Source of the DNA: Nocardiopsis coralli
GTDB lineage: Bacteria > Actinomycetota > Actinomycetes > Streptosporangiales > Streptosporangiaceae
Direction of reading: 5' to 3'
NCBI RefSeq assembly: GCF_014892575.1
Contig: NZ_JADBGI010000030.1
Span: forward strand, 1-64,000
DNA length: 64,000 nt
The position numbers were made by a program, and so were the translations under genes. Positions 1 through 64,000 of the stretch are shown here, piece after piece. A model generated the notes under the pieces. It saw only the letters and a program-made list of their open reading frames with translations, made no database searches and was not told where the DNA came from. Numbering within the stretch: the first letter of the stretch is position 1; each line of letters begins with the position of its first letter.

Positions 1-75
1 CGCATACTTGTTCACACGGTTTTCCCGTGCTTGGGCTGCTGACTGTTGTGTTGGTGGTGTGGGTGTGGGTGTTTG
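1..75 (+). other. 23S-5S rRNA intergenic spacer (possibly with the last bases of 23S)
   Basis: This stretch directly precedes the 5S rRNA and is T/G-rich, unlike the coding DNA around it. It contains a short hairpin (CACGG, then TTTTC, then CCGTG near 15-30). Its position fits the spacer between 23S and 5S in an rRNA operon that enters from the left edge. I cannot place the 23S 3' end exactly. No coding potential was seen. Confidence 0.5.
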
Positions 76-197
76 GTTTCCGTGGTGGTTATGGTGGGAG
101 GGTCACACCCGGTCTCATTTCGAACCCGGTCGTTAAGTCTCCTTGCGCTGATGGTACTGCCCTGTGGTGGGGTGGGAGAGTAGGTTGCTGCCACGGT
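76..197 (+). rRNA. rrf: 5S ribosomal RNA
   Basis: The segment has the hallmark 5S layout. A 5' strand CCGTGGTGGTTA near 80-91 pairs with TGCTGCCACGG at 186-196 as helix I. The conserved CCCGGTCTCATTTCGAACCCGG lies near 107-130, and GATGGTACTGC near 149-160 is followed by GGGAGAGTAGG. The length of about 120 nt is normal. A strong U-tailed terminator follows, so this is the last gene of the rRNA operon. Ends are accurate to a few bases. Confidence 0.93.
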
Positions 198-205
198 TTT
201 TCTTT

Positions 206-247
206 GAAGGGGGAGGGTCCTGTTTTCGGGGTCCTTCCCCTTTTTTT
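206..247 (+). terminator. Rho-independent terminator of the rRNA operon
   Basis: A stem GAAGGGGGAGGGTCC pairs with GGTCCTTCCCC across a TGTTTTC-type loop, with a few G-U pairs. A run of seven T follows at 241-247. It lies about 10 nt after the 5S 3' end and is the clearest classic intrinsic terminator in the window. Confidence 0.85.
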
Positions 248-286
248 GTGCCCACACTTGTGAACATGTGAATGGCGTCCGGGCCT

Positions 287-304
287 CTGTGGTGGGGTGG
301 GAGA
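287..304 (+). repeat. 18-nt exact repeat of part of the 5S rRNA
   Basis: The 18-mer CTGTGGTGGGGTGGGAGA at 287-304 is identical to positions 162-179 inside the 5S gene, 125 bp upstream. It lies just past the rRNA terminator and before the methyltransferase start. It may be a remnant of a 5S duplication or recombination, or simply a G-rich coincidence. Confidence 0.6.
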
Positions 305-338
305 ACGGTCGAACAGCGTTCGGTGGGAGAATCGGGCC

Positions 339-977
339 ATGACGAAGACAATTCCCTCCGAGCTCCTCGACGCAGCCGAATCGGCCAAGGGTTTCATGCC
401 CACCGGTGAAGGAACGGTCCTGTTCGAGACCGTTCTGGAGTTTGCGCACCTCGGTCCGGTCGTGGAGATCGGTACCTATTGCGGTAAGTCCACGATCTTT
501 CTGGGCGCCGCGGCGCGTGAGGCAGGAACGAAGATCGTGACGGTGGACCACCACCGGGGTTCGGAGGAACACCAGGTCGGATGGGAGTTCCACGACTCCG
601 GACTCGTGGATGCGGAGACCGGACGGTTCGACACCCTTCCGCACTTCCGCCGCACCATCAGTGACGCCGGCCTGGACGACGAGATCATCGCCGCGGTCGG
701 ATCGTCCGTCGACGTGGCCTCGGTCTGGGGCAAGCCCCTCGGGATGCTCTTCATCGACGGCGGGCACAGCGAGCAGGCGGCCCAGAACGACTACACGCAC
801 TGGAGCCCGCACGTCGCCGACGGTGGCGCACTTGTCATCCACGACGTCTTCCCCGACCCCGCCGACGGCGGACGTCCGCCGTACAACATCTACTGCCGGG
901 CGCTCGAGTCCGGTGAGTTCGAGGAGGTCCGAGCGGTCGGTTCGATGAGGGTCCTGCGCCGTACCGCCCGCATGTGA
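339..977 (+). CDS. Class I SAM-dependent methyltransferase (Methyltransf_24-like)
   Basis: A 212-residue cytoplasmic protein. The SAM-binding glycine loop VVEIGTYCGKST lies around residues 40-52, an acidic second strand (IVTVDHH) near 68, and FIDGGHSEQ near 138, typical of the CmcI/Methyltransf_24 group of O-methyltransferases. The substrate cannot be told. I chose ATG 339 because GGTGGGAGA lies 8 nt upstream. An in-frame ATG at 297 would add 14 residues running through the 5S-like repeat. The gene stands alone between the rRNA operon terminator and a hairpin at 994-1023. Confidence 0.82.
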   Translation: MTKTIPSELLDAAESAKGFMPTGEGTVLFETVLEFAHLGPVVEIGTYCGKSTIFLGAAAREAGTKIVTVDHHRGSEEHQVGWEFHDSGLVDAETGRFDTLPHFRRTISDAGLDDEIIAAVGSSVDVASVWGKPLGMLFIDGGHSEQAAQNDYTHWSPHVADGGALVIHDVFPDPADGGRPPYNIYCRALESGEFEEVRAVGSMRVLRRTARM

Positions 978-993
978 CCACGCTCTCCACGAT

Positions 994-1023
994 CCGTGTG
1001 CGGAGGTCCAACTCCGTACACGG
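994..1023 (+). terminator. Hairpin terminator after the methyltransferase
   Basis: CCGTGTGCGGAG pairs with CTCCGTACACGG (12 bp including one G-U) around a 6-nt loop, followed by TCTCCTT. It starts 17 nt after the methyltransferase stop. Confidence 0.6.
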
Positions 1024-1337
1024 TCTCCTTATGCGAGAGCGGTTATTCTTTGTTGGATCTGTGAGTGCTGGGCCACGCCGGCCAGTGAATGCACCAACAC
1101 TCCTTCCCCGACACGCATGTTCCGGGTAAGCCTTCGGTAAGAAGGTCGTGCATGGTCACGGATCCGGCCGTGCTGTGGTTACGGCCGGGTATCGTGTTGG
1201 TGAGGGTGCGGCGATGGCGGCGTTATTCCCCGAAATACCGCTTCGGTACTGACTTCGACTGAACGATCAGGGGCACTCGCGCGTCGAACACCAGGACGGC
1301 ATGGTGCCGTACATGACTTGATCATGGGGGCGGGGAG
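1024..1337. other. Upstream region of the penicillin-binding protein, no gene seen
   Basis: About 310 bp with relatively AT-rich patches (for example GGTTATTCTTTGTTGG near 1042-1057) that probably carry the promoter of the downstream gene. I could not identify a convincing -35/-10 pair. An in-frame TGA at 1314-1316 limits how far the downstream reading frame can extend. Confidence 0.5.
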
Positions 1338-4300
1338 CTGAGCAAGAGCGCATACGGCGACGGCGGGACGGATGGGCAGCGTCCCGAGACGAACACGCCG
1401 GAGACGGACGAGACCTCTGCTGAAGAGCTGCCCAAGGGAACCGGGACCGACGGTGAGGCGCCCGAGACCGGCAACGGCCGGAGCGAGCCCGCCGAGGACC
1501 GGGAGCGCGGCGACAGCGGGGCCGAGGACGAGCCCGCCGGCGAGGACGACGGTGGCGACAGTGACGACGGGCCGGAACCCGAGTTCGTTCCGGGCGGCGC
1601 GATCGCCTTCAAGACCAGCGGGACCTTCATGAGGGACCGCGTGGCCCAGAGCCTCGCCGAGCAGGGATACACGTCCCAGGGGGATCCCTCCGGGGATGAC
1701 GCTTCCTCCGAGGACGGCGACACCGGATCCGGGGACGACGGTGGTGACGCCGGGGAGAGTGCCTCCGACGACACCTCCGGGACCTCCTCGGACGACGGGT
1801 CCTCGGCCGAGCAGGAGACCCCCGCCGCCGGGAAGGACGAGCCGGCCGACGGCGATGACACTGACGTGTCGGACCCCGAGGACGAGGACGCGTCCGCCAC
1901 GGTCGACACCGCGTCCGGCGGCGCTGCTGCAGCGGCCGCCGCCACTGCGGCGAGTGCGACCGCCGCGGGTGATGGCTCCGACAAAGGCGCGTCGGACGAG
2001 GACGCGGACGCCGACACCGAGGCGGCCGACGAGCAGGCCGACGGTGGTTCCGGCGACAGCTCCGCCGAGAAGGGTGAGGACGGCCCCGAGGACGAGGCGT
2101 CTGACCGTGCCGATGCATCCGACGATGCGGGTGCGGCCACGGCGGCCTCCCCTTCCGACGGGACCGAGATCTCCGACAAGAAGCCCGACAGCACAAAGGC
2201 GAGCGCGGCTCAGTCCGACGCCGACGCCGAGGACACCGACGCGTCCGCCTCGGACGACGAAGGCTCCGACGACGAATCCGTGTCCGGGGCTGCGGCGTCC
2301 GGTGCGAGCGCGGCAGCGTCCGGAGACCAGGGCGAAGCAGCTGACCGGAGCGAATCCGGTGACGCTTCCGCCGAGGACAAGAAGGCCGATGCCGAGTCCG
2401 ACTCGGACGAGAGCAGTGCCGCTGCTTCCGCTGATGAGGACACCGAGGACGAGGACGCGTCCGCCACCGTCGACACCGGTGGTTCCGGTGCTGCCGCCGT
2501 GGCCGCAGCCGCTGCCGCGAGTGCGAGCACGGGTGCGACCGCGGCCGCGGCGACGGCCGATGGGGACGACGCCGGGTCCGAGGACGGCACCGCGGACGGT
2601 TCCGAGGGCGACGACAGCGGTTCCGAGCAGTCCGACACCTCCGACGATGGTTCCGACGAGCACGGCGCGGGGGCCGGATCCTCCGACCCCGCCCCGGCCA
2701 CCGAGGTCATCCCGGCGCTGGGAACCGACGACGACTCGGGTGAGGACACCGCGGACAGCGGTTCCGACGACGACGTGAGCAGCTCCGCAGCCTCCGCGGG
2801 GACCGCCTCCACCGAGAGCGCCGGGGACGCCGACGGCGAGGACGCCTCGCCCGCCACGCAGCCCTTCGCGCTGCCCGACCCCGACGAGGACACCGAGTCC
2901 GCCGCCGAGAGCGCCGGTGCCACGTCCGCCGGCTCCGCGTCCGAGGGGGACACGGACGCGACCGACGACGAGGCCAGGACCGAGATCTTCGCGGCCGCGG
3001 CCCCGCCGAGCACCGAACCGGTGGCCGGCCCCGCCCCGGAAGGGCAGGGACCCAGCGACTCGGACAGCACCTCCGACGACAGCACGTCCGGTGAGGACGG
3101 CTCCGCCGACGCCGAGACCTCGTTCTGGCCTGCACCGCAGCGCTACTCCGAGTACTCCGAGGAGAACGAGTCCGAGCCCGCCGCCGCAGGTGACAAGCCC
3201 GAGGGCGAGGAGGACGAGGGTTCCGGCGCGGGTGCCGCAGCCGGAGCCGCGGCCGCCGGTGCTGCTGCCGCGGGCGCCGCTGGGGTCGCTGCGGCCGGTA
3301 CCGCTGAGGCGGCCGAGGGAGGGGCCGGTGAGGGGCAGTCCGCCGCGGGCTCCGGCTCGGACGGCACCGGTTCCGACGGTTCCGAGGCCTCCGGCGGCCC
3401 CGGGGGACCCAAGGGCCCGGGCTCCAAGGCCGACAAGAAGAAGAACCGGCCGATGTGGTGGCGCATCCTGCGTCCCGTGCTCATCGTCATCGGTGTCTTC
3501 CTGATCCTGGGCATCGGCGGGTTCGCCTACCTCTACACCACGGTCGACGTGCCCGACGCCGCTCAGGCCGAGGCCACCGACCAGGGCTCCACGTTCTACT
3601 TCGCGGACGGCGAGACCCAGTTCGCCGAGCGCGGCACCAACCGCGACCCCATCTCCTACGACGAGATGACCGCCGGCGGCGACCACGTCGTCGAGGCGAT
3701 GATCTCCGCCGAGGACCGCGGCTTCTGGAGCGAGCCGGGTGTGTCCGTCAGCGGCACCGCCCGCGCCGTGTGGTCGACCGTCACCGGGCAGCAGGTCCAG
3801 GGCGGGTCCACCATCACCCAGCAGATGGTGCGCAACTACTACGAGGGCGTCTCCCGAGAGCAGTCGGTCGGCCGCAAGATCCAGGAGATCATCATCTCCA
3901 TCAAGGTCGACCAGGACGAGTCGAAGGAGTGGGTGATGGAGCAGTACCTCAACACCATCTACTTCGGTCGACAGGCCTACGGGATCCAGGCCGCCGCGGA
4001 GTCCTACTACCACAAGGACGTCGACGAGCTCACGCCCGAGGAGGCCGCGTTCCTGGCGGCCGCGATCCAGCAGCCGCACCCGTTCGGCGAGGCCGACGTC
4101 CTGGACTCGACCGAGCCGCTGGAGCGCCGCTGGCAGTACGTCATCGACGGCATGGTCACCACCGGTGCGATCACCGAGGACGAGGCCGCGGAGATGGAGT
4201 TCCCGGTTCCCGAGGCCGAACGCCCGGCCGACGGCACCGACGTGAGCGGCTACAAGGGCTACATGCTCCAGGAGGCGATGAACGAGCTCGAGCGGCTCGG

Positions 4301-5555
4301 CTTCACCGAGGACATGGTCCAGCGCCACGGGTACGAGATCGTCACGACCTTCGACGAGGACATGATGGAGGCCGCGCACGACGCGGTCGAGGAGACGGTC
4401 CCGCACGACAGCGTGCCCGAGGGCGTGAACCTCGGCATGACCACCATCGACCCGGAGACCGGCGAGGTCGTGGCGTTCTACGGGGGAGACGACTACCTCG
4501 AGAACCAGTACGACACGAGCTTCCACGGTGCCGCGCAGGCCGGTTCGGCGTTCAAGCCGTACGTGCTCGCGACCGCGCTGGAGGAGGGCTACAGCCTCGA
4601 CTCGAGGGTGGACGGGCGCGGCCCGCGCGACGTGCAGGGGTCCCGGGTGCAGAACGCCGGCAACGACCCCGGCGGCGTCATGAGCCTGACCCAGGCCACG
4701 CAGGAGTCCAACAACCTGGGCTTCGTGGAGCTGGCCGGTGAGGTCGGGTACGAGAACATCCGGGACACCGCCTATGCGTCCGGGTTCCCCGAGGGCAGCA
4801 TCGACGACAACCAGCTGGTTCCGGTCATGCCGCTGGGTGCGGTGAGTGTGCGCCCGGTCGACCAGGCCAGCGGGTTCGGCACCTTCGCGAACGAGGGTGT
4901 GCACGTCGAGCCGCACGTGATCCGGGAGATCAACAACACCGAGGGGGAGAACGAGCGCCCCGAGGTGGAGAGCAACCGGGCCCTGGAGGAGTCCACCGCC
5001 GCGGACGTCACCCACGCGCTGGAGCAGGCCGTCAACGGCGGTACGGGCACGGCGGCGCGGTTGGCCGAGCACCCCACGGCGGGCAAGACCGGGACCACCG
5101 ACGGCAGCGTGGCCGCCTGGTTCGTCGGGTACACCCCGCAGCTGTCGACGGCGGTGGGTGTCTACAGCGGGGACAACGAGAGCTTCTCGATCCCCGGGCA
5201 CAACATCTCCGGTGGCGGCCTGCCCGCGACCCTGTGGAACAACTACATGTCGCGGGCGATGGAGGGCTACGAGCGGGGCGAGTTCCCGCCGCCGGCCAAC
5301 GAGGGCACGACGGAGAACTGGGCGCCGGACACCGCCACCCAGGAGCCGGAGGAGCAGCCCGAGGAGGAGCCGCAGGAGCCCCAGGAGCCGCCGGAGGAGG
5401 AGCCCCCGCCAGAGGAGGAGCCGCCGGAGGAGGAGCCCCCGCCGGAGTTCCCGCCGCCGGGCGAGGACGACCCCGAGATCCCGGATCCGCCTGAGGAGCC
5501 GGGTATCCCGGAGGACCCCGAGCCGGGTGACCAGATGGCACGCAGCGAGGACTGA
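1338..5555 (+). CDS. Bifunctional class A penicillin-binding protein with giant acidic N-terminus
   Basis: Peptidoglycan glycosyltransferase/transpeptidase. Numbered from 1338 (1,405 codons), residues 1-700 are disordered and rich in Asp, Glu, Ser, Ala and Gly. A basic stretch and a membrane helix follow at about 709-735. A GT51 domain has catalytic Glu 792 (AEDRGFW) and GGSTITQQM. The transpeptidase has SAFK (Ser 1070), SNN (1124) and KTGTT (1250), and a Pro/Glu tail ends the protein. The conventional start is ATG 1629, but the same frame, composition and codon bias continue upstream to CTG 1338, just after GGGGGCGGGGAG. A stop at 1314 closes the frame. A one-base error in the G run would instead join ATG 1324. 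The stop is secure; the start is uncertain. Confidence 0.93.
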   Translation: MSKSAYGDGGTDGQRPETNTPETDETSAEELPKGTGTDGEAPETGNGRSEPAEDRERGDSGAEDEPAGEDDGGDSDDGPEPEFVPGGAIAFKTSGTFMRDRVAQSLAEQGYTSQGDPSGDDASSEDGDTGSGDDGGDAGESASDDTSGTSSDDGSSAEQETPAAGKDEPADGDDTDVSDPEDEDASATVDTASGGAAAAAAATAASATAAGDGSDKGASDEDADADTEAADEQADGGSGDSSAEKGEDGPEDEASDRADASDDAGAATAASPSDGTEISDKKPDSTKASAAQSDADAEDTDASASDDEGSDDESVSGAAASGASAAASGDQGEAADRSESGDASAEDKKADAESDSDESSAAASADEDTEDEDASATVDTGGSGAAAVAAAAAASASTGATAAAATADGDDAGSEDGTADGSEGDDSGSEQSDTSDDGSDEHGAGAGSSDPAPATEVIPALGTDDDSGEDTADSGSDDDVSSSAASAGTASTESAGDADGEDASPATQPFALPDPDEDTESAAESAGATSAGSASEGDTDATDDEARTEIFAAAAPPSTEPVAGPAPEGQGPSDSDSTSDDSTSGEDGSADAETSFWPAPQRYSEYSEENESEPAAAGDKPEGEEDEGSGAGAAAGAAAAGAAAAGAAGVAAAGTAEAAEGGAGEGQSAAGSGSDGTGSDGSEASGGPGGPKGPGSKADKKKNRPMWWRILRPVLIVIGVFLILGIGGFAYLYTTVDVPDAAQAEATDQGSTFYFADGETQFAERGTNRDPISYDEMTAGGDHVVEAMISAEDRGFWSEPGVSVSGTARAVWSTVTGQQVQGGSTITQQMVRNYYEGVSREQSVGRKIQEIIISIKVDQDESKEWVMEQYLNTIYFGRQAYGIQAAAESYYHKDVDELTPEEAAFLAAAIQQPHPFGEADVLDSTEPLERRWQYVIDGMVTTGAITEDEAAEMEFPVPEAERPADGTDVSGYKGYMLQEAMNELERLGFTEDMVQRHGYEIVTTFDEDMMEAAHDAVEETVPHDSVPEGVNLGMTTIDPETGEVVAFYGGDDYLENQYDTSFHGAAQAGSAFKPYVLATALEEGYSLDSRVDGRGPRDVQGSRVQNAGNDPGGVMSLTQATQESNNLGFVELAGEVGYENIRDTAYASGFPEGSIDDNQLVPVMPLGAVSVRPVDQASGFGTFANEGVHVEPHVIREINNTEGENERPEVESNRALEESTAADVTHALEQAVNGGTGTAARLAEHPTAGKTGTTDGSVAAWFVGYTPQLSTAVGVYSGDNESFSIPGHNISGGGLPATLWNNYMSRAMEGYERGEFPPPANEGTTENWAPDTATQEPEEQPEEEPQEPQEPPEEEPPPEEEPPEEEPPPEFPPPGEDDPEIPDPPEEPGIPEDPEPGDQMARSED

Positions 5556-5562
5556 GCCTCGC

Positions 5563-5613
5563 ACACGAGGGAGGGCGCCACCGCCGCACGGGCGGGGCGC
5601 CCTCTTCTCGTGT
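5563..5613 (+). terminator. Terminator after the penicillin-binding protein
   Basis: GAGGGCGCC at 5571-5579 pairs with GGCGCCCTC at 5596-5604, and an outer CACGAG/CTCGTG pair extends the stem. It lies 8 nt after the stop codon. The rest of the gap up to 5840 is GC-rich and shows no gene. Confidence 0.75.
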
Positions 5614-5840
5614 CCGGGATGCACCGGGAAAGGTCGGAGGCCCCGGAGGTCCCTCGGTGCTGCGGCGCGAGTGAGCGTCCTGCAGGCGTCGTGGTCGGGG
5701 CGCCGGAGGCGCGACTCCCGCGTTGGTGGTGTGGGGGAGCCACGTGCCGAGGCATGGGCCCGGTCGTTGGCGGAAACCGGCGGTCGGACGCCCTGCGGGG
5801 TGGTGTCGGCGGAGGCCGGCCCTGTGGCCTGTCGGCCGCG

Positions 5841-5867
5841 GCCGGGTGGGTCGGCGACCCACCCGGC
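5841..5867 (-). terminator. Terminator of the glycosyltransferase operon
   Basis: GCCGGGTGGGTC pairs perfectly with GACCCACCCGGC (12 bp, 3-nt loop) immediately beyond the stop codon of the minus-strand prenyltransferase-like gene at 5872. Confidence 0.7.
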
Positions 5868-5871
5868 GTGC

Positions 5872-6933
5872 TCAGGCCCAGGTGTGCAGGAAGACGCGGG
5901 AGCCCTCGGTGGTGCGGGTGAGGGCGTCCACGGCCAGGATCACGGCCGCCGACGTCCAGGTGCTGCGTTCCAGCGGCCACCGGACCTGCTCGGCGAACTG
6001 GTACCCGGTCCAGTACACGCCGTCGTCGGGGTCGCGCAGGTGCTGCACGTCCCGCAGGATCCGGGTCCCGGCGTCCGTCTCGCCCATGGCCGCGAGGGTG
6101 AGCACCAGCTCCGAGGACTCGGCGGCGGTCACCCACGGCTGGTCGCTCACGCACCGCACGCCCAGGCCGGGCAGGACGAAGGTGTCCCAGCGCTCGTTGA
6201 GGCGTTCCTTGGCCGCGGTCCCCTGCACCGCACCGCCCAGGACCGGGTAGAACCAGTCCATCGAGAACCGGCTGCGGTCGGCGAACAGGTCCTCATGGCC
6301 GTTGATGAGATCGGCCAACCGGTCGGCCGCCTGCGTCCACGCGGGCCGCGGCTCGCCCAGGCGGTCGGCGAGCGCGGCACCGCACCGCAGTGCGTGGTGC
6401 ACGCTCGCGCACACCGTCAGCAGCGAGTGGTCGCCGGGGGAGCCGTCCTCCGAACGCGCCCACAGGATCTCCCCGTGGTCCCCGCGCAACGCCAGCACGA
6501 ACTCCAGCCCGCTCTCCACGGTCGGCCACAGGCGGCGGGCGAAACCGGTGTCGCCTGTGGTGAGCAAGTGGTGGAACGCGCCCACGGCCGGGTAGGCGGC
6601 GTGGTTGGCCTCCCGCAGTGTGGTGGCCGGCTCACCCTGCCGGAACTTGGCGGGCCACCCGCCGTCCGGGCACGCGGAGGACTCCAACCACAGGTACGCG
6701 CGCAGGGCCGCCTCCGCGTGCTCGGGCACCTCGAGCCCGGTCACGGTCAGGGCCATGGCGCACTCGACGTGGTCCCACACGTCGGTGTGGCCGCCCGGGA
6801 ACCACGGGATCGCACCGCCGGGCTCCTGGCAGCGCACCAGGTAGTCCGCCGAACGCCGGAGCTCGTCGCCCGTGAGCACACCCGGCAGGCGCAGCGGTCG
6901 CGGCTCGGCCGTTCCCGGCGCGGGGGCGGTCAT
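5872..6933 (-). CDS. Prenyltransferase / alpha-alpha toroid protein (terpene cyclase-like)
   Basis: A 353-residue soluble protein with repeated aromatic, helix-rich motifs (WDHVECAMAL near 53, GGWPAKF near 90, SMDWFYPVLGG near 223, SDQPWVTAAESSEL near 265). These resemble prenyltransferase/squalene-oxidase alpha-alpha toroids. No class II cyclase DxDD motif is evident, so cyclase activity is not supported; a glycan or polyprenol substrate is possible. ATG 6933 lies 8 nt after the methyltransferase stop. It is the last gene of a three-gene operon and is followed by a perfect hairpin. The function is inferred from fold and neighbours only. Confidence 0.75.
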   Translation of the reverse strand: MTAPAPGTAEPRPLRLPGVLTGDELRRSADYLVRCQEPGGAIPWFPGGHTDVWDHVECAMALTVTGLEVPEHAEAALRAYLWLESSACPDGGWPAKFRQGEPATTLREANHAAYPAVGAFHHLLTTGDTGFARRLWPTVESGLEFVLALRGDHGEILWARSEDGSPGDHSLLTVCASVHHALRCGAALADRLGEPRPAWTQAADRLADLINGHEDLFADRSRFSMDWFYPVLGGAVQGTAAKERLNERWDTFVLPGLGVRCVSDQPWVTAAESSELVLTLAAMGETDAGTRILRDVQHLRDPDDGVYWTGYQFAEQVRWPLERSTWTSAAVILAVDALTRTTEGSRVFLHTWA

Positions 6934-6941
6934 CTGCGGCC

Positions 6942-7664
6942 TCACGCGGTACCGAGCGGTTTGCGCACGTACACGATCACGCTCTTGCCGATGACGGGGT
7001 TGAGGAGCTTCTCGGCCACCCGCGTGACCTTGGGCGCCTGCAGCATGTCCCACACGAGCATCTCGTGGTAGGCCTTGGCCGCAGGGTGGTCGTCGTTGTC
7101 GGTGCCCACGGCGCACTTGATCCACCAGTAGGGGGCGTGCAGGGCGTGCGCGTGGTGGTGCGGGCCGATCACGAACCCGGTCGCCTTGAGCTTGGCCTCC
7201 AGCTCGGCGCGGGTGTAGATGCGGATGTGCCCGCCCTCGTTGGTGTGGTAGTCCTCCGACAGGGCCCAGCACAGGCGCTCCGGCAGGAAACTGGGCACGG
7301 TGACGGCCGCGATGCCGCCCGGGCGCAGCACCCGGTACAGCTCCTTCATGGCGGCGGTGTCGTGCGGCAGGTGCTCGAAGATCTCGGCGGCCACGACACG
7401 GTCGAAGCTGCCGTCGTCGAAGGGCATGTCGAGGGCGTCGCCCTTGACGGTCTCGGCGCTCGCGGACGCGGGCGCCTCGCCCTCGGTCTTCATCGCGCCG
7501 AACATGGTCTCGACCTCGGCGAGGTCCTCGACGTTCTGGTCGAAGGCGACCACGTCCGCGCCGCGGCGGTAGATCTCGAAGGCGTGGCGGCCGCCGCCGC
7601 AACCGAGGTCGAGGACGCGGTCGCCCGGGCCGACGGGGAACAGGGAGAAGTCGACGGTGATCAG
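6942..7664 (-). CDS. Class I SAM-dependent methyltransferase, probable CTG start
   Basis: A 240-residue methyltransferase. VLDLGCGGGRH near residue 16 is the SAM-binding motif I, followed by VVAFDQN, GDALDMPFDDGSFD and VLRPGG. The only ATG/GTG starts lie after motif I and would delete it, while an in-frame TAG sits just upstream. The best start is therefore CTG at 7664-7662, with AGGAG six bases upstream. It overlaps the glycosyltransferase stop as CTGA, which suggests translational coupling. The C-terminal part (KRR-poor, with HALHAPYWWIKCAVG) resembles methyltransferases found beside GT4 glycosyltransferases. Confidence 0.85.
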   Translation of the reverse strand: MITVDFSLFPVGPGDRVLDLGCGGGRHAFEIYRRGADVVAFDQNVEDLAEVETMFGAMKTEGEAPASASAETVKGDALDMPFDDGSFDRVVAAEIFEHLPHDTAAMKELYRVLRPGGIAAVTVPSFLPERLCWALSEDYHTNEGGHIRIYTRAELEAKLKATGFVIGPHHHAHALHAPYWWIKCAVGTDNDDHPAAKAYHEMLVWDMLQAPKVTRVAEKLLNPVIGKSVIVYVRKPLGTA

Positions 7665-8995
7665 TGGAGGCTCCTAGGGCGAGTCGGGTCGGTGCTGGTC
7701 GGGTGCGGGGCGGCCCCGTCGATCGTTGCGGCGTAACGCCGGGCGGTCAGCTCCGCGACGGCACGCCAGGTGAAGCGTTCCTGGACCCGGTCCCACGCGG
7801 CGGCGCCCATGCGGGCACGTTCGTCGGGGTCGTCCATGAGGGCGCCGATCTCCTTGGCGAGGAGTTCGTCGTCGCCGGGGGCGATGAGGCGGCCCGCGTC
7901 GCCGTCGGTGCCCACGACCTCGGGCAGGGCGCCGGCATGGCTGGCGATCAGCGGGGTCCCGCACGCCATGGCCTCCACGGCGGGCAGGGAGAAGCCTTCG
8001 TAGAACGACGGGACGACGGCGACCTCCGCGGAGGCGATGAGGTCGCCCAGGGCGGTGTCGTCGATGCCGCTGACGAACTCGACGCGGTCGCGCAGCCCGA
8101 GTTCGTCGACGAGGCGGTCGGTGGGCCCGTCCTCCCGGGGTTTGCTGACCACGGTGAGGCTGATGTCGCGTTCCTCCGCCAGCCGGGCGGCGGCGCGAAG
8201 GAGCACGGCCACGCCCTTGAGGGGGCTGTCGGCGCTGGCGGTGCACACGATGCGGCCGGGCACGCGTGCGGTGTCCGGGCGGGGATGGAAGTGGCGGGTG
8301 TCCACGCCCAGCGGGGTGACCTCCATGTGCTCGGGGCGCACACCGAACTCGCGGGCGATGTCGTCGGCGGAGGACTGGGACGGCACCAGGATCGGGTCGA
8401 GCTTGCGGGCCACGCGCGCCTGCATGCGCACGAAGGAGTACCAGCGGCGCTTGGTGAGCTTCTGCAGGCCGCGGGCTTCCTCGAGCTCGATGCGGCGGTC
8501 GACGCTGATGGGGTGGTGGATGGTCGTGACCAGGGGGAGCCCGGCCGCGCGGATGCCGAGCAGGCCCCAGCCGAGCGTCTGGTTGTCGTGGACCACATCG
8601 AAGTCGTCCAGGCGGCGCCGGAGTTCGCGGTTGGCGCGCAGGGAGTAGGTGAGAGGTTCGGGGAAACCGGCCGTCCACATGGTGGCGACCTCGAGCACGT
8701 CGATCCAGTCGCGCCACTCGCGCAGGGGCGGGGCGGTGAAGGGTGCGGCGTCGTTGTAGAGGTCGAGGGAGGGGATCTTCTCCAGTTTCACGCCCTCGTC
8801 GAGCACGGGGTAGGGCTGGCCGGACAGGACGGTGACGTCGTGTCTGAGCGCGGCGAGTTCGCGGGACAGGTGCCGGACGTAGACACCCTGTCCGCCGACG
8901 TGCTGCTTGCTCCGGTAGGAGAGCAGGGCCACGCGTAGGGGGCGCGTGTGGGAGGGCCGTGGGCTCGGTCCCGTGTTGTCGACCGGCAGGGTCAA
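7661..8995 (-). CDS. GT4-family glycosyltransferase
   Basis: A 444-residue GT-B fold enzyme that transfers a sugar from a nucleotide or lipid donor. The N-terminal domain has GGQGVYVRHLSREL near 30, and the C-terminal donor domain has VPSFYEGFSLPAVEAMACG, the E-x7-E motif of GT4 retaining enzymes. I chose TTG 8995 because GAGGTGG lies 5 nt upstream. The reading frame is open far upstream, but that part is the shadow of another gene. It is the first gene of the operon with the methyltransferase and prenyltransferase-like protein; the three probably modify one lipid-linked or secondary-metabolite glycan. Confidence 0.88.
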   Translation of the reverse strand: MTLPVDNTGPSPRPSHTRPLRVALLSYRSKQHVGGQGVYVRHLSRELAALRHDVTVLSGQPYPVLDEGVKLEKIPSLDLYNDAAPFTAPPLREWRDWIDVLEVATMWTAGFPEPLTYSLRANRELRRRLDDFDVVHDNQTLGWGLLGIRAAGLPLVTTIHHPISVDRRIELEEARGLQKLTKRRWYSFVRMQARVARKLDPILVPSQSSADDIAREFGVRPEHMEVTPLGVDTRHFHPRPDTARVPGRIVCTASADSPLKGVAVLLRAAARLAEERDISLTVVSKPREDGPTDRLVDELGLRDRVEFVSGIDDTALGDLIASAEVAVVPSFYEGFSLPAVEAMACGTPLIASHAGALPEVVGTDGDAGRLIAPGDDELLAKEIGALMDDPDERARMGAAAWDRVQERFTWRAVAELTARRYAATIDGAAPHPTSTDPTRPRSLH

Positions 8996-9218
8996 GAGTC
9001 CACCTCTTCGTCGGTTCGCTGGCCCGTCCCGCCCGTGCCCCGCCGCCGGCCCTGGGAGGGGCCGCGGCTCGGTGGCCGGCCTGCGCCGCGGGCCGCCGGA
9101 GGGGACGCGGTCGTCTGCGGCGCGGAGCGGGTGCCCGCCGGTGAACAGGCGTGGGCGACCACATGTTACTCGGCAGTTGGGTTCGGTGCGGAGGGCGGGC
9201 CGGGTCTGGGACCGGATC

Positions 9219-10250
9219 TTATGCGGGGCTTGCGGGGGCGGCGACGGCGGCCCACAACGGGAGGTCGGGCGTGCCGGTGCGGGTGGCGCGCCCGCGCTCC
9301 TCGAGCAGGCGCAGGTGGGCGACGGTCTCGGCGGCGGCCATGTGCCGGGCGCGCACGCGCATGTCGGCCCATCGGCGGCGCCAGGTGAGGCCGGAGGTGA
9401 TCTGCCACAGGGTCGCCCGGCCCGCGTGGCGGAGGAGGGCGGACATCTCGTCGAGGCGCTCCTCGTGGTGTTCGGCGATGGCCCCGGCGCGTTCGGAGAG
9501 ACCGGTGAAGCGGTGTTCGTGTGAGGGAAGGCACAGTAGCCGGTCGGCCTCGGGGATGCGTCCGACGGCGGCCTGGGAGGCGATGAAGTCACCGAGGGGG
9601 TCGCCGTCGGTGGAGAGCAGGGGGAACTGGCCCACGTGCGGGGTGATGCGGGGTAGGACGTGGTCGCCGGTGAAGAAGACGTCGGCGTCGTCCAGGTGCA
9701 GGCACAGGTGCCCGGGGCTGTGGCCGGGGGTCCACACGGCGCGCAGGGTGCGGCCGGGCAGGTCGACGGTGTCGCCGTCCTTGAGGGCCAGGTCGGGCAC
9801 GGCGGAGGGTTCGGGGAGGTCGGTCTCGGCGGCGAAGGCGGCCAGGTCCTCCTCGGGGAACCCTGCGCGGCGGAGTTGGCCGGCCAGGGCGGTGACCCGT
9901 TCGTGTGCGGGTTCGGCGGCCAGGCGTTCGGTGATGTCGATGTCGGCCGGGTGCATGGCGATCCAGGCGCCGGAGGCCGCGCGCAGGCGTCCGGCCAGGC
10001 CGGCGTGGTCGGGGTGGAAGTGGGTGAGGACCGCGCCCCGGATGCCCTCGATGCTGTGGCCGGTCCGTTCGACGGCGCGGGTGAGGGCGTCCCAGGACTC
10101 CTCGTGGTTCCAGCCGGTGTCGACGAGGACCGCGCCGTCGTCGCCGGACACGAGGTAGACGTAGGTGAAGCCGAGCGGGTTGCCGGGGATGGGCACGGGC
10201 AGGCTCCAGACGCCGTGGCCGAGCTCCTCGACCCGGGGCATCTCTCGCAT
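9219..10250 (-). CDS. MBL-fold metallo-hydrolase
   Basis: A 343-residue metallo-beta-lactamase-fold hydrolase. The dinuclear metal motif THFHPDHAG (HxHxDH) lies near residue 83, TPGHSPGH near 180 and FTGDHVLP near 199. The C-terminal 90 residues are helical and look like the thioesterase/glyoxalase II-like MBL family. ATG 10250 follows AGAGGTGTCAGG. The gene is divergent from a KstR-like TetR gene, and a palindrome at 10274-10286 lies in its leader, so the regulator may control it. A lipid thioester substrate would fit that pairing but is inference. Confidence 0.85.
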   Translation of the reverse strand: MREMPRVEELGHGVWSLPVPIPGNPLGFTYVYLVSGDDGAVLVDTGWNHEESWDALTRAVERTGHSIEGIRGAVLTHFHPDHAGLAGRLRAASGAWIAMHPADIDITERLAAEPAHERVTALAGQLRRAGFPEEDLAAFAAETDLPEPSAVPDLALKDGDTVDLPGRTLRAVWTPGHSPGHLCLHLDDADVFFTGDHVLPRITPHVGQFPLLSTDGDPLGDFIASQAAVGRIPEADRLLCLPSHEHRFTGLSERAGAIAEHHEERLDEMSALLRHAGRATLWQITSGLTWRRRWADMRVRARHMAAAETVAHLRLLEERGRATRTGTPDLPLWAAVAAPASPA

Positions 10251-10273
10251 CCTGACACCTCTCCTGTCGAAAC

Positions 10274-10286
10274 CGAATCGGATTCG
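10274..10286. promoter_or_regulatory. Palindrome CGAATC-G-GATTCG upstream of the MBL gene
   Basis: A perfect 6-1-6 inverted repeat 24 bp upstream of the MBL-hydrolase start, in the divergent intergenic region. It is a candidate operator, but no protein can be assigned from sequence. Confidence 0.45.
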
Positions 10287-10349
10287 ATGGTACTGGCGCG
10301 GGTCTCGGGCCGACGGGGCAGGTCGGGGTCGACGCGGCAGGTGGAGGCG

Positions 10350-10367
10350 AATAGAACATATTCTATT
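10350..10367. promoter_or_regulatory. Candidate KstR-type operator (site 1)
   Basis: AATAGAACATATTCTATT has perfect 7-bp arms around CATA. Its core TAGAACATATTCTA matches the KstR pattern TnnAACnnGTTnnA except for one base. It sits in an AT-rich island between the divergent MBL and TetR genes. The neighbouring TetR protein resembles KstR, so autoregulation is plausible. Confidence 0.55.
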
Positions 10368-10481
10368 GAGCCTGGACGGAAGGGGTGAAAACTCTCCTCC
10401 GACTCTCGTATAACCACTGCCACGTCGCATGATGAGGCGCGGATCATGGGTTCGATCGGCTGCGCGCGCGGGAATGGCTCG

Positions 10482-10495
10482 GATAACGTGTTCTC
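10482..10495. promoter_or_regulatory. Candidate KstR-type operator (site 2)
   Basis: GATAACGTGTTCTC carries the exact AACnnGTT core of the KstR pattern, but the outer T and A are replaced. It lies about 100 bp upstream of the TetR start. Confidence 0.4.
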
Positions 10496-10594
10496 ATTGA
10501 GGCGCCCGCGCGGAGGCTGAGGCGCCGGTGAGCTGGGTTCCAGGGCCGCGGCGGACGGGCAGCGCGCGGGCCGAAGAGGAATGGGAGAGATCCT

Positions 10595-11209
10595 GTGGCC
10601 GTGCAGGCGCCGACCGGAACGCTGTCGCGAAGTCAGACCCAGCGTCGCAAACGCATCGTGCAGACCGCCGCGGCGCTGGCCGTGCGCGGCGGTGTCGAGG
10701 CCATGCAGATGCGCTCGGTCGCCGAACGGGCCGGGGTCGCTCTGGGCACCCTGTACCGCTACTTCCCGTCCAAGATGGACCTCGTGGTCGCCGTGGTCAC
10801 CGAGGAGCTCGACCTGCTCGAGGGCGGGATCGTGCGCCGCCCTCCCACGGCCGACACCCCCGCCGGACGCGCGGTCGACGTGCTGCTGCGCGCCACCCGC
10901 GGGCTCATGCGCGAGCCGGAGCTGGCCGACGCGCTCGTGCGCTCCCTCATCATGGCCGAGGTCAAGATCGAGCTCGACGTGCGCATCTCCGACCTGGTCT
11001 GGCGTGTGGTCACCGGTGCACTGGACACCGACGAGGAGGGTCACCCGGTCGATCCGGTGGACCGCCATGACGAGGGGTACGTGCTCGTCGGGTCGCTGAC
11101 CAGCGTGTGGATCTTCGAGCTGGTGGAGATCCTCAAGGGCCGCCGCACCGTCGACGAGGCCGAGGAGCGCCTGCACCTGACCGCCGAGCGGCTGCTCGCC
11201 GGGTTCTGA
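10595..11209 (+). CDS. TetR-family regulator, KstR-like
   Basis: A 204-residue DNA-binding repressor. The N-terminal helix-turn-helix (RRKRIVQTAA, then GGVEAMQMRSVAERAGVALG and TLYRYFPSKMDL, residues about 20-65) strongly resembles KstR, the mycobacterial regulator of sterol catabolism. The C-terminal domain would bind an acyl-CoA-type ligand. GTG 10595 is preceded by GGGAGAG at 5 nt spacing. No sterol genes occur in this window, so the regulon lies elsewhere or the ligand differs. A strong hairpin follows the stop. Confidence 0.85.
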   Translation: MAVQAPTGTLSRSQTQRRKRIVQTAAALAVRGGVEAMQMRSVAERAGVALGTLYRYFPSKMDLVVAVVTEELDLLEGGIVRRPPTADTPAGRAVDVLLRATRGLMREPELADALVRSLIMAEVKIELDVRISDLVWRVVTGALDTDEEGHPVDPVDRHDEGYVLVGSLTSVWIFELVEILKGRRTVDEAEERLHLTAERLLAGF

Positions 11210-11226
11210 CCACGCCGTAGGTCGGG

Positions 11227-11280
11227 GATCTTGCTACTGGAGCAGGTATCGGCGCTGAAGTTGGCTCTGGTAGCAAGATC
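11227..11280. terminator. Large hairpin between convergent TetR and sigma-like genes
   Basis: GATCTTGCTAC at 11227-11237 is perfectly inverted at 11270-11280. Counting G-U pairs the stem extends to about 17 bp, closing a loop of about 20 nt. It lies 18 nt after one stop codon and 14 nt from the other, so a bidirectional terminator is likely, although there is no T-run. It is noticeably less GC-rich than its surroundings. Confidence 0.6.
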
Positions 11281-11293
11281 TCCGCAGGAAGCG

Positions 11294-12784
<1,491 letters not shown>

Positions 12785-13146
12785 GATTCTCCCCCCGCTC
12801 TCCCCGTGACGCTAGCGACGCGTGCCCGGTGGCGTGGGGGAATCGGTGAGCTGTGTCCTGAAGGTAAGGGTTCTGTTACCCCTACCTCCGGGTAAGGGGG
12901 AGGGTCGTCCCGAGGGCGTCACCGGAACCGGGGCCCGGAACGGTTTCCGGCGGCCGCCGGAGCATGGCACTGGTCCCCGGCAGTCGGCACGCCGCTCTCG
13001 GGCCGCCCGGAGGGTGCCCCGAGCCACCCCGCCACTGGGAGAGCCGTACCGAAGCGCCCCTGCCTCGGGGCGGTCGCCGGGTCGCCCTGCTGGTCCGAGC
13101 CGAGTCCTCTCCGGGGCACCCCGAACCGGGGCGGGCCCCTCCCGCG
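12785..13146. other. Gene-free region with three mutually exclusive stem arms
   Basis: No credible gene was found. At 12863-12867 (GGTAA), 12876-12881 (TTACCC) and 12890-12895 (GGGTAA), the middle arm can pair with either flank, an attenuator-like arrangement upstream of the minus-strand sigma-like gene. The remaining 230 bp, downstream of nadA, contains short GC palindromes (for example CCGGCGGCCGCCGG at 12947-12960) but no convincing terminator with a T-run. Confidence 0.4.
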
Positions 13147-14139
13147 TCACTCCCCGCCGCGGGAAGGGCTGCCGATGGAGACCATGCGCTCCACGGAACG
13201 CCGGGCCCGCTCGGAGACGTCGGCGTCCACCGTGATCTCCGTGGTCCCGTTGCGCAGCGAGTTCAGCAGCTTCTCGGGGTCGATCATCTTCATGTAGTGG
13301 CACTCGGCCCGGTCGTTGACCGCCTCGAACTGCGTGGTGCCGTTGGCGTTGCGCAGCTGGTGCAGCATCCCGGTCTCGGTGGCGATGAGGACCTTGGCCG
13401 CGTCGGTCCGCTCGGCCGCGTCGAGCATGCCGCCCGTGGAGAGCACCTTGACGCGTTCCTGCGGCACGGCACCGCTGCCCACCAGGTACAGCGCCGACGT
13501 CGCGCACCCGCACTCGGGGTGCACGTAGACCTCCGCGTCGGGTTCGGAGTCCACCCGCTCGCGCAGGGTGTGCCCGTCGATGCCGGCGTGCACGTGGCAC
13601 TCGCCCATCCACACGTGGATGTTCTCCCGCCCGGTGACCCGCTTGACGTGCGCGCCCAGGAACTGGTCCGGCAGGAACAGGATCTCCCGGTCCTCGGGGA
13701 TCGACCGGATCACGTCGGCGGCGTTGGACGAGGTGCAGCAGATGTCGGTCTCGGCCTTCACCGCGGCGGTGGTGTTGACGTAGGCGACCACCACGGCGCC
13801 GGGGTGCTCGGCCTTCCACGCCCGCACGTCCTCGGCGGTGATCGTGTCGGCCAGCGAGCACCCGGCGTTCGGGTCGGGCAGCAGGACCGTCTTCTCCGGC
13901 GCCAGGATCTTGGCGGTCTCGGCCATGAAGTGCACGCCGCAGAACACGATGGTGCGCGCCTCGACCTGCGCGGCCAGCCGGGACAGCGCCAGGGAGTCGC
14001 CGGTGTGGTGGGCCACGTCCTGGATCTCGGGCCGCTGGTAGTTGTGCGCGAGGATCACGGCGTCGCGTTCCTCGGCCAGGCGGCGGACCTCCTCGGCCCA
14101 GGCCTGTCTGCTCGTGCTGTCGGTGGCGGTGGCTGTCAT
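13147..14139 (-). CDS. nadA: Quinolinate synthase NadA
   Basis: A 330-residue [4Fe-4S] enzyme that condenses iminoaspartate with dihydroxyacetone phosphate to quinolinate in de novo NAD synthesis. The three expected cluster cysteines are present in [19 protein letters not shown] and RAECHYMKM, and the length is normal. ATG 14139 follows GAGGGAG at 8 nt. nadB and nadC are not adjacent on the minus strand here. The gene is divergent from an NrtR-type regulator, and a long palindrome lies in the shared promoter region, so NAD-dependent repression is likely. Confidence 0.96.
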
Positions 14140-14211
14140 GGCGCTGCTCCCTCGGGGGCCGGAAAAGCACGGTGCCGGTGACCGTGCGGGGGGTGGTCCA
14201 TGCCCTGAGCA

Positions 14212-14238
14212 GAGTTTTTGTCTGTCAGGCACAAACTC
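14212..14238. promoter_or_regulatory. Candidate NrtR operator between nadA and nrtR
   Basis: A 27-bp imperfect palindrome beginning GAGTTTTTGTCTG and ending GGCACAAACTC; 11 of the 13 arm pairs match. It lies 73 bp from the nadA start and 38 bp from the preferred start of the regulator. NrtR proteins bind about 20-bp palindromes upstream of NAD-synthesis genes, so this is the obvious candidate. Confidence 0.65.
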
Positions 14239-14275
14239 GATGAACCTTAACATGGTGCTCGACGGAAGGGACAGG

Positions 14276-15022
14276 GTGGATATCCCGCACGCGAACGCAC
14301 CAGTTGCACCCGCCGCCGGCGAGGAGGGCCCCGGCCGACCGCAGCCCCCGAGGTTCGGCCACGAGGCGCTCGCCGTCGTGCTCCAGATCCGGGACGGAGA
14401 GCTGTGCGTCCTGCTCTGGCGCCGCGCACTGCCCCCGTACGAGGGTTTCTGGGCCCTGCCCGGCGGCGCACTCGGCGTCGGCGAGGACCTGGGCGTGTCC
14501 ATCCGCAGACAGCTCGCGCAGAAGGTCGACGTGCGCGACCTGGCCCACCTCGAACAGCTCGAGACCCGAAGCGACCCCGAACGCGACCCCCGGCACCGCA
14601 CCCTGGCCACCGCCTACCTCGGCCTCGTGCCCGCCGACGTCGACCCGATCGTGCCCGCCGACACCGGCTGGCACCCCGCCGCCGACCTGCCCGCCATGGC
14701 CTTCGACCACGCCTCCGTCGTCCGCTCCGGGCGCCGCAGGCTGCGCGCCAAGCTCGGCTACACCAACGTCGGGTTCGCACTGGCCCCGCCGGAGTTCACC
14801 ATGTCCCAGCTCTCCGGCTACTACTGCTCCGCGCTGGGACACGACGTGGCCGCCACGAACCTGCGCCGGGTGCTGCTGCGGCGCGGACAGATCGAGGAGA
14901 CCGGACGTTCGGTGCCCTCGGGGCGCTCGGGCGGGCGGCCCGCGGCGCTCTTCCGCTTCCGCGACCGGAACCTGCAGATCACCGACGAGTTCGCGGTCCT
15001 GCGCCCGCCGAACGCGTCCTGA
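14276..15022 (+). CDS. nrtR: NrtR-type transcriptional regulator (Nudix domain plus winged helix)
   Basis: 248 residues. The N-terminal Nudix-like domain ([15 protein letters not shown] near 60) has a degraded Nudix box, expected for NrtR proteins that bind rather than hydrolyse ADP-ribose derivatives. The C-terminal winged helix ([18 protein letters not shown], then [10 protein letters not shown]) is the DNA-binding part. GTG 14276 is favoured because GGAAGGG lies about 6 nt upstream; ATG 14240 and 14252 are in frame but lack such a site, and 14240 would abut the operator. It is divergent from nadA, the classic NrtR target. Confidence 0.85.
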
Positions 15023-15044
15023 GGCGCGGGTACACTGCCACACC

Positions 15045-15722
15045 GTGACCATTCGTACCGTGGTGTTCGACGTCGGTGAGACGCTGATCGACGAGACCCG
15101 AATCTTCGCGCGCTGGGCCGACCGCATCGGCGTTCCGCACCTGGCCTTCTTCGGCACCATCGGCGGCGTCATCGCCTCCGGCGGAACCCACCTGGACGCC
15201 TTCCGCCTGTTCGTGCCCGGGTTCGACCTGGCCACCGAGAGCGCGCTCTGGCGCGACCAGGACCCCGACGGCCCGCGCGAACACTTCGGCCCCGAGGACC
15301 TCTACCCCGACGTGCGCCCCGGCTTCGCTGCCCTGCGTGCCCAGGACCTCACCCTCGTCATCGCCGGGAACCAGCCCCCCGAGGCCGGGCCCGCGCTGGC
15401 GGCCATGGACCTCGGTGTGTCCGGGATCGGCATCTCCGACGATTGGGGCGTGGCCAAGCCCGACCCCGTCTTCTTCGACCGCACCCTCGACCTGGTGCGC
15501 GAGGCCCGCCCGGGCACCGAACCCGGCGAGATCCTGTACGTGGGGGACCGCACCGACAACGACGTGCTCCCCGCCCGCGCCGCCGGGATGCGCACCGCCC
15601 TGCTGCGCCGCGGGCTCTACGGCTACCGCCACGCCGAACACCCCGACGCCGCCCGCGCGGACGTGGTCGCCGACGACCTGTTCGCCCTGGACACCTGGAT
15701 CGCCGAGCACAACCGCGCCTGA
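15045..15722 (+). CDS. HAD-superfamily hydrolase-like protein with altered motif I
   Basis: 225 residues with a Rossmann-like HAD fold. Motif I is VVFDVGETLID, so the nucleophile Asp is present, but the usual second Asp (general acid/base) is Gly. Motif II is near LVIAGN, Lys of motif III is in GVAKPDP, and motif IV is ILYVGDRTDNDVLPA. Loss of the D+2 acid suggests altered or weak phosphatase activity. GTG 15045 lies 22 nt after the nrtR stop, so the two genes are probably cotranscribed. Confidence 0.8.
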   Translation: MTIRTVVFDVGETLIDETRIFARWADRIGVPHLAFFGTIGGVIASGGTHLDAFRLFVPGFDLATESALWRDQDPDGPREHFGPEDLYPDVRPGFAALRAQDLTLVIAGNQPPEAGPALAAMDLGVSGIGISDDWGVAKPDPVFFDRTLDLVREARPGTEPGEILYVGDRTDNDVLPARAAGMRTALLRRGLYGYRHAEHPDAARADVVADDLFALDTWIAEHNRA

Positions 15723-15980
15723 TCCCACCCGAGGGCAGCGCACTCGCCGCCCCGCCACCGCCCGACCTGCGCAGACCGTGCCCCGGGCCCGCACACCCCG
15801 CACCGCCCCACAGCCGGCCACCGTGCCGTGTCCCCGGAACCCCTGTCCTGTCGGACTTGCGTGCGCTGCGGCGTGTCACCCGTTTGATCCCTCCGAAGGT
15901 GGGTAGCGTGCGAACCTGCGCACGGCCCGAACCCCCGCGGGGCCACCCCGACACCGTCCGCGAATGGAGACCACCCACCG

Positions 15981-17096
15981 ATGATCACGTTCGAGGGCGC
16001 CGCCAAGCACTATCCGGACGGCACCGTCGCCGTGGCAGGTCTCGACCTCACCGTCGAGAGCGGCCGCACCACCGTCTTCGTCGGCCCCTCCGGAAGCGGC
16101 AAGACGACCTCCCTGCGCATGGTCAACCGGATGGTCGAACCCACCTCCGGCAAGGTCCTGGTCGACGGACAGGACGTGCGCTCCCAGAACCCGGCCCAGC
16201 TGCGGCGCTCCATCGGCTACGTCATCCAGCAGGCCGGCCTGTTCCCGCACCGCACGGTCCGCGACAACATCGCCACCGTCCCCCTCCTCCTCGGCTGGGG
16301 ACGCGGCCGCGCCCGGGCCCGCGCCGCCGAACTCATGGATCTGGTCGGGCTCGAACCCTCCCAGGCCAAGCGCTATCCCCACCAGCTCTCCGGCGGACAG
16401 CAGCAACGGGTGGGTGTGGCCCGCGCGCTGGCCGCCGACCCGCCCGTCCTGCTCATGGACGAGCCCTTCAGCGCCGTCGACCCCGTGGTCCGCACCGGTC
16501 TGCAGGACGAGCTCCTGCGGCTGCAGGCCGAGCTGCACAAGACGGTCGTCCTCGTCACCCACGACATCGACGAGGCCATCAGGATCGGCGACCGGATCGC
16601 GGTCTTCCGCCCCGGCGGGGAACTCGCCCAGTACGACACCCCCGAACGCCTGCTGACACACCCCGTCGACGACTTCGTGGAGTCCTTCATCGGCTACGAC
16701 CGCGGGGTCCGCCGCCTGGCGTTCTTCCCCGCGAACGGCCTCTCCCTCCGCGAGGACGTGGTGCTGGACGACCAGGACACCGTCGAACGCGCCCTCAACA
16801 CCGTCGACACCGCCGGGGAACCGTGGGCCCTGGTGGTGGACCAGCTCCGCCGACCGCTCGGATGGGTGGCCGCCGACCGGCTCCGCCGCGAACCCTCCGG
16901 CGTAGAGCTGGGCCGGCTCGACCTCACCGCCTACGGGCACACCTTCGACGTCGAACGCGACTCCCTGCGGGCCGCCCTCGACGCCGCGGTGCTCTCCCCG
17001 GCCGGGCGGGCCGTGGGGGTGGACGCCGACGGGCGGGTGCTCGGCGTCGTCTCCCAGGCCGACCTGGGCGGCGCGATCTGGTCGGTGTCCGGATGA
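15981..17096 (+). CDS. Glycine betaine/choline-type ABC transporter, ATP-binding protein
   Basis: A 371-residue ATPase of an osmoprotectant importer (OpuCA/ProV type). Walker A GPSGSGKT is at residues 35-42, Q-loop QQAGLFPH near 83, signature LSGGQQQR near 135, Walker B VLLMDEPF near 157 and switch His in THDIDEA. A C-terminal CBS-like region (about 255-370) is the part that senses ionic strength in OpuA. The stop overlaps the next start (ATGA). It heads a four-gene operon with two permeases and a binding protein. Confidence 0.93.
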   Translation: MITFEGAAKHYPDGTVAVAGLDLTVESGRTTVFVGPSGSGKTTSLRMVNRMVEPTSGKVLVDGQDVRSQNPAQLRRSIGYVIQQAGLFPHRTVRDNIATVPLLLGWGRGRARARAAELMDLVGLEPSQAKRYPHQLSGGQQQRVGVARALAADPPVLLMDEPFSAVDPVVRTGLQDELLRLQAELHKTVVLVTHDIDEAIRIGDRIAVFRPGGELAQYDTPERLLTHPVDDFVESFIGYDRGVRRLAFFPANGLSLREDVVLDDQDTVERALNTVDTAGEPWALVVDQLRRPLGWVAADRLRREPSGVELGRLDLTAYGHTFDVERDSLRAALDAAVLSPAGRAVGVDADGRVLGVVSQADLGGAIWSVSG

Positions 17097-17896
17097 ACGC
17101 CGTGTGGGACTGGGCCTCCGGCGTCGTCGACTGGGCGGTGGCCAACTGGAGCCACCCCGGCGACGACGAACGCGGCGTGTGGCCGCGGCTGGTCGAGCAC
17201 GCGCGCCTGGCCTACGTGTCGATCCTCATCGGCCTGGCCCTGGCGCTCCCGCTCGGTCTGGCCTGTGTTCGCTGGACCCGCCTGTATCCGCCGGTGCTCA
17301 CGGGTGTGAACGTGCTCTACGCGGTGCCCTCCATCGCGCTGTTCTTCCTCATGCTGCCCTACACCGGGTTCAGCGACTGGACGGCGATCGTGCCGCTGGC
17401 GCTGTACACCCTGGTCATCCTGCTGCCGAACGTGGTCGACGGGCTGCGCCAGGTCCCCGAGCACGTGCGCCAGGCCGCGGTCGCGATGGGGTTCGGGCCG
17501 CTGCGGCGGCTGATCACCGTGGAGACGCCCGTCGCGCTCCCGGTCATCATCGCCGGGCTGCGGGTGGCCTCCGTCGCCACCATCAGCATGGTCAGCGTGG
17601 CCTCCCTCGTGGGGCTCGGAGGGCTCGGGCAGCTCATCCTCAGCGAAGGCTTCCGCCGCCAGTTCGACGCCCCCATCGTCGTGGGCATCGTGCTGACCGT
17701 CCTGCTCGCCTTCGCCACCGACGCCCTGCTCGTGCTCGCCCAGCGCCTGCTCACCCCCTGGGCCCGCAGCGGGGGCAGGCGCGGGCGCCGGCACCGGGCC
17801 GCCGTGCCCGCCGGTGAAGCGACCGACGCCGACGCGGGCACCGACCCGACCCAGACCGCCGACTCCGGGAACGGGGCACGCCCATGGACGTCCTGA
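17093..17896 (+). CDS. Osmoprotectant ABC transporter permease 1
   Basis: A 267-residue inner-membrane permease with five or six helices between residues 35 and 235. The EAA-like loop (VRQAAVAMGFGPLRRLITVE, about 122-141) contacts the ATPase. A polar C-terminal tail of about 45 residues rich in Thr, Asp and Gly is unusual for the family. ATG 17093 overlaps the ATPase stop by 4 nt. The open frame further upstream is only a shadow of the ATPase gene. It works with the second permease as the transmembrane channel. Confidence 0.92.
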   Translation: MNAVWDWASGVVDWAVANWSHPGDDERGVWPRLVEHARLAYVSILIGLALALPLGLACVRWTRLYPPVLTGVNVLYAVPSIALFFLMLPYTGFSDWTAIVPLALYTLVILLPNVVDGLRQVPEHVRQAAVAMGFGPLRRLITVETPVALPVIIAGLRVASVATISMVSVASLVGLGGLGQLILSEGFRRQFDAPIVVGIVLTVLLAFATDALLVLAQRLLTPWARSGGRRGRRHRAAVPAGEATDADAGTDPTQTADSGNGARPWTS

Positions 17897-18564
17897 ACGA
17901 GCTCGTGGCCTGGTTCGCCGACCCCGGCCAGTGGAGCGGGCCCGGCGGGATCCCCGCGCGCACCGCCGAGCACGTCCAGTACTCCCTGCTCGGACTCCTG
18001 GTCGCCGCGCTCATCGCGATCCCGGTCGGCCTGGTCACCGGGCACACCGGGGTCGGCGGGTTCACGACCGCGAGCCTGGCCAACTTCGCCCGCGCCCTGC
18101 CCACCATCGGGGTGCTCTTCCTCATCGTGCTGGCGGCCGGCATCGGACTGGTGCCCGTGGTCATCGCGCTGGTCGCCCTGGCCGTGCCGCCGATCCTGGT
18201 CAACACCCACGAAGGTGTGCGCCAGGTCGACCCGGCCCTCAAGGACGCCGCGCTGGGCATGGGCATGCGCGGCCCCCAGGTGCTGCTGCGCCTGGAGCTC
18301 CCCGTGGCCGTCCCGCTGGTCATCAACGGCCTGCGCACCGCCGCTGTGCAGGTCGTGGCCACCGCCACCATCGCCGCCTACGTCGGGGTGGGCGGTCTGG
18401 GCCGGTACATCGTCGACGGGCAGGCCCGCCAGGACCTCACGATGATGCTCGGCGGGTCCGTCCTGGTGGTGCTCCTGGCCGTGGTCACCACCCTGTTGTT
18501 CGCCGGTCTGAGCCGACTCCTGGTCGCCCCCGGACTGCGATCCCTGGCCGCCTCCGCACGGTAG
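17884..18564 (+). CDS. Osmoprotectant ABC transporter permease 2
   Basis: A 226-residue permease of the same BPD_transp_1 family with about six membrane helices. The coupling loop is LKDAALGMGMRGPQVLLRLE near 120-139. ATG 17884 lies inside the last 13 nt of the preceding permease gene, showing tight coupling. Two different permeases with one ATPase match the OpuB/OpuC/YehW-Y type of importer. Confidence 0.92.
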   Translation: MDVLNELVAWFADPGQWSGPGGIPARTAEHVQYSLLGLLVAALIAIPVGLVTGHTGVGGFTTASLANFARALPTIGVLFLIVLAAGIGLVPVVIALVALAVPPILVNTHEGVRQVDPALKDAALGMGMRGPQVLLRLELPVAVPLVINGLRTAAVQVVATATIAAYVGVGGLGRYIVDGQARQDLTMMLGGSVLVVLLAVVTTLLFAGLSRLLVAPGLRSLAASAR

Positions 18565-18604
18565 CGGCCACCGACCCGGTTCCACCCACGTAAGGACCAA
18601 CGAC

Positions 18605-19531
18605 ATGCGCAACGGGATCAGCTTCGCCGCACTGCCCCTGACCGTGCTCCTGCTGAGCGCGTGCGGGGCCAGCGACCCCTTCGAGGACGACGGCGGAGAG
18701 GACGGCGGCAACGGGGAGGGCGGCGGCGCAGGGGACGGCACCGTCGTCATCGGCTCCGGGGACTTCCCCGAGAGCACCCTGCTCGCCGAGGTCTACGGCC
18801 GGGCCATGGAGGCCCAGGGCGTGGACGTGGAGTACCAGCTCAACATCGGCAGCCGGGAGGTGTACTACTCCCAGGTGGAGGAGGGCAACCTCTCCGTCTT
18901 CCCCGAGTACAACGGCTCGATCCTGGCCTACCTCGACGACGACGCCCCCAGCGGCACCCCCGAGGAGACCGACGCGGCCGTGGAGGAGGCGCTGCCCGAG
19001 GGGCTGGAGATCCTCGACTCCTCCGAGGCCGAGAACAAGGACTCGGTGACCGTCACCCAGGAGACCGCAGACGAACACGACCTGGAGAGCCTCGCCGACC
19101 TCGAGGGGGTCGCGGAGGACCTCACCATCGGCGGCCCGCCCGAGTTCGAGACCCGGCACCAGGGCCTGGTCGGCCTGGAGGACGTCTACGGCGTCGAGTT
19201 CGGCGAGTTCCGGTCCCTGGAGGTCGCGCTCCTGACCCAGGCGCTGCTGGACGACGACATCCAGGCCGCGAACCTGTTCACCACCGACCCGCAGATCGCG
19301 GTGGAGGACTTCGTGGTGCTGGAGGATCCGGAGAACGTGTTCGGCGCGCAGAACGTCACGCCCCTGGTCAACTCCGAGCAGGTCGACGAGACGGCCCGCG
19401 AGGCCCTGAACGCGGTCTCGGCGGAGCTGACCACCGAGGACGTCACCGCGCTCAACGAACGGGTGGTCGTGGACAACGAGAACGCCGCGGACGTGGCCCA
19501 GGACTGGCTCGCCGAGGCCGGCCTGGACTGA
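18605..19531 (+). CDS. Osmoprotectant ABC transporter substrate-binding lipoprotein
   Basis: 308 residues. The signal peptide with lipobox LLSAC makes Cys about 20 the lipidated residue. An acidic Gly/Asp linker is followed by an OpuAC/OsmF-like periplasmic-binding fold (GSGDFPESTLLAEVYGRAM, then EYNGSILAYLDDD). This family binds quaternary amines such as glycine betaine, choline or carnitine; the ligand is not determinable here. ATG 18605 is 40 nt after permease 2. Two hairpins after the stop end the operon. Confidence 0.92.
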   Translation: MRNGISFAALPLTVLLLSACGASDPFEDDGGEDGGNGEGGGAGDGTVVIGSGDFPESTLLAEVYGRAMEAQGVDVEYQLNIGSREVYYSQVEEGNLSVFPEYNGSILAYLDDDAPSGTPEETDAAVEEALPEGLEILDSSEAENKDSVTVTQETADEHDLESLADLEGVAEDLTIGGPPEFETRHQGLVGLEDVYGVEFGEFRSLEVALLTQALLDDDIQAANLFTTDPQIAVEDFVVLEDPENVFGAQNVTPLVNSEQVDETAREALNAVSAELTTEDVTALNERVVVDNENAADVAQDWLAEAGLD

Positions 19532-19532
19532 C

Positions 19533-19617
19533 CGGGACACGGGGGACGTGATCCCCGGTTGTCCCGCCCCGTGACGACGAGGAGCCCCGCGCCCGGTCCT
19601 GCCGGCCGCGGGGCTCC
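19533..19617. terminator. Double hairpin terminator between convergent genes
   Basis: The first hairpin is at 19533-19566 (CGGGACACGGGG with CCCCGGTTGTCCCG). The second is a perfect 10-bp stem, GGAGCCCCGC at 19581-19590 with GCGGGGCTCC at 19608-19617. It terminates the importer operon and, from the other side, the flavin reductase transcript. Confidence 0.75.
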
Positions 19618-19635
19618 CCCCTGCGCGAAGCCGCG

Positions 19636-20115
19636 TCAGTCGATGGCTTGGTACCGGCCGACGCGGCGCACCAGCGCGGCCCCCTGCCCCCTCACCGCGG
19701 GCATACCGATCACGTCGGCGAAGAAGACGGTGTGGTCGCCCACCTCGACGGTGTGCCGCACCCGGCACTCCATCGCCGCCAGTGCTTCCTCCAGCACCAG
19801 CGCCCGCGTGTGCTCGCCGCGGGTGTGCGGCTGGTTGGCGGCCAACAGGCGGGCACTGGGGCGCCCCTCGGCGGCGAAGCGCCCGGCCAGGGCCTTCTGC
19901 GAGGCCCCCAGGACGTTCACCGCGAAGGCCCCCACCTCCGCCATGACCTCGGCCATGTAACCGGAGGAGTCCACACTCACCGAGACCACCGGCGGCTCGG
20001 CCGAGATCGACCCGAAGGCGGTCACGGTCGCGCCGATGTCGTCGCGTCCGTCGGCGACGGTCACGACGGTCACCCCCGTCGCGACCGCGGACATCGCGTC
20101 CAAGTACTCGCTCAC
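19636..20115 (-). CDS. Flavin reductase-like FMN-binding protein
   Basis: A 159-residue split beta-barrel flavoprotein of the HpaC/ActVB type. The start FMN-binding region is AVATGVTVVTV and GATVTAFGSISAEPPVVSVSV (about 10-48), and a conserved FAVNVLGASQKALAGRFA lies near 63-80. Such enzymes reduce FMN or FAD with NAD(P)H for a partner monooxygenase; none is adjacent. GTG 20115 is 40 nt downstream of the sppA stop on the same strand, so the two may share a transcript. Confidence 0.88.
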   Translation of the reverse strand: MSEYLDAMSAVATGVTVVTVADGRDDIGATVTAFGSISAEPPVVSVSVDSSGYMAEVMAEVGAFAVNVLGASQKALAGRFAAEGRPSARLLAANQPHTRGEHTRALVLEEALAAMECRVRHTVEVGDHTVFFADVIGMPAVRGQGAALVRRVGRYQAID

Positions 20116-20155
20116 TGCTGTCTCGTCCCCCGTGTCGTACGTCGTGCGGCGCCGG

Positions 20156-21877
20156 TCAGCGCAGGTTCCAGTATCCCGGCATGGTCAGCGGGCCGGCGTC
20201 GGGCAGCCCCAGGCGCGCGGCCGCGCCCGCCAGTGTGCCCCACGGGTTGAGCGTGGTCTCCGGGTCGGAGGCGGCCAGGTCCTCGCTCGACTCGTGCTGG
20301 CGCAGGCGGTCCAGCGGGTGCGGGCGCGGGAACACGCGCACGGGCAGCGCCCCCTCGCCGATGCGGTCGCGCACCATACGGACCGCGGTCTCCAACCCGC
20401 CGAGCTCGTCGACCAGGCCGCGCTCGCGGGCGTCCGCTCCGGTCCAGATGCGGCCCTTGGCGACCTCGTGGATCTCGTCCCACGTGCGGCCCCTGGCGCG
20501 CGCGACCTTGGCCACGAAGTCCTCGTAGGTGTTGTCCAGGATCGCGTTGATGCGTTCCCACTCCGAGTCGGTGAAGCGCCGGTCGGGGTGGAACATTCCG
20601 GCGTGCTCGCCCCGGCTCACCGCGTCGGTGGTCACGCCCAGGCGCTCCAGGAGCTTGCCGTAGACGGGCTTTCCGGTGATCACACCGATGGAGCCGGTGA
20701 TGGTGCCGGGCTGGGCGACGATCGCGTCCGACCCCAGGGCGACGTAGTACCCGCCGGAACCGGCCACACCGCCCATCGTGGTGATGACGGGCTTGCCAGC
20801 CTCCTTGGTGAGCTCGCTCTCGCGCCGGATCAGGTCGGAGGCCACCGCGGAACCGCCACCGCTGTCGACCCGGAAGACCACACCCCTGACCTGCGGGTCC
20901 TGGCGGGCGGCCCGGAACGCCGCGCCGACGGTGTCCGAACCCATGACGGTGCCGCCCGACATCGGTGAACGCCGGGACCGGCCGAGTGTGATGGCGCCCG
21001 AGGCCGAGATCACCGCGATGTGGCCGGGGCCTCCGGCGACCCGCGGCCGCGGCGGAGGGGTGTGCCGGCGGTGGTAGCGGGTGACGAACTGCAGGCGGGG
21101 TTCGGCGTCGTGTTCGTCGCCGACCTTCTCCAACAGGTCGGAGTAGACCTGGTCGCGGTAGCCGAGCCGGTCCACGAGCCCGGCGTCCAGGGCCTCCTCG
21201 GCCAGGATCGGACCGTTGCCGATGAGCTCGCGCACCCGCTCCTCGGTGAGCCCGCGGGCCTCGGTGACGCCCTCCACCAGCTGGGCGTTGAACGAGTCCA
21301 GGAGCGCGTCGACGGCCTCGCGGTGGGCGTCGGTGAACCCGGTCTCGGTGTAGGTGTCCATCGCGCTCTTGTACTCGTGGCGCCGGCCGACCTCGAACTC
21401 CACGTCGAGCTTGTCGGTCGCGCCCTTGAGGAAGAACTGCTGCCACTGCAGGCCGGTGAGCCCGACCATGCCGGTGGGCGCCAGCACGATCTCGGAGAAG
21501 GCGGTGGCCATGTAGTAGGGCAGGTTGCCGTTGCCGCCCTCGCCGAAGCTGTCGGCCCACGCCACCGCGGGTTTGCCGGTGGAACGGAAGTCGGCGATGC
21601 AGTCCCGTAGCTCCTGTGCGCGCGCGAACCCGAAGGAGCGTGCGTCCACCCGCACCACGAGCGCGGCGACGTGCGGGTCGCGCGCACCGCGGCGGATGCC
21701 CTCGACGACCTCGAGGTAGTGCTGCTTGCGCCGGTTGAGGAGCTGGCCGATGGGGTCGCCGGGGTTCTCGTCGACCACCCCTTCGGACAGGTCGAGTTCG
21801 AGCACGACGGGCGCCTTGGGGCCGGGTGCGAACCGCTTCAGGGACAGGGGTTCCGTGATCTTCGCGAGGTCCACCAT
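20156..21877 (-). CDS. sppA: Signal peptide peptidase SppA, 67-kDa type
   Basis: 573 residues, the tandem-domain form. The N-terminal ClpP-like domain supplies the presumed general-base Lys (RHEYKSAMD near 167) and the C-terminal domain the nucleophile Ser (GGVAGSGGYYVAL near 370). This Lys/Ser pairing across domains is characteristic of long SppA. Unlike many family members, no N-terminal membrane anchor is evident (start MVDLAKITEPLSLKRF). The family degrades signal peptides after cleavage by signal peptidase. Confidence 0.92.
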   Translation of the reverse strand: MVDLAKITEPLSLKRFAPGPKAPVVLELDLSEGVVDENPGDPIGQLLNRRKQHYLEVVEGIRRGARDPHVAALVVRVDARSFGFARAQELRDCIADFRSTGKPAVAWADSFGEGGNGNLPYYMATAFSEIVLAPTGMVGLTGLQWQQFFLKGATDKLDVEFEVGRRHEYKSAMDTYTETGFTDAHREAVDALLDSFNAQLVEGVTEARGLTEERVRELIGNGPILAEEALDAGLVDRLGYRDQVYSDLLEKVGDEHDAEPRLQFVTRYHRRHTPPPRPRVAGGPGHIAVISASGAITLGRSRRSPMSGGTVMGSDTVGAAFRAARQDPQVRGVVFRVDSGGGSAVASDLIRRESELTKEAGKPVITTMGGVAGSGGYYVALGSDAIVAQPGTITGSIGVITGKPVYGKLLERLGVTTDAVSRGEHAGMFHPDRRFTDSEWERINAILDNTYEDFVAKVARARGRTWDEIHEVAKGRIWTGADARERGLVDELGGLETAVRMVRDRIGEGALPVRVFPRPHPLDRLRQHESSEDLAASDPETTLNPWGTLAGAAARLGLPDAGPLTMPGYWNLR

Positions 21878-22053
21878 GGGCTCACCCTAATCCCGCTGTC
21901 CAGGAGGCCGCCGGGCCCCGCGGGGCTTCGCCCCGGGCCGGGGCCGGGTCGTCGGCCCCGTCCCCTCCCTCCCGGTACGCGTGCCGTGTCGGGGGGCGCT
22001 AGGGTTCGGGTCGGATCTGTTCGGGAACGGGCACACGGCTTGAGAGGGACGAC

Positions 22054-22746
22054 ATGGCGGGCACGACGGGTGGGGCTGTCCACAGGAGGCTGCGCGGACG
22101 CGTCGGCGCGGGCGCGGGGGCCGCGGCCGCCGCGGTGCTCGTGCTCGGTGCCTGCGGTGGCGACGACGGCGGCGGTTCCCTGGAGGACGTCGAGCTCCAG
22201 GCCGGCGAGGGCGGGATGATGCCGCCCGTGGCCCCGGAGGGCTCCGAGGGCACCGAGGCCCTCGACGTCGACGGCGTGAGCATCGAGGCCCCCGAGGACT
22301 GGGAGGTCCAGAACGAGGGCGGCACCCTCTGCCTGACCCCTCCCGGCCAGCCCGCCTGCGCCTACGGGTCGATCCAGCTCTTCACCGGCGCCGCCGACCA
22401 GCACCCGCAGAACTGGCCGCTGCAGGGGGAGGCCTTCAGCGACGACGACGGCTGGGCCGACAACACCGACAGCTGCCGCAGCCTCAACACCGCTGCCTCC
22501 GGGAACATCGACGTCGAGGGCGCCGATCTCACCAACCCGGGGGAGTTCGCCACGCACGCCGACGACCTCAAGTCCCACCACGCGGTGTGGAACGTCTCCT
22601 GCGTCAACGGCGACGAGTTCGAGGTGCGCATGTGGTTCCTGCCGGTCTCCGACGTGCTCCTGTACGTGTGGTCGGCCGACCCGCAGCACGACCAGCTCTA
22701 CGACGAGGTCGCCGCGTCGATGGACACCAGCGACCACAACGGCTGA
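22054..22746 (+). CDS. Uncharacterised secreted lipoprotein
   Basis: 230 residues. A long Arg/Gly N-region and an Ala-rich hydrophobic stretch end in VLGAC, a lipobox at about Cys 33, followed by Gly/Asp. The mature part has four or more Cys (TLCLTPPGQPAC, DSCRSL, VSCVNGDE), suggesting extracytoplasmic disulfides. The body resembles small beta-sandwich lipoproteins but I do not recognise a named family. ATG 22054 follows GAGAGGGACGAC. The function is unknown. Confidence 0.8.
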   Translation: MAGTTGGAVHRRLRGRVGAGAGAAAAAVLVLGACGGDDGGGSLEDVELQAGEGGMMPPVAPEGSEGTEALDVDGVSIEAPEDWEVQNEGGTLCLTPPGQPACAYGSIQLFTGAADQHPQNWPLQGEAFSDDDGWADNTDSCRSLNTAASGNIDVEGADLTNPGEFATHADDLKSHHAVWNVSCVNGDEFEVRMWFLPVSDVLLYVWSADPQHDQLYDEVAASMDTSDHNG

Positions 22747-22856
22747 ACCCCCGACGGATTCGCAGTTCCGGTGCCTACGCGCTCCTCGGAGGCCATAGGG
22801 TCGTAGTCGTCACACGACGAACAGTTCAGCTACGGCGCGGATCGGGGTGCAGCCTG

Positions 22857-24164
22857 GTGACCATCATGGGAGCGGCGGAACGGATCGGACAGTTCACACT
22901 GGACAACGGGCTCCGGCTGGTGACGGCGCCCGCGTCCACCGGCCAGGTCGCCGCCGTGAACCTCTGGTACGGGGTCGGGTCGCGCCACGAGGTGCCCGGC
23001 CGCACGGGGTTCGCGCACCTGTTCGAGCACCTGATGTTCCAGGGCAGCGGGAACGTCGCCAAGGCCGAGCACTTCGACGTCGTGGAGCGCCTGGGCGGTG
23101 ACATCAACGCCTCGACCTCCACCGACCGCACCAACTACTTCGAGACGGTGCCCACCCACGCCCTGGACCTCATCCTGTGGCTGGAGGCCGACCGCCTGGC
23201 GTCCCTGCGCGAGGGCATGACCCAGGAAGTGCTGGACAACCAGCGCGACGTGGTCAAGAACGAGCGCCGCCAGCGCTACGACAACCAGCCCTACGGCACC
23301 GCCCTGGAGCGCATCCTGCGCCTGGCCTACCCCGAGGGCCACCCGTACCACCACCCCACGATCGGCTCGATGGCCGACCTGGACGACGCGGACCTCGACT
23401 ACGTCAAGTCCTTCCACAAGGCCCACTACGGCCCCGACAACTGCGTTCTCACCGTCGTCAGCGACCTCGACCCCGAGGACGTCCTGGCGCGGGTGGAGAA
23501 GTTCTTCGGCGCCATCCCGGCCCGCGACGCCCTGCCCGAGACGCCCGACGCCTCGCTGAACTCGCCCCTGGGCGGCCCGGTGCGCGACGCGGTCACCGAG
23601 ACCGTGCCCGCCCCCGGTGTGTTCATCGGGTTCCGGGTGCCGGCCTACGGCACACGCGAGTTCGACGTGCTCCACCTGGCCTCGGCCGTGCTCGGCCAGG
23701 GGCAGGGCAGCCGCCTGTACCGCGACCTGGTCGTGGACCGTCCCATCGCCGCCGACGACGGCGGTGCGGCCGCCGACATCCTGCCCTTCCGCTACACCGA
23801 CAGCCTGCTGCTGGTGAACATGCTCGCCCGCGAGGGTGTCAGCGGCGACGAGCTCGAGCAGGCCGTGCGCAGGACCGTCGCCGAGCTCGCCGGAGGTGTG
23901 ACCGAGGAGGAGCTGGACCGCGCCCGCGCCGTCCTGGAGCTCGACCACCTCCAGAGCATCTCGGGCCCCTCCGGTCTCGCCGACAGCCTCAGCTCCTGCG
24001 CCCAGCTCTTCGACGACCCGGCGCTGGCCTACACCTGGCCCGACCGGTGGAGCGACATCACCGCCGAGGAGGTGCGTGCCGCCGCCGAGCGCCTGCTCGT
24101 CGACGACAACGTGCTCGTGGTCCGCTTCGACCCCGAGGCCGCCGAGGTTCCGGCCGCTCCCTGA
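22857..24164 (+). CDS. M16-family zinc metallopeptidase, catalytic subunit
   Basis: About 435 residues. The inverted zinc motif HLFEH (HxxEH) lies near residue 59 and the distal Glu in VVKNERRQRYDNQPYG near 130, so the active site is complete. Two M16 half-domains follow. GTG 22857 is used; ATG 22866 is an equally possible start three codons in. It is followed after 92 nt by a second M16 gene without the zinc motif; the pair probably forms the heterodimer typical of small bacterial M16 enzymes. Confidence 0.92.
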   Translation: MTIMGAAERIGQFTLDNGLRLVTAPASTGQVAAVNLWYGVGSRHEVPGRTGFAHLFEHLMFQGSGNVAKAEHFDVVERLGGDINASTSTDRTNYFETVPTHALDLILWLEADRLASLREGMTQEVLDNQRDVVKNERRQRYDNQPYGTALERILRLAYPEGHPYHHPTIGSMADLDDADLDYVKSFHKAHYGPDNCVLTVVSDLDPEDVLARVEKFFGAIPARDALPETPDASLNSPLGGPVRDAVTETVPAPGVFIGFRVPAYGTREFDVLHLASAVLGQGQGSRLYRDLVVDRPIAADDGGAAADILPFRYTDSLLLVNMLAREGVSGDELEQAVRRTVAELAGGVTEEELDRARAVLELDHLQSISGPSGLADSLSSCAQLFDDPALAYTWPDRWSDITAEEVRAAAERLLVDDNVLVVRFDPEAAEVPAAP

Positions 24165-24256
24165 CCGCGCGGCGGTGCGGCCCCGGCCCACGCCGGAAGA
24201 GCCGCCCGCCCGGGTTCCCATCGTCAAGCCGTTCGCAGCAGAAAGAGCCGCACAGC

Positions 24257-25603
24257 ATGTCGCAGACCCGCCCGGAACTCGGGGCCCCGGCTTCGTTCAC
24301 CTTCCCCCGGCCCCAGCGCGTCGACGTCGGGGCCGGCACGGTCGTCGCCATCGACGTCCCCGGCCAGCTCCTGGTCTCCCTCCGCCTCGTCCACCAGCAC
24401 GGCGCCGCTCTCGAGCCGCTCGACGCCATGGGGGTGAGCCTCCTGACCAGCGAGGTCCTGGAGGACGGCCCCGACGGCAACAGCTCCCTGGCCCCGGCCC
24501 TGGAGCGCCACGGCGCCGAGTGGACCTCCCGCGTCACCTGGGACGCCTTCGTCACCGGGCTCGACGTCCCCGTCAACCGCCTCAACCAGGCGGTCGGCCT
24601 GTTCGCCGATGCCGTGCGCCGTCCCGCGCTCGCCGCCGACGACATCCTGCGCCGCCGTGAGCAGCTCGTGGAGCGCTTCTGGCTGGAGACCGCCTCCGCC
24701 CAGACCCTGGCCATGCGCAGCGTCGGCGGGCAGCTCTTCACGGGTCGCTACGGCACCCCGCTGGCCGGCGGGCCCGGCAAGCTCGGCGCGGTCACCCCCG
24801 AGCAGGTGGCCTCCTTCCACGGCGACACCTTGGCCTCCACGGCCGGCACGCTCGTGGTCGTCGGTGACCTGACCGGGGTGGACCTGTCCGAGCTCGGCAA
24901 GCGGGTCTTCGGCGACACCTCCGCCTCCCGCGAGCGCGACCTCACCGCGCCCGCCCCGCCGCCCGGCGAGCTCCCGCGCGTGGTCGTCGTCGACCGCCCC
25001 GGATCGGTGCAGTCGGCGCTGGTCGTCGCCCAGCGTGCGCCCTCCCGCAAGGAGGTCGACCTGCCGCGCGCCGAGGGCGTCAGCGAGATCCTGGGCGGGA
25101 TGTTCACCTCCCGCCTCAACATGGAGCTGCGCGAGCGCCTGGGTTACACCTACGGCGCGGGTTCCGGCTTCGACCTGCGCCGCGACACCGGGGTGTTCCT
25201 CATGAGCACGCAGGTGGAGGCCGACACCACCGCGCACTCGATCACCTCCTCGTTGGAGCAGGTGAACAAGCTGCGCGACGAGGGCGTGACCGAGCAGGAG
25301 CTCGACACCGTGCGCGAGTCCAACACGGTGGGGCTGCCGGTGTCCTACTCCACGGCGCGGTCCATGGCGGGTGCGCTCGTGGACATGGTCGTGCACGACC
25401 TTCCGGACGACCACATCGACCGCCAGCGCGCCGGGTACGAGAAGCTCACCCGCGAGAGCCTGGACTCGGCGGCGCAGGAGTACCTGCACCCCGAGCAGTC
25501 GGTCGTGGTCGTGGCCGGGGACGCCGAGCGCCTGCGCGGCCCGCTGACGGAGACCGGGGTCGGCCCGGTCGAGGTCGTGGACCCCGAGACCCTCTGGGCC
25601 TGA
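24257..25603 (+). CDS. M16-family protein, non-catalytic partner subunit
   Basis: 448 residues with the M16 fold but no HxxEH motif where one would be expected (the N-terminal part reads LRLVHQHGAAL and VSLLTSEVLEDG). The C-terminal half keeps the substrate-binding motif ELRERLGYTYGAGSGF. In two-subunit M16 peptidases the second subunit lacks zinc ligands and contributes an Arg-Tyr pair in just this segment. ATG 24257 is preceded by AGAAAGAG. A hairpin 50 nt after the stop ends the unit. Confidence 0.9.
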   Translation: MSQTRPELGAPASFTFPRPQRVDVGAGTVVAIDVPGQLLVSLRLVHQHGAALEPLDAMGVSLLTSEVLEDGPDGNSSLAPALERHGAEWTSRVTWDAFVTGLDVPVNRLNQAVGLFADAVRRPALAADDILRRREQLVERFWLETASAQTLAMRSVGGQLFTGRYGTPLAGGPGKLGAVTPEQVASFHGDTLASTAGTLVVVGDLTGVDLSELGKRVFGDTSASRERDLTAPAPPPGELPRVVVVDRPGSVQSALVVAQRAPSRKEVDLPRAEGVSEILGGMFTSRLNMELRERLGYTYGAGSGFDLRRDTGVFLMSTQVEADTTAHSITSSLEQVNKLRDEGVTEQELDTVRESNTVGLPVSYSTARSMAGALVDMVVHDLPDDHIDRQRAGYEKLTRESLDSAAQEYLHPEQSVVVVAGDAERLRGPLTETGVGPVEVVDPETLWA

Positions 25604-25652
25604 AGCCCCACCGCCGGCCCTGACCCTTCCGGCGGAGCGAGTGTCCGAGAGA

Positions 25653-25692
25653 CGGGGCACGTGTATGTGCGCGACCGCTCGCACGTGCCCCG
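25653..25692 (+). terminator. Hairpin after the M16 gene pair
   Basis: CGGGGCACGTG at 25653-25663 is perfectly inverted as CACGTGCCCCG at 25682-25692, an 11-bp stem closing an 18-nt loop. There is no T-run. Confidence 0.55.
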
Positions 25693-25735
25693 ATTCCGCT
25701 CCCGTGGCCCGCTGGCCGGGGAGAACGCGGCCCAT

Positions 25736-25751
25736 GGTGACGTAGGTCACA
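25736..25751. promoter_or_regulatory. Candidate CRP/GlxR-type cAMP-receptor site
   Basis: GGTGACGTAGGTCACA matches the actinobacterial CRP-family consensus TGTGAnnTAnnTCACA at every fixed base except the first. It lies about 165 bp upstream of the kinase frame, in a locally AT-richer region. A TATAAC at 25841-25846 could be the -10 box, which would put the site in an activating position. This is a prediction from pattern only. Confidence 0.5.
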
Positions 25752-25904
25752 GAATGTCGGCGCCAACCTCGGACATAACGAAAGCGAACCTTTGTGCCGG
25801 TCCCCCGGCCACCGTCGGCATGGTCCCCGTGCCCGGCTGGTATAACGATTGATCCGACCACCTTCGCGGTGGCCGGTCACAGCAACGCTCCGCAGGAGGC
25901 CACC

Positions 25905-25931
25905 ATGGCCGGTGAATGGACCCGTGGATAA
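25905..25931 (+). CDS. Possible 8-codon leader peptide ahead of the kinase
   Basis: ATG 25905 has a perfect AGGAGG (25894-25899) at 5 nt spacing and encodes MAGEWTRG followed by TAA. Kinase start candidates lie inside it (ATG 25916, another frame) or 2 nt after its stop (GTG 25934). The kinase itself has no other good ribosome-binding site, so it may be translated by coupling. A sequence error is the alternative. Confidence 0.35.
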   Translation: MAGEWTRG

Positions 25932-27211
25932 CCGTGTCCTCCCTAGACAACCCTCACACCCAGAGGTCAGAGGCGTCAGCCGCCCCCGCACAGCCGGAGG
26001 CGGCCATCAGCGCTGATGACACCACGGGCGGGCCCCCCGGCGGCCGACTCCTCAAGGGCCGCTACCAACTCGTCTCCGAGATCGCACGCGGCGGTGTCGG
26101 CACGGTCTGGCGCGCCGTCGACCTGGTCATCGACCGCGAGGTCGCCGTCAAAGAGCTGCGTATCCCCGCGGACATGGGGCGCAACGAACGCGAGTCGCTG
26201 CTGCGCCGCACCACACGCGAGGCCCGGGTCGCCGGACGGCTGACCCACCCCAGCCTCGTGACCGTGCTCGACGTGGTCGACGAGGACGACCGCCCCTGGA
26301 TCGTCATGGAGCTCGTCGAGGCCTCCACGCTGGAGGAGCTCGTCGCGCTCGGCGGTCCGCTGCCCTACCAGCGTGTGGCCGAGATCGGCCTGCAGCTCAT
26401 CGACGCCCTCAAGGTCGCCCATAACGAGGGCATCGTCCACCGCGACGTCAAGCCCGAGAACGTGATGATCAGCGCCGAGGGCCGCGTCGTGCTCACCGAC
26501 TTCGGGCTGGCCGCCTGGAACGGTGAGTCCGCGCTCAGCTCCTCGGGGCGCATCATCGGCTCCCCGGCCTACATCTCGCCCGAGCGCGCCAAGGCCGGCC
26601 CGCTCGGCCCCGAGACCGATCTGTGGTCCCTCGGCGCGACCCTCTACACCGCGGTCCAGGGGCACCCGCCCTACGACCGCAAGGGGTACATCAAGATCCT
26701 GCGCCAGGCCGAGCTGGACGAGCCGGCGGAGGCCACCAACGCCGGCCCGCTCGCGCCGGTACTGGCCGGGCTGCTCAAGGTCGACCCGTCCGAGCGCCTG
26801 ACCGCCGAGAACGCCACGAAGATGCTGCGGATCGCCGCGCTGGCCCCGTGGGCGCCCGAGACCGACGAGCGCACCGCCGAGCACGCCTCCGCCCCGGCCG
26901 AGCCGCGGCCCGCGGAGCCGCACGACGGTGACGAGCAGGACGGCGAGCACGAGTCCGCGCGCGAGCAGGCCAAGGAACACTTCAGGGCCGGCGCGCACGT
27001 GCTCGCGGAGTCCATCAACGAGCGGCTCCGGCACAGCCCCGAGGCGATGAACTCGATCATGACCTCGATCCGGGAGTCCACCGACACCCTGGGGCTGACC
27101 AGTTCGGGCCGGCACGCCGAGCACCAGAGCCGGCTCCCGGTCGTGCTCATGGTCGCCCTCGGGGTGATCCTGCTGCTCGGGCTCGTCCTGTGGGCGCTGC
27201 TGGGGCGCTGA
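25916..27211 (+). CDS. Serine/threonine protein kinase (Hanks type) with C-terminal membrane anchor
   Basis: 431 residues. The kinase domain spans about 45-305: glycine-loop IARGGVGTVW, VAVKEL with the catalytic Lys, HRDVKPENVM, DFGLA and a SPERA segment in place of APE. All catalytic residues are present. An acidic linker leads to one membrane helix (LPVVLMVALGVILLLGLVLW) ending at the C-terminus, so the kinase faces the cytoplasm and no extracellular PASTA sensor follows. The start is uncertain: ATG 25916 or GTG 25934. A CRP-like site lies upstream. A perfect 12-bp hairpin follows. Confidence 0.92.
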   Translation: MDPWITVSSLDNPHTQRSEASAAPAQPEAAISADDTTGGPPGGRLLKGRYQLVSEIARGGVGTVWRAVDLVIDREVAVKELRIPADMGRNERESLLRRTTREARVAGRLTHPSLVTVLDVVDEDDRPWIVMELVEASTLEELVALGGPLPYQRVAEIGLQLIDALKVAHNEGIVHRDVKPENVMISAEGRVVLTDFGLAAWNGESALSSSGRIIGSPAYISPERAKAGPLGPETDLWSLGATLYTAVQGHPPYDRKGYIKILRQAELDEPAEATNAGPLAPVLAGLLKVDPSERLTAENATKMLRIAALAPWAPETDERTAEHASAPAEPRPAEPHDGDEQDGEHESAREQAKEHFRAGAHVLAESINERLRHSPEAMNSIMTSIRESTDTLGLTSSGRHAEHQSRLPVVLMVALGVILLLGLVLWALLGR

Positions 27212-27246
27212 CCCGGCCCGGGGCCGTCCCGGCCCCGAAAACACGT

Positions 27247-27274
27247 CAGGCGCGCGAGGGGGCTCGCGCGCCTG
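27247..27274. terminator. Bidirectional terminator between kinase and tRNA
   Basis: CAGGCGCGCGAG and CTCGCGCGCCTG form a perfect 12-bp stem with a GGGG loop. It lies 35 nt after the kinase stop and 10 nt beyond the tRNA 3' end on the other strand. Confidence 0.75.
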
Positions 27275-27283
27275 TGGCCGTGG

Positions 27284-27357
27284 TGGGGCCGGCGGGATTC
27301 GAACCCGCACTGTACAGCACCTAAAGCTGCCGTCTCCTGCCGTTGGACTACGGCCCC
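27284..27357 (-). tRNA. Class I tRNA with UAG anticodon (isotype unclear)
   Basis: The minus strand folds as a cloverleaf of 74 nt. The acceptor GGGGCCG/CGGCCCC is perfect. The D arm has GTC/GAC with a GG-containing loop, and the anticodon stem GCAGC/GCTGT closes the 7-nt loop TTTAGGT. The variable loop ACAGT is short, the T arm is GCGGG-TTCGAAT-CCCGC, then A73 and an encoded CCA (27283-27281). Positions 34-36 read UAG, cognate to the rare Leu codon CUA. Bacterial tRNA-Leu has a long variable arm, which this lacks; the D-loop AACGGCAGG resembles tRNA-Gln or Glu. Identity and function are therefore open. Confidence 0.85.
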
Positions 27358-27449
27358 GTCGGCCCAACTGTACCCCCGCACCGGGGGCCCGAGGGCCGCC
27401 CGGGGCCCGCTGTACAACGGGTTCCGGGCCGCCGCTCGGGTCCGCTGGG

Positions 27450-27932
27450 CTACACCCCGAGGTCGCGCTTGAGGCGCTCGACGTGGCCGGTGGCCTTCAC
27501 GTTGTAGAAGGCCTTCTCGACCTTGCCGTCGGTGCCGACGACGACCGTGGAGCGGATGACGCCCTGGACGACGCGGCCGTAGTTCTTCTTCTCGCCGAAG
27601 GCCCCGTAGGCGCTCAGCGTCTCCTTGTCCGGGTCCCCCAGGAGGGTGAAGGTCAGCCCCTCCTTGTCGCGGAACTTCGCGAGCTTGTCGCTGCCGTCGG
27701 GGGAGATGCCCAGGACGGTCATCCCCGCCGCGTCGAAGTCGCGCAGGTTGTCGCGGAAGTCGCAGGCCTCGGTCGTGCAACCGGGCGTCATGGCGGCCGG
27801 GTAGAAGTAGAGCACGACGCGCTTGCCGGTCTCGGCCAGGACCTGGCTGAGCGTGACGGGCTTGCCGTCGGCGTCGTTCAGCGTGAAGTCCGGGGCCTGG
27901 TCGCCGGGCTGGAGGCGGATCGGGTCGCTCAC
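27450..27932 (-). CDS. bcp: Bcp/PrxQ-type thiol peroxidase
   Basis: A 160-residue thioredoxin-fold peroxiredoxin that reduces hydrogen peroxide and organic peroxides. The active-site segment YPAAMTPGCTTEACDFRD near 38-55 carries the peroxidatic Cys and, five residues on, the resolving Cys, the atypical 2-Cys arrangement of BCP. GTG 27932 gives the usual length; an upstream ATG at 27971 would add 13 residues without similarity. It is followed, on the same strand, by the unusual tRNA about 90 nt downstream. Confidence 0.93.
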   Translation of the reverse strand: MSDPIRLQPGDQAPDFTLNDADGKPVTLSQVLAETGKRVVLYFYPAAMTPGCTTEACDFRDNLRDFDAAGMTVLGISPDGSDKLAKFRDKEGLTFTLLGDPDKETLSAYGAFGEKKNYGRVVQGVIRSTVVVGTDGKVEKAFYNVKATGHVERLKRDLGV

Positions 27933-28118
27933 GTGTGGTTCCCCTCTGCTCTGTCCGGGTGGCCTCACCACCCGCGTGTCACGCGCCCAGCCTAGAACCT
28001 GCCGCTGACACGGGGACGCCGGGGCGCCCGCGCGCTCACCGGAGGGCCAGGACCGGGTTGCGATTGCGGTTCGGTTCCCTGACCGGGGCGGTGACCGTTC
28101 GCGGCATCACCTATCGTT

Positions 28119-28140
28119 GACCGAACCCGTACTTTCGGTC
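28119..28140. promoter_or_regulatory. Inverted repeat upstream of the phosphatidyltransferase
   Basis: GACCGAA at 28119-28125 is inverted as TTCGGTC at 28134-28140 with an 8-nt spacer. It lies 119 bp upstream of the gene start in an otherwise featureless 326-bp gap. It is a candidate operator or leader hairpin. Confidence 0.35.
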
Positions 28141-28258
28141 GACCCGCTCCTGACCCGACGCGGCGGGGTGCGGGACCCGGCCGGGCGGCAGCACGCGTCC
28201 GGCGGCGCGTGGCCGCCGGCCGAACACATCCGCTTCGCTTTGGGAGTAGTTGGCGACG

Positions 28259-29401
28259 ATGCCTGGACACACACTCGACGAGGTGAGGGACCGAACCCTC
28301 AAGGAGCGCGACTCCTGGTGGACCGTGCACCTCGTGGACCCGCTCGCGGTGCGGATCGTGCGGCTGCTCGCCAACCGGACCAGCGTCACACCGAACCAGG
28401 TGACGGTCGCGGCGCTCTTCCTGGGGCTGGGCGCCGCGGTCTGCTTCGCGTTCGGGTACTGGCACTTCCTGCTGCTCGGTGCGCTGCTGTACTACCTCTG
28501 TTTCCTCATGGACTGTGTCGACGGCAAGCTCGCCCGGCTCACCGGCACCGAGACGCTGTTCGGTTCCTGGATGGACTACGTCTCCGACCGGTTCCGGGTG
28601 TTGGTCTGCGCCGTGGCGCTCATGGGCGGCCAGTACGTCGTGGCCTCGCAACAGGACCCCGGTGCCCCGCCGGTGTGGTTCGTGTGGCTGGCGCTGGCCG
28701 TGGTCTTCGTCGACATGCTGCGCTACCTCAACGCGCTGCAGGTCTACAAGGTGCGGCGGGAGATGCGTTCCCACCTGGCCGGCGCCCTGGAGCGTGCCCG
28801 CGCCACCCTGTCCATGCTGGAGCCGCCCGAGAGCGAGCGCGGGCGCGAGGCCGAGCAGGAGACCGGCGAGGCCACCGGACGCGGTGACCGCACGATGAGC
28901 GACGGTGGCGAGCAGGCGGTGCTGCGGCACGGCATCGGGGTGCTCGAGCAGATCCTGCGCAGCCACAGCGAGCGGGAGAACCGCAACAGCCGCCGGGCCG
29001 GGAAGCAGCCCGACCTGACCCTGCCCAAGGTCGACCTCCACCAGGAGTTCCGGGACCGTTTCCCCTGGTACCAGCGGTTCTGGGCGGCGCTCAGCACGCG
29101 GCGGGTGCGCACCCACCTGGTCGGCGGCATCGAGTTCCAGATGGCGGTGTTCGTGATCGCGCCCCTGGCCGCGGCCGCGTTCGGTCCGTCAGCGATCGTC
29201 TGGATCACCGCCGTGGCGGGTGTTTTGCTGCTCGCGTTCGAGATCGCCATCATCTATAAACTGTGGTTGTCCACGCGGGACTTCTTCCGTGTGGTCGACG
29301 GAATCGACGGCGCGCTGAGATTCTCCGGTCCGTCCGACGGCGCGGAGGAAGAAGGCCGGGAGACCGGCTCGGGCCCGGACTCTCAGGCATCCCTGCGCTA
29401 G
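28259..29401 (+). CDS. CDP-alcohol phosphatidyltransferase family membrane protein
   Basis: 380 residues. The CDP-alcohol motif is complete: MDCVDGKLARLTGTETLFGS and then WMDYVSDR near 84-110 (D-x2-DG-x2-AR-x8-G-x3-D-x3-D). Membrane helices lie in the first 170 residues and two more near 300-345. A long charged insert (about 180-270) between them is unusual. The enzyme would transfer a phosphoalcohol to or from a CDP-activated lipid; substrates are unknown. ATG 28259 is chosen; TTG 28250 with GGGAG three bases upstream is an alternative. Confidence 0.85.
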   Translation: MPGHTLDEVRDRTLKERDSWWTVHLVDPLAVRIVRLLANRTSVTPNQVTVAALFLGLGAAVCFAFGYWHFLLLGALLYYLCFLMDCVDGKLARLTGTETLFGSWMDYVSDRFRVLVCAVALMGGQYVVASQQDPGAPPVWFVWLALAVVFVDMLRYLNALQVYKVRREMRSHLAGALERARATLSMLEPPESERGREAEQETGEATGRGDRTMSDGGEQAVLRHGIGVLEQILRSHSERENRNSRRAGKQPDLTLPKVDLHQEFRDRFPWYQRFWAALSTRRVRTHLVGGIEFQMAVFVIAPLAAAAFGPSAIVWITAVAGVLLLAFEIAIIYKLWLSTRDFFRVVDGIDGALRFSGPSDGAEEEGRETGSGPDSQASLR

Positions 29402-29415
29402 AGAAAGTAGGCAAC

Positions 29416-29817
29416 ATGTCGTCAAGCGACACCACCGAACCGCGCCAGACCCCCGCCGAGATCCAGGCGGAGATCGACCGCGAGCAGCGCCAGTTCGCCG
29501 AGACGCTGGACGCCCTGGAAGAGGCGGCCCGCCCCGGCAACATCGCCCGCCGCCAGATCGGCAAGGCCAAGGAGCGCGGCTCCCGGCTGGTCGACGAGGC
29601 CCGTGCGCTGGTCCTGGGCGGCGGCGCGGTCCGCCTGGACAGCCGTCTGGTCGAGCCGGAGGAGGGCTCCATCGTCGTCAAGGGCGACGAGGAGGTCATC
29701 ACCACCTACCAGTCGCGCGGCCGGCTTCCCCCCGAGGCGGTCGTCCTCGCGGTCGGCATCGGCACCGTCGTGGCCGTCGGCGTGGTGGCCTGGGCGGTGC
29801 GCCGCAAGCGCAAGTGA
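29416..29817 (+). CDS. DUF3618-type membrane protein
   Basis: 133 residues. The N-terminal motif (TPAEIQAEIDREQRQFAETL, about 11-30) is typical of DUF3618 proteins. A middle acidic region and one C-terminal membrane helix (AVVLAVGIGTVVAVGVVAWAV) end in RRKRK, so the N-terminus is cytoplasmic-facing by the positive-inside rule. It starts 14 nt after the phosphatidyltransferase stop, so the two genes are probably cotranscribed. The role is unknown; the family is common in actinomycete envelope-related operons. Confidence 0.85.
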   Translation: MSSSDTTEPRQTPAEIQAEIDREQRQFAETLDALEEAARPGNIARRQIGKAKERGSRLVDEARALVLGGGAVRLDSRLVEPEEGSIVVKGDEEVITTYQSRGRLPPEAVVLAVGIGTVVAVGVVAWAVRRKRK

Positions 29818-29850
29818 CCCCGGCCCGGGCCCCTACCCGGGCACTGACGG

Positions 29851-29897
29851 ACGACGAGGGCGCCGGATCCCGTAACAGGGTCCGGCGCCCTCGTCGT
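29851..29897. terminator. Strong bidirectional terminator
   Basis: A perfect 17-bp stem begins ACGACGAGGGCGCCGGA at 29851-29867 and is inverted at 29881-29897, with a 13-nt loop. It separates the DUF3618 gene from the convergent PLP-enzyme gene. Confidence 0.8.
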
Positions 29898-29952
29898 GTG
29901 CGGGGGCGACCTCTCGCGGCCGGTCAGCCGACCCGGCGGGCCCGTCGCCCGG

Positions 29953-31188
29953 TCAGAGGAAGGTGCGCCCCTCGCCGCGGTAGGTGGGCACCGTGCGCAC
30001 GCGCGAACCGGTGTCGGTGTCGATGAGGTGCAGGCGGTCGAAGCGTTCGCACAGCTCTCCGGCCTTGGCGTGGCGCATCCACACCCGGTCCCCGACGGCC
30101 AGGTCGCGGGCGGCCGCGCCCAGCAGCGGGGTCTGGACCTCCCCGGCGCCCTCGTCCGGTGACAGGGAGAGCCCGGACGGCAGGTGGGGCACGGGTGCGC
30201 GGTGCCGGTCGGCGGGGCCGGAGGCCGGGTAACCGCCGCCCAGGGCCGTGACCACGCCCGGTGCGGGTCGGCGCACCACGGGCAGGGCGAAGAGCGCCGC
30301 CGGACGGCCGCTGAAGGAGCGGTACTGGTCGAACAGGTGGGGCTGGTACAGGCCCGAACCCGCGGCGAGTTCGGTGACGGCCTTCTCCCGGCCGGTCAGG
30401 TGCAGGCTCCCGGTCCCGCCCCCGTTGACGAAGCGCAGGTCGGCGACCTCGCGGACGGCACGGACGACGGCGGCGCGGCGGCGGGCCAGTTCCACGGACG
30501 ATCTCCGCTGCACCGCCCGGAGTACGCGCGCGTACAGCGGGCGTCCCGGGGGAGCGTCGCCCACCCCGGCGATCTGGGCCTCGTAGGCCATGATGCCGTC
30601 GAGCTCCAGCTCGGGCCGGGCCACGACGGCGCGGGCGAGCGCGGCCGCCTGTGCGGGCGTGCGCACGGGGGAGCGGTAACTGCCGATACGCAGGGCACCG
30701 CCGAGCGGCTGCCAGCTGGTGTCGATGTCCAGGCACACCCGCAGGGGCGGGACGTCGACGCCCTCGGCGCGGGCCTCGGCGGCAGCGGCGCCGATCAGGT
30801 CGAGATGGGCGGTGTCGTCGACCATGAGGGTGACGGCGCGTGCTGCCTCGGGGGAGCGGGCGAGCTCGGCCAGGGCACGGCGGTCTGCGGTGGGGTAGGC
30901 GACCAGGACGTCGTCGCTGACGGGGCCGTGCCCGCCGTCGTCGTCGGTGGCCAGCCACAGGGCCTCGGGCAGGGTGAAGGCCATGACGCCCTCGTAGCCG
31001 GGCAGGGCGAGCACGGTGCGCAGCAGGTCGCGGCAGCGCACGGACTTGCTGGCCACACGGATGGGCCGGCCGTGTGAGCGTCGGGTCAGGTCTGCGGCGT
31101 TGGCGCGGAAGGCGGCCAGGTCCACCGCGGCGAAGGGGGGTTCGAGGTCGCGCGTGGCGCTCTCGTAGCTCTGGCGCGGACGTGTCAT
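29953..31188 (-). CDS. PLP-dependent alanine racemase-fold enzyme (D-threonine aldolase/D-amino acid deaminase-like)
   Basis: 411 residues of fold type III. The PLP lysine lies in PIRVASKSVRCRDLL near 50, a second cofactor-binding segment in RFVNGGGTGSLH near 235, and the C-terminal domain has the metal-ligand pair of the D-threonine aldolase family (MRHAKAGELCERFDRLHLI). These enzymes cleave or deaminate D-hydroxy amino acids. ATG 31188 is chosen over an upstream ATG at 31209. The precise substrate is unknown. Confidence 0.82.
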   Translation of the reverse strand: MTRPRQSYESATRDLEPPFAAVDLAAFRANAADLTRRSHGRPIRVASKSVRCRDLLRTVLALPGYEGVMAFTLPEALWLATDDDGGHGPVSDDVLVAYPTADRRALAELARSPEAARAVTLMVDDTAHLDLIGAAAAEARAEGVDVPPLRVCLDIDTSWQPLGGALRIGSYRSPVRTPAQAAALARAVVARPELELDGIMAYEAQIAGVGDAPPGRPLYARVLRAVQRRSSVELARRRAAVVRAVREVADLRFVNGGGTGSLHLTGREKAVTELAAGSGLYQPHLFDQYRSFSGRPAALFALPVVRRPAPGVVTALGGGYPASGPADRHRAPVPHLPSGLSLSPDEGAGEVQTPLLGAAARDLAVGDRVWMRHAKAGELCERFDRLHLIDTDTGSRVRTVPTYRGEGRTFL

Positions 31189-31366
31189 GACTTGAGCATG
31201 CCAGAACATGAATCTTCTTCACATTCCGGAAGGCCCCGTTCTGCTCCTGCGGCCGTCCGGGTGTGTCCGGTCGAACGCCGCCGACCCCGCCCGTGAGTGT
31301 GCGCGGGCCGATACCCTGGGACGTCTTGGCTGTTCAGCCGTCCGACCCCTGGAGTGGTTCTTTTCC

Positions 31367-32251
31367 ATGAGTGAGCGTGAATACGTCCTGACCCTCGCCT
31401 GCCCCGACAGCCGGGGCATCGTGGCCGCCGTGGCCAATCTGCTGTCCGAGCACGGGTGCAACATCACCGAGAGCCAGCAGTACGGCGACCACTACACCGG
31501 CCGGTTCTTCCTGCGCATGCAGTTCGTCGCCGAGGCGCGCGACGGGGGACCCGCCGACGAGGACACCCTGCGCGGTGCCTTCGCGGCCCTGGCCGGCGAC
31601 TTCGGGGGTCGGAACGGTTCGATCGTGGAGTGGAACCTGAGCCGGTGCGACGCCCGCCCCAAGGTGATCGTGATGGTCTCCAAGTTCGGGCACTGCCTCA
31701 ACGACCTGCTCTACCGGCACCGCAGCGGCCTGCTCGACGTCGACATCGTCGCGGTCGTCTCCAACCACCCCGACCTGGAGTTCCTCGCCGACTCCTACGG
31801 CGTGGACTTCCACCACCTGCCGATCACGCCGGAGACCAAGCGCGAGCAGGAGACGCGCCTGCTGGAACTGGTGGAGAGCTACGACGTGGACCTGGTGGTC
31901 CTGGCCCGCTACATGCAGGTCCTCTCCGAGGAACTGTGCACGAAGATGTCGGGCCGCATCATCAACATCCACCACTCCTTCCTCCCGAGCTTCAAGGGGG
32001 CCCGCCCCTACCACCAGGCGCACGCGCGGGGGGTCAAGCTCATCGGCGCGACCGCCCACTACGTCACCGCCGACCTCGACGAGGGCCCCATCATCGAGCA
32101 GGAGGTCTCGCGGGTCGACCACACCCACAGCCCTGAGCAGCTCACCGCCATCGGCCGCGATCTGGAGTCGGTCGCGCTCGCCCGCGCGGTGAACTGGCAC
32201 GCGCAGCGCCGTGTGCTCATGAACGGGGAGAAGACGGTCGTCTTCGACTGA
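31367..32251 (+). CDS. purU: Formyltetrahydrofolate deformylase PurU
   Basis: 294 residues. An ACT domain (about 1-85) binds the Met/Gly regulators. The formyltransferase-like catalytic domain has NIHHSFLPSFKGARPYHQA near 200-220 and AHYVTADLDEGPIIEQ near 228-243, with the conserved His and Asp. It hydrolyses 10-formyl-THF to formate and THF, supplying formate for purine synthesis and balancing one-carbon pools with the glycine system at 36-41 kb. A clear T-tailed terminator follows. Confidence 0.95.
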   Translation: MSEREYVLTLACPDSRGIVAAVANLLSEHGCNITESQQYGDHYTGRFFLRMQFVAEARDGGPADEDTLRGAFAALAGDFGGRNGSIVEWNLSRCDARPKVIVMVSKFGHCLNDLLYRHRSGLLDVDIVAVVSNHPDLEFLADSYGVDFHHLPITPETKREQETRLLELVESYDVDLVVLARYMQVLSEELCTKMSGRIINIHHSFLPSFKGARPYHQAHARGVKLIGATAHYVTADLDEGPIIEQEVSRVDHTHSPEQLTAIGRDLESVALARAVNWHAQRRVLMNGEKTVVFD

Positions 32252-32313
32252 GCGAGGCACCGAGAACGAGAGCAGGACCGGAACCCCGGGTCGACCGGGT
32301 TCCGGACATGTTG

Positions 32314-32340
32314 AGGGGCACCCACGGGTGCCCCTTTCGT
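32314..32340 (+). terminator. Intrinsic terminator of purU
   Basis: AGGGGCACC and GGTGCCCCT form a 9-bp stem with a 4-nt loop, followed by TTCGTTTT. It begins 62 nt after the purU stop. Confidence 0.8.
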
Positions 32341-32557
32341 TTTCTGGTCGAACGGGGGTTCCCGACGTCTTATTGGGGCAAGGATGGTACTACCGTTACC
32401 TCTTTTGACCAGGTAAACCTCTCTGGAAGTGCCTTGTCGGCTACACAGAGTGTGTATATGGTGTGATCTGACCGACCTTTTCCGACCTGCTCCAAGGGTC
32501 GGGATCTCGGGTTTCGGTCCACACCCACGGACATGCCGTCCGGGCGAGGGGGAGCTC
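32341..32557 (+). promoter_or_regulatory. AT-richer promoter region of the stress-protein cluster
   Basis: This 217-bp stretch is clearly richer in A/T than its surroundings (for example TACTACCGTTACCTCTTTTG near 32388-32407 and GAGTGTGTATATGG near 32448-32461). TTGTCG at 32434 and TATATG at 32455 are spaced 15 bp, a weak promoter candidate. No reading frame is supported. It probably drives csbD and the downstream Asp23 cluster. Confidence 0.4.
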
Positions 32558-32761
32558 ATGGGCAAGGACTTCGACGACGCCGTCGGCAAGGGCAAGGAGG
32601 CCTTCGGCAAGGCCACCGGCGACCGCGGCAAGGAGGCCGAGGGCAAGACCGACCAGGCCAAGGCCGGCGCCAAGGAGAAGGCGGAAGAGGCCAAGGAGAA
32701 GGTCGAGGAGGCCGCCGACAACGTGGCCGAGAAGGTCCGCGACGTCTTCAAGAAGCACTGA
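32558..32761 (+). CDS. CsbD-family stress protein
   Basis: A 67-residue, highly charged, helical protein built from Lys/Glu/Ala/Gly (AVGKGKEAFGKATGD, AEGKTDQAKAG), matching the CsbD family whose Bacillus member belongs to the general stress regulon. The protein is soluble with no membrane segment. ATG 32558 follows GAGGGGGAG. It lies 73 nt before the Asp23 gene and is probably part of the same stress-induced transcript. The biochemical role of CsbD is not established. Confidence 0.88.
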   Translation: MGKDFDDAVGKGKEAFGKATGDRGKEAEGKTDQAKAGAKEKAEEAKEKVEEAADNVAEKVRDVFKKH

Positions 32762-32834
32762 GTGTTCGGATCCGCATGAGGAACGGGTGACGGGGCCGCA
32801 GGTCTCGTCACCGCACACTGTCGAGGGGGAGTCA

Positions 32835-33296
32835 GTGTCGGACATCAAGACCGAAGGCAAGGTGCCCACCGCCCGCGAGGGCAGCCACAGCAGTCGTGAG
32901 GAGGGCGGCCACACCCACATCGCCGACGGGGTCGTCGCCAAGATCGCCGGTATGGCCGCGCGTGAGATCGGCGGGGTCTACGCCATGGGCGGCGGAGCGG
33001 CCCGAGCCGTCGGGGCCGTGCGCGACGTCGTGACGCGCGGGACCGACGCCGGATCGTCGCCCTCCAGAGGCGTCTCCGTTGAGGTGGGCGAGCGCCAGGC
33101 CGCCGTCGACATCGACCTCGTCGTCGAGTACGGATCCGCGATCCAGGACCTCGCCGCGGCCGTGCGCCGCAACGTGAGCCAGGCCGTCGAACGCATGACC
33201 GGCCTCGAGGTCACCGAGATCAACATCAACGTCGACGACATCCATCTTCCGGACGAGGACGAGGACCACTCCGACTCCGGCCCGAGGGTCCAGTAG
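32835..33296 (+). CDS. Asp23/Gls24-family envelope stress protein 1
   Basis: 153 residues. After a polar N-terminus the Asp23 domain runs from about 27 (IADGVVAKIAGMAAREIGGV) to 140 (AVERMTGLEVTEININVDDI), ending in an acidic tail. In Staphylococcus, Asp23 is a membrane-recruited envelope stress protein anchored by AmaP. GTG 32835 with GGGGGAG upstream is chosen. It is followed after 2 nt by a shorter homologue, starting a compact operon of six genes. Confidence 0.9.
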   Translation: MSDIKTEGKVPTAREGSHSSREEGGHTHIADGVVAKIAGMAAREIGGVYAMGGGAARAVGAVRDVVTRGTDAGSSPSRGVSVEVGERQAAVDIDLVVEYGSAIQDLAAAVRRNVSQAVERMTGLEVTEININVDDIHLPDEDEDHSDSGPRVQ

Positions 33297-33298
33297 CC

Positions 33299-33613
33299 GT
33301 GGACAGCGGCGAGACCCCGGAGAGCATCGCCCGGCGCGTCGCCGACGCCGCTCTGGGCCACCCCGACGTCGTGGAACTGTCCGCCGGAGGGTTCTCGACC
33401 CTGGCCACACCCGCCCCCGGCGGGCGTGTCCGGGGCGTGGCCGTCAGGCGGGCCGAGATCGAGGTCGGGGTGGTCGTCCGCTACGGCAGGGCGTTGCCGG
33501 AGATCGCCGCCGAACTCCGCAGGGAACTCGCCCCGATCGCCGGCGGCCGCGCCGTCCACGTGTCCGTGGAGGACGTCGTCGCCGGCCTCGGCGGTATCCC
33601 GTCCGGCGGCTGA
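33299..33613 (+). CDS. Short Asp23-like protein
   Basis: 104 residues. The segment SIARRVADAALGHPDVVELSAG and the following strands (GVAVRRAEIEVGVVVRYG) resemble the first half of an Asp23 domain, and AELRRELAPIAGGRAVHVSVED resembles the terminal helix-strand. It starts with GTG two bases after the previous stop, indicating coupling. It may form hetero-oligomers with the two full-length Asp23 proteins of this operon; this is inference. Confidence 0.78.
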   Translation: MDSGETPESIARRVADAALGHPDVVELSAGGFSTLATPAPGGRVRGVAVRRAEIEVGVVVRYGRALPEIAAELRRELAPIAGGRAVHVSVEDVVAGLGGIPSGG

Positions 33614-33652
33614 GGGGCCGGACAGCAACACTGCAAGCCAAGAGGGGGAGCC

Positions 33653-33826
33653 ATGTGGCCCATCGTCGGACTGGCCTTCGGGACGGTGCTCGGCCTGGCC
33701 GGGGCGTTCGGAGGGTTCGCCGCCTTCGCCCTGGTCCTGGTGCTCGGGGTGGTCGGCTTCATCGCCGGGCGCGCCATGGAGGGCGAGATCGACCTCGCCG
33801 AGATCTTCACACGGCGTTCGGCCTAG
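33653..33826 (+). CDS. Small membrane protein (DUF2273-like) of the Asp23 operon
   Basis: A 57-residue protein: two closely spaced hydrophobic stretches (PIVGLAFGTVLGLAGAFGG and FALVLVLGVVGFIAGR) followed by an acidic tail with EIDLAEIF and a final RRSA. ATG 33653 has AGAGGGGGAG at good spacing. Small two-helix DUF2273 proteins commonly accompany Asp23 and AmaP genes, which supports the call. The size and position argue for a real gene despite its length. Confidence 0.8.
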   Translation: MWPIVGLAFGTVLGLAGAFGGFAAFALVLVLGVVGFIAGRAMEGEIDLAEIFTRRSA

Positions 33827-33838
33827 GTGGGTGTCGCC

Positions 33839-34216
33839 ATGGCCCACGTACAGACCGACACCGTGCCCCGCCCGCGGGCGGAGACCGCTGAGACTCCGCA
33901 CCGCGGGCGGCACGAACGCCCGTCCGCCGGGCACGACCCCGGCGGACGGGTCGACGTCGTTCCGACCGTCATCGAGAAGGCGGCCGCCTGTGCGGCCCGT
34001 GAGGTCCCCGGCGTCGGGACGGCCCGCCACCGCGCGGCCCGGGTCCGCGTCAGCGGCCAGGCCGTCCTCCTGAGCCTCCGGATCGGCGTCCGCTACCCCG
34101 AACCGGTGCGGGCCACGGCGGCGCTGGTGCGCGAGAGCGTGCGCAGCCGCGTGGAGGACCTGACCGGTTCGCGGGTCCACCACATCGACATCGAGATCGT
34201 GGAGATGGTGCGCTGA
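33839..34216 (+). CDS. Asp23/Gls24-family protein 2
   Basis: 125 residues. A polar N-terminus (about 1-40) is followed by an Asp23 domain: VVPTVIEKAAACAAREVPGV, then strands AVLLSLRIGVRYPEPV and the helix-strand VRSRVEDLTGSRVHHIDIEI. ATG 33839 has AGGTGG upstream at 8 nt; an in-frame GTG at 33827 is less likely. It is the fourth gene of the stress operon and ends 1 nt before the next start. Confidence 0.85.
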   Translation: MAHVQTDTVPRPRAETAETPHRGRHERPSAGHDPGGRVDVVPTVIEKAAACAAREVPGVGTARHRAARVRVSGQAVLLSLRIGVRYPEPVRATAALVRESVRSRVEDLTGSRVHHIDIEIVEMVR

Positions 34217-34217
34217 C

Positions 34218-34826
34218 ATGACCACCGTTGAAGAGGCCCTGGGCCGACCCGATCAGAGCGCCGCCGCACGCCGTGCGCGGCGCGTCGCCGTGCACACCTT
34301 CCGGCCCCGGCGTTCGTGGCCGGCCGTCATCACCGGGCTCCTCGTCCTGGCGCTCGCGGTGGTCGCGGCCGCCGAGGTCATCGCGGCCCTGGCCGGAACC
34401 CCGCTGCGTCTGTTCCCGGTGGGCCCCGCGACGGGCTACGCCGAGACCACGACGTGGTCCGAGCCCTCCGTGCAGATCGCCTCGGCGGTGCTGGCGCTGA
34501 TCGGACTCCTGCTCATCGTGCTCGCGCTCGCACCCGGTAGTGGACACTGGACCGCGCTGCGCACCGACGACCCGGCCCTGGTGGTCGGCCTGACCCGGTC
34601 CGCGCTGCGCCGTGCCGTCGGCGCGGCCGCCCAGGGGGTGAGCGGCGTCGACGGCGCCGACGTGACCGTACGCGGCAACCGGCTGAGGGTCCACGTGCGG
34701 ACCGGGCTGCGCGACTCCGCGGACCTGCCCGAACGGGTGACCCGGGCGGTCGAGGAGCGGTTGGCCGAGCTCGCCCCCCTGCGCAACATGCGCATCAACA
34801 CCGACGTGCGGTACACGGAGGGGTGA
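34218..34826 (+). CDS. Two-helix membrane protein of the Asp23 operon (DUF6286-like)
   Basis: 202 residues. Membrane helices lie at about 35-58 (WPAVITGLLVLALAVVAAAEV) and about 88-108 (IASAVLALIGLLLIVLALAP), then a soluble C-terminal domain of about 90 residues (ALRRAVGAAAQGVSGVDGAD, NRLRVHVRTGL) with an Asp23/AmaP-like pattern. It is probably a membrane partner for the Asp23 proteins. Start ATG 34218 is 1 nt after the preceding stop, and its stop overlaps a GTG in the next gene. Confidence 0.82.
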   Translation: MTTVEEALGRPDQSAAARRARRVAVHTFRPRRSWPAVITGLLVLALAVVAAAEVIAALAGTPLRLFPVGPATGYAETTTWSEPSVQIASAVLALIGLLLIVLALAPGSGHWTALRTDDPALVVGLTRSALRRAVGAAAQGVSGVDGADVTVRGNRLRVHVRTGLRDSADLPERVTRAVEERLAELAPLRNMRINTDVRYTEG

Positions 34827-34828
34827 CC

Positions 34829-35419
34829 ATGGCCAGGGACAGATACCGCCGCTCGGCGCGCGGCAACCGGTTGGGGCTGGCCGTGGTCGGAACCGTGCTC
34901 CTCCTGGTCGGCCTGGCCGCCCTCGCGGTGGGGCAGGGGTTCTTCGGCGCCGGCCCGGCCGGGCAGACGCTCCTCAACGACGTGGTGCAGGGCGTGCTCG
35001 CCCAGCAGTGGGTCCCGTACGTGGCCGTCGCGGTCGCCTTCGTGGCGGCCTTCCTCTCGTTGCGGTGGCTCATGGCGCAGGGCATCCACGACACGGTCGG
35101 TCGCCTGTCGCTGGAGAGCGGGGGCGAGGGCCGGGTCCAGGTCGACGAGGGTGTGGTCAGCGACGCCGTCGAGCGCGAGGTCGGGGACTACCCCGGGGTG
35201 CGGCGGGCCCGCGTCCACCTGACCGAATCGGTGCACCACCCGCACCTGCGCCTGGCTCTGACGCTCGACGAGGACGCCGACGTCGCCCAGGTCTGGAACC
35301 GGGTCCGCGGTGAGGCGCTCGCGAACCTGCGCCGCTCCCTCGGGCTCGAGGAGGTCCCTGCGGTGGTGCGGATGACGATGACCGCGCCGTCCCGCCACGC
35401 ACGCCGGAGCCTGGCCTGA
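34829..35419 (+). CDS. AmaP-like alkaline-shock membrane anchor protein
   Basis: 196 residues with two helices (about 15-36 and 60-82) and a C-terminal cytoplasmic domain ending in basic residues. The helix pair with a downstream alpha/beta domain is the AmaP topology that anchors Asp23 to the membrane in Staphylococcus. ATG 34829 has GGAGG at 6 nt spacing; GTG 34823, overlapping the previous stop as GTGA, is an alternative. It is the last gene of the operon. Confidence 0.82.
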   Translation: MARDRYRRSARGNRLGLAVVGTVLLLVGLAALAVGQGFFGAGPAGQTLLNDVVQGVLAQQWVPYVAVAVAFVAAFLSLRWLMAQGIHDTVGRLSLESGGEGRVQVDEGVVSDAVEREVGDYPGVRRARVHLTESVHHPHLRLALTLDEDADVAQVWNRVRGEALANLRRSLGLEEVPAVVRMTMTAPSRHARRSLA

Positions 35420-35536
35420 CGCCCGGTTCCGGCCGGAAGTTCTGACCGTTTGCGGTCACGCGGAAGCCGGGACGTCCGAGCGCTGCGGGGTTACTCTGGG
35501 TGCACCCCTCAGCGACCGACCCCCACGGACGTATCC

Positions 35537-36238
35537 ATGCATCCTTGCCCTGTCTGCCACGACAAGGACCAGAGCGCGCGGGTCACCGCCCTCGTGCGTT
35601 CGGGCACCAGCAACACCTCGGGATCGGGGACCACCCACCACGGCGGGTCCTTCGGTTACTCGGGCGGTAACACGGCCTACTTCAGCGGGTCCACGAGCCA
35701 CCACTACCACGAGTCCCAGGGTCAGACCGGGCTGGCGCAGGCCCTGACCCTCCAGCTCGAGGGCCGCCCCAGCAGCGCCTGGATCGTCGTCGGCGGCACC
35801 GCCCTGATCCTCCTCATCATGATCATGGCCGGCGCGCACGACATGGTGATGCTGGTCCTGCTCGCCGGGACCGCCCTGAGCGTCGCGGTGGCGGCCAAAG
35901 ACTCCCAGGCCGGGTGCGGGTGCCTGGTGGTGCTCTTCGTCGTCGGCCTGATCTGGGAGATCGCCACGGGCAACGACTCGCAGGCGGTCCTGATCGGCAT
36001 CCTGTCCGTCGTGACGCCGATCCTGGTGCTGGGCTGTCTCGTCGGCGGTTCCATGGCCTGGTCGAACTACAACGACGGGGAGTCCGACCGACAGCGCCGG
36101 TTCCGTGTGTGGTCCGAGCTGTTCTACTGCGGGCGCGACGACCTGGTCTTCCACCCCGAGAGCGGGCAACACGCCCCCGTCGGGGACATGCACGGGCTCA
36201 TCGACCGGGTTGAACCGCCCGTGGTCGCGGACGACTGA
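35537..36238 (+). CDS. Uncharacterised membrane protein with CxxC zinc-binding-like N-terminus
   Basis: 233 residues. It opens with HPCPVCHDKD, a knuckle-type CxxC, followed by a Gly/Ser/Thr-rich segment with many His and Tyr (residues about 25-65). Four membrane helices lie at about 78-175, interrupted by GCGC. The C-terminus has FYCGRDDLVFHPESG, which could supply further metal ligands. I do not recognise a named family. It could be a metal- or redox-responsive membrane protein, but no function is assigned. Confidence 0.75.
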   Translation: MHPCPVCHDKDQSARVTALVRSGTSNTSGSGTTHHGGSFGYSGGNTAYFSGSTSHHYHESQGQTGLAQALTLQLEGRPSSAWIVVGGTALILLIMIMAGAHDMVMLVLLAGTALSVAVAAKDSQAGCGCLVVLFVVGLIWEIATGNDSQAVLIGILSVVTPILVLGCLVGGSMAWSNYNDGESDRQRRFRVWSELFYCGRDDLVFHPESGQHAPVGDMHGLIDRVEPPVVADD

Positions 36239-36262
36239 GGGGACGCCCCTCGCCGTCGGGCC

Positions 36263-36266
<4 letters not shown>
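36235..36266. terminator. Hairpin between convergent genes at the sdaA 3' end
   Basis: An inner stem GAGGGG-ACG-CCCCTC (36237-36251) can alternate with an outer pair CTGAGG/CCTCAG (36235-36240 with 36261-36266). It overlaps both stop codons and probably terminates both transcripts. Confidence 0.45.
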
Positions 36267-37675
<1,409 letters not shown>

Positions 37676-37718
37676 GGCAGGCCTCCTCATCGAGCACCGC
37701 GGCGCTGGGGTGTGGGAA

Positions 37719-37753
37719 CCGTGCGGGGCCCGTGGATCCAGGGCCCCGCACGG
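37719..37753 (-). terminator. Intercistronic hairpin between glyA and sdaA
   Basis: CCGTGCGGGGCCC and GGGCCCCGCACGG form a perfect 13-bp stem with a 9-nt loop. It lies 55 nt beyond the glyA stop and 44 nt before sdaA, so it could be a partial terminator or an RNA-stabilising element inside the operon. Confidence 0.6.
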
Positions 37754-37807
37754 CGTGGGCGGGTGCGGACCGTGCCCGGGGGCGCCGGCCCGACCCGCCC
37801 GGATGCC

Positions 37808-39076
37808 CTACAGGTTGGGGTAGAGCGGGCGCTTGGCCGTGAGCGCCTGGACGCGGGAGCGCAGGCCCTCGGCGTCGAACTCGGGCTTGAGGGCCTCGGC
37901 GATGACGTCGGCGACCTCGGCGAAGTCCTCGTCGTCGAACCCGCGGGTGGCCAGGGCCGGGGTACCGATGCGCAGCCCGGAGGTGACCATCGGCGGACGC
38001 GGGTCGTTGGGCACCGCGTTCCGGTTCACGGTGACGCCGACCTCGTGCAGGCGGTCCTCGGCGTCCTGGCCGTTCAGCTCGGAGTTGACCAGGTCGACCA
38101 GGACCAGGTGCACGTCGGTGCCACCGGTCAGGACCTTCACGCCGACCTCGGCCATGTCCGGGCGCGTCAGGCGCTCGGCCAGCAGGCGGGCACCGGCGAC
38201 CGTGCGGCGCTGGCGCTCGGCGAAGGCCTCGCTCGCCGCGACCTTGAAGGAGACGGCCTTGGCGGCGATGACGTGCTCCAGCGGGCCGCCCTGCATACCG
38301 GGGAAGACACCGGAGTTCAGCTTCTTGGCCAGGTCGGCCTTGGCCAGGATCATGCCGCCGCGCGGGCCGCCCAGCGTCTTGTGCGTGGTCGTGGTGACCA
38401 CGTCCGCGTACGGAACCGGGTTGGGGTGCAGACCCGCGGCGACCAGGCCGGCGAAGTGGGCCATGTCGACCATGAGCAGCGCACCGACACTGTCGGCGAT
38501 CTCGCGGAACCGGGCGAAGTCCAGCTCACGCGGGTAGGCCGACCAGCCGGCCACGATCATCTTCGGCTGGTGCTCCTGGGCGAGCTTGGCGACCTCGTCG
38601 TAGTCGACGGTTCCGTCGTCCTCCCGCACGTGGTAGGCCACGGGGTTGAGGATCTTGCCGGAGTAGTTGATCTTCATGCCGTGGGTCAGGTGGCCGCCGT
38701 GCGCCAGGTCCAGACCCAGGATCGTGTCGCCCGGGGAGAGCAGCTTGAAGTAGACGGCCGTGTTGGCCTGCGCGCCCGAGTGGGGCTGCACGTTGGCGTA
38801 CTCGGCGCCGAACAGCTCCTTGGCGCGGTCGATGGCCAGCTGCTCGACGACGTCGACGTTCTCGCAGCCGCCGTAGTAGCGCTTGCCGGGGTAACCCTCG
38901 GCGTACTTGTTGGTCAGGACGGTGCCCTGGGCCTCCAGGACCGCCTGGGGGGCGAAGTTCTCCGAGGCGATCATCTCCAGGGTGTCGCGCTGGCGCGCCA
39001 GTTCGGCGTCCACGGCCTTGGAGACCTCGGGGTCCAGTTCGCTCAGGGACTGGTCGAGCGTGTTGTCGCTAGCCAT
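37808..39076 (-). CDS. glyA: Serine hydroxymethyltransferase
   Basis: A 422-residue PLP enzyme that interconverts glycine plus 5,10-methylene-THF with serine plus THF. The PLP lysine lies in [14 protein letters not shown] near 228, and substrate/cofactor motifs [23 protein letters not shown] and DMAHFAG are intact. The length is normal. It starts 7 nt after the gcvH stop. In this operon it probably uses the methylene-THF produced by the glycine cleavage system to make serine, which SdaA then deaminates. Confidence 0.97.
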
Positions 39077-39083
39077 GTTCGGC

Positions 39084-39464
39084 CTACTCCTCGCCTTCGG
39101 TCAGCTTCGTGTACTCCTCGGCGGAGAGCAGTCCGGTGGGTTCTTCCGAGACCCGGACCCGGAACAGCCAGCCGTCCCCGAAGGGGGTGGAGTTGATCGC
39201 CTCGGGCGTGTCCTCGAGGGACTCGTTGATCTCGACGACCTCACCGCTGACCGGCGAGTAGATGTCGCTGACGGACTTGGTGGACTCCACCTCGCCCGCG
39301 GGCTCGCCCGCCGTCACCTCGGTGCCGGCCTCGGGCACCTCGACGAAGACGATGTCGCCGAGGGATTCGGCGGCGAACGCGGTGATGCCGACGGTGGCGA
39401 TCCCGTCCTTCACGACGACCCACTCGTGTTTGGCGGTGTAACCCAGCTCCTTGGGAACGCTCAC
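39084..39464 (-). CDS. gcvH: Glycine cleavage system H protein
   Basis: A 126-residue lipoyl carrier that shuttles the aminomethyl group between the P, T and L proteins. The lipoylated Lys is in [14 protein letters not shown] near 65, and [15 protein letters not shown] is the usual N-terminus. GTG 39464 follows AAGGAGAGTTGA. It lies between gcvT and glyA; the P protein gene gcvP is not in the window, so it must lie elsewhere. Confidence 0.96.
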
Positions 39465-39524
39465 TTCAACTCTCCTTGGAGGTGCTCTGAAATCTTCTGC
39501 CGTGCCATCTCCGCTGCGACGCAG

Positions 39525-40637
39525 TCAGGTGTCGCGGCGGTAGAACGGCAGCTCGACCACGTCGACGGCCTCGCCGCGTCCGCGCACGTCCACGGTGAAC
39601 GCGCCGGTCGCGGTGTCGAGCTCGCCGTCCACGTAGGCCATGGCGATGGGGCGGCCCAGGGTGGGGGAGGGCGCGCCGCTGGTGATCGTCCCGACGGGTT
39701 CGCCGTCGCGCAGGACCTGCTGGTCCTTGCGCAGGGGGCGGCGTCCGCGGGAGACCAGTCCGATGAGGCGCCGGGGGCGGGTGGTGCGGGAGGCCTCCTC
39801 GAGGGCGTCGCGGCCCACGAAGGTCTCCTTCTCCAGCTTCACGACCCGGCCGAGACCGGCGTCGTAGGGGGTGAGGTCGGGGGAGAGCTCCTGGCCGTAC
39901 AGGGGCATCCCGGCCTCCAGGCGCAGGGTGTCGCGGGCCGAGAGCCCGGCCGGCACCAGCCCGTGGCCGGCGCCCTGTTCGGTGAGGGCGGCCCAGATCT
40001 CCGGGGCCTTCTCCGCCGGCCTGATGAAGATCTCGAACCCGTCCTCGCCGGTGTAACCGGTGCGGGCGAGCAGGACGGGAACGCCGGCGACGGTGTGCTC
40101 GTACCCGGCGTAGTAGCGGATCTCGCCGAGGTCGGCGTCGGTGAGGGGCGCAAGGATCTCGGCGGCGCGCGGGCCCTGCACGGCGATGAGGGAGTACTGC
40201 GCGGACTCGTCCTCGACCCGGGCGTCGAACCCTTCGGCGCGCTCGGCCATGGCGGCGGCGACCACGTCGGCGTTGGCGGCGTTGGCGACCGCGAGGTACT
40301 CGTCCTCGCCGAGGCGGTAGACGATGAGGTCGTCCAGGACCCCGCCGTCGGTTCCGGTGATCATCGTGTACCGGGCACGGCCGACCTTGACCTTGGACAG
40401 GAACCCGACGAAGGCGTGGTCCATGACCGCGGCCGCTTCGGGGCCGGTCACACGGATCTCACCCATGTGGGAGAGGTCGAACAGGCCTGCGGCCTCGCGC
40501 ACCGCCCTGTGCTCGGCGGTCTCACTGTCGTAGCGCAGCGGCATGAGCCAGCCTGCGAAGTCGACCAGGGTCGCGCCCGCGTTCTCGTGCACGTCTTTCA
40601 GGGCCGTGGTGCGTGGCTCGGCCGGGGACTCTGGCAT
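39525..40637 (-). CDS. gcvT: Glycine cleavage system T protein (aminomethyltransferase)
   Basis: A 370-residue THF-dependent enzyme releasing ammonia and methylene-THF from aminomethyl-H-protein. GWLMPLRYDSETAEHRAVRE near 29, FDLSHMGEIRVTGP near 54 and the folate-binding ARTGYTGEDGFEIF near 195 are characteristic. ATG 40637 has CGGGAG upstream. The tandem glycine riboswitch ends about 46 nt before this start, and an 8-bp hairpin sits between riboswitch and ribosome-binding site. It is the first gene of the operon gcvT-gcvH-glyA-sdaA. Confidence 0.97.
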   Translation of the reverse strand: MPESPAEPRTTALKDVHENAGATLVDFAGWLMPLRYDSETAEHRAVREAAGLFDLSHMGEIRVTGPEAAAVMDHAFVGFLSKVKVGRARYTMITGTDGGVLDDLIVYRLGEDEYLAVANAANADVVAAAMAERAEGFDARVEDESAQYSLIAVQGPRAAEILAPLTDADLGEIRYYAGYEHTVAGVPVLLARTGYTGEDGFEIFIRPAEKAPEIWAALTEQGAGHGLVPAGLSARDTLRLEAGMPLYGQELSPDLTPYDAGLGRVVKLEKETFVGRDALEEASRTTRPRRLIGLVSRGRRPLRKDQQVLRDGEPVGTITSGAPSPTLGRPIAMAYVDGELDTATGAFTVDVRGRGEAVDVVELPFYRRDT

Positions 40638-40682
40638 GGGCACTCCCGAGAGGATGGGCGTCTGTCGTGCGTGGCGTTGCCA

Positions 40683-40885
40683 TCCTCCCCCTCTGTCATC
40701 GGTGCCTGAGAGCTTCACCCGCGCGCGGCGTGGCTTGCACCTTCGGCGAGGGACCGGTTTCGGTCCCTGCTTTCCAGAGTGGTCTCGCCCGTACGGTCCG
40801 GTGGCCTGAGAGGTTGTCTGTCGGGGAGGGATTGCTCCTTCGGCGGCCCGAGCTGGTTGCGCGGGCACTCTCCCGTACGGGGTCA
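40683..40885 (-). promoter_or_regulatory. Tandem glycine riboswitch (gcvT motif)
   Basis: On the minus strand two consecutive aptamers show the conserved glycine-riboswitch blocks: GCCGCCGAAGGAGCAA (complement of 40833-40848) with CTCTCAGGC (complement of 40804-40812), then CTCGCCGAAGGTGCAAG (complement of 40734-40750) with CTCTCAGGC (complement of 40704-40712). The ACTCTGGAAAGC linker motif typical of the first-to-second junction is present. A perfect stem GAGGATGG/CCATCCTC (40687-40680 with 40657-40650) just upstream of the gcvT ribosome-binding site may be the expression platform. Glycine should switch the operon on. Confidence 0.93.
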
Positions 40886-41076
40886 GCAACGGGGTTCAGC
40901 CTAGCAGCGGCGCCGGATCGACAGAAGGCCGACCACCGTCCGCGCACCGCACGCCCGCGCGCGTGGGGTTTCGGTCGTGCTCACACCTCGGGGCCGACTT
41001 GATCCCTCCCCCTCCGGTGTGCGAGAGCGGTTAGCGTGTCCGTTGACAGAGCCCGTCGATGTCGAAGGGGTGGCCT

Positions 41077-41979
41077 GTGCGAACCGAGACCGGGAGCCGG
41101 GGACCGACGCTCGTGCGACGACCCGTCAGGGGCGCGCGCGGAGGGCTGGCGGCCGCAGGGGCCCTCACCGTCATGGCCGGCCTGGCCTGCTCCGCGGACG
41201 GCAACGAGCCCAACGAGATGGAGAACTCCGCCGACGTGAGCCAGATGGGCCGCGGCGACGTCCCCACGGAGGAGCGTGACGACCTGGAGGCGGTCTTCGA
41301 CGAGGCCGGGGTCGAGGGCACCTTCGTGCTGCACGACGTGTACTCCGGGACGTCGACGGTCGTGGGCGCCGACATGGCCCGCGAACGGGTCGTGCCGGGC
41401 CCGACCTTCGAACTGGCCAACAGCCTCGTCGCCCTGGAGACCGGTGCGGTCGCCGACGTCGACGAGGAGATCGAGCACGACGGTTCCGGTGGAGCGGTGA
41501 GCCTGCGCGAGGCCCTGCCCGACTCCGACGTGGACGTGCAGCGCGAGCTCACCGACCGGGTGGGCGCCGACGCGCTGCACACCTGGGTCGACCGGTTCGA
41601 CTACGGCAACCGCGCCGTGGACGAGCAGAACGAGGACGAGTACGACTGGCTGGAGGGCCCGCTGGAGATCTCGGCGATGGAGCAGACGGTGTTCCTGGCC
41701 GGGCTGGCGCGCGGCGAACTCCCGGTCGCCGCGGAGCACCAGGAGGCCTTGCAGGAGGTCGTGCTGCGCGAGCAGGGCGAGGAGCACGACCTGTACGCGA
41801 CGGAGGGCTGGAGCGCCGAGGCCGACCCGTCCCCGGGCTGGTGGATCGGCTGGGTCGACAACGGCGAGGGCCTGCACACGTTCGCGCTGCGCCTGGAGGC
41901 CGACGAGGACACGCAGATGCAGCAGCGCGAGCCCCTGGGCCGCGACCTCCTCGACCGGCTGGGTGTGCTCCCCGCCTGA
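41077..41979 (+). CDS. Class D beta-lactamase-like lipoprotein lacking SxxK and KTG motifs
   Basis: 300 residues. A basic N-region and hydrophobic stretch end near AGLAC (Cys 38, probable lipidation). The rest follows the OXA/class D fold: FVLHDVYSGTST, then P-T-F-E at 109-112 followed by LANSLVALETG where active enzymes have S-T-F-K, SDV at 150-152, YGN at 176-178, WLEGPLEIS, and TEG at 242-244 in place of KTG, then WWIGWVD. The nucleophile Ser, its Lys and the KTG Lys are therefore absent, and hydrolysis of beta-lactams is not expected. GTG 41077 with AAGGGG upstream is preferred to ATG 41059. Confidence 0.85.
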   Translation: MRTETGSRGPTLVRRPVRGARGGLAAAGALTVMAGLACSADGNEPNEMENSADVSQMGRGDVPTEERDDLEAVFDEAGVEGTFVLHDVYSGTSTVVGADMARERVVPGPTFELANSLVALETGAVADVDEEIEHDGSGGAVSLREALPDSDVDVQRELTDRVGADALHTWVDRFDYGNRAVDEQNEDEYDWLEGPLEISAMEQTVFLAGLARGELPVAAEHQEALQEVVLREQGEEHDLYATEGWSAEADPSPGWWIGWVDNGEGLHTFALRLEADEDTQMQQREPLGRDLLDRLGVLPA

Positions 41980-42001
41980 CCCCCTGGGCGCGTGGACGCG
42001 C

Positions 42002-43027
42002 TCATTCGGAGGCCGGGGCCCCGAGCAGGAACGGCACAGAACGGGCGAAGCGCTGATCGTCGTCCATGACCCCGCCCATGAACTTGAACGTGCGCAGGGT
42101 CATGCGGCGGTCGGCGATACGCAGCCCCGGAAGCTCGGCCAGCAGCTCGCGCTCGACCCTGGTCAGGTCCGGGGCGTCGCGCAGCCACAGGATGAACAGC
42201 GCGTTCTCCGGGCCGGCGATGGTGGTGCACAACCGCAGCTCGGGGATGCGTTCGCCCAGGTCGTCGGCGCGGTCGAGGATCTCGGGCTCGACCGTGCCCC
42301 ACAGGGTCGCGGCGCTGGGCAGCCCCATGTGCTGGCGCGAGATGTCGCAGCGCAGCCCGAGCAGCCCTTCCCGCAGCAGCCGGTTGAGGCGCCGCGCGGC
42401 CGTGGTCGGCGCGATCCCCAGGTGTTCGGCGATGGTCTGGTAACCCATCCGCGCGTCGAAGCACAGCAGGTCGACGATGCGCTGGTCGAGTTCGGTGACC
42501 CGTTCGGAGGCGGCCCCGGCGCGGTCGCGGGGCGCCAGAGCCTGGAGGGCACGGCGCTGGGCGGGGGACAGGGCACGGATCTGCCAGCGGAACGCCTCCC
42601 GCGGCACCTGGGTGACCACGTGCACCCGGTAGGAGACCACCTCCGGGATCCCGCCGATGCGTGAGAGCAGGTAGTCGGCCATGCCCGCGCCCGGGACGAC
42701 GGTGAGCATGAGCTGGTGCGAGCCGGCGACGAACTGGATGCTCAGGGTGTCGGGGTCCTCGGCCAGGATCCCCGCGACGTGCTCGACGGTGCCGTTGCGG
42801 CAGCTCAGTTCCAGGTAACCCAGGTTCCGCCGGGCCATGAGCCTACGCCGCGGGAAGGCGGCGATGCGGGCCAGCCCCTCGCTCTCCAACCGGCGCCAGT
42901 GGCGGGCCAGGGTCGTGGGGTCCACGTCGAGGATGGGCGCGAGCTCGGCCCAGGTGGCCCTCGGCGCGATCTGCAGGGCGTTGACGAGGCTCAGTTCCAG
43001 TTCGTCCGGGATGGTGGATTCCGGCAT
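42002..43027 (-). CDS. Lrp/AsnC-family regulator with duplicated domains
   Basis: 341 residues, about twice the usual Lrp length. One helix-turn-helix plus ligand domain spans about 1-150 (DELELSLVNALQIAPRATWA), and a second spans about 155-330 (VTELDQRIVDLLCFDARMGY, TIAEHLGIAPTTAARRLNRL). Such double Lrp proteins sense amino acids or dipeptides. It is divergent from the amidohydrolase-AbgT-amidohydrolase genes, and inverted repeats lie in the shared promoter region, so control of that cluster is likely. Confidence 0.88.
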   Translation of the reverse strand: MPESTIPDELELSLVNALQIAPRATWAELAPILDVDPTTLARHWRRLESEGLARIAAFPRRRLMARRNLGYLELSCRNGTVEHVAGILAEDPDTLSIQFVAGSHQLMLTVVPGAGMADYLLSRIGGIPEVVSYRVHVVTQVPREAFRWQIRALSPAQRRALQALAPRDRAGAASERVTELDQRIVDLLCFDARMGYQTIAEHLGIAPTTAARRLNRLLREGLLGLRCDISRQHMGLPSAATLWGTVEPEILDRADDLGERIPELRLCTTIAGPENALFILWLRDAPDLTRVERELLAELPGLRIADRRMTLRTFKFMGGVMDDDQRFARSVPFLLGAPASE

Positions 43028-43081
43028 CTGAAGCCTCCTGTGTGTTGATTCCCGGCGATTTTCAGACCTTATCGCCTACGC

Positions 43082-43150
43082 CACATAGCTTGCCGCAAGA
43101 TCCGTTCCACGGCTCTGAGCTGTGGGTTTCGGTGAGATGTCAGCTATGTG
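43082..43150. promoter_or_regulatory. Candidate Lrp-type operator region
   Basis: CACATAGCT at 43082-43090 is perfectly inverted as AGCTATGTG at 43142-43150, 51 bp apart. CTTGCCGCAAG at 43089-43099 is a 5-1-5 palindrome overlapping the left arm. Spaced sites like these suit a multimeric Lrp-family regulator in the divergent promoter region. Confidence 0.5.
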
Positions 43151-43201
43151 CACCCCGTGTTCCGAATCATGGAAAGCGGGGTCGCGGAGAGGGAGTCAGT
43201 G

Positions 43202-44461
43202 ATGGTGGATCCGACCCTGGTCGTTCGAGGCGGCACCGTGTTCGACGCGACCGGGTCCGCGCCGATCCACGACGGCGCGGTCGTGGTCCGCGACGGCCGT
43301 ATCGACTGGGTCGGCCCGGCCGCCGAACTCCCCGAGATCAACGGGCCCCACCGGGAGATCGACGCACACGGCGGGACGATCCTGCCCGGCTTCGTCGACA
43401 CCCACGTGCACATGGTCATGGCCGGGGACGGGATGAACCCCGCCCAGCTGCTCGACCAGCCCCCGCACTACGGCTACTACACCGCCCTGCCGCGCCTGGC
43501 CGCCACCCTGGATGCCGGCGTGACGACCGTGCGGGACCTGGCCGGGCTGGACATGGCCACCCAACAGGCCGTCGACGAAGGGCTCGTCCCCGGGCCGCGG
43601 ATCGTCACCGCCTACCGGGCCCTGGGGCCCACCGGCGGGCACGGCGACTTCCGCACCTGCTGCGGGTTCGACTCCGGCTCCGTCCTCGGCCCCGACGGCG
43701 GCATCTCCCTGCTCACCGACGGTGTCACCGAGGCCCTGCGCAACACCCGCGAGGTCATGCGCAAGGGCGCGGGCGTCATCAAGGTGATGGCGAGCGGTGG
43801 CGTGTGGAGCCCCCGCGACACCCCCTGGCACGACGGCCTCAACGTCGAGGAGATGGGGGTGGTCGTCCGCGAGGCAGCCTCACACGGTGTGCCCGTGGCC
43901 GCCCACGCCCAGAGTGCCCGCAGTATCCACAACGCCCTCACCGCGGGCGTGACCAGCGTCGAACACGGATACGAGATCGACGAACGCGGCATCGAGCTCA
44001 TGCTCGAGTCCGGCGCCTATCTCGTCCCGACGCTGTCGACCGCCACCACCCCGCCCGACCCCGAGCGGTCGGCCGACTACGCGGTGGCCAAGAAGCTCAG
44101 GCTCCAGGAGCACCTGAGCGAGAACATCACCGCTGCACTGCGTGCCGGGGTCAACGTCGCCCTCGGTACCGATTCCGGCATCTGCGCCCACGGGCGCAAC
44201 CTGCGCGAGCTCTCCCTGCTCGTCGACCACGGGCTCTCACCCGAGCGCGCGGTCCTGGCCGGAACCCGTGACGCCGCCGCCCTCCTCGGGCTCTCCGACC
44301 AGATCGGGACCCTGGAACGCGGCAAGCGGGCCGACGTCGTGGTCTGCTCCGGCGACCCGCTGAGCGACGTCACCACCCTCGGCGACCCCGCACGTGTCAC
44401 CGCCGTCGTCAAGGACGGCGCGGTGCACAAGGACACCGGCCCCGCGCCAGCGGACGCCTGA
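43202..44461 (+). CDS. Metal-dependent amidohydrolase 1 (imidazolonepropionase/prolidase-like)
   Basis: 419 residues, TIM-barrel amidohydrolase. Metal ligands are in GFVDTHVHMVM near 61 (HxH), the likely carboxylated Lys in GVIKVMASGG near 195, His in PVAAHAQS near 226 and SVEHGYEID near 248, and Asp in ALGTDSG near 321. This subgroup includes Xaa-Arg/Xaa-Pro dipeptidases and acyl-amino-acid hydrolases. ATG 43202 follows GAGAGGGAG. It is divergent from the Lrp regulator and paralogous to the gene at 46.4 kb. Confidence 0.88.
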   Translation: MVDPTLVVRGGTVFDATGSAPIHDGAVVVRDGRIDWVGPAAELPEINGPHREIDAHGGTILPGFVDTHVHMVMAGDGMNPAQLLDQPPHYGYYTALPRLAATLDAGVTTVRDLAGLDMATQQAVDEGLVPGPRIVTAYRALGPTGGHGDFRTCCGFDSGSVLGPDGGISLLTDGVTEALRNTREVMRKGAGVIKVMASGGVWSPRDTPWHDGLNVEEMGVVVREAASHGVPVAAHAQSARSIHNALTAGVTSVEHGYEIDERGIELMLESGAYLVPTLSTATTPPDPERSADYAVAKKLRLQEHLSENITAALRAGVNVALGTDSGICAHGRNLRELSLLVDHGLSPERAVLAGTRDAAALLGLSDQIGTLERGKRADVVVCSGDPLSDVTTLGDPARVTAVVKDGAVHKDTGPAPADA

Positions 44462-44482
44462 GGGCCGACGACCCGCGCGCGG

Positions 44483-44504
44483 GGCCCGGCCGACCGGCCG
44501 GGCC
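44483..44504 (+). terminator. Hairpin after amidohydrolase 1
   Basis: GGCCCGGCC and GGCCGGGCC form a 9-bp stem with a GACC loop, flanked by GCGCGC and GCGCGT that may lengthen it. It lies 22 nt after the stop, so AbgT may have its own promoter in the remaining 210 bp. Confidence 0.5.
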
Positions 44505-44714
44505 TTGCGCGTCCCGCCCCTGTTACCCCCCCTTGGGCCTGCTTGGCGGACACCGATTACCTGCTGCGCGACGCCCCAGCGGCACTCTCACAGCGTTCTC
44601 ATCAGTCAACGGCACACCCGGCCGACTCCTTCTTCGGCCTTGTGAGAGCACCACTGGATGCGCCGCTCGCGACGGAAGGCGTCCACCCAAACAGGCCCTG
44701 ACTCCAGGAGACCC

Positions 44715-46331
44715 ATGAGTACACGCAAGCCCGAGCGGCGCACCAAGAACGCCGCAGGTGAGGCCCGCCCCGGGTTCTTCGCCCGCATGCTCGACACCAT
44801 CGAGCGAGTCGGCAACAAGATCCCCGACCCCTTCGTCCTGTTCCTGTTGCTCTTCGCCCTCGTGGCCGTGGTCTCCACGATCATGTCCGCGACGGGCGCG
44901 ACCTACGAGATCCCCGGGGACGACTCCGGACCCCACGAGATCAACGGGTTCTTCACGGCCGAGGGCCTGACCTGGTTGACGACCAACGTCGTCGACAACT
45001 TCATCGGCTTCCCGCCGCTCGGGGTGGTGCTCACCATCCTGCTCGGTGTCGGCCTCGCCCAGCGCACCGGCCTGCTCAACACCCTGGTGCGCAAGGCCTT
45101 CGCCAGCGCGCCCCAGTGGCTGCTGCCCTACGTCACGGCGTTCGTCGCCGTCTCCGGCAGCATCATGAGCGACGCCGCGATGGTGGTGATCCCGCCGCTG
45201 GCCGCGATGGTCTTCAAGGCCGCCGGACGCCACCCCGTGGCCGGTCTGCTCGGTGCGTTCGCCGCCGCCATGGCCGCGTTCAGTTGCAGCCCGTTTATCA
45301 CCAGCACCGACGCGCTGCTGTCGGGCATCTCCAACACCGCCATGCAGTCGGTGGGGCACCTGGACCCGACCCACGTCAGCCCGGTCTCCAACCACTTCCT
45401 GACGTTCTCGATCGCGATCGTGCTCAGCCTGGTCTCCGGTCTGCTCATCGACAAGGTCCTGGAGCCCACCGTCGAGCGCGCCAAGGCCGGCCGCGACAAG
45501 GTCGAGGAGGACGAGTCCGCCTCCGCCTCGAACGAGGACCGCCCCGACCTCAAGCTGGACCCGGTCCTGACCGCGAGTGAGAAGACCGGCCTGCGCTGGT
45601 CCGGCCTCGCACTCGTGTTCACCGTCGCCGCGGTGCTCGCCGTGACGCTGCCGCCCGGTGCGCCCATGCGCAACGAGGACGGTGCGTTCCTTCCCGAGTC
45701 GCCGCTGCTCAGCTCGGTCGTGTTCCTGGTCTTCCTCACCCTGGCCGTGCCCGCCGTCGCCTACGGTCTCAGCACCCGGGCGATCCGCAGCGGCGCCGAC
45801 CTGACCCGGATGATGGGCCACACCGTCAAGGAGATGTCGGGCTTCATCGTCCTGGCCTTCGTCATGGCGCAGTTCCTGGAGCTCTTCGACTGGACCGGCG
45901 TCTCGACCTGGATCGCGATCAAGGGCGCCGAGGCGCTGGAGGCCACCGGTATGACCGGGTTCGGCGCCATCGTCTGCTTCATCGTCCTGGCGTTCCTGAT
46001 CAACTTCTTCATCATCTCCGGGTCGGCGCAGTGGGCCCTGTTCGCGGCGGTCTTCGTGCCGATGTTCGCGCTGATCGGTTTCGAGCCCGGTTTCGTGCAG
46101 GCCGCCTACCGCATCGGCGACTCCACCTCGAGTGTGCTCTCGCCGCTGAACCCGTACGTGGTGATCGTGCTCGGGTTCCTGAAGGCCTACGAGCCCAAGG
46201 CCGGCATCGGGACCGTCATCGCCCGCTGCCTGCCCTTCTCCGCGGTCTTCTTCGTCCTGTGGGTGAGCGTGCTCGCCATCTTCTACTTCGGCGGACTGCC
46301 GATCGGACCGGGCATGTACCCGCACCTCTGA
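44715..46331 (+). CDS. AbgT-family transporter
   Basis: 538 residues with about 12 membrane helices. The family signature appears in GVGLAQRTGLLNTLVRKAF near 117, SGSIMSDAAMVVIPPLAAM near 151 and ISGSAQWALFAAVFVPM near 435. AbgT imports p-aminobenzoyl-glutamate in E. coli, and other members export sulfonamides, so direction is not certain. ATG 44715 has CAGGAG upstream. Its position between two amidohydrolases suggests import of a peptide-like or aroyl-amino-acid substrate for hydrolysis. Confidence 0.92.
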   Translation: MSTRKPERRTKNAAGEARPGFFARMLDTIERVGNKIPDPFVLFLLLFALVAVVSTIMSATGATYEIPGDDSGPHEINGFFTAEGLTWLTTNVVDNFIGFPPLGVVLTILLGVGLAQRTGLLNTLVRKAFASAPQWLLPYVTAFVAVSGSIMSDAAMVVIPPLAAMVFKAAGRHPVAGLLGAFAAAMAAFSCSPFITSTDALLSGISNTAMQSVGHLDPTHVSPVSNHFLTFSIAIVLSLVSGLLIDKVLEPTVERAKAGRDKVEEDESASASNEDRPDLKLDPVLTASEKTGLRWSGLALVFTVAAVLAVTLPPGAPMRNEDGAFLPESPLLSSVVFLVFLTLAVPAVAYGLSTRAIRSGADLTRMMGHTVKEMSGFIVLAFVMAQFLELFDWTGVSTWIAIKGAEALEATGMTGFGAIVCFIVLAFLINFFIISGSAQWALFAAVFVPMFALIGFEPGFVQAAYRIGDSTSSVLSPLNPYVVIVLGFLKAYEPKAGIGTVIARCLPFSAVFFVLWVSVLAIFYFGGLPIGPGMYPHL

Positions 46332-46346
46332 TCACCCGCCGCGACC

Positions 46347-46377
46347 GCGGGCCGGGCCTGACACGGGCCCGGCCCGC
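46347..46377 (+). terminator. Hairpin between abgT-like gene and amidohydrolase 2
   Basis: GCGGGCCGGGCC and GGCCCGGCCCGC form a perfect 12-bp stem with a 7-nt loop, 15 nt after the transporter stop. There is no T-run; it may be a partial terminator within the cluster. Confidence 0.5.
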
Positions 46378-46421
46378 CCCCTGTCCCTACACCGACAACC
46401 CACCATCACGAGGAGCTGTCC

Positions 46422-47657
46422 ATGACCGCCACCAGGACCCTGTACCGGGACCTCACCCTCATCGACGGGACCGGGGCCGCGCCCGTCACCGACGCGGTGG
46501 TCGTGGTCGAGGGCGACACCATCGCCTACGCCGGCCCGCGCGCGCAGGCCCCGGAGAGCCGGCCCGGCGACCGGGAGGCGACGCTCGGGGGACGCACGGT
46601 GCTGCCCGGGTTCATCGACACCCACGTGCACATCGGGTTCGAGAGCGGCAAGGACCTGGCGACCAACAACGCGTCGGTCTCGCGCAGCCTGCACGCGTTC
46701 GAGGCCGGCGACCGGATGCGGCGCACGCTGGAGGGCGGTGTGACGTCGGTGCGCGACCTGGGCGGTGCGGACACCGGGTTCCGGACCGCGCAGGAACGCG
46801 GCCTGGTGCGCGGCCCGCGTATGAACATGGCGCTGCGCCTGATGAGCCACACCGGTGGGCACGCGGACTTCACCCTGCCGTCCGGGCAGAACCCGCACGA
46901 CTGCAACCACACCGCAGCGGAGATCGCCGACTCCGTGCAGGAGGCCGTGGTCGCCACCCGCCGGCTGGTGCGCGACGGCGCCGACGTCATCAAGGTCTGC
47001 GCGACCGGTGGCCTGTCGAGCCCCTCGGACGGGCCGACCGACGAGGGGATCACGGAGGAGGAGATCGCCGCGATCGTCGCCGAGACCGCCAAACACGGCG
47101 GGCGTCCGGTCGCCGCGCACGCCCAGGGCGCCGCGGGGATCCGGAACGCCGTGCGCGGCGGGGTGGCCAGCATCGAGCACGGCTACCTCATCGACGACGA
47201 GGGCATCGACCTGATGCTGGAGCACGGGACCTTCCTCGTCCCGACCCTCACCACGTTCGACTTCGAGGACCGCGTCCACCTCATGACGCAGAAGGCGATC
47301 GACACCAAGCGCGCCCTGGCCGAGGAGACCTACCGCCGGGTCTCGCACGCCGTCGCACGCGGGGTGCGCGTGGCGCTGGGCACCGACGCGGGGATCTCCG
47401 AGCACGGCCGGAACCTGCGCGAGCTGGCCCAGCTGGTGTCGGTGGGGCTGTCCCCGATGGAGGCGATCGTGGCCGGGACCCGGGACGCGGCGGAGCTGAT
47501 CGGCGCCGCCGACCGGGTCGGCACGGTGGAGGCCGGCAAGCTCGCCGACCTGGTCGTGTGCGGCGGCGACCCGCTCACCGACGTGTCGCTGCTGGGCGAT
47601 CCGGCCAACGTCGAGCTCGTGCTGCAGGGCGGGGAGACGGTCAAGGACACCCGCTGA
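46422..47657 (+). CDS. Metal-dependent amidohydrolase 2
   Basis: 411 residues, clearly paralogous to the gene at 43.2 kb. GFIDTHVHIGF near 64 carries HxH, DVIKVCATGG near 188 the bridging Lys, PVAAHAQG near 229 and SIEHGYLID near 250 the other His ligands, and ALGTDAG near 322 the Asp. Differences between the two in the loop after HxH (ESGKDLATN versus AGDGMNPAQ) suggest different substrates. ATG 46422 follows ACGAGGAGCTGTCC. The cluster ends here; the repeat island begins just beyond. Confidence 0.88.
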   Translation: MTATRTLYRDLTLIDGTGAAPVTDAVVVVEGDTIAYAGPRAQAPESRPGDREATLGGRTVLPGFIDTHVHIGFESGKDLATNNASVSRSLHAFEAGDRMRRTLEGGVTSVRDLGGADTGFRTAQERGLVRGPRMNMALRLMSHTGGHADFTLPSGQNPHDCNHTAAEIADSVQEAVVATRRLVRDGADVIKVCATGGLSSPSDGPTDEGITEEEIAAIVAETAKHGGRPVAAHAQGAAGIRNAVRGGVASIEHGYLIDDEGIDLMLEHGTFLVPTLTTFDFEDRVHLMTQKAIDTKRALAEETYRRVSHAVARGVRVALGTDAGISEHGRNLRELAQLVSVGLSPMEAIVAGTRDAAELIGAADRVGTVEAGKLADLVVCGGDPLTDVSLLGDPANVELVLQGGETVKDTR

Positions 47658-47720
47658 GTCGGGAGGACCTCGGCATCACATGACCGTGTCCTGGGGTGGA
47701 TACGGGCTGAGGTGGCCGGG

Positions 47721-47820
47721 CCGGTGCGGCATGCATAGGGCTGGGCTTCAGGCGTCTTCCGCTTCGCGGCGGGCACTCGCCAGCGCTCGCGCCCGCCACG
47801 AAGCGGATCTTGGGTGGGCG
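47721..47820. repeat. 100-bp direct repeat with large hairpin, copy 1
   Basis: It matches 48270-48369 with only seven mismatches. Inside, 47758-47807 folds as a 17-pair hairpin: TCCGCTTCG, one mismatched base, GGCGGGC, a 16-nt loop, GCCCGCC, one mismatched base, CGAAGCGGA. The open frames through it differ between copies, so it is not protein-coding. Confidence 0.85.
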
Positions 47821-48068
47821 TACCGAGATCGGCTCTTCCGTGCTAGTGGCCTTCCGGTCCTGGTGCCCTGAGCGGATCTTGGGTGTGCGTCCCGAAAAGG
47901 CTCTTCCGGAGCCTTCCTGGCCTTCCGCTTCTGGTGCCCTGCGCGGGCTTTGGTGCTTGCCCGGGGCGGATCTTGGGCGGGTGTCCCGGGGTGGCCCTAC
48001 CGGGCCAATGGCCTTCCGCTTCTGGCGCCCGTGGTGAGTCTTGGGCGCGAGTCTCAGGAGGCTGTGGG
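47802..48068. repeat. Degenerate tandem repeat block A (about 69-71 bp units)
   Basis: Units begin AGCGGATCTTGGGTG and end CTTCCG-TTCTGGTGCCC. Copies lie at 47802-47870 (69 bp) and 47871-47941 (71 bp), a truncated copy at 47942-47965, 47966-48034, and a decayed copy after 48035. The first 39 bases of the first unit are identical to 48422-48460 in block B. Confidence 0.8.
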
Positions 48069-48197
48069 TATTCGCCCTCGGGACGTGCCCAGGGGTTGCC
48101 GGAATGGCCATACCGGGGCGGGCAGGACTTCCTGCCCCGGTGCCCGGGACGGGCGCCGGGTACCTCCCCTGGGGAGGCAGTCGGCATGACATGAAGG

Positions 48198-48222
48198 TGC
48201 CCCCGGGCTGGACCCGGGGGCA
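48198..48222. terminator. Perfect hairpin inside the repeat island
   Basis: TGCCCCCGGG and CCCGGGGGCA form a 10-bp stem with a CTGGA loop. It separates the two halves of the duplicated island. The sequence around it (CGGCATGACATGAAGGTG at 48183-48200) resembles 47672-47689 just after the amidohydrolase stop. Confidence 0.5.
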
Positions 48223-48269
48223 TCGTCGTGTGGAGGGCTCCGCGGAAGTGGTGCGGGTGAGGGCCCCTG

Positions 48270-48369
48270 CCGGTGCGGCATGCACGGGGTTGAGCTTCAG
48301 GCGTCTTCCGCTTCGTGGCGGGCACTCGCCAGCGCTCGCGCCCGCCGCGAAGCGGATCTTGGGTGTGCG
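48270..48369. repeat. 100-bp direct repeat with large hairpin, copy 2
   Basis: This is the second copy, 549 bp downstream of the first. The hairpin is at 48307-48356. The mismatched C/A pair of copy 1 is T/G here, so both bases of the same pair have changed and a wobble pair results. Confidence 0.85.
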
Positions 48370-48664
48370 TCCCGAGATCGGCTCTTCCGGGGCCTTCTGG
48401 CCTTCCGGTCCTGGTGCTCTTAGCGGATCTTGGGTGGGCGTACCGAGATCGGCTCTTCCGGGCCAATGGCTTTCCGGCCCTGGTGCCCGGAGCGGGGGTG
48501 ACCTGCGCGAAGCGGATTCTGGGTGCCTGTCCCAGGACGGCCCTACCGGGCCAATGGCCTTCCGGTGCTGGTGCCCGGAGCGGGCTTTGACTGGGTGTCG
48601 CAGGGCGGCCCTTCCTGGCCTTCCGCTTCTGGCGCCCGGCGCGGGCTTTGGGTGCTTGCCCGGG
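48351..48664. repeat. Degenerate tandem repeat block B
   Basis: Units lie at 48351-48421 (71 bp), 48422-48490 (69 bp), 48511-48578 (68 bp, after a 20-bp partial unit) and 48579-48639 (61 bp), then a truncated unit starting CGCGGGCTTTGGGTGCTTGCCCGGGG that also occurs at 47942. It ends at the terminator of the DAHP synthase gene. Confidence 0.8.
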
Positions 48665-48689
48665 GCGGGGCTTGGGCCCCGCCCCGGGC
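48658..48689 (-). terminator. Terminator of the DAHP synthase gene
   Basis: GCCCGGGGCGGGGC and GCCCCGCCCCGGGC form a perfect 14-bp stem with a TTGG loop, ending 11 nt from the stop codon on the minus strand. The left arm overlaps the last repeat unit. Confidence 0.75.
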
Positions 48690-48699
48690 GCTACCGGTG

Positions 48700-49755
48700 T
48701 CAGGCCTTGCGGCGGCGCCGCACCGACTCGGCCAGGTCCGAGAGCACACCCTCGGTGGTCTCCCAACCCATGCACTTGTCGGTGATGGACTGCCCGTAGG
48801 TGAGCTCCGCCGGGTCGCCCAGCTTCTGCGCCCCCTCCTCGATGAAGCTCTCCAGCATCACACCGACGATGCCCTTCTGGCCCTCGGCCAGCTGCTCACC
48901 GATCGAGGCGGCCACGGCCGGCTGGCGCTTGTGGTCCTTGCCGCTGTTGGCGTGGCTGGCGTCGATCATCAGACGGCGGGGCAGACCGGCGCCCTCGATC
49001 ACGTCCAGGGCCTGGCCCACGTGCGCGGCGTCGTAGTTCGGGCCGCCGCGGCCGCCGCGCAGGATCACGTGGCCGTCCGGGTTGCCGTCGGTCACCACGA
49101 CCGAACCGGCGCCGCGCGGGTCCACACCGAAGAACGTGTGCGAGGCGGCGGCAGCGCCCACGGCGTCCACGGCCACCTGCACGTCGCCGTCCGTGCCGTT
49201 CTTGAACCCGACCGGGGTGCTCAGGCCGCTGCTCAGCTGGCGGTGCACCTGGCTCTCCGTCGTCCGCGCGCCGATCGCGCCCCACGAGACGACGTCGGCG
49301 ATGTACTGCGGGGTGATCGGGTCGAGGAACTCCGTGCCCGCGGGCAGGCCCAGCTCGTTGATGTCCAGCAGCAGCTCACGGGCGGTGCGCAGGCCGCGGT
49401 GCACGTCGTAGGTGTCGTCCAGGGCGGGGTCGTTGATCAGGCCCTTCCACCCCACGGTGGTGCGCGGCTTCTCGAAGTAGACGCGCATGACCACGCACAG
49501 CTCGTCGCGCACCGACGGCACGAAGGCCTTCAGGCGCCGGGCGTAGTCCATCGCCGAGGCGGGGTCGTGCACGGAGCACGGACCCACCACCACGAGGAGG
49601 CGGTCGTCCTGGCCGTCGAGCACCCGCTTGACCTCGGTGCGGGCGTCGGCCACCAGGGCGCTGCTCTCGGCGCCCAGGGGGAGCTCGGCCAGCAGGTCCT
49701 TGGGGGCGATGAGCGGCTGGTAACTGGCCACCCTCGTGTCGTTCGTGCTCGGCAT
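48700..49755 (-). CDS. 3-deoxy-7-phosphoheptulonate synthase, class I
   Basis: A 351-residue enzyme of the first shikimate step, condensing phosphoenolpyruvate with erythrose 4-phosphate. Motifs GPCSVHDP near 58, KPRTTVGWKG near 95 and DASHANSGKDHKRQP near 265 define the class I-alpha (AroF/G/H) type. Most actinomycetes rely on the unrelated class II enzyme, so this may be a second copy. ATG 49755 follows GAGGGGAAGG. Its leader (49811-49899) contains two hairpins that may attenuate it. Confidence 0.95.
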   Translation of the reverse strand: MPSTNDTRVASYQPLIAPKDLLAELPLGAESSALVADARTEVKRVLDGQDDRLLVVVGPCSVHDPASAMDYARRLKAFVPSVRDELCVVMRVYFEKPRTTVGWKGLINDPALDDTYDVHRGLRTARELLLDINELGLPAGTEFLDPITPQYIADVVSWGAIGARTTESQVHRQLSSGLSTPVGFKNGTDGDVQVAVDAVGAAAASHTFFGVDPRGAGSVVVTDGNPDGHVILRGGRGGPNYDAAHVGQALDVIEGAGLPRRLMIDASHANSGKDHKRQPAVAASIGEQLAEGQKGIVGVMLESFIEEGAQKLGDPAELTYGQSITDKCMGWETTEGVLSDLAESVRRRRKA

Positions 49756-49810
49756 CGTGCCTTCCCCTCGGTACGCGTGTCACGGGTCCGCACCGGGCCT
49801 CGGCGCCCGG

Positions 49811-49899
49811 CCGGAATCCGCTCTTTCCGGAGTGGACGCTGCGGAGGCGCTGCCGATTCCGGCTGGGAGAACAGGACCCGCGTCTCACAGAGCGAGACG
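49811..49899 (-). promoter_or_regulatory. Structured leader upstream of DAHP synthase
   Basis: CCGGAATC at 49811-49818 pairs with GATTCCGG at 49855-49862, and CGTCTC at 49881-49886 pairs with GAGACG at 49894-49899. Both hairpins lie between the acyl-CoA synthetase stop and the DAHP synthase start on the minus strand. The outer one could terminate the upstream gene. No leader peptide rich in aromatic codons was found. Confidence 0.35.
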
Positions 49900-49937
49900 A
49901 TGCCGGGGCGTTCCTGTCGACGGGGGGAGCCGGCCGG

Positions 49938-51653
49938 TCAGTCCACGAGGTCCTCTTCCCAGAACTCGTGGCGGTTGCGGGATCCGTCGATGACGGACCC
50001 GCGGTCGGCCTCCGCGCGCCGCAGTTCCACTCGCCGGATCTTACCCGAGACCGTCTTGGGCAGTTCGGTGAACTCCACCCGTCGGACCCTCTTGTACGGG
50101 GACAACCGCTCCCACGAGTACTCCAGGACCGAACGTGCGGTCTCCTCGTCGGGGGACGCTCCCTCGGCCGGGACCACGAACGCCTTGACCACCGACAGGC
50201 GCAGGGGATCGGGCGAGGGCACCACCGCGACCTCCGCCACCGCGGGGTGCTCCGACAGCACGCTCTCCAGTTCATATGGTGAGATGCGGTAGTCGGAGGC
50301 CTTGAAGACGTCGTCGGTGCGGCCCACGTAGGTGAGGAAGCCCTCGTCGCCCCGCACCGCGACGTCGCCCGTGTGCAGTACCCCGCCCCGGGTGACCTCC
50401 CGCGAGAGCGCCGTGTCGTCGGCGTACCCCTGCATCACCCCGACCGGGCCCTGTCCGAGGTCGACGCACAGCTCCCCGGGGTCGCCGTCTGCCACCGGTT
50501 CCCCGGACTCCGGGTCGAGGAGCACCATGTCGTAACCGGGCAGCGGGTGGCCCATCGACCCCGGCACCACGACCTGGCCCGGAGCGTTGCCCACCAGCAT
50601 CGTTGCCTCCGTCTGCCCGAACCCGTCGCGCACCGTGAGGTCCCAGGCCGTGCGCACCTTCTCCACGATGTCCGCGGTCAGCGGCTCACCCGCCGAGACC
50701 ACCTCCCGCAGCTGCACGTCCCGGGAGGCCATGTCCCGCTCCGCGAGCATGCGCCACACGGTCGGCGGCGCGCACAGGGTGTCGACGCCGCGGTCGGTGA
50801 GTTCCTCCAGCAGGCGGTCGGGGTCGAAACGCAGGTGGTTGAGGACCAGCACCGTCGCCTCGGCGTTCCAGGGCGCGAACACACTGCTGAACGCGTGCTT
50901 GGACCACCCCGGCACGGAGATGTTCAGGTGCACGTCGCCCGGCTGCACGCCCAGCCAGTACATCGTCGACAGGTGTCCGACGGGGTACGAGATCCGCGAG
51001 TGCGTGACCAGCTTCGGCAGCGCCGTCGTGCCGGATGTGAAGTAGACCAGGTACGGGTCGTCGGGCTCGGAGCGCTCGGGCGGGCGGAACTCCAGCCCCG
51101 CGTGCTCGGAGTCGGCGTAACTGAGCCAGCCCTCCATGTAGCCCACGCAGATGCGGGTCCAGTGGCCCTGCAACCCGGCGAACTTCTCCGTCTCCGGCGG
51201 GCCGCAGACCACGTGCGCGATCTCCCCGCGCTCCAGGCGGTCCACGAGGTCGGTCTCGGTGAGGGCGACCGGGGTCGGGCACAGGACCGCGCCGAGCTTG
51301 AGCGCGGCGAGCATGCACTCCCACAGCTCCACCTGGTTGCCGAGCATGAGCAGGACCCGGTCGCCGGCGTGCACACCCTGCGAGTTCAGCCAGTTCGCGA
51401 CCTGGTTGGAACGCTCCGACATGTGCCGGTAGGTGTAGCGCGAGTGCGAACCGTCCTCCTCCACGATCCACAGCGCGGTGCGGTCGGGGCGGCGCTCGGC
51501 GACCTCGTCGAAGTGGTCGATCGCCCAGTTGAAGTCGTCGGTCGCGGGCCAGGTGAACCGATGGTGCGCGGTGGCCTGCTCCAGACGCAGCTCCAGGAGC
51601 AGATCGCGTGCGGCGCGGAACTCCGCCGCACCGACGGAGGCATCGTTCGACAT
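49938..51653 (-). CDS. AMP-forming acyl-CoA synthetase (medium-chain family)
   Basis: A 571-residue adenylate-forming ligase activating a carboxylic acid to its CoA thioester. The AMP-binding loop YFTSGTTALPKLVTHS lies near 203, GFGQTEATML near 345, the hinge YVGRTDDVFKASDYRISPYE near 435 and the catalytic Lys in PKTVSGKIRR near 535. Its length and the motif YWLGVQPGDVHLNIS fit medium-chain/aryl acyl-CoA synthetases. ATG 51653 follows GGAGGGCGAAGC; the long open frame upstream is a shadow of the neighbouring genes. Confidence 0.92.
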   Translation of the reverse strand: MSNDASVGAAEFRAARDLLLELRLEQATAHHRFTWPATDDFNWAIDHFDEVAERRPDRTALWIVEEDGSHSRYTYRHMSERSNQVANWLNSQGVHAGDRVLLMLGNQVELWECMLAALKLGAVLCPTPVALTETDLVDRLERGEIAHVVCGPPETEKFAGLQGHWTRICVGYMEGWLSYADSEHAGLEFRPPERSEPDDPYLVYFTSGTTALPKLVTHSRISYPVGHLSTMYWLGVQPGDVHLNISVPGWSKHAFSSVFAPWNAEATVLVLNHLRFDPDRLLEELTDRGVDTLCAPPTVWRMLAERDMASRDVQLREVVSAGEPLTADIVEKVRTAWDLTVRDGFGQTEATMLVGNAPGQVVVPGSMGHPLPGYDMVLLDPESGEPVADGDPGELCVDLGQGPVGVMQGYADDTALSREVTRGGVLHTGDVAVRGDEGFLTYVGRTDDVFKASDYRISPYELESVLSEHPAVAEVAVVPSPDPLRLSVVKAFVVPAEGASPDEETARSVLEYSWERLSPYKRVRRVEFTELPKTVSGKIRRVELRRAEADRGSVIDGSRNRHEFWEEDLVD

Positions 51654-51914
51654 CGCTTCGCCCTCCGGGTCGCTGGGACGGGGAGGCCGGCCGGGGCGGT
51701 GTCGGCGCGCTCGCGATGTGCGCGCCCGGGCCCCGTCCGGACCGACCGTGCGGAGGTTCCTACCCGGGATCGGAACGGGTGACGCCTGTCGTGCGAGGGG
51801 CGGGGGAGGCGTGCGGGACGCCGGGATACCGCCCCCGGACGCGGCGGGCGGGCGCCCGCGTCGGACCGGGTCACCGGGGTGTGGGAGCGCCCCCGCCGCC
51901 GTAGGATGTCCGCC

Positions 51915-53934
<2,020 letters not shown>

Positions 53935-53963
53935 GGGCGCTTTCCCGCTGACACGTGTCGGCG

Positions 53964-54001
53964 GGGGCGCACCCCGGGGTCGCACGTCGGTGGTGCGCCC
54001 C
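53964..54001. terminator. Bidirectional terminator
   Basis: GGGGCGCACC at 53964-53973 is inverted as GGTGCGCCCC at 53992-54001 with an 18-nt loop, between two convergent stop codons. Confidence 0.65.
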
Positions 54002-54017
54002 GGGCCCCGTCCGGGCG

Positions 54018-56384
54018 TCAGTAGGGTTCCCCGTCCATACGCGGTTCGGCGCAGGTCGTGCGCGCGTCGGGGGCGGAACCCCTGCCGCCGTCCTCGCGCT
54101 CGGCGTCCCCGGGGCCGACGTCGGTGGGGTCGCCGTACCCGTCGCCGACCTCGAACGGGCCCTCCTCCTGCAACAGGGTGTGCGCCTGGTGCCGCGACAG
54201 GTTCCAGGACCACACGTCGTCCGGTTCCTCCACCCGGCTCTGCAGGATCTGGACCGCGCAGGCCCGGTCGTCGCCCTCCAACTCCACGAGCGCGGGCAGG
54301 GCGTCGGCGGACAGGCCGCGCAGGTAGCCGGTGTCGATCTCGGCGAGGTCGAGGTCGTGGTGGCTCTCCGCGATCCGGGCGTCCGGGTTGCCCGCGGCGA
54401 AGGCGAGGAGCGCCGCGGCGGTGGCTGCGACGGTCGCGCGCGGCAGCCACCCGGCGCGACGGCCCAGCGTGTTGAGCGCGCCCACGGCCACGACCAGTGC
54501 GAACACCACGGCGCTGAGCACGATCCAGGCCTCGGCGGTCGCCCGCATCCGGGTCAGCCCGAACGTGTCGATGTACAGCTGGAGCCGCACCATGGCCGAG
54601 GCCAGGATGACCATGGTCAGCAGGCACAACGCGCCGAGCAGGGCGTTGCGCAGCGTGCGTCCGCGTCCGGGGCGCTTGGGGACGAGCCGAACGGACGCAC
54701 CCACGACGCCCATGACCAGGGCGCTCACCACGACGAGCTGGAAGAAGCCCTGGCGCGCGTACTCGGCGTAGGTGACCCCGGCGACGCGCTGGACGTAGGC
54801 GTCTCCGCCGAACAGCGTCACAGCCTGGACCGTGAGGAACGCGGTGAACAGCAGCACCACCGCGCCCAGCGGGACCGCCCACGACCAGGCCGGTGCGGTG
54901 GAGTGCGCGGGGGCGGTGGTCGGCGCGGGCTTCGGGTCCCGGGCGGGGCGAGGCCCCGGGAGGCGGCGGCGTGCGGCCAGGACCGCGCCCGTGGTGGCGG
55001 CCATCGCGACGAGGGCGCTGAAGAGGGAACCCACCGAACCGCCGTCCACGGTCAACGAACGGAACGGGCGCACCGCGAACTCCCGGAAGACCGGGTCGGC
55101 CAGGACCAGGAGCGTTCCGAAGGCCAGGAGCAGCGCGGCCGTGATCCCGGCCGTGGCGAGCACCGGTACGGCGTTGGTGCGGGAGGAGACCCGGCGGACG
55201 GGACGCGCCAGGAACCGGGGAGCGGCGGCCGTGTTGCGCACGACCGCGGTGGCGCCGGCGAGGAGGCCGGCGGGGTTCTGACGGGCCGCCGGGTTCCGGG
55301 TCGCGAACGCCAACGACGCGAGGAGGAAGGACGCCGGGAGGGTCCACAGCAGGACCCAGCCCGCGTCGAGGAAGAGGGCGGTGGAGAGCAGGAGCGCGGA
55401 GGCCACGCCGTAGACCGCGGCCCAGGCACGGGAACGGTCGTCGGGGGTGTCGGTGTCGCCGGTGGTCTCCGCCTCCTCGGCCGCCTCGGTGCCCTCGTGC
55501 TCACCGGTTGCCGGAGCGTCCCGCGTGCCTTCTGTGTCCTCCGGGGCCTCGGGCTCCGTGTGTCCCTGGGGTTCCTCGGGGAGCGGAGGTGCCGGACGCG
55601 GTGCGCCAGGTGCGGGCCCAGGAGAGCCGACAGGCACGGGTCCCGCAGAGCCGTCGGGGATCGGGGCCCGGTCGCCCTCGGGCACACCGGGGCGCACCAG
55701 CAGTGAGACGAACGCGGCCAGCCCGCCCACGACGCCGGCCGCGACCAGGCCCAGCCCGGGGCGGTCGAAGGTCACGGCCACCGCGGCGAAGACACCCACG
55801 GCGAGCACGACGGCCGGGAGCCAGAACGGCGCCTCGGGCGTGGGCATGCGCGAGCGGGGAGGAAGCAGGTCGTACTCGGGCGGGTCCGCGTAGCGCCCGT
55901 GCTCCGGGTAGAGGGCTCGGTCCGGGTGCGTCGGATATGGCGAGTGGGCCGGATGCGGTGGCCCGTGCCGGCCGTGCGGCAAGTGCGGCCCGTACGGTCC
56001 GTGTACGTTCGGCGGCCCCTGCGCCTCGTGCGGCCCGTGTGCTTCGCGCTGCTCGTGTGCATCGCCCGGATCGCTGGACGTGCTCGGCCCGTGCTCATCG
56101 CCCGGCCTGCGCGCCTCGTCCTGATCTTGCTCCTCGCCGGGGGTGTGCTCCGCGCGGCCTTCTGGCCCTTGTGCCTCGTCGGGCACGTGCGCCTCGTGCT
56201 GCTCGTGCTCCTCGCCCGGCCTGCGCGCCTCGTCCGGCCCGTGTGTCTGGCCGGGGGTGCGCTCCGCGCGGTCCGCGTCCTGCTCCTCTGGTCCGGGCGG
56301 GGTGCCGGCCGCGTCCGGCACTTGTGCCGGGTCCGGCCCGTGCTCCGCGGGATCCTGCCCCGTGTCTCCTCGGTCCCGTTCCAT
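54018..56384 (-). CDS. Large multi-helix membrane protein (DUF4153-like) with His/Glu-rich N-terminus
   Basis: 788 residues. The first 180 are low complexity, with repeated blocks ARRPGEEHEQHEAH and ARRPGDEHG and later His/Pro/Gly/Tyr runs. Two helices follow (about 190-235), a second acidic linker, then about ten helices (about 350-690) with SRTNAVPVLATAGITAALLL and YAEYARQGFFQLVVVSALV as in DUF4153/DUF4173 proteins. A soluble C-terminal domain ends the protein. The function is unknown. ATG 56384 is used. Confidence 0.82.
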   Translation of the reverse strand: MERDRGDTGQDPAEHGPDPAQVPDAAGTPPGPEEQDADRAERTPGQTHGPDEARRPGEEHEQHEAHVPDEAQGPEGRAEHTPGEEQDQDEARRPGDEHGPSTSSDPGDAHEQREAHGPHEAQGPPNVHGPYGPHLPHGRHGPPHPAHSPYPTHPDRALYPEHGRYADPPEYDLLPPRSRMPTPEAPFWLPAVVLAVGVFAAVAVTFDRPGLGLVAAGVVGGLAAFVSLLVRPGVPEGDRAPIPDGSAGPVPVGSPGPAPGAPRPAPPLPEEPQGHTEPEAPEDTEGTRDAPATGEHEGTEAAEEAETTGDTDTPDDRSRAWAAVYGVASALLLSTALFLDAGWVLLWTLPASFLLASLAFATRNPAARQNPAGLLAGATAVVRNTAAAPRFLARPVRRVSSRTNAVPVLATAGITAALLLAFGTLLVLADPVFREFAVRPFRSLTVDGGSVGSLFSALVAMAATTGAVLAARRRLPGPRPARDPKPAPTTAPAHSTAPAWSWAVPLGAVVLLFTAFLTVQAVTLFGGDAYVQRVAGVTYAEYARQGFFQLVVVSALVMGVVGASVRLVPKRPGRGRTLRNALLGALCLLTMVILASAMVRLQLYIDTFGLTRMRATAEAWIVLSAVVFALVVAVGALNTLGRRAGWLPRATVAATAAALLAFAAGNPDARIAESHHDLDLAEIDTGYLRGLSADALPALVELEGDDRACAVQILQSRVEEPDDVWSWNLSRHQAHTLLQEEGPFEVGDGYGDPTDVGPGDAEREDGGRGSAPDARTTCAEPRMDGEPY

Positions 56385-56653
56385 GCCCACACCCTCGCTC
56401 CCGCTCCATCTCGTGCCCGTGTCGATGAAGGCTGGGACACACCGGGACGGTCCGGGGTTCTGCGCTGGCCGGGAACGGCCGGTCGCGGCTGTTCCGCGGG
56501 CGCCGTGAGCGCTCCGGGGGCGTCCGGCGTCCGGCCCGGGCGACCAGGAAGAACATGTTGCAGGCGGGGTAATAGGGGCTTTATGTGCCGGTTTTGCGCA
56601 CGGAACGTGTTCTAGGGTCGAGGTACATCCGCGCAAGAGGAAGGAACACGAGC

Positions 56654-56845
56654 ATGCGAGTCGAGGTCGACTACGACCAGTGCGAGAGCAACGCCCTGTG
56701 CATGGGGCAGGCCCCTGAGGTGTTCGAGGTCCGCGACGACGACTTCCTGTACCTGCTGACCGAGGAGCCGGGGTCCGACCAGCACGAGAAGGTCCGGCAG
56801 GCCGCGCGCCTCTGCCCCAAGCAGGCCATCACCGTTCACGAGTGA
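56654..56845 (+). CDS. [3Fe-4S]-type ferredoxin
   Basis: A 63-residue electron carrier. Cluster ligands are in DYDQCESNALCMG (Cys 10 and Cys 16; a C-x5-C spacing with no central Cys, which indicates a 3Fe-4S rather than 4Fe-4S cluster) and RLCPKQAI (Cys 53). Such ferredoxins donate electrons to actinobacterial cytochromes P450. ATG 56654 follows AAGAGGAAGG. No P450 is present, but a ferredoxin reductase is convergent 88 nt downstream. Confidence 0.92.
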   Translation: MRVEVDYDQCESNALCMGQAPEVFEVRDDDFLYLLTEEPGSDQHEKVRQAARLCPKQAITVHE

Positions 56846-56932
56846 CGCCGCGCGGGGTGTGCCGGGGCACCTGAACCCTGGGGGCCGTCCCGCAGGTCCC
56901 CAGGGCCGTCGCCCCGGCGCCCCGGGCCGCCC

Positions 56933-58186
56933 TCAGCCGGCGCCGGCGGCGGCCAGCGCCTCCTCCCACGTGGTCGGCTCCTCCAGGAGCGCGCGGTACC
57001 GCATGGTCCGCGGCGTCGACCGCAACCCGACCACGCCGGTGAGCATCCAGTCGCGTCCGAGGAAGGCGACGAACTTTCGGTCCTCGGGCGAACCGTGCAC
57101 GAAGCTGACCTGATCCGCCGGGGCGCCCTGGCCCAGCAGCTGGATCTTCATCTTGTATTGGTCGGACCAGAAGTAGGGCACCGGGGTGAAGGGTGTGGGC
57201 TCCTCACCGGCGGCCCGGGCGAGCAGGTTGCGCGCGGCGATCTCCCCCTGCTCGCCGGCGTTGGTCCAGTGCTCCAACCGGATCCGGCCACCGAACCGCG
57301 GGTGCGGCCAGTTCGCCAGGTCGCCCACCGCGTAGACCCCCGGAACCGTGGTCTCCGAGTACTCGTCGCAGGCCACCGACCCGTCCTCGAGCAGTTCCAC
57401 ACCGGAACCCTCGAGCCACTCGGTGTTGAGGTGCACCCCGATCCCCGCGACCACCAGCGTCGCGGGCACCTCGGAACCGTCGGACAGCCGCACCCGCTCC
57501 ACCCGGCCGGAGCCCTCGTACCCCGTCACACTCACGCCGAGCCGCACGTCCACACCGTTCTCCCGGTGCAGGTCGGCCAGGACCTCGCCCACGGCAGGGT
57601 GCACGACCCGCGGCATCGGGGTCTCCTCGGCCTCCACGAGCGTGACGTCCATGCCGACGGCCCGCGCGCTCGCGGCCACCTCGGCGCCGACGAACCCGCC
57701 GCCCACGACCACCAGGCTGCCGCCGGAGTCGAACTCCGCGCGCACCGCCTCGGCGTCGTCCAGGGTGCGCAGCACGTGTACCCCCGCCAGGTCGGTGTCG
57801 GGGCGCCGCGCCCGCGCCCCTGTGGCGATGACCAGGCCGTCGTAGGGAAGTCTCTCCTCACCGTCGGGCCCCTGCACACGCACGAGCCTGTTGTCGGTGT
57901 CCAGGCCCACGGCGCGCCGCCTCAGCCGGAAGTCGGCCCCGATCGCCTCCACGACGGTCTCGTCGCGCAGCTGCAGCGCCCGGTGCCCGGCCAGCCACCC
58001 CGGCTCGCCGCCCGACGGGGTCAGCCCGGCCCCGGTCAGCACCTCCTTGGAAAGCGGAGGGCGGGAGTAGGGCCGGTGCTCCTCCTCACCGACGATCGTC
58101 AGTCCGCCCAGATACCCCTGGGTGCGCAGTGCCTCGGCCGTGTGCAGCCCGGCCATCCCCGCGCCGACGACGACGATCTCCTCCAT
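56933..58186 (-). CDS. FAD-dependent ferredoxin reductase
   Basis: A 417-residue Rossmann-type flavoprotein. The FAD motif VVVGAGMAGLHTAEALR is at the N-terminus, the NAD(P) motif VVVGGGFVGAEVAASAR near 155, the FAD-ribityl motif VYAVGDLANWP near 270 and a C-terminal reductase domain from about 325. It transfers electrons from NAD(P)H to small ferredoxins, most obviously the one encoded convergently next door. ATG 58186 follows CGGGAGAGC. Confidence 0.93.
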   Translation of the reverse strand: MEEIVVVGAGMAGLHTAEALRTQGYLGGLTIVGEEEHRPYSRPPLSKEVLTGAGLTPSGGEPGWLAGHRALQLRDETVVEAIGADFRLRRRAVGLDTDNRLVRVQGPDGEERLPYDGLVIATGARARRPDTDLAGVHVLRTLDDAEAVRAEFDSGGSLVVVGGGFVGAEVAASARAVGMDVTLVEAEETPMPRVVHPAVGEVLADLHRENGVDVRLGVSVTGYEGSGRVERVRLSDGSEVPATLVVAGIGVHLNTEWLEGSGVELLEDGSVACDEYSETTVPGVYAVGDLANWPHPRFGGRIRLEHWTNAGEQGEIAARNLLARAAGEEPTPFTPVPYFWSDQYKMKIQLLGQGAPADQVSFVHGSPEDRKFVAFLGRDWMLTGVVGLRSTPRTMRYRALLEEPTTWEEALAAAGAG

Positions 58187-58268
58187 GCTCTCCCGCACCG
58201 TGTGCCACTTCCCTTCGTGTCCGTTGGTCTGCCGTGCGCCGGGGCCGCGCCGTGCGGCGGCCCGCTCC

Positions 58269-59237
58269 CTAGAGCGGCCGTACCTCGCCCACGACCTTGT
58301 CACCGCCCTCGACGTCCACACGCAGCCGGTCGGCCACGGGCGAGACGTCGACGCCGAGCGCACGCAGGGCGTCGAGCCCGACCAGGGTACGGGCCCGCTG
58401 CTGGGCGTCGCCGTCGCTGATCTTGACCGCGACGGCCTCCCCGCCGGGTGTGCTCAGCACGAGGACCCCGTCGGCGCCGACCTTGGAGACCAGGCCCGGC
58501 ATCCGCTGCATGAGGTCGGTGTCGACCCGCTCGTGCCCGGTCCCCGAGACGTACTCCGGGTGGGCGCTCATCGCCTCCAGCACCGCGCGCTCCGGGCTCC
58601 CGTCGGGCGCGGTCCGCATCGACCACAGGCCCCGCGCCAGTCCGGCCAGGGTGACCGCCATCTGCGGCGCCCCGCACCCGTCCACGGCGGTGTGGGCGAC
58701 CGGTTCCCCGCACAGGTCCTCGATGGTCTCGCGCACGAGCACCTGCAGCGGGTGGTCGTTCTCGCGGTAGTCGTGCGTGCTCCACCCGCTGCGCACACAC
58801 GCGGTCAGGAACCCGGCGTGCTTGCCCGAACAGTTCATCAGCACCGGCTCCGGCCCATGCCCGCCCCGGACGTGCTCGGCCTGCGCTGCCTTGGTCCCGG
58901 GGATGGCGGGCGGGCACTGGAGCGCGTCCGGTGCCAGCCCGGCCTTGGCGAGCATCCTGCCGACCTCGGCCGCGTGGAACGTCTCGCCGCCGTGGCTTCC
59001 CGCGGCGATCGCCAGCGCCTCGCCCTCCAGGTCGGCTCCGGCGCGCAGCATCGCCACGGCCTGGAACGGCTTGGCGGAGGAACGCGGGAACATCGCCTGG
59101 TGCACGGGCCCGCGGGCGTATCCGATGCGCCCGTCGGCGGCCAGGCCGACCACCGCTCCGTAGTGGACGCTCTCCCGCATCTCGGATCGGACCGCCTCGG
59201 CCAGGGGCACGTACTTGGGGCTCGGGTTCTGGGGCAT
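58269..59237 (-). CDS. Asparaginase (AnsA-like, Rhizobium type)
   Basis: A 322-residue enzyme of the thermolabile/plant-type-unrelated asparaginase family. SSAKPFQAVAMLRAGA near 47 has the Ser-x-x-Lys pair, MNCSGKHAGFLTAC near 135 is the family signature with a second Ser-Lys pair, and DGCGAPQMAV near 182 the conserved Cys. It would hydrolyse L-asparagine to aspartate and ammonia. ATG 59237 is used, and about 30 upstream in-frame residues are rejected as low-complexity. It lies 82 nt upstream of the ferredoxin reductase on the same strand. Confidence 0.9.
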   Translation of the reverse strand: MPQNPSPKYVPLAEAVRSEMRESVHYGAVVGLAADGRIGYARGPVHQAMFPRSSAKPFQAVAMLRAGADLEGEALAIAAGSHGGETFHAAEVGRMLAKAGLAPDALQCPPAIPGTKAAQAEHVRGGHGPEPVLMNCSGKHAGFLTACVRSGWSTHDYRENDHPLQVLVRETIEDLCGEPVAHTAVDGCGAPQMAVTLAGLARGLWSMRTAPDGSPERAVLEAMSAHPEYVSGTGHERVDTDLMQRMPGLVSKVGADGVLVLSTPGGEAVAVKISDGDAQQRARTLVGLDALRALGVDVSPVADRLRVDVEGGDKVVGEVRPL

Positions 59238-59482
59238 GGGAGGGGATCTCCTGCTCTTCGCGGCCCGGGCGGCGCGGGTCGCGCACCGGCCGGGCGGTCT
59301 GCGGGGGAACGTGCACCCGGGGGGATGCACCCGCTCGGAACGCCGCAGACGGGTGCTTTCTTCCCTCCTCGCCGCCCATCCGCGCGTCGCCGGGAAAAGC
59401 CTGTCCGAGGTGGGCAGTAGGGTCGGATGCCGTACCCGGGCGCGGACCGGGACGATCGACGGCCAGGAGGGTGGACACGACC

Positions 59483-60382
59483 ATGGGAACGCTGCGAACG
59501 GGTGCTCTGACCCGCCGAAGGGTCGGGGTGCGGGCGGCGGACCTGGAGTACGCGGTGCTCGACATGGAGACCACGGGCCTGGACCCGGCCTCGGGCGCCC
59601 GCGTGGTCGAGCTCGCGGTGGTGCGGGTGCGCGGCGACGGCAAGGTCGTGGAGGAGTTCAGCACCCTGGTCGACCCGCGTGCGGACGTCTCGGGGCAGGA
59701 GTTCCACGGCATCGGCGACAGCGACGTGCTGGGCGCCCCCACCGTCGCCGACGTGGTTCCACACCTGACCCGGCTGCTGTCGGGCGCGGTGGTGGTCAGC
59801 CACAACCTCGACTTCGAGCGGCGCTTCCTCGGTTCCGAGCTCGTGCCGGCGGGGCTCCCCGAAGGCCAGGCGGGCCTGTGCACGCTGCGTGCGCTGCGGT
59901 CCCAGCTCGACCTGGAACGCTACTCCCTGCCCAAGGCCTCGCACGCGCTCAGCGGCCGCTGGCCCACCGGCCAGCACACGGCCCTGGGCGACGCGCGGGC
60001 CTGCGCGATGCTCCTGGTGGAGCTCATCGCCAACGCGCCCGGAACGCTGCGCTACCGCGGTCCGGTGCCGCGTGTGCTGGAGGCCCCGCGTGCGAACGGC
60101 CCCGAGCCGGTGCGCTGGAAGCCCCGTACCCTCCCGCTCCCGGGCGGCCTGGAGGCCCCGCGCGGCTGGGGTTCGCCGTGGCGCGCGGAGGAGCTCGACC
60201 CCCTGCTGTGCGGGGGCGCCTTCGGTGACACCGACCGGATGATCGCCGAGCGGGCGGCGCGCAACGGAACCCGGTCCCGGCGCCGGGTCGCTGCCGCCGC
60301 CGCGGTGGCCGGGGGTGTGGCCGCGACCGCCGCGGGCGGCATGCTGGTGCGCCTGGCCGGTCTCAGAAACCGGACAGGGTGA
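59483..60382 (+). CDS. DEDDh-family 3'-5' exonuclease domain protein
   Basis: 299 residues. The exonuclease fold spans about 20-190: VLDMETTGLDP (D and E), VSHNLDFERRFL (second D) and TALGDARACAML with the preceding His (H-x4-D), like DnaQ/epsilon proteins. A C-terminal region of about 100 residues ends in a hydrophobic Ala/Gly stretch that could be a weak membrane anchor. ATG 59483 follows CAGGAGGGTGG. Its 3' end overlaps the convergent small gene by 20 bp. Confidence 0.9.
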   Translation: MGTLRTGALTRRRVGVRAADLEYAVLDMETTGLDPASGARVVELAVVRVRGDGKVVEEFSTLVDPRADVSGQEFHGIGDSDVLGAPTVADVVPHLTRLLSGAVVVSHNLDFERRFLGSELVPAGLPEGQAGLCTLRALRSQLDLERYSLPKASHALSGRWPTGQHTALGDARACAMLLVELIANAPGTLRYRGPVPRVLEAPRANGPEPVRWKPRTLPLPGGLEAPRGWGSPWRAEELDPLLCGGAFGDTDRMIAERAARNGTRSRRRVAAAAAVAGGVAATAAGGMLVRLAGLRNRTG

Positions 60383-60623
60383 GGAAGAAAGCGATGATCA
60401 GGGCGCTGCCGCCGACCGCGGTGAGCAGCGCTCTTCCCTGCTCGGTCAGCTTGGCCGACGCCATCCGCACACGCGGGCGTTCGACCCGTTCGGGTGCGGC
60501 GACGGAGCCCGGTCGGGCGGGGACGCGCGGGGGCACGACACGTCCGGGGACGAACTGCGGCACCTTGTTGAACATGGCGACCGCGACCAGCGCGGCGCCG
60601 AGGAGGATCAGCACTAGGGGCAC
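60363..60623 (-). CDS. Small membrane protein with two terminal helices
   Basis: 86 residues: an N-terminal helix (PLVLILLGAALVAVAMF), a 40-residue Pro/Arg-rich loop (PPRVPARPGSV, RPRVRMASA) and a C-terminal helix (LLTAVGGSALIIAFFLTL). The loop is positively charged, so it should face the cytoplasm with both termini outside. GTG 60623 starts it. The coding 3' ends of this gene and the exonuclease overlap by 20 bp tail to tail. No family is recognised. Confidence 0.75.
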   Translation of the reverse strand: MPLVLILLGAALVAVAMFNKVPQFVPGRVVPPRVPARPGSVAAPERVERPRVRMASAKLTEQGRALLTAVGGSALIIAFFLTLSGF

Positions 60624-60755
60624 GTCAGGGGCCTCACGAGTAGCTTGCTCGGTCTGGGGCCCCTGATTCTTACGGACGTCTCCGTCCGGTAGCGACTCGA
60701 TATCGCCCGGTCAACACAGCAGGCCGTGTTGCGGGCACGCCATTATCGCGCTGGG

Positions 60756-61406
60756 TCACGCCTGGCCACTCTCCGCCGCCGGTTTCGGCACCACGGTGTC
60801 CACGGTTTCGGTGGGAACGCCCAGGCCGCGCAGGGTGAACCGGGTGATGAGCGCGTGGGTGCGGTCGAGGTCGGCCTCGCCCTGCACGAGCGGGATGCGC
60901 TGGGACCCGACCATGGACAGTGTGAGCCCCGCGGTGGCGTGTGCGGGCAGTGGGTCGAACTCCCCGGTGGAGGCGCCCTCCTCCAGGATCTCGCTCAACA
61001 GCCGCTGCATCGGGGCGACGTGGTCGGCCAGGCGCTGGTAGGCGTCCGGGCCCAGGCTCGCGCCGAGCTCGGCGGCCGGCGGGTGCGGGTGCTTGACGAT
61101 GCCTTCCAGCTGGAGCCGGACGAACGCCGACAGGCGCCGCGCGCACGAGACCCCCGACGGGAGTTCCTGCCGGTAGCGCTCCACGAAGGCGTTGTTGATC
61201 TGCTCGGTGAAGGCCAGCAGGAGCGCCGGTTTGTCGGGGAAGTAGTTGTACAGCGCGGTGCGTGTGATGCCCGCGGCGCCGGCCACGTCGGTCATGGAGA
61301 TCCGGTCGATGCCCTGCGACTGGATGAGCGCGTCGACCGCCTCCATGATGCGCTCGCGTGTGCGGGCACGGTGCGCGGCGATGGTGGGGGCGGTGATCTT
61401 GGGCAT
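60756..61406 (-). CDS. TetR-family regulator
   Basis: 216 residues. The helix-turn-helix is RTRERIMEAVDAL, then ISMTDVAGAAGITRTALYNYFPDKPALL (about 14-60), followed by a helical ligand domain. ATG 61406 is the start. It lies 160 nt downstream of the heme oxygenase gene on the same strand, but a hairpin at 61473-61515 separates them. The 15-bp palindrome upstream of heme oxygenase could be its operator, which is inference. Confidence 0.88.
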   Translation of the reverse strand: MPKITAPTIAAHRARTRERIMEAVDALIQSQGIDRISMTDVAGAAGITRTALYNYFPDKPALLLAFTEQINNAFVERYRQELPSGVSCARRLSAFVRLQLEGIVKHPHPPAAELGASLGPDAYQRLADHVAPMQRLLSEILEEGASTGEFDPLPAHATAGLTLSMVGSQRIPLVQGEADLDRTHALITRFTLRGLGVPTETVDTVVPKPAAESGQA

Positions 61407-61472
61407 GCCTCCATGGTGTCACGGCGCGCACCCCAACCGGGGCCGTCGGACGTGCTCGGCCGTTCGTGCGTG

Positions 61473-61515
61473 CGTTCCGTGCGGTGCACTCGGCGCTCGC
61501 GCACCACACGGAACG
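61473..61515 (-). terminator. Hairpin terminator after heme oxygenase
   Basis: CGTTCCGTG and CACGGAACG, continued after one C-A mismatch by GGTGC and GCACC, give a 14-pair stem with a 13-nt loop. It lies about 50 nt beyond the heme oxygenase stop on the minus strand. Confidence 0.6.
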
Positions 61516-61566
61516 TTCGGGGCAGCGCTCACGCAGTCCTCGGGGGACTTCCCGGGGCCGTCCGGG

Positions 61567-62241
61567 TCAGGGCGTGTGGGTACGCCCCAGGTCCGCGAGG
61601 ACCTCGGTGTTGAGCTGGTAGGCCAGGCGCGTCTCCCGCAGCAGGGCGCGCTCGCCGGCCTCCGACAGGTCCAGGGCGTCGAGGTGTTCCTTGTACCGCG
61701 CGCGGAACTTCGGCAGGCTTCCCAGGGCCCCGAAGTCGTAGAAGCACACCCCGGGCCCGTCGTCGAACCCGTAGGTCTGGCGGGCGACCTTGGAGATGAA
61801 CTGCCCGCCGGAGACGTCGCCGAGGTAACGCGTGTAGTGGTGCGCGACGAACCCCTCCGGGTGGTCGGCCATCTGCTGCAGCCGGGCCACGTAGGTGCGC
61901 GTGGGGGCAGTGGGGGAGACGAGGCGGTGCCACCCGTCGCCGAGCAGGTGCGCCAGGTCGCGTTCCAGGGCGGGGACCCGTTCGAGCTCGGGCTCCAGGA
62001 ACGGGGCGGCCACGGGGTGGTCGCTCAGCGCGCGGCCGACCTCCTCCAGTGCCAGGTAGGCGAAGTAGTGCTGGGCAACCATGGCTGTGTAGCCGTCCCG
62101 GCCGAGGCGTCCGTCGAGCAGGGCCTGGGTGAAACCGTGCTGCTCCGCGGCCTCGTGCTCGTCCCAGGTCGCGGACTTGAGCCGCTCGGAGAAGAGGGAG
62201 GGGGTCTGCTGGGTGGGGGGTGCCGCAGCCGTGGCGCTCAC
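61567..62241 (-). CDS. hmuO: Heme oxygenase (biliverdin-producing)
   Basis: A 224-residue helical enzyme cleaving heme to biliverdin, CO and iron. The proximal His is in SATWDEHEAAEQHGF near 30, and the distal helix has HYTRYLGDVSGGQFISK near 130-147 with the conserved glycines. FYDFGALGSLPKFRARYK near 163 is also family-typical. GTG 62241 is preferred; ATG 62274 would add 11 residues and lacks a ribosome-binding site. A 7-1-7 palindrome lies 32 nt upstream. Its role is iron acquisition from heme. Confidence 0.94.
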   Translation of the reverse strand: MSATAAAPPTQQTPSLFSERLKSATWDEHEAAEQHGFTQALLDGRLGRDGYTAMVAQHYFAYLALEEVGRALSDHPVAAPFLEPELERVPALERDLAHLLGDGWHRLVSPTAPTRTYVARLQQMADHPEGFVAHHYTRYLGDVSGGQFISKVARQTYGFDDGPGVCFYDFGALGSLPKFRARYKEHLDALDLSEAGERALLRETRLAYQLNTEVLADLGRTHTP

Positions 62242-62272
62242 TGTGGTCTTCCGCCTTTCCGTCGGCAATTTC

Positions 62273-62287
62273 ATGACATGATGTCAT
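62273..62287. promoter_or_regulatory. 15-bp palindrome upstream of heme oxygenase
   Basis: ATGACAT-G-ATGTCAT is a perfect 7-1-7 inverted repeat 32 bp before the preferred start. It does not look like the DtxR/IdeR iron box, so a TetR-type or other heme-responsive repressor is more likely. The rest of the gap up to 62609 shows no gene. Confidence 0.55.
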
Positions 62288-62609
62288 TTCCCGGGGGAGC
62301 GGTGTCAAGTGGTATACGACAACCTGTCATCAACACCCGGGAGGCGTGCGGCTGCGCTGCTCCCGTGCTCCACGGCCTCCCCGGGGCCGCGAGGGATGAC
62401 CCGCGGGGTGCGGAACTACGTGCACAATGGGGATGCGGTTCCACCCGCAGGCATCGGATGTCTCTCGTCGCGCTCGCTGGTCAAGCGGGCGACGCGGCGA
62501 TTATCTTGTGGGTGTCGTGCGGTCGGAACCGCCGGTGGGGCCCGGGCCGCCTGCCCGGGCCGGTCTGCGCGAGCAGCGCCGACGCGTCCGGCCCGACCGG
62601 AGGCGATGA

Positions 62610-63920
62610 GTGGAAACCAGGAGCCCAGGGCACGACCCCGTGCCCGTGACCGGCCAGGGAGCGGTCGACGCCGCCCCCGGCGCCAGTGCTGTCCACAGAG
62701 GCGGGCCGCACAGGCCCGACTCCCCGGGTGGCGACGGCGTCCTGAACAAGCGGGTGGAGGCTACCGTCGAATCGGTTGACGTACTTCTGGTCGAGGACGA
62801 CCCCGGCGATGCCATGCTGGCCGAGGAGTTGCTCGCCGACACGGTCCTGACGACCCGTATCACCTGGGTGGAGACCCTCAAGGACGCCAAGGAGAAGCTC
62901 CGCAACTTCCGCGGCTGTGTCCTGCTGGACCTCAACCTCCCCGACGCGCAGGGTCTGGATCTGCTGCGCCAGGTCCTCGACGCCGCACCCTCGGCGGCGG
63001 TGGTGGTCCTGACCGGCCTCGACGACGAGCACGAAGGGCTGGCCGCGGTCGCCGCGGGTGCCCAGGACTACCTCGTCAAGGGCCAGGTCGACGGTTCCCT
63101 GCTCGCCCGCAGCCTGCGCTACTCCGTCGAACGCAAACGCGCCGACGAGAACGTGCGCAAACTCCGCGAGGCCCGCATGCGCGCCCGGGAGAACATGCGC
63201 CTGGAACGAGGTCTCCTGCCCCAGGTGCTGTTGGAGCGCTCCCCCCTCAGCCACCGCGCCTACTACCGCCCCGGCCGCAAGCGCGCGCTCGTGGGCGGCG
63301 ACTTCTACGACGCCGTCGAGAAGGACGGCACCACGCACGTGCTCATCGGCGACGTCAGCGGCCACGGCCCCGACGAGGCCGCCCTCGGGGTCAGCCTGCG
63401 CATCGCCTGGCGCGCGCTCATCATGGGCGGGGTCGCCGAGCACGAGGTCCTGTCCCACCTCGAGGGCATCCTGGTCAGCGAGCGCGCGCAGGAGGAGATG
63501 TACGCGACGCTTTGCATGGCCAGCCTGGACACCGGGACCGACCGGATGCGCGTGCGGGTGCTCGGCCACCCGCCGCCCATGGTCATCCGCGACGGTGAGG
63601 TGAAGGAGATCCAGGCCTCGCCGCAGCCCCCGCTCGGGGTGTTCCCCGTCGAACCCGACTCCGAGCCCGACGTCTTCTCCCTGCCCGAGGGCTCCAGCGT
63701 GCTCTTCTACACCGACGGGCTCGTCGACGCCTACGACGACGGCCCGCCCGAGCGCCTGGAGGTCCAGGGACTGCGCCGCCTCGTCGGCCGCATCCTGGGG
63801 CAGGGGGTGTCGCTGAACCACCTCCCCGAGCACGTCGTCGACGAGGCCGAACGCAGCAACGGCGGCCCGCTGCAGGACGACGTGGCCATGCTCCTGGTCA
63901 AGCACGGGGAACCGAAGTGA
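62610..63920 (+). CDS. Response regulator with PP2C/SpoIIE-type phosphatase output domain
   Basis: 436 residues. After about 48 polar residues a receiver domain runs about 50-170 (VDVLLVEDDPGDAML, phospho-acceptor Asp in CVLLDLNLPDAQG, Lys in YLVKGQ). A short coiled coil (EARMRARENMRLERGLLPQ) joins it to a PP2C domain (ALVGGDFYDAV, HVLIGDVSGHGPDEAAL, LFYTDGLVDA, LQDDVAMLLV). Such proteins dephosphorylate anti-anti-sigma factors. GTG 62610 has GGAGG at 6 nt; GTG 62754 is a shorter alternative. The stop overlaps the next start (GTGA). Confidence 0.9.
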   Translation: METRSPGHDPVPVTGQGAVDAAPGASAVHRGGPHRPDSPGGDGVLNKRVEATVESVDVLLVEDDPGDAMLAEELLADTVLTTRITWVETLKDAKEKLRNFRGCVLLDLNLPDAQGLDLLRQVLDAAPSAAVVVLTGLDDEHEGLAAVAAGAQDYLVKGQVDGSLLARSLRYSVERKRADENVRKLREARMRARENMRLERGLLPQVLLERSPLSHRAYYRPGRKRALVGGDFYDAVEKDGTTHVLIGDVSGHGPDEAALGVSLRIAWRALIMGGVAEHEVLSHLEGILVSERAQEEMYATLCMASLDTGTDRMRVRVLGHPPPMVIRDGEVKEIQASPQPPLGVFPVEPDSEPDVFSLPEGSSVLFYTDGLVDAYDDGPPERLEVQGLRRLVGRILGQGVSLNHLPEHVVDEAERSNGGPLQDDVAMLLVKHGEPK

Positions 63921-64000
63921 GCACCGGAAGCGGCAGCGGCCCCGAGGACCCGGACTCGCAGGGATGGCCCGGGGACCCGCAGGGACACGGCGCCGACCGG
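63917..64000 (+). CDS. Partial gene running off the window edge
   Basis: GTG 63917 overlaps the phosphatase stop as GTGA, and 28 codons follow without a stop: a polar Gly/Ser/Pro/Asp start (VSTGSGSGPEDPDSQG). The translational coupling suggests a partner of the response regulator, most often a sensor histidine kinase in such pairs, but the visible part has no diagnostic motif. Confidence 0.6.
   Translation, partial: MSTGSGSGPEDPDSQGWPGDPQGHGADR

Follow-up and report, generated by a model that had tools for sequence, protein, structure and literature searches.

A repeat island in Nocardiopsis coralli and its relation to a dispersed family of hairpins

The locus lies within a 64-kb window, i.e., the whole stretch of Nocardiopsis coralli DNA analyzed here, and is bounded by the stop codons of an amidohydrolase (position 47657) and a DAHP synthase (48700), whose Pfam identities are Amidohydro_1 and DAHP_synth_1. 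The island between them is the most repetitive part of the window. Its longest exact repeat measures 39 nt, whereas none of 500 dinucleotide shuffles exceeded 16, and repeated 12-mers cover 54.6% of its length, compared with 0.7% (max 7.2%) in the shuffles. Open frames of 214, 310, and 252 aa are present, but the Pfam search of these frames returned no match, which bears out the preliminary description of a gene-free repeat island between the two genes. An Rfam search at the island gave nothing above threshold; whalefall-1 was rejected as a chance match (18.5 bits vs. a cut-off of 37). No DNA similar to the island was found among plasmid and phage sequences. Elsewhere in the window, a cluster of short (9–25 bp) GC-rich tandem repeats occupies positions 55614–56373, and the region around it (~54.2–56.3k) is largely unaligned with the closest relative, G036.

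The two halves of the island are related (Table 1): a 121-nt segment recurs at 93% identity with an offset of 549, and a 101-nt segment at 74% with an offset of 546. The duplication proposed in the preliminary description therefore stands, except for its quoted offset of 511 bp, which was not seen. Each half opens with a long hairpin (47758–47807 and 48307–48356). Eight units of ~61–73 bp could be aligned, starting at 47802, 47871, 47965, 48034, 48351, 48422, 48511, and 48579, and truncated unit pieces are also present, in agreement with the original count of about eight; a tandem repeat finder called only the first unit pair as an array. Adjacent units abut directly, with no unique spacers between the repeats, and CRISPR was rejected on this ground, as it had been from the start. 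Reading frames differ between copies, which likewise agrees with the earlier view that selection, if any, acts at the DNA or RNA level. The separate hairpin close to the DAHP synthase is probably an ordinary terminator.

Table 1. Features of the repeat island and family members in the window.
Feature	Position	Strand	Remarks
Repeat island	47658..48699	.	1042 bp; counterpart in closest relative G036 is 45 bp
121-nt segment, first copy	47720..47840	+	Leader TTCAGGCGT, hairpin, and start of unit 1
Hairpin copy 1, dispersed family	47758..47807	-	Better-folding strand; covariance model match 47753-47819, 77 bits; -47.4 kcal/mol, z -7.3
Conserved tip of hairpin 1	47773..47791	+	GCACTCGCCAGCGCTCGCG
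Units 1 and 2	47802..47941	+	69 and 71 bp; start with hairpin right arm AGCGGATCTTGGGTG
Units 3 and 4	47965..48106	+	Degenerate
121-nt segment, second copy	48269..48389	+	93% identical
Hairpin copy 2, dispersed family	48307..48356	-	Covariance model match 48302-48368, 75.5 bits; -43.9 kcal/mol on minus, z -7.9
Conserved tip of hairpin 2	48322..48340	+	
Units 5 and 6	48351..48490	+	71 and 69 bp
Units 7 and 8	48511..48639	+	
Separate perfect 14-bp hairpin	48658..48689	-	-42 kcal/mol; just after DAHP synthase stop
Third, lone family member	61466..61528	-	Shortened loop; covariance model, 48.9 bits

The preliminary description took the 69–71 bp unit as the core entity and asked whether the region belongs to a dispersed family. 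A search of the genome with the island showed that the ~70-bp units are private to it, with no copy elsewhere in the genome, and the 39-mer at 47802–47840 occurs only twice, both times within the island. The dispersed part is a stretch of ~50–80 nt just before the units, i.e., the adjoining hairpin, which had been missed and of which ~50 copies exist at ~22 intergenic places in this genome. The lone copy of the window lies where two co-directional genes are separated by a short gap.

The hairpin model R1 matched 57 places in its own genome at E<=0.01, and 47 when stricter filters and E<=0.001 were applied. It found 5 places with weaker copies in G036, a single borderline match in each of G007 and G013, and none in all other congeners or in 60 more distant genomes. 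Counts of the tip pattern followed the same distribution, with 46 in the genome itself and 0–4 in each of 39 congeners, the control being near 0. Among 84,980 species, the pattern gave 47 scattered single matches, one of them in N. eucommiae; these were mostly tips without a stem and were judged chance. The hairpin family is essentially absent outside this genome and G036. Three tip matches were seen in viral contigs, one of which scores 41 bits with the hairpin model (IMG/VR L154:14551-14618). We found no paper on such repeats in Nocardiopsis.

The hairpin has a stem of ~17 bp, whose lower part is conserved as CGCTCC/GGAGCG while the upper part varies freely yet remains paired, and a tip of 16–19 nt (GCACTCGCYRGCGCTCGCG) that is nearly invariant among copies. 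On the minus strand, the tip closes with G-U, C-G, tandem G-A/A-G, G-C, and C-G pairs around a four-base loop. The window hairpins fold at -37 to -47 kcal/mol, with z-scores of -4.6 to -7.9. In a gap-free alignment of 33 distinct copies, 96% of cells are paired in the proposed hairpin; two-sided changes affect 13 of the 19 stem pairs, with 99 cells changed on both sides. Stem covariation reached 0.49, vs. 0.21 in shuffled alignments, a value matched by none of 500 shuffles, and it was lost when the partner was shifted by 1–3 columns. These patterns suggest that the structure of the hairpin is maintained, most likely at the RNA level. The G-U strand test favored the minus strand at the tip (31 of 33 G-U) and was near neutral in the stem; this weak preference there counts against the reading that we favor below. 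Copies often form inverted pairs ~105 bp apart around a GTGCAC-like center, as observed at several sites.

The hairpin and the units are physically continuous: the right arm GAAGCGGATCTTGGG runs directly into unit 1, so each 69–71 bp unit starts with a copy of the right arm. Right-arm units recur at other sites, with ~25 near-perfect 34-bp units at C6:62.9-63.9k, two units at C16, and several at C17 and C45. A count over 25 hairpins gave 29 downstream recurrences of right-arm 8-mers, vs. 12 in shuffles, and 15 upstream recurrences of left-arm 8-mers vs. 9, which is near chance. We hypothesize that, after arrival of the hairpin, the site expanded as the right arm and its tail were duplicated in tandem, which would yield units of 69–71 bp here and 34 bp elsewhere, and that the whole half (549 bp) may then have been duplicated.

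Gene order from the amidohydrolase to the DAHP synthase is kept in G036, G006, and G008, where a short gap replaces the island, from 45 bp in G036 up to roughly 100 bp across the three relatives. Two further islands behave alike: the 2.9-kb island on C6 corresponds to 55 bp in G036 and 69 bp in G006, and a 1.2-kb island on C17, between divergent genes, to 88 and 65 bp, respectively. At C45:134.5k, this genome and G036 share the hairpin, arms included; at C17:78.2k, G036 carries one hairpin whose arms differ; and one G036 hairpin is missing here, at window positions 56847–56940. Both genomes thus hold private insertions besides shared sites, and therefore the family is older than their split but multiplied in the present lineage. 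The "empty" sites contain unrelated sequence of 45–100 bp and their junctions are too diverged, so that no clean target duplication is readable. A separate family of ~270-bp repeats was also observed, with one piece at L019:4232-4511 (C6:65.2-65.5k) and many 70–75% copies in G006 and G008, often as inverted pairs ~500 bp apart.

The hairpin tip was also located downstream, in sense, of stable-RNA genes, namely tmRNA in this genome (G000), G006, G008, G013, and G018, and tRNA-Ala in G000, G003, G014, and G036. Outside this lineage, the tip sits in a second hairpin type ~80–100 nt behind tmRNA (G006, G008, G013, and G018); its distance behind tRNA-Ala (G003, G014, and G036) covers a somewhat wider range, on the same strand. 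In the genome under study, it was seen behind tmRNA, in five 111-bp copies, and behind both of the tRNA-Ala genes observed; the tmRNA tip site is common to this genome and G013. The G000 tmRNA copy reads CCCCCCGG, tip, CCGGGGGG, and then TTT, and lies behind an ordinary terminator. Tandem repetition of tmRNA terminator blocks was noted in several Nocardiopsis (5 x 111 bp here; G010 and others), and their hairpin tips differ between species (L056:961-1900; loci L217-L246). A 128-bp tandem array with GGTTCGAACC and a very similar tip is found beside tRNA-Gly and tRNA-Pro genes (L214, C45:134.8-135.4k).

The neighborhood of the dispersed copies was considered with regard to termination. About 9 of the 17 sites with both neighbors called are convergent by rough gene calls, and several sites lie <30 bp from a stop codon. 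Like intrinsic terminators, the hairpins are stable, G+C-rich, and placed downstream of a gene. No U-tract directly follows the window hairpins (ATCTTGGG on the plus strand, GGAAGACG on the minus), so they do not qualify as textbook terminators, and one array (C17:71.3-72.5k) lies between divergent genes, a place without need for a terminator. According to PMC8355165, intrinsic termination in other bacteria can be brought about by hairpin clusters, and a poly-U trail is reported to be unnecessary. Most probably, the hairpin would serve at the 3' ends of transcripts, where its stem-loop would be a terminator or a block to RNA polymerase or exonuclease, in either direction where genes converge.

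Together, our results lead us to favor, on balance, the reading of the island as a member site of a dispersed, REP-like family of hairpins specific to this lineage, which would grow by half-hairpin duplication and would likely have a terminator or other RNA 3'-end role. A bolder version, which we consider unlikely, sees a terminator turned mobile, with a tip shared with tmRNA and tRNA transcript ends and recognized by some factor, a self-spreading family, stems whose paired positions are rewritten together at every site, and growth by copying of one arm. The burst limited to one lineage, the private insertions carried by G000 and by G036, the inverted pairs around GTGCAC, and the copies between divergent genes would also fit a purely selfish MITE- or REP-like mobile palindrome without a host role, moved by some transposase and found in intergenic sites only because it is tolerated there. 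We regard this as somewhat unlikely: a recent MITE burst would leave copies that are almost identical, whereas here the arms differ widely by locus while remaining paired, and other species carry the tip at the 3' ends of stable RNAs. Moreover, no terminal repeats with target duplications were found, although the junctions are too diverged for a clear reading, and a search for the Y1 (RAYT) transposase, PF01797, gave no match in this draft genome, whereas control genomes such as E. coli were positive.

Template switching in replication can yield matched changes in both arms of a hairpin. The family could accordingly be a mutational by-product free of selection and function, in which quasipalindrome correction keeps the palindromes perfect and the units stem from replication slippage; the units and the half-duplication do resemble products of slippage or recombination. 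This account is quite improbable, as it leaves unexplained both the near-invariant tip and conserved lower stem across ~22 sites and the abundance in one species only. A protein-coding gene is hardly credible, given that the island's open frames, despite their length, lack a Pfam match, differ in frame between copies, and belong to a region missing in relatives. Just as remote is an assembly artefact: the draft genome comprises 80 contigs, and contig ends (C18, C25) hold some of the family's copies, but the island is internal to a contig of 73 kb and has unique flanks, no two of its units are alike, and the family occurs on many contigs and in G036. The dispersed hairpins represent an actinobacterial family of ~50 copies with a strongly covarying stem, a tip that stays fixed, no known mobilizer, and a visible link to stable-RNA 3' ends. 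The origin and spread of the family are directly testable, as close relatives have empty sites.

In Proteobacteria, dispersed palindromes have been well characterized, and many come with a transposase of their own; Correia, ERIC, and YPAL are bacterial MITE-like palindromes that form species-specific intergenic insertions. The present hairpins are likewise palindromic, intergenic, and species-specific, but their stem sequence is strongly locus-dependent, and terminal inverted repeats together with a target duplication were not found, at junctions too diverged to be read clearly. With intrinsic terminators and terminator hairpin clusters (PMC8355165), they share high stability, a position after stop codons, and clustering, and their tip is common to hairpins after Nocardiopsis tmRNA and tRNA-Ala genes; unlike terminators, the window copies lack a U-tract, and ~50 dispersed copies share sequence and occur also between divergent genes. 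A further likeness is to the GTAG- and CGTC-tagged REP/BIME/REPIN elements (PMC3733652, PMC3116915), which are also dispersed extragenic palindromes in tens of copies, with pairing-preserving stem changes, inverted pairs, and a convergent and 3' preference. As a multi-copy extragenic palindrome with a covarying stem, the family is a variant of dispersed extragenic palindromes. It departs from REP elements in its actinobacterial host, longer stem, and lack of both a RAYT/Y1 transposase in this genome and a consistent GTAG/CGTC tag. No such unpaired tag is present at the stem foot, where window copies end in GCGGATCTTGGG; some other copies are followed by GCGTC, the CG of which takes part in the stem pairing. 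CGTC-type REPs are likewise without a dedicated transposase (PMC3733652). Three features are unusual here: a fixed, near-invariant structured tip with a freely covarying stem, the proposed growth by half-hairpin tandem arrays, and a tip common to stable-RNA 3' ends.
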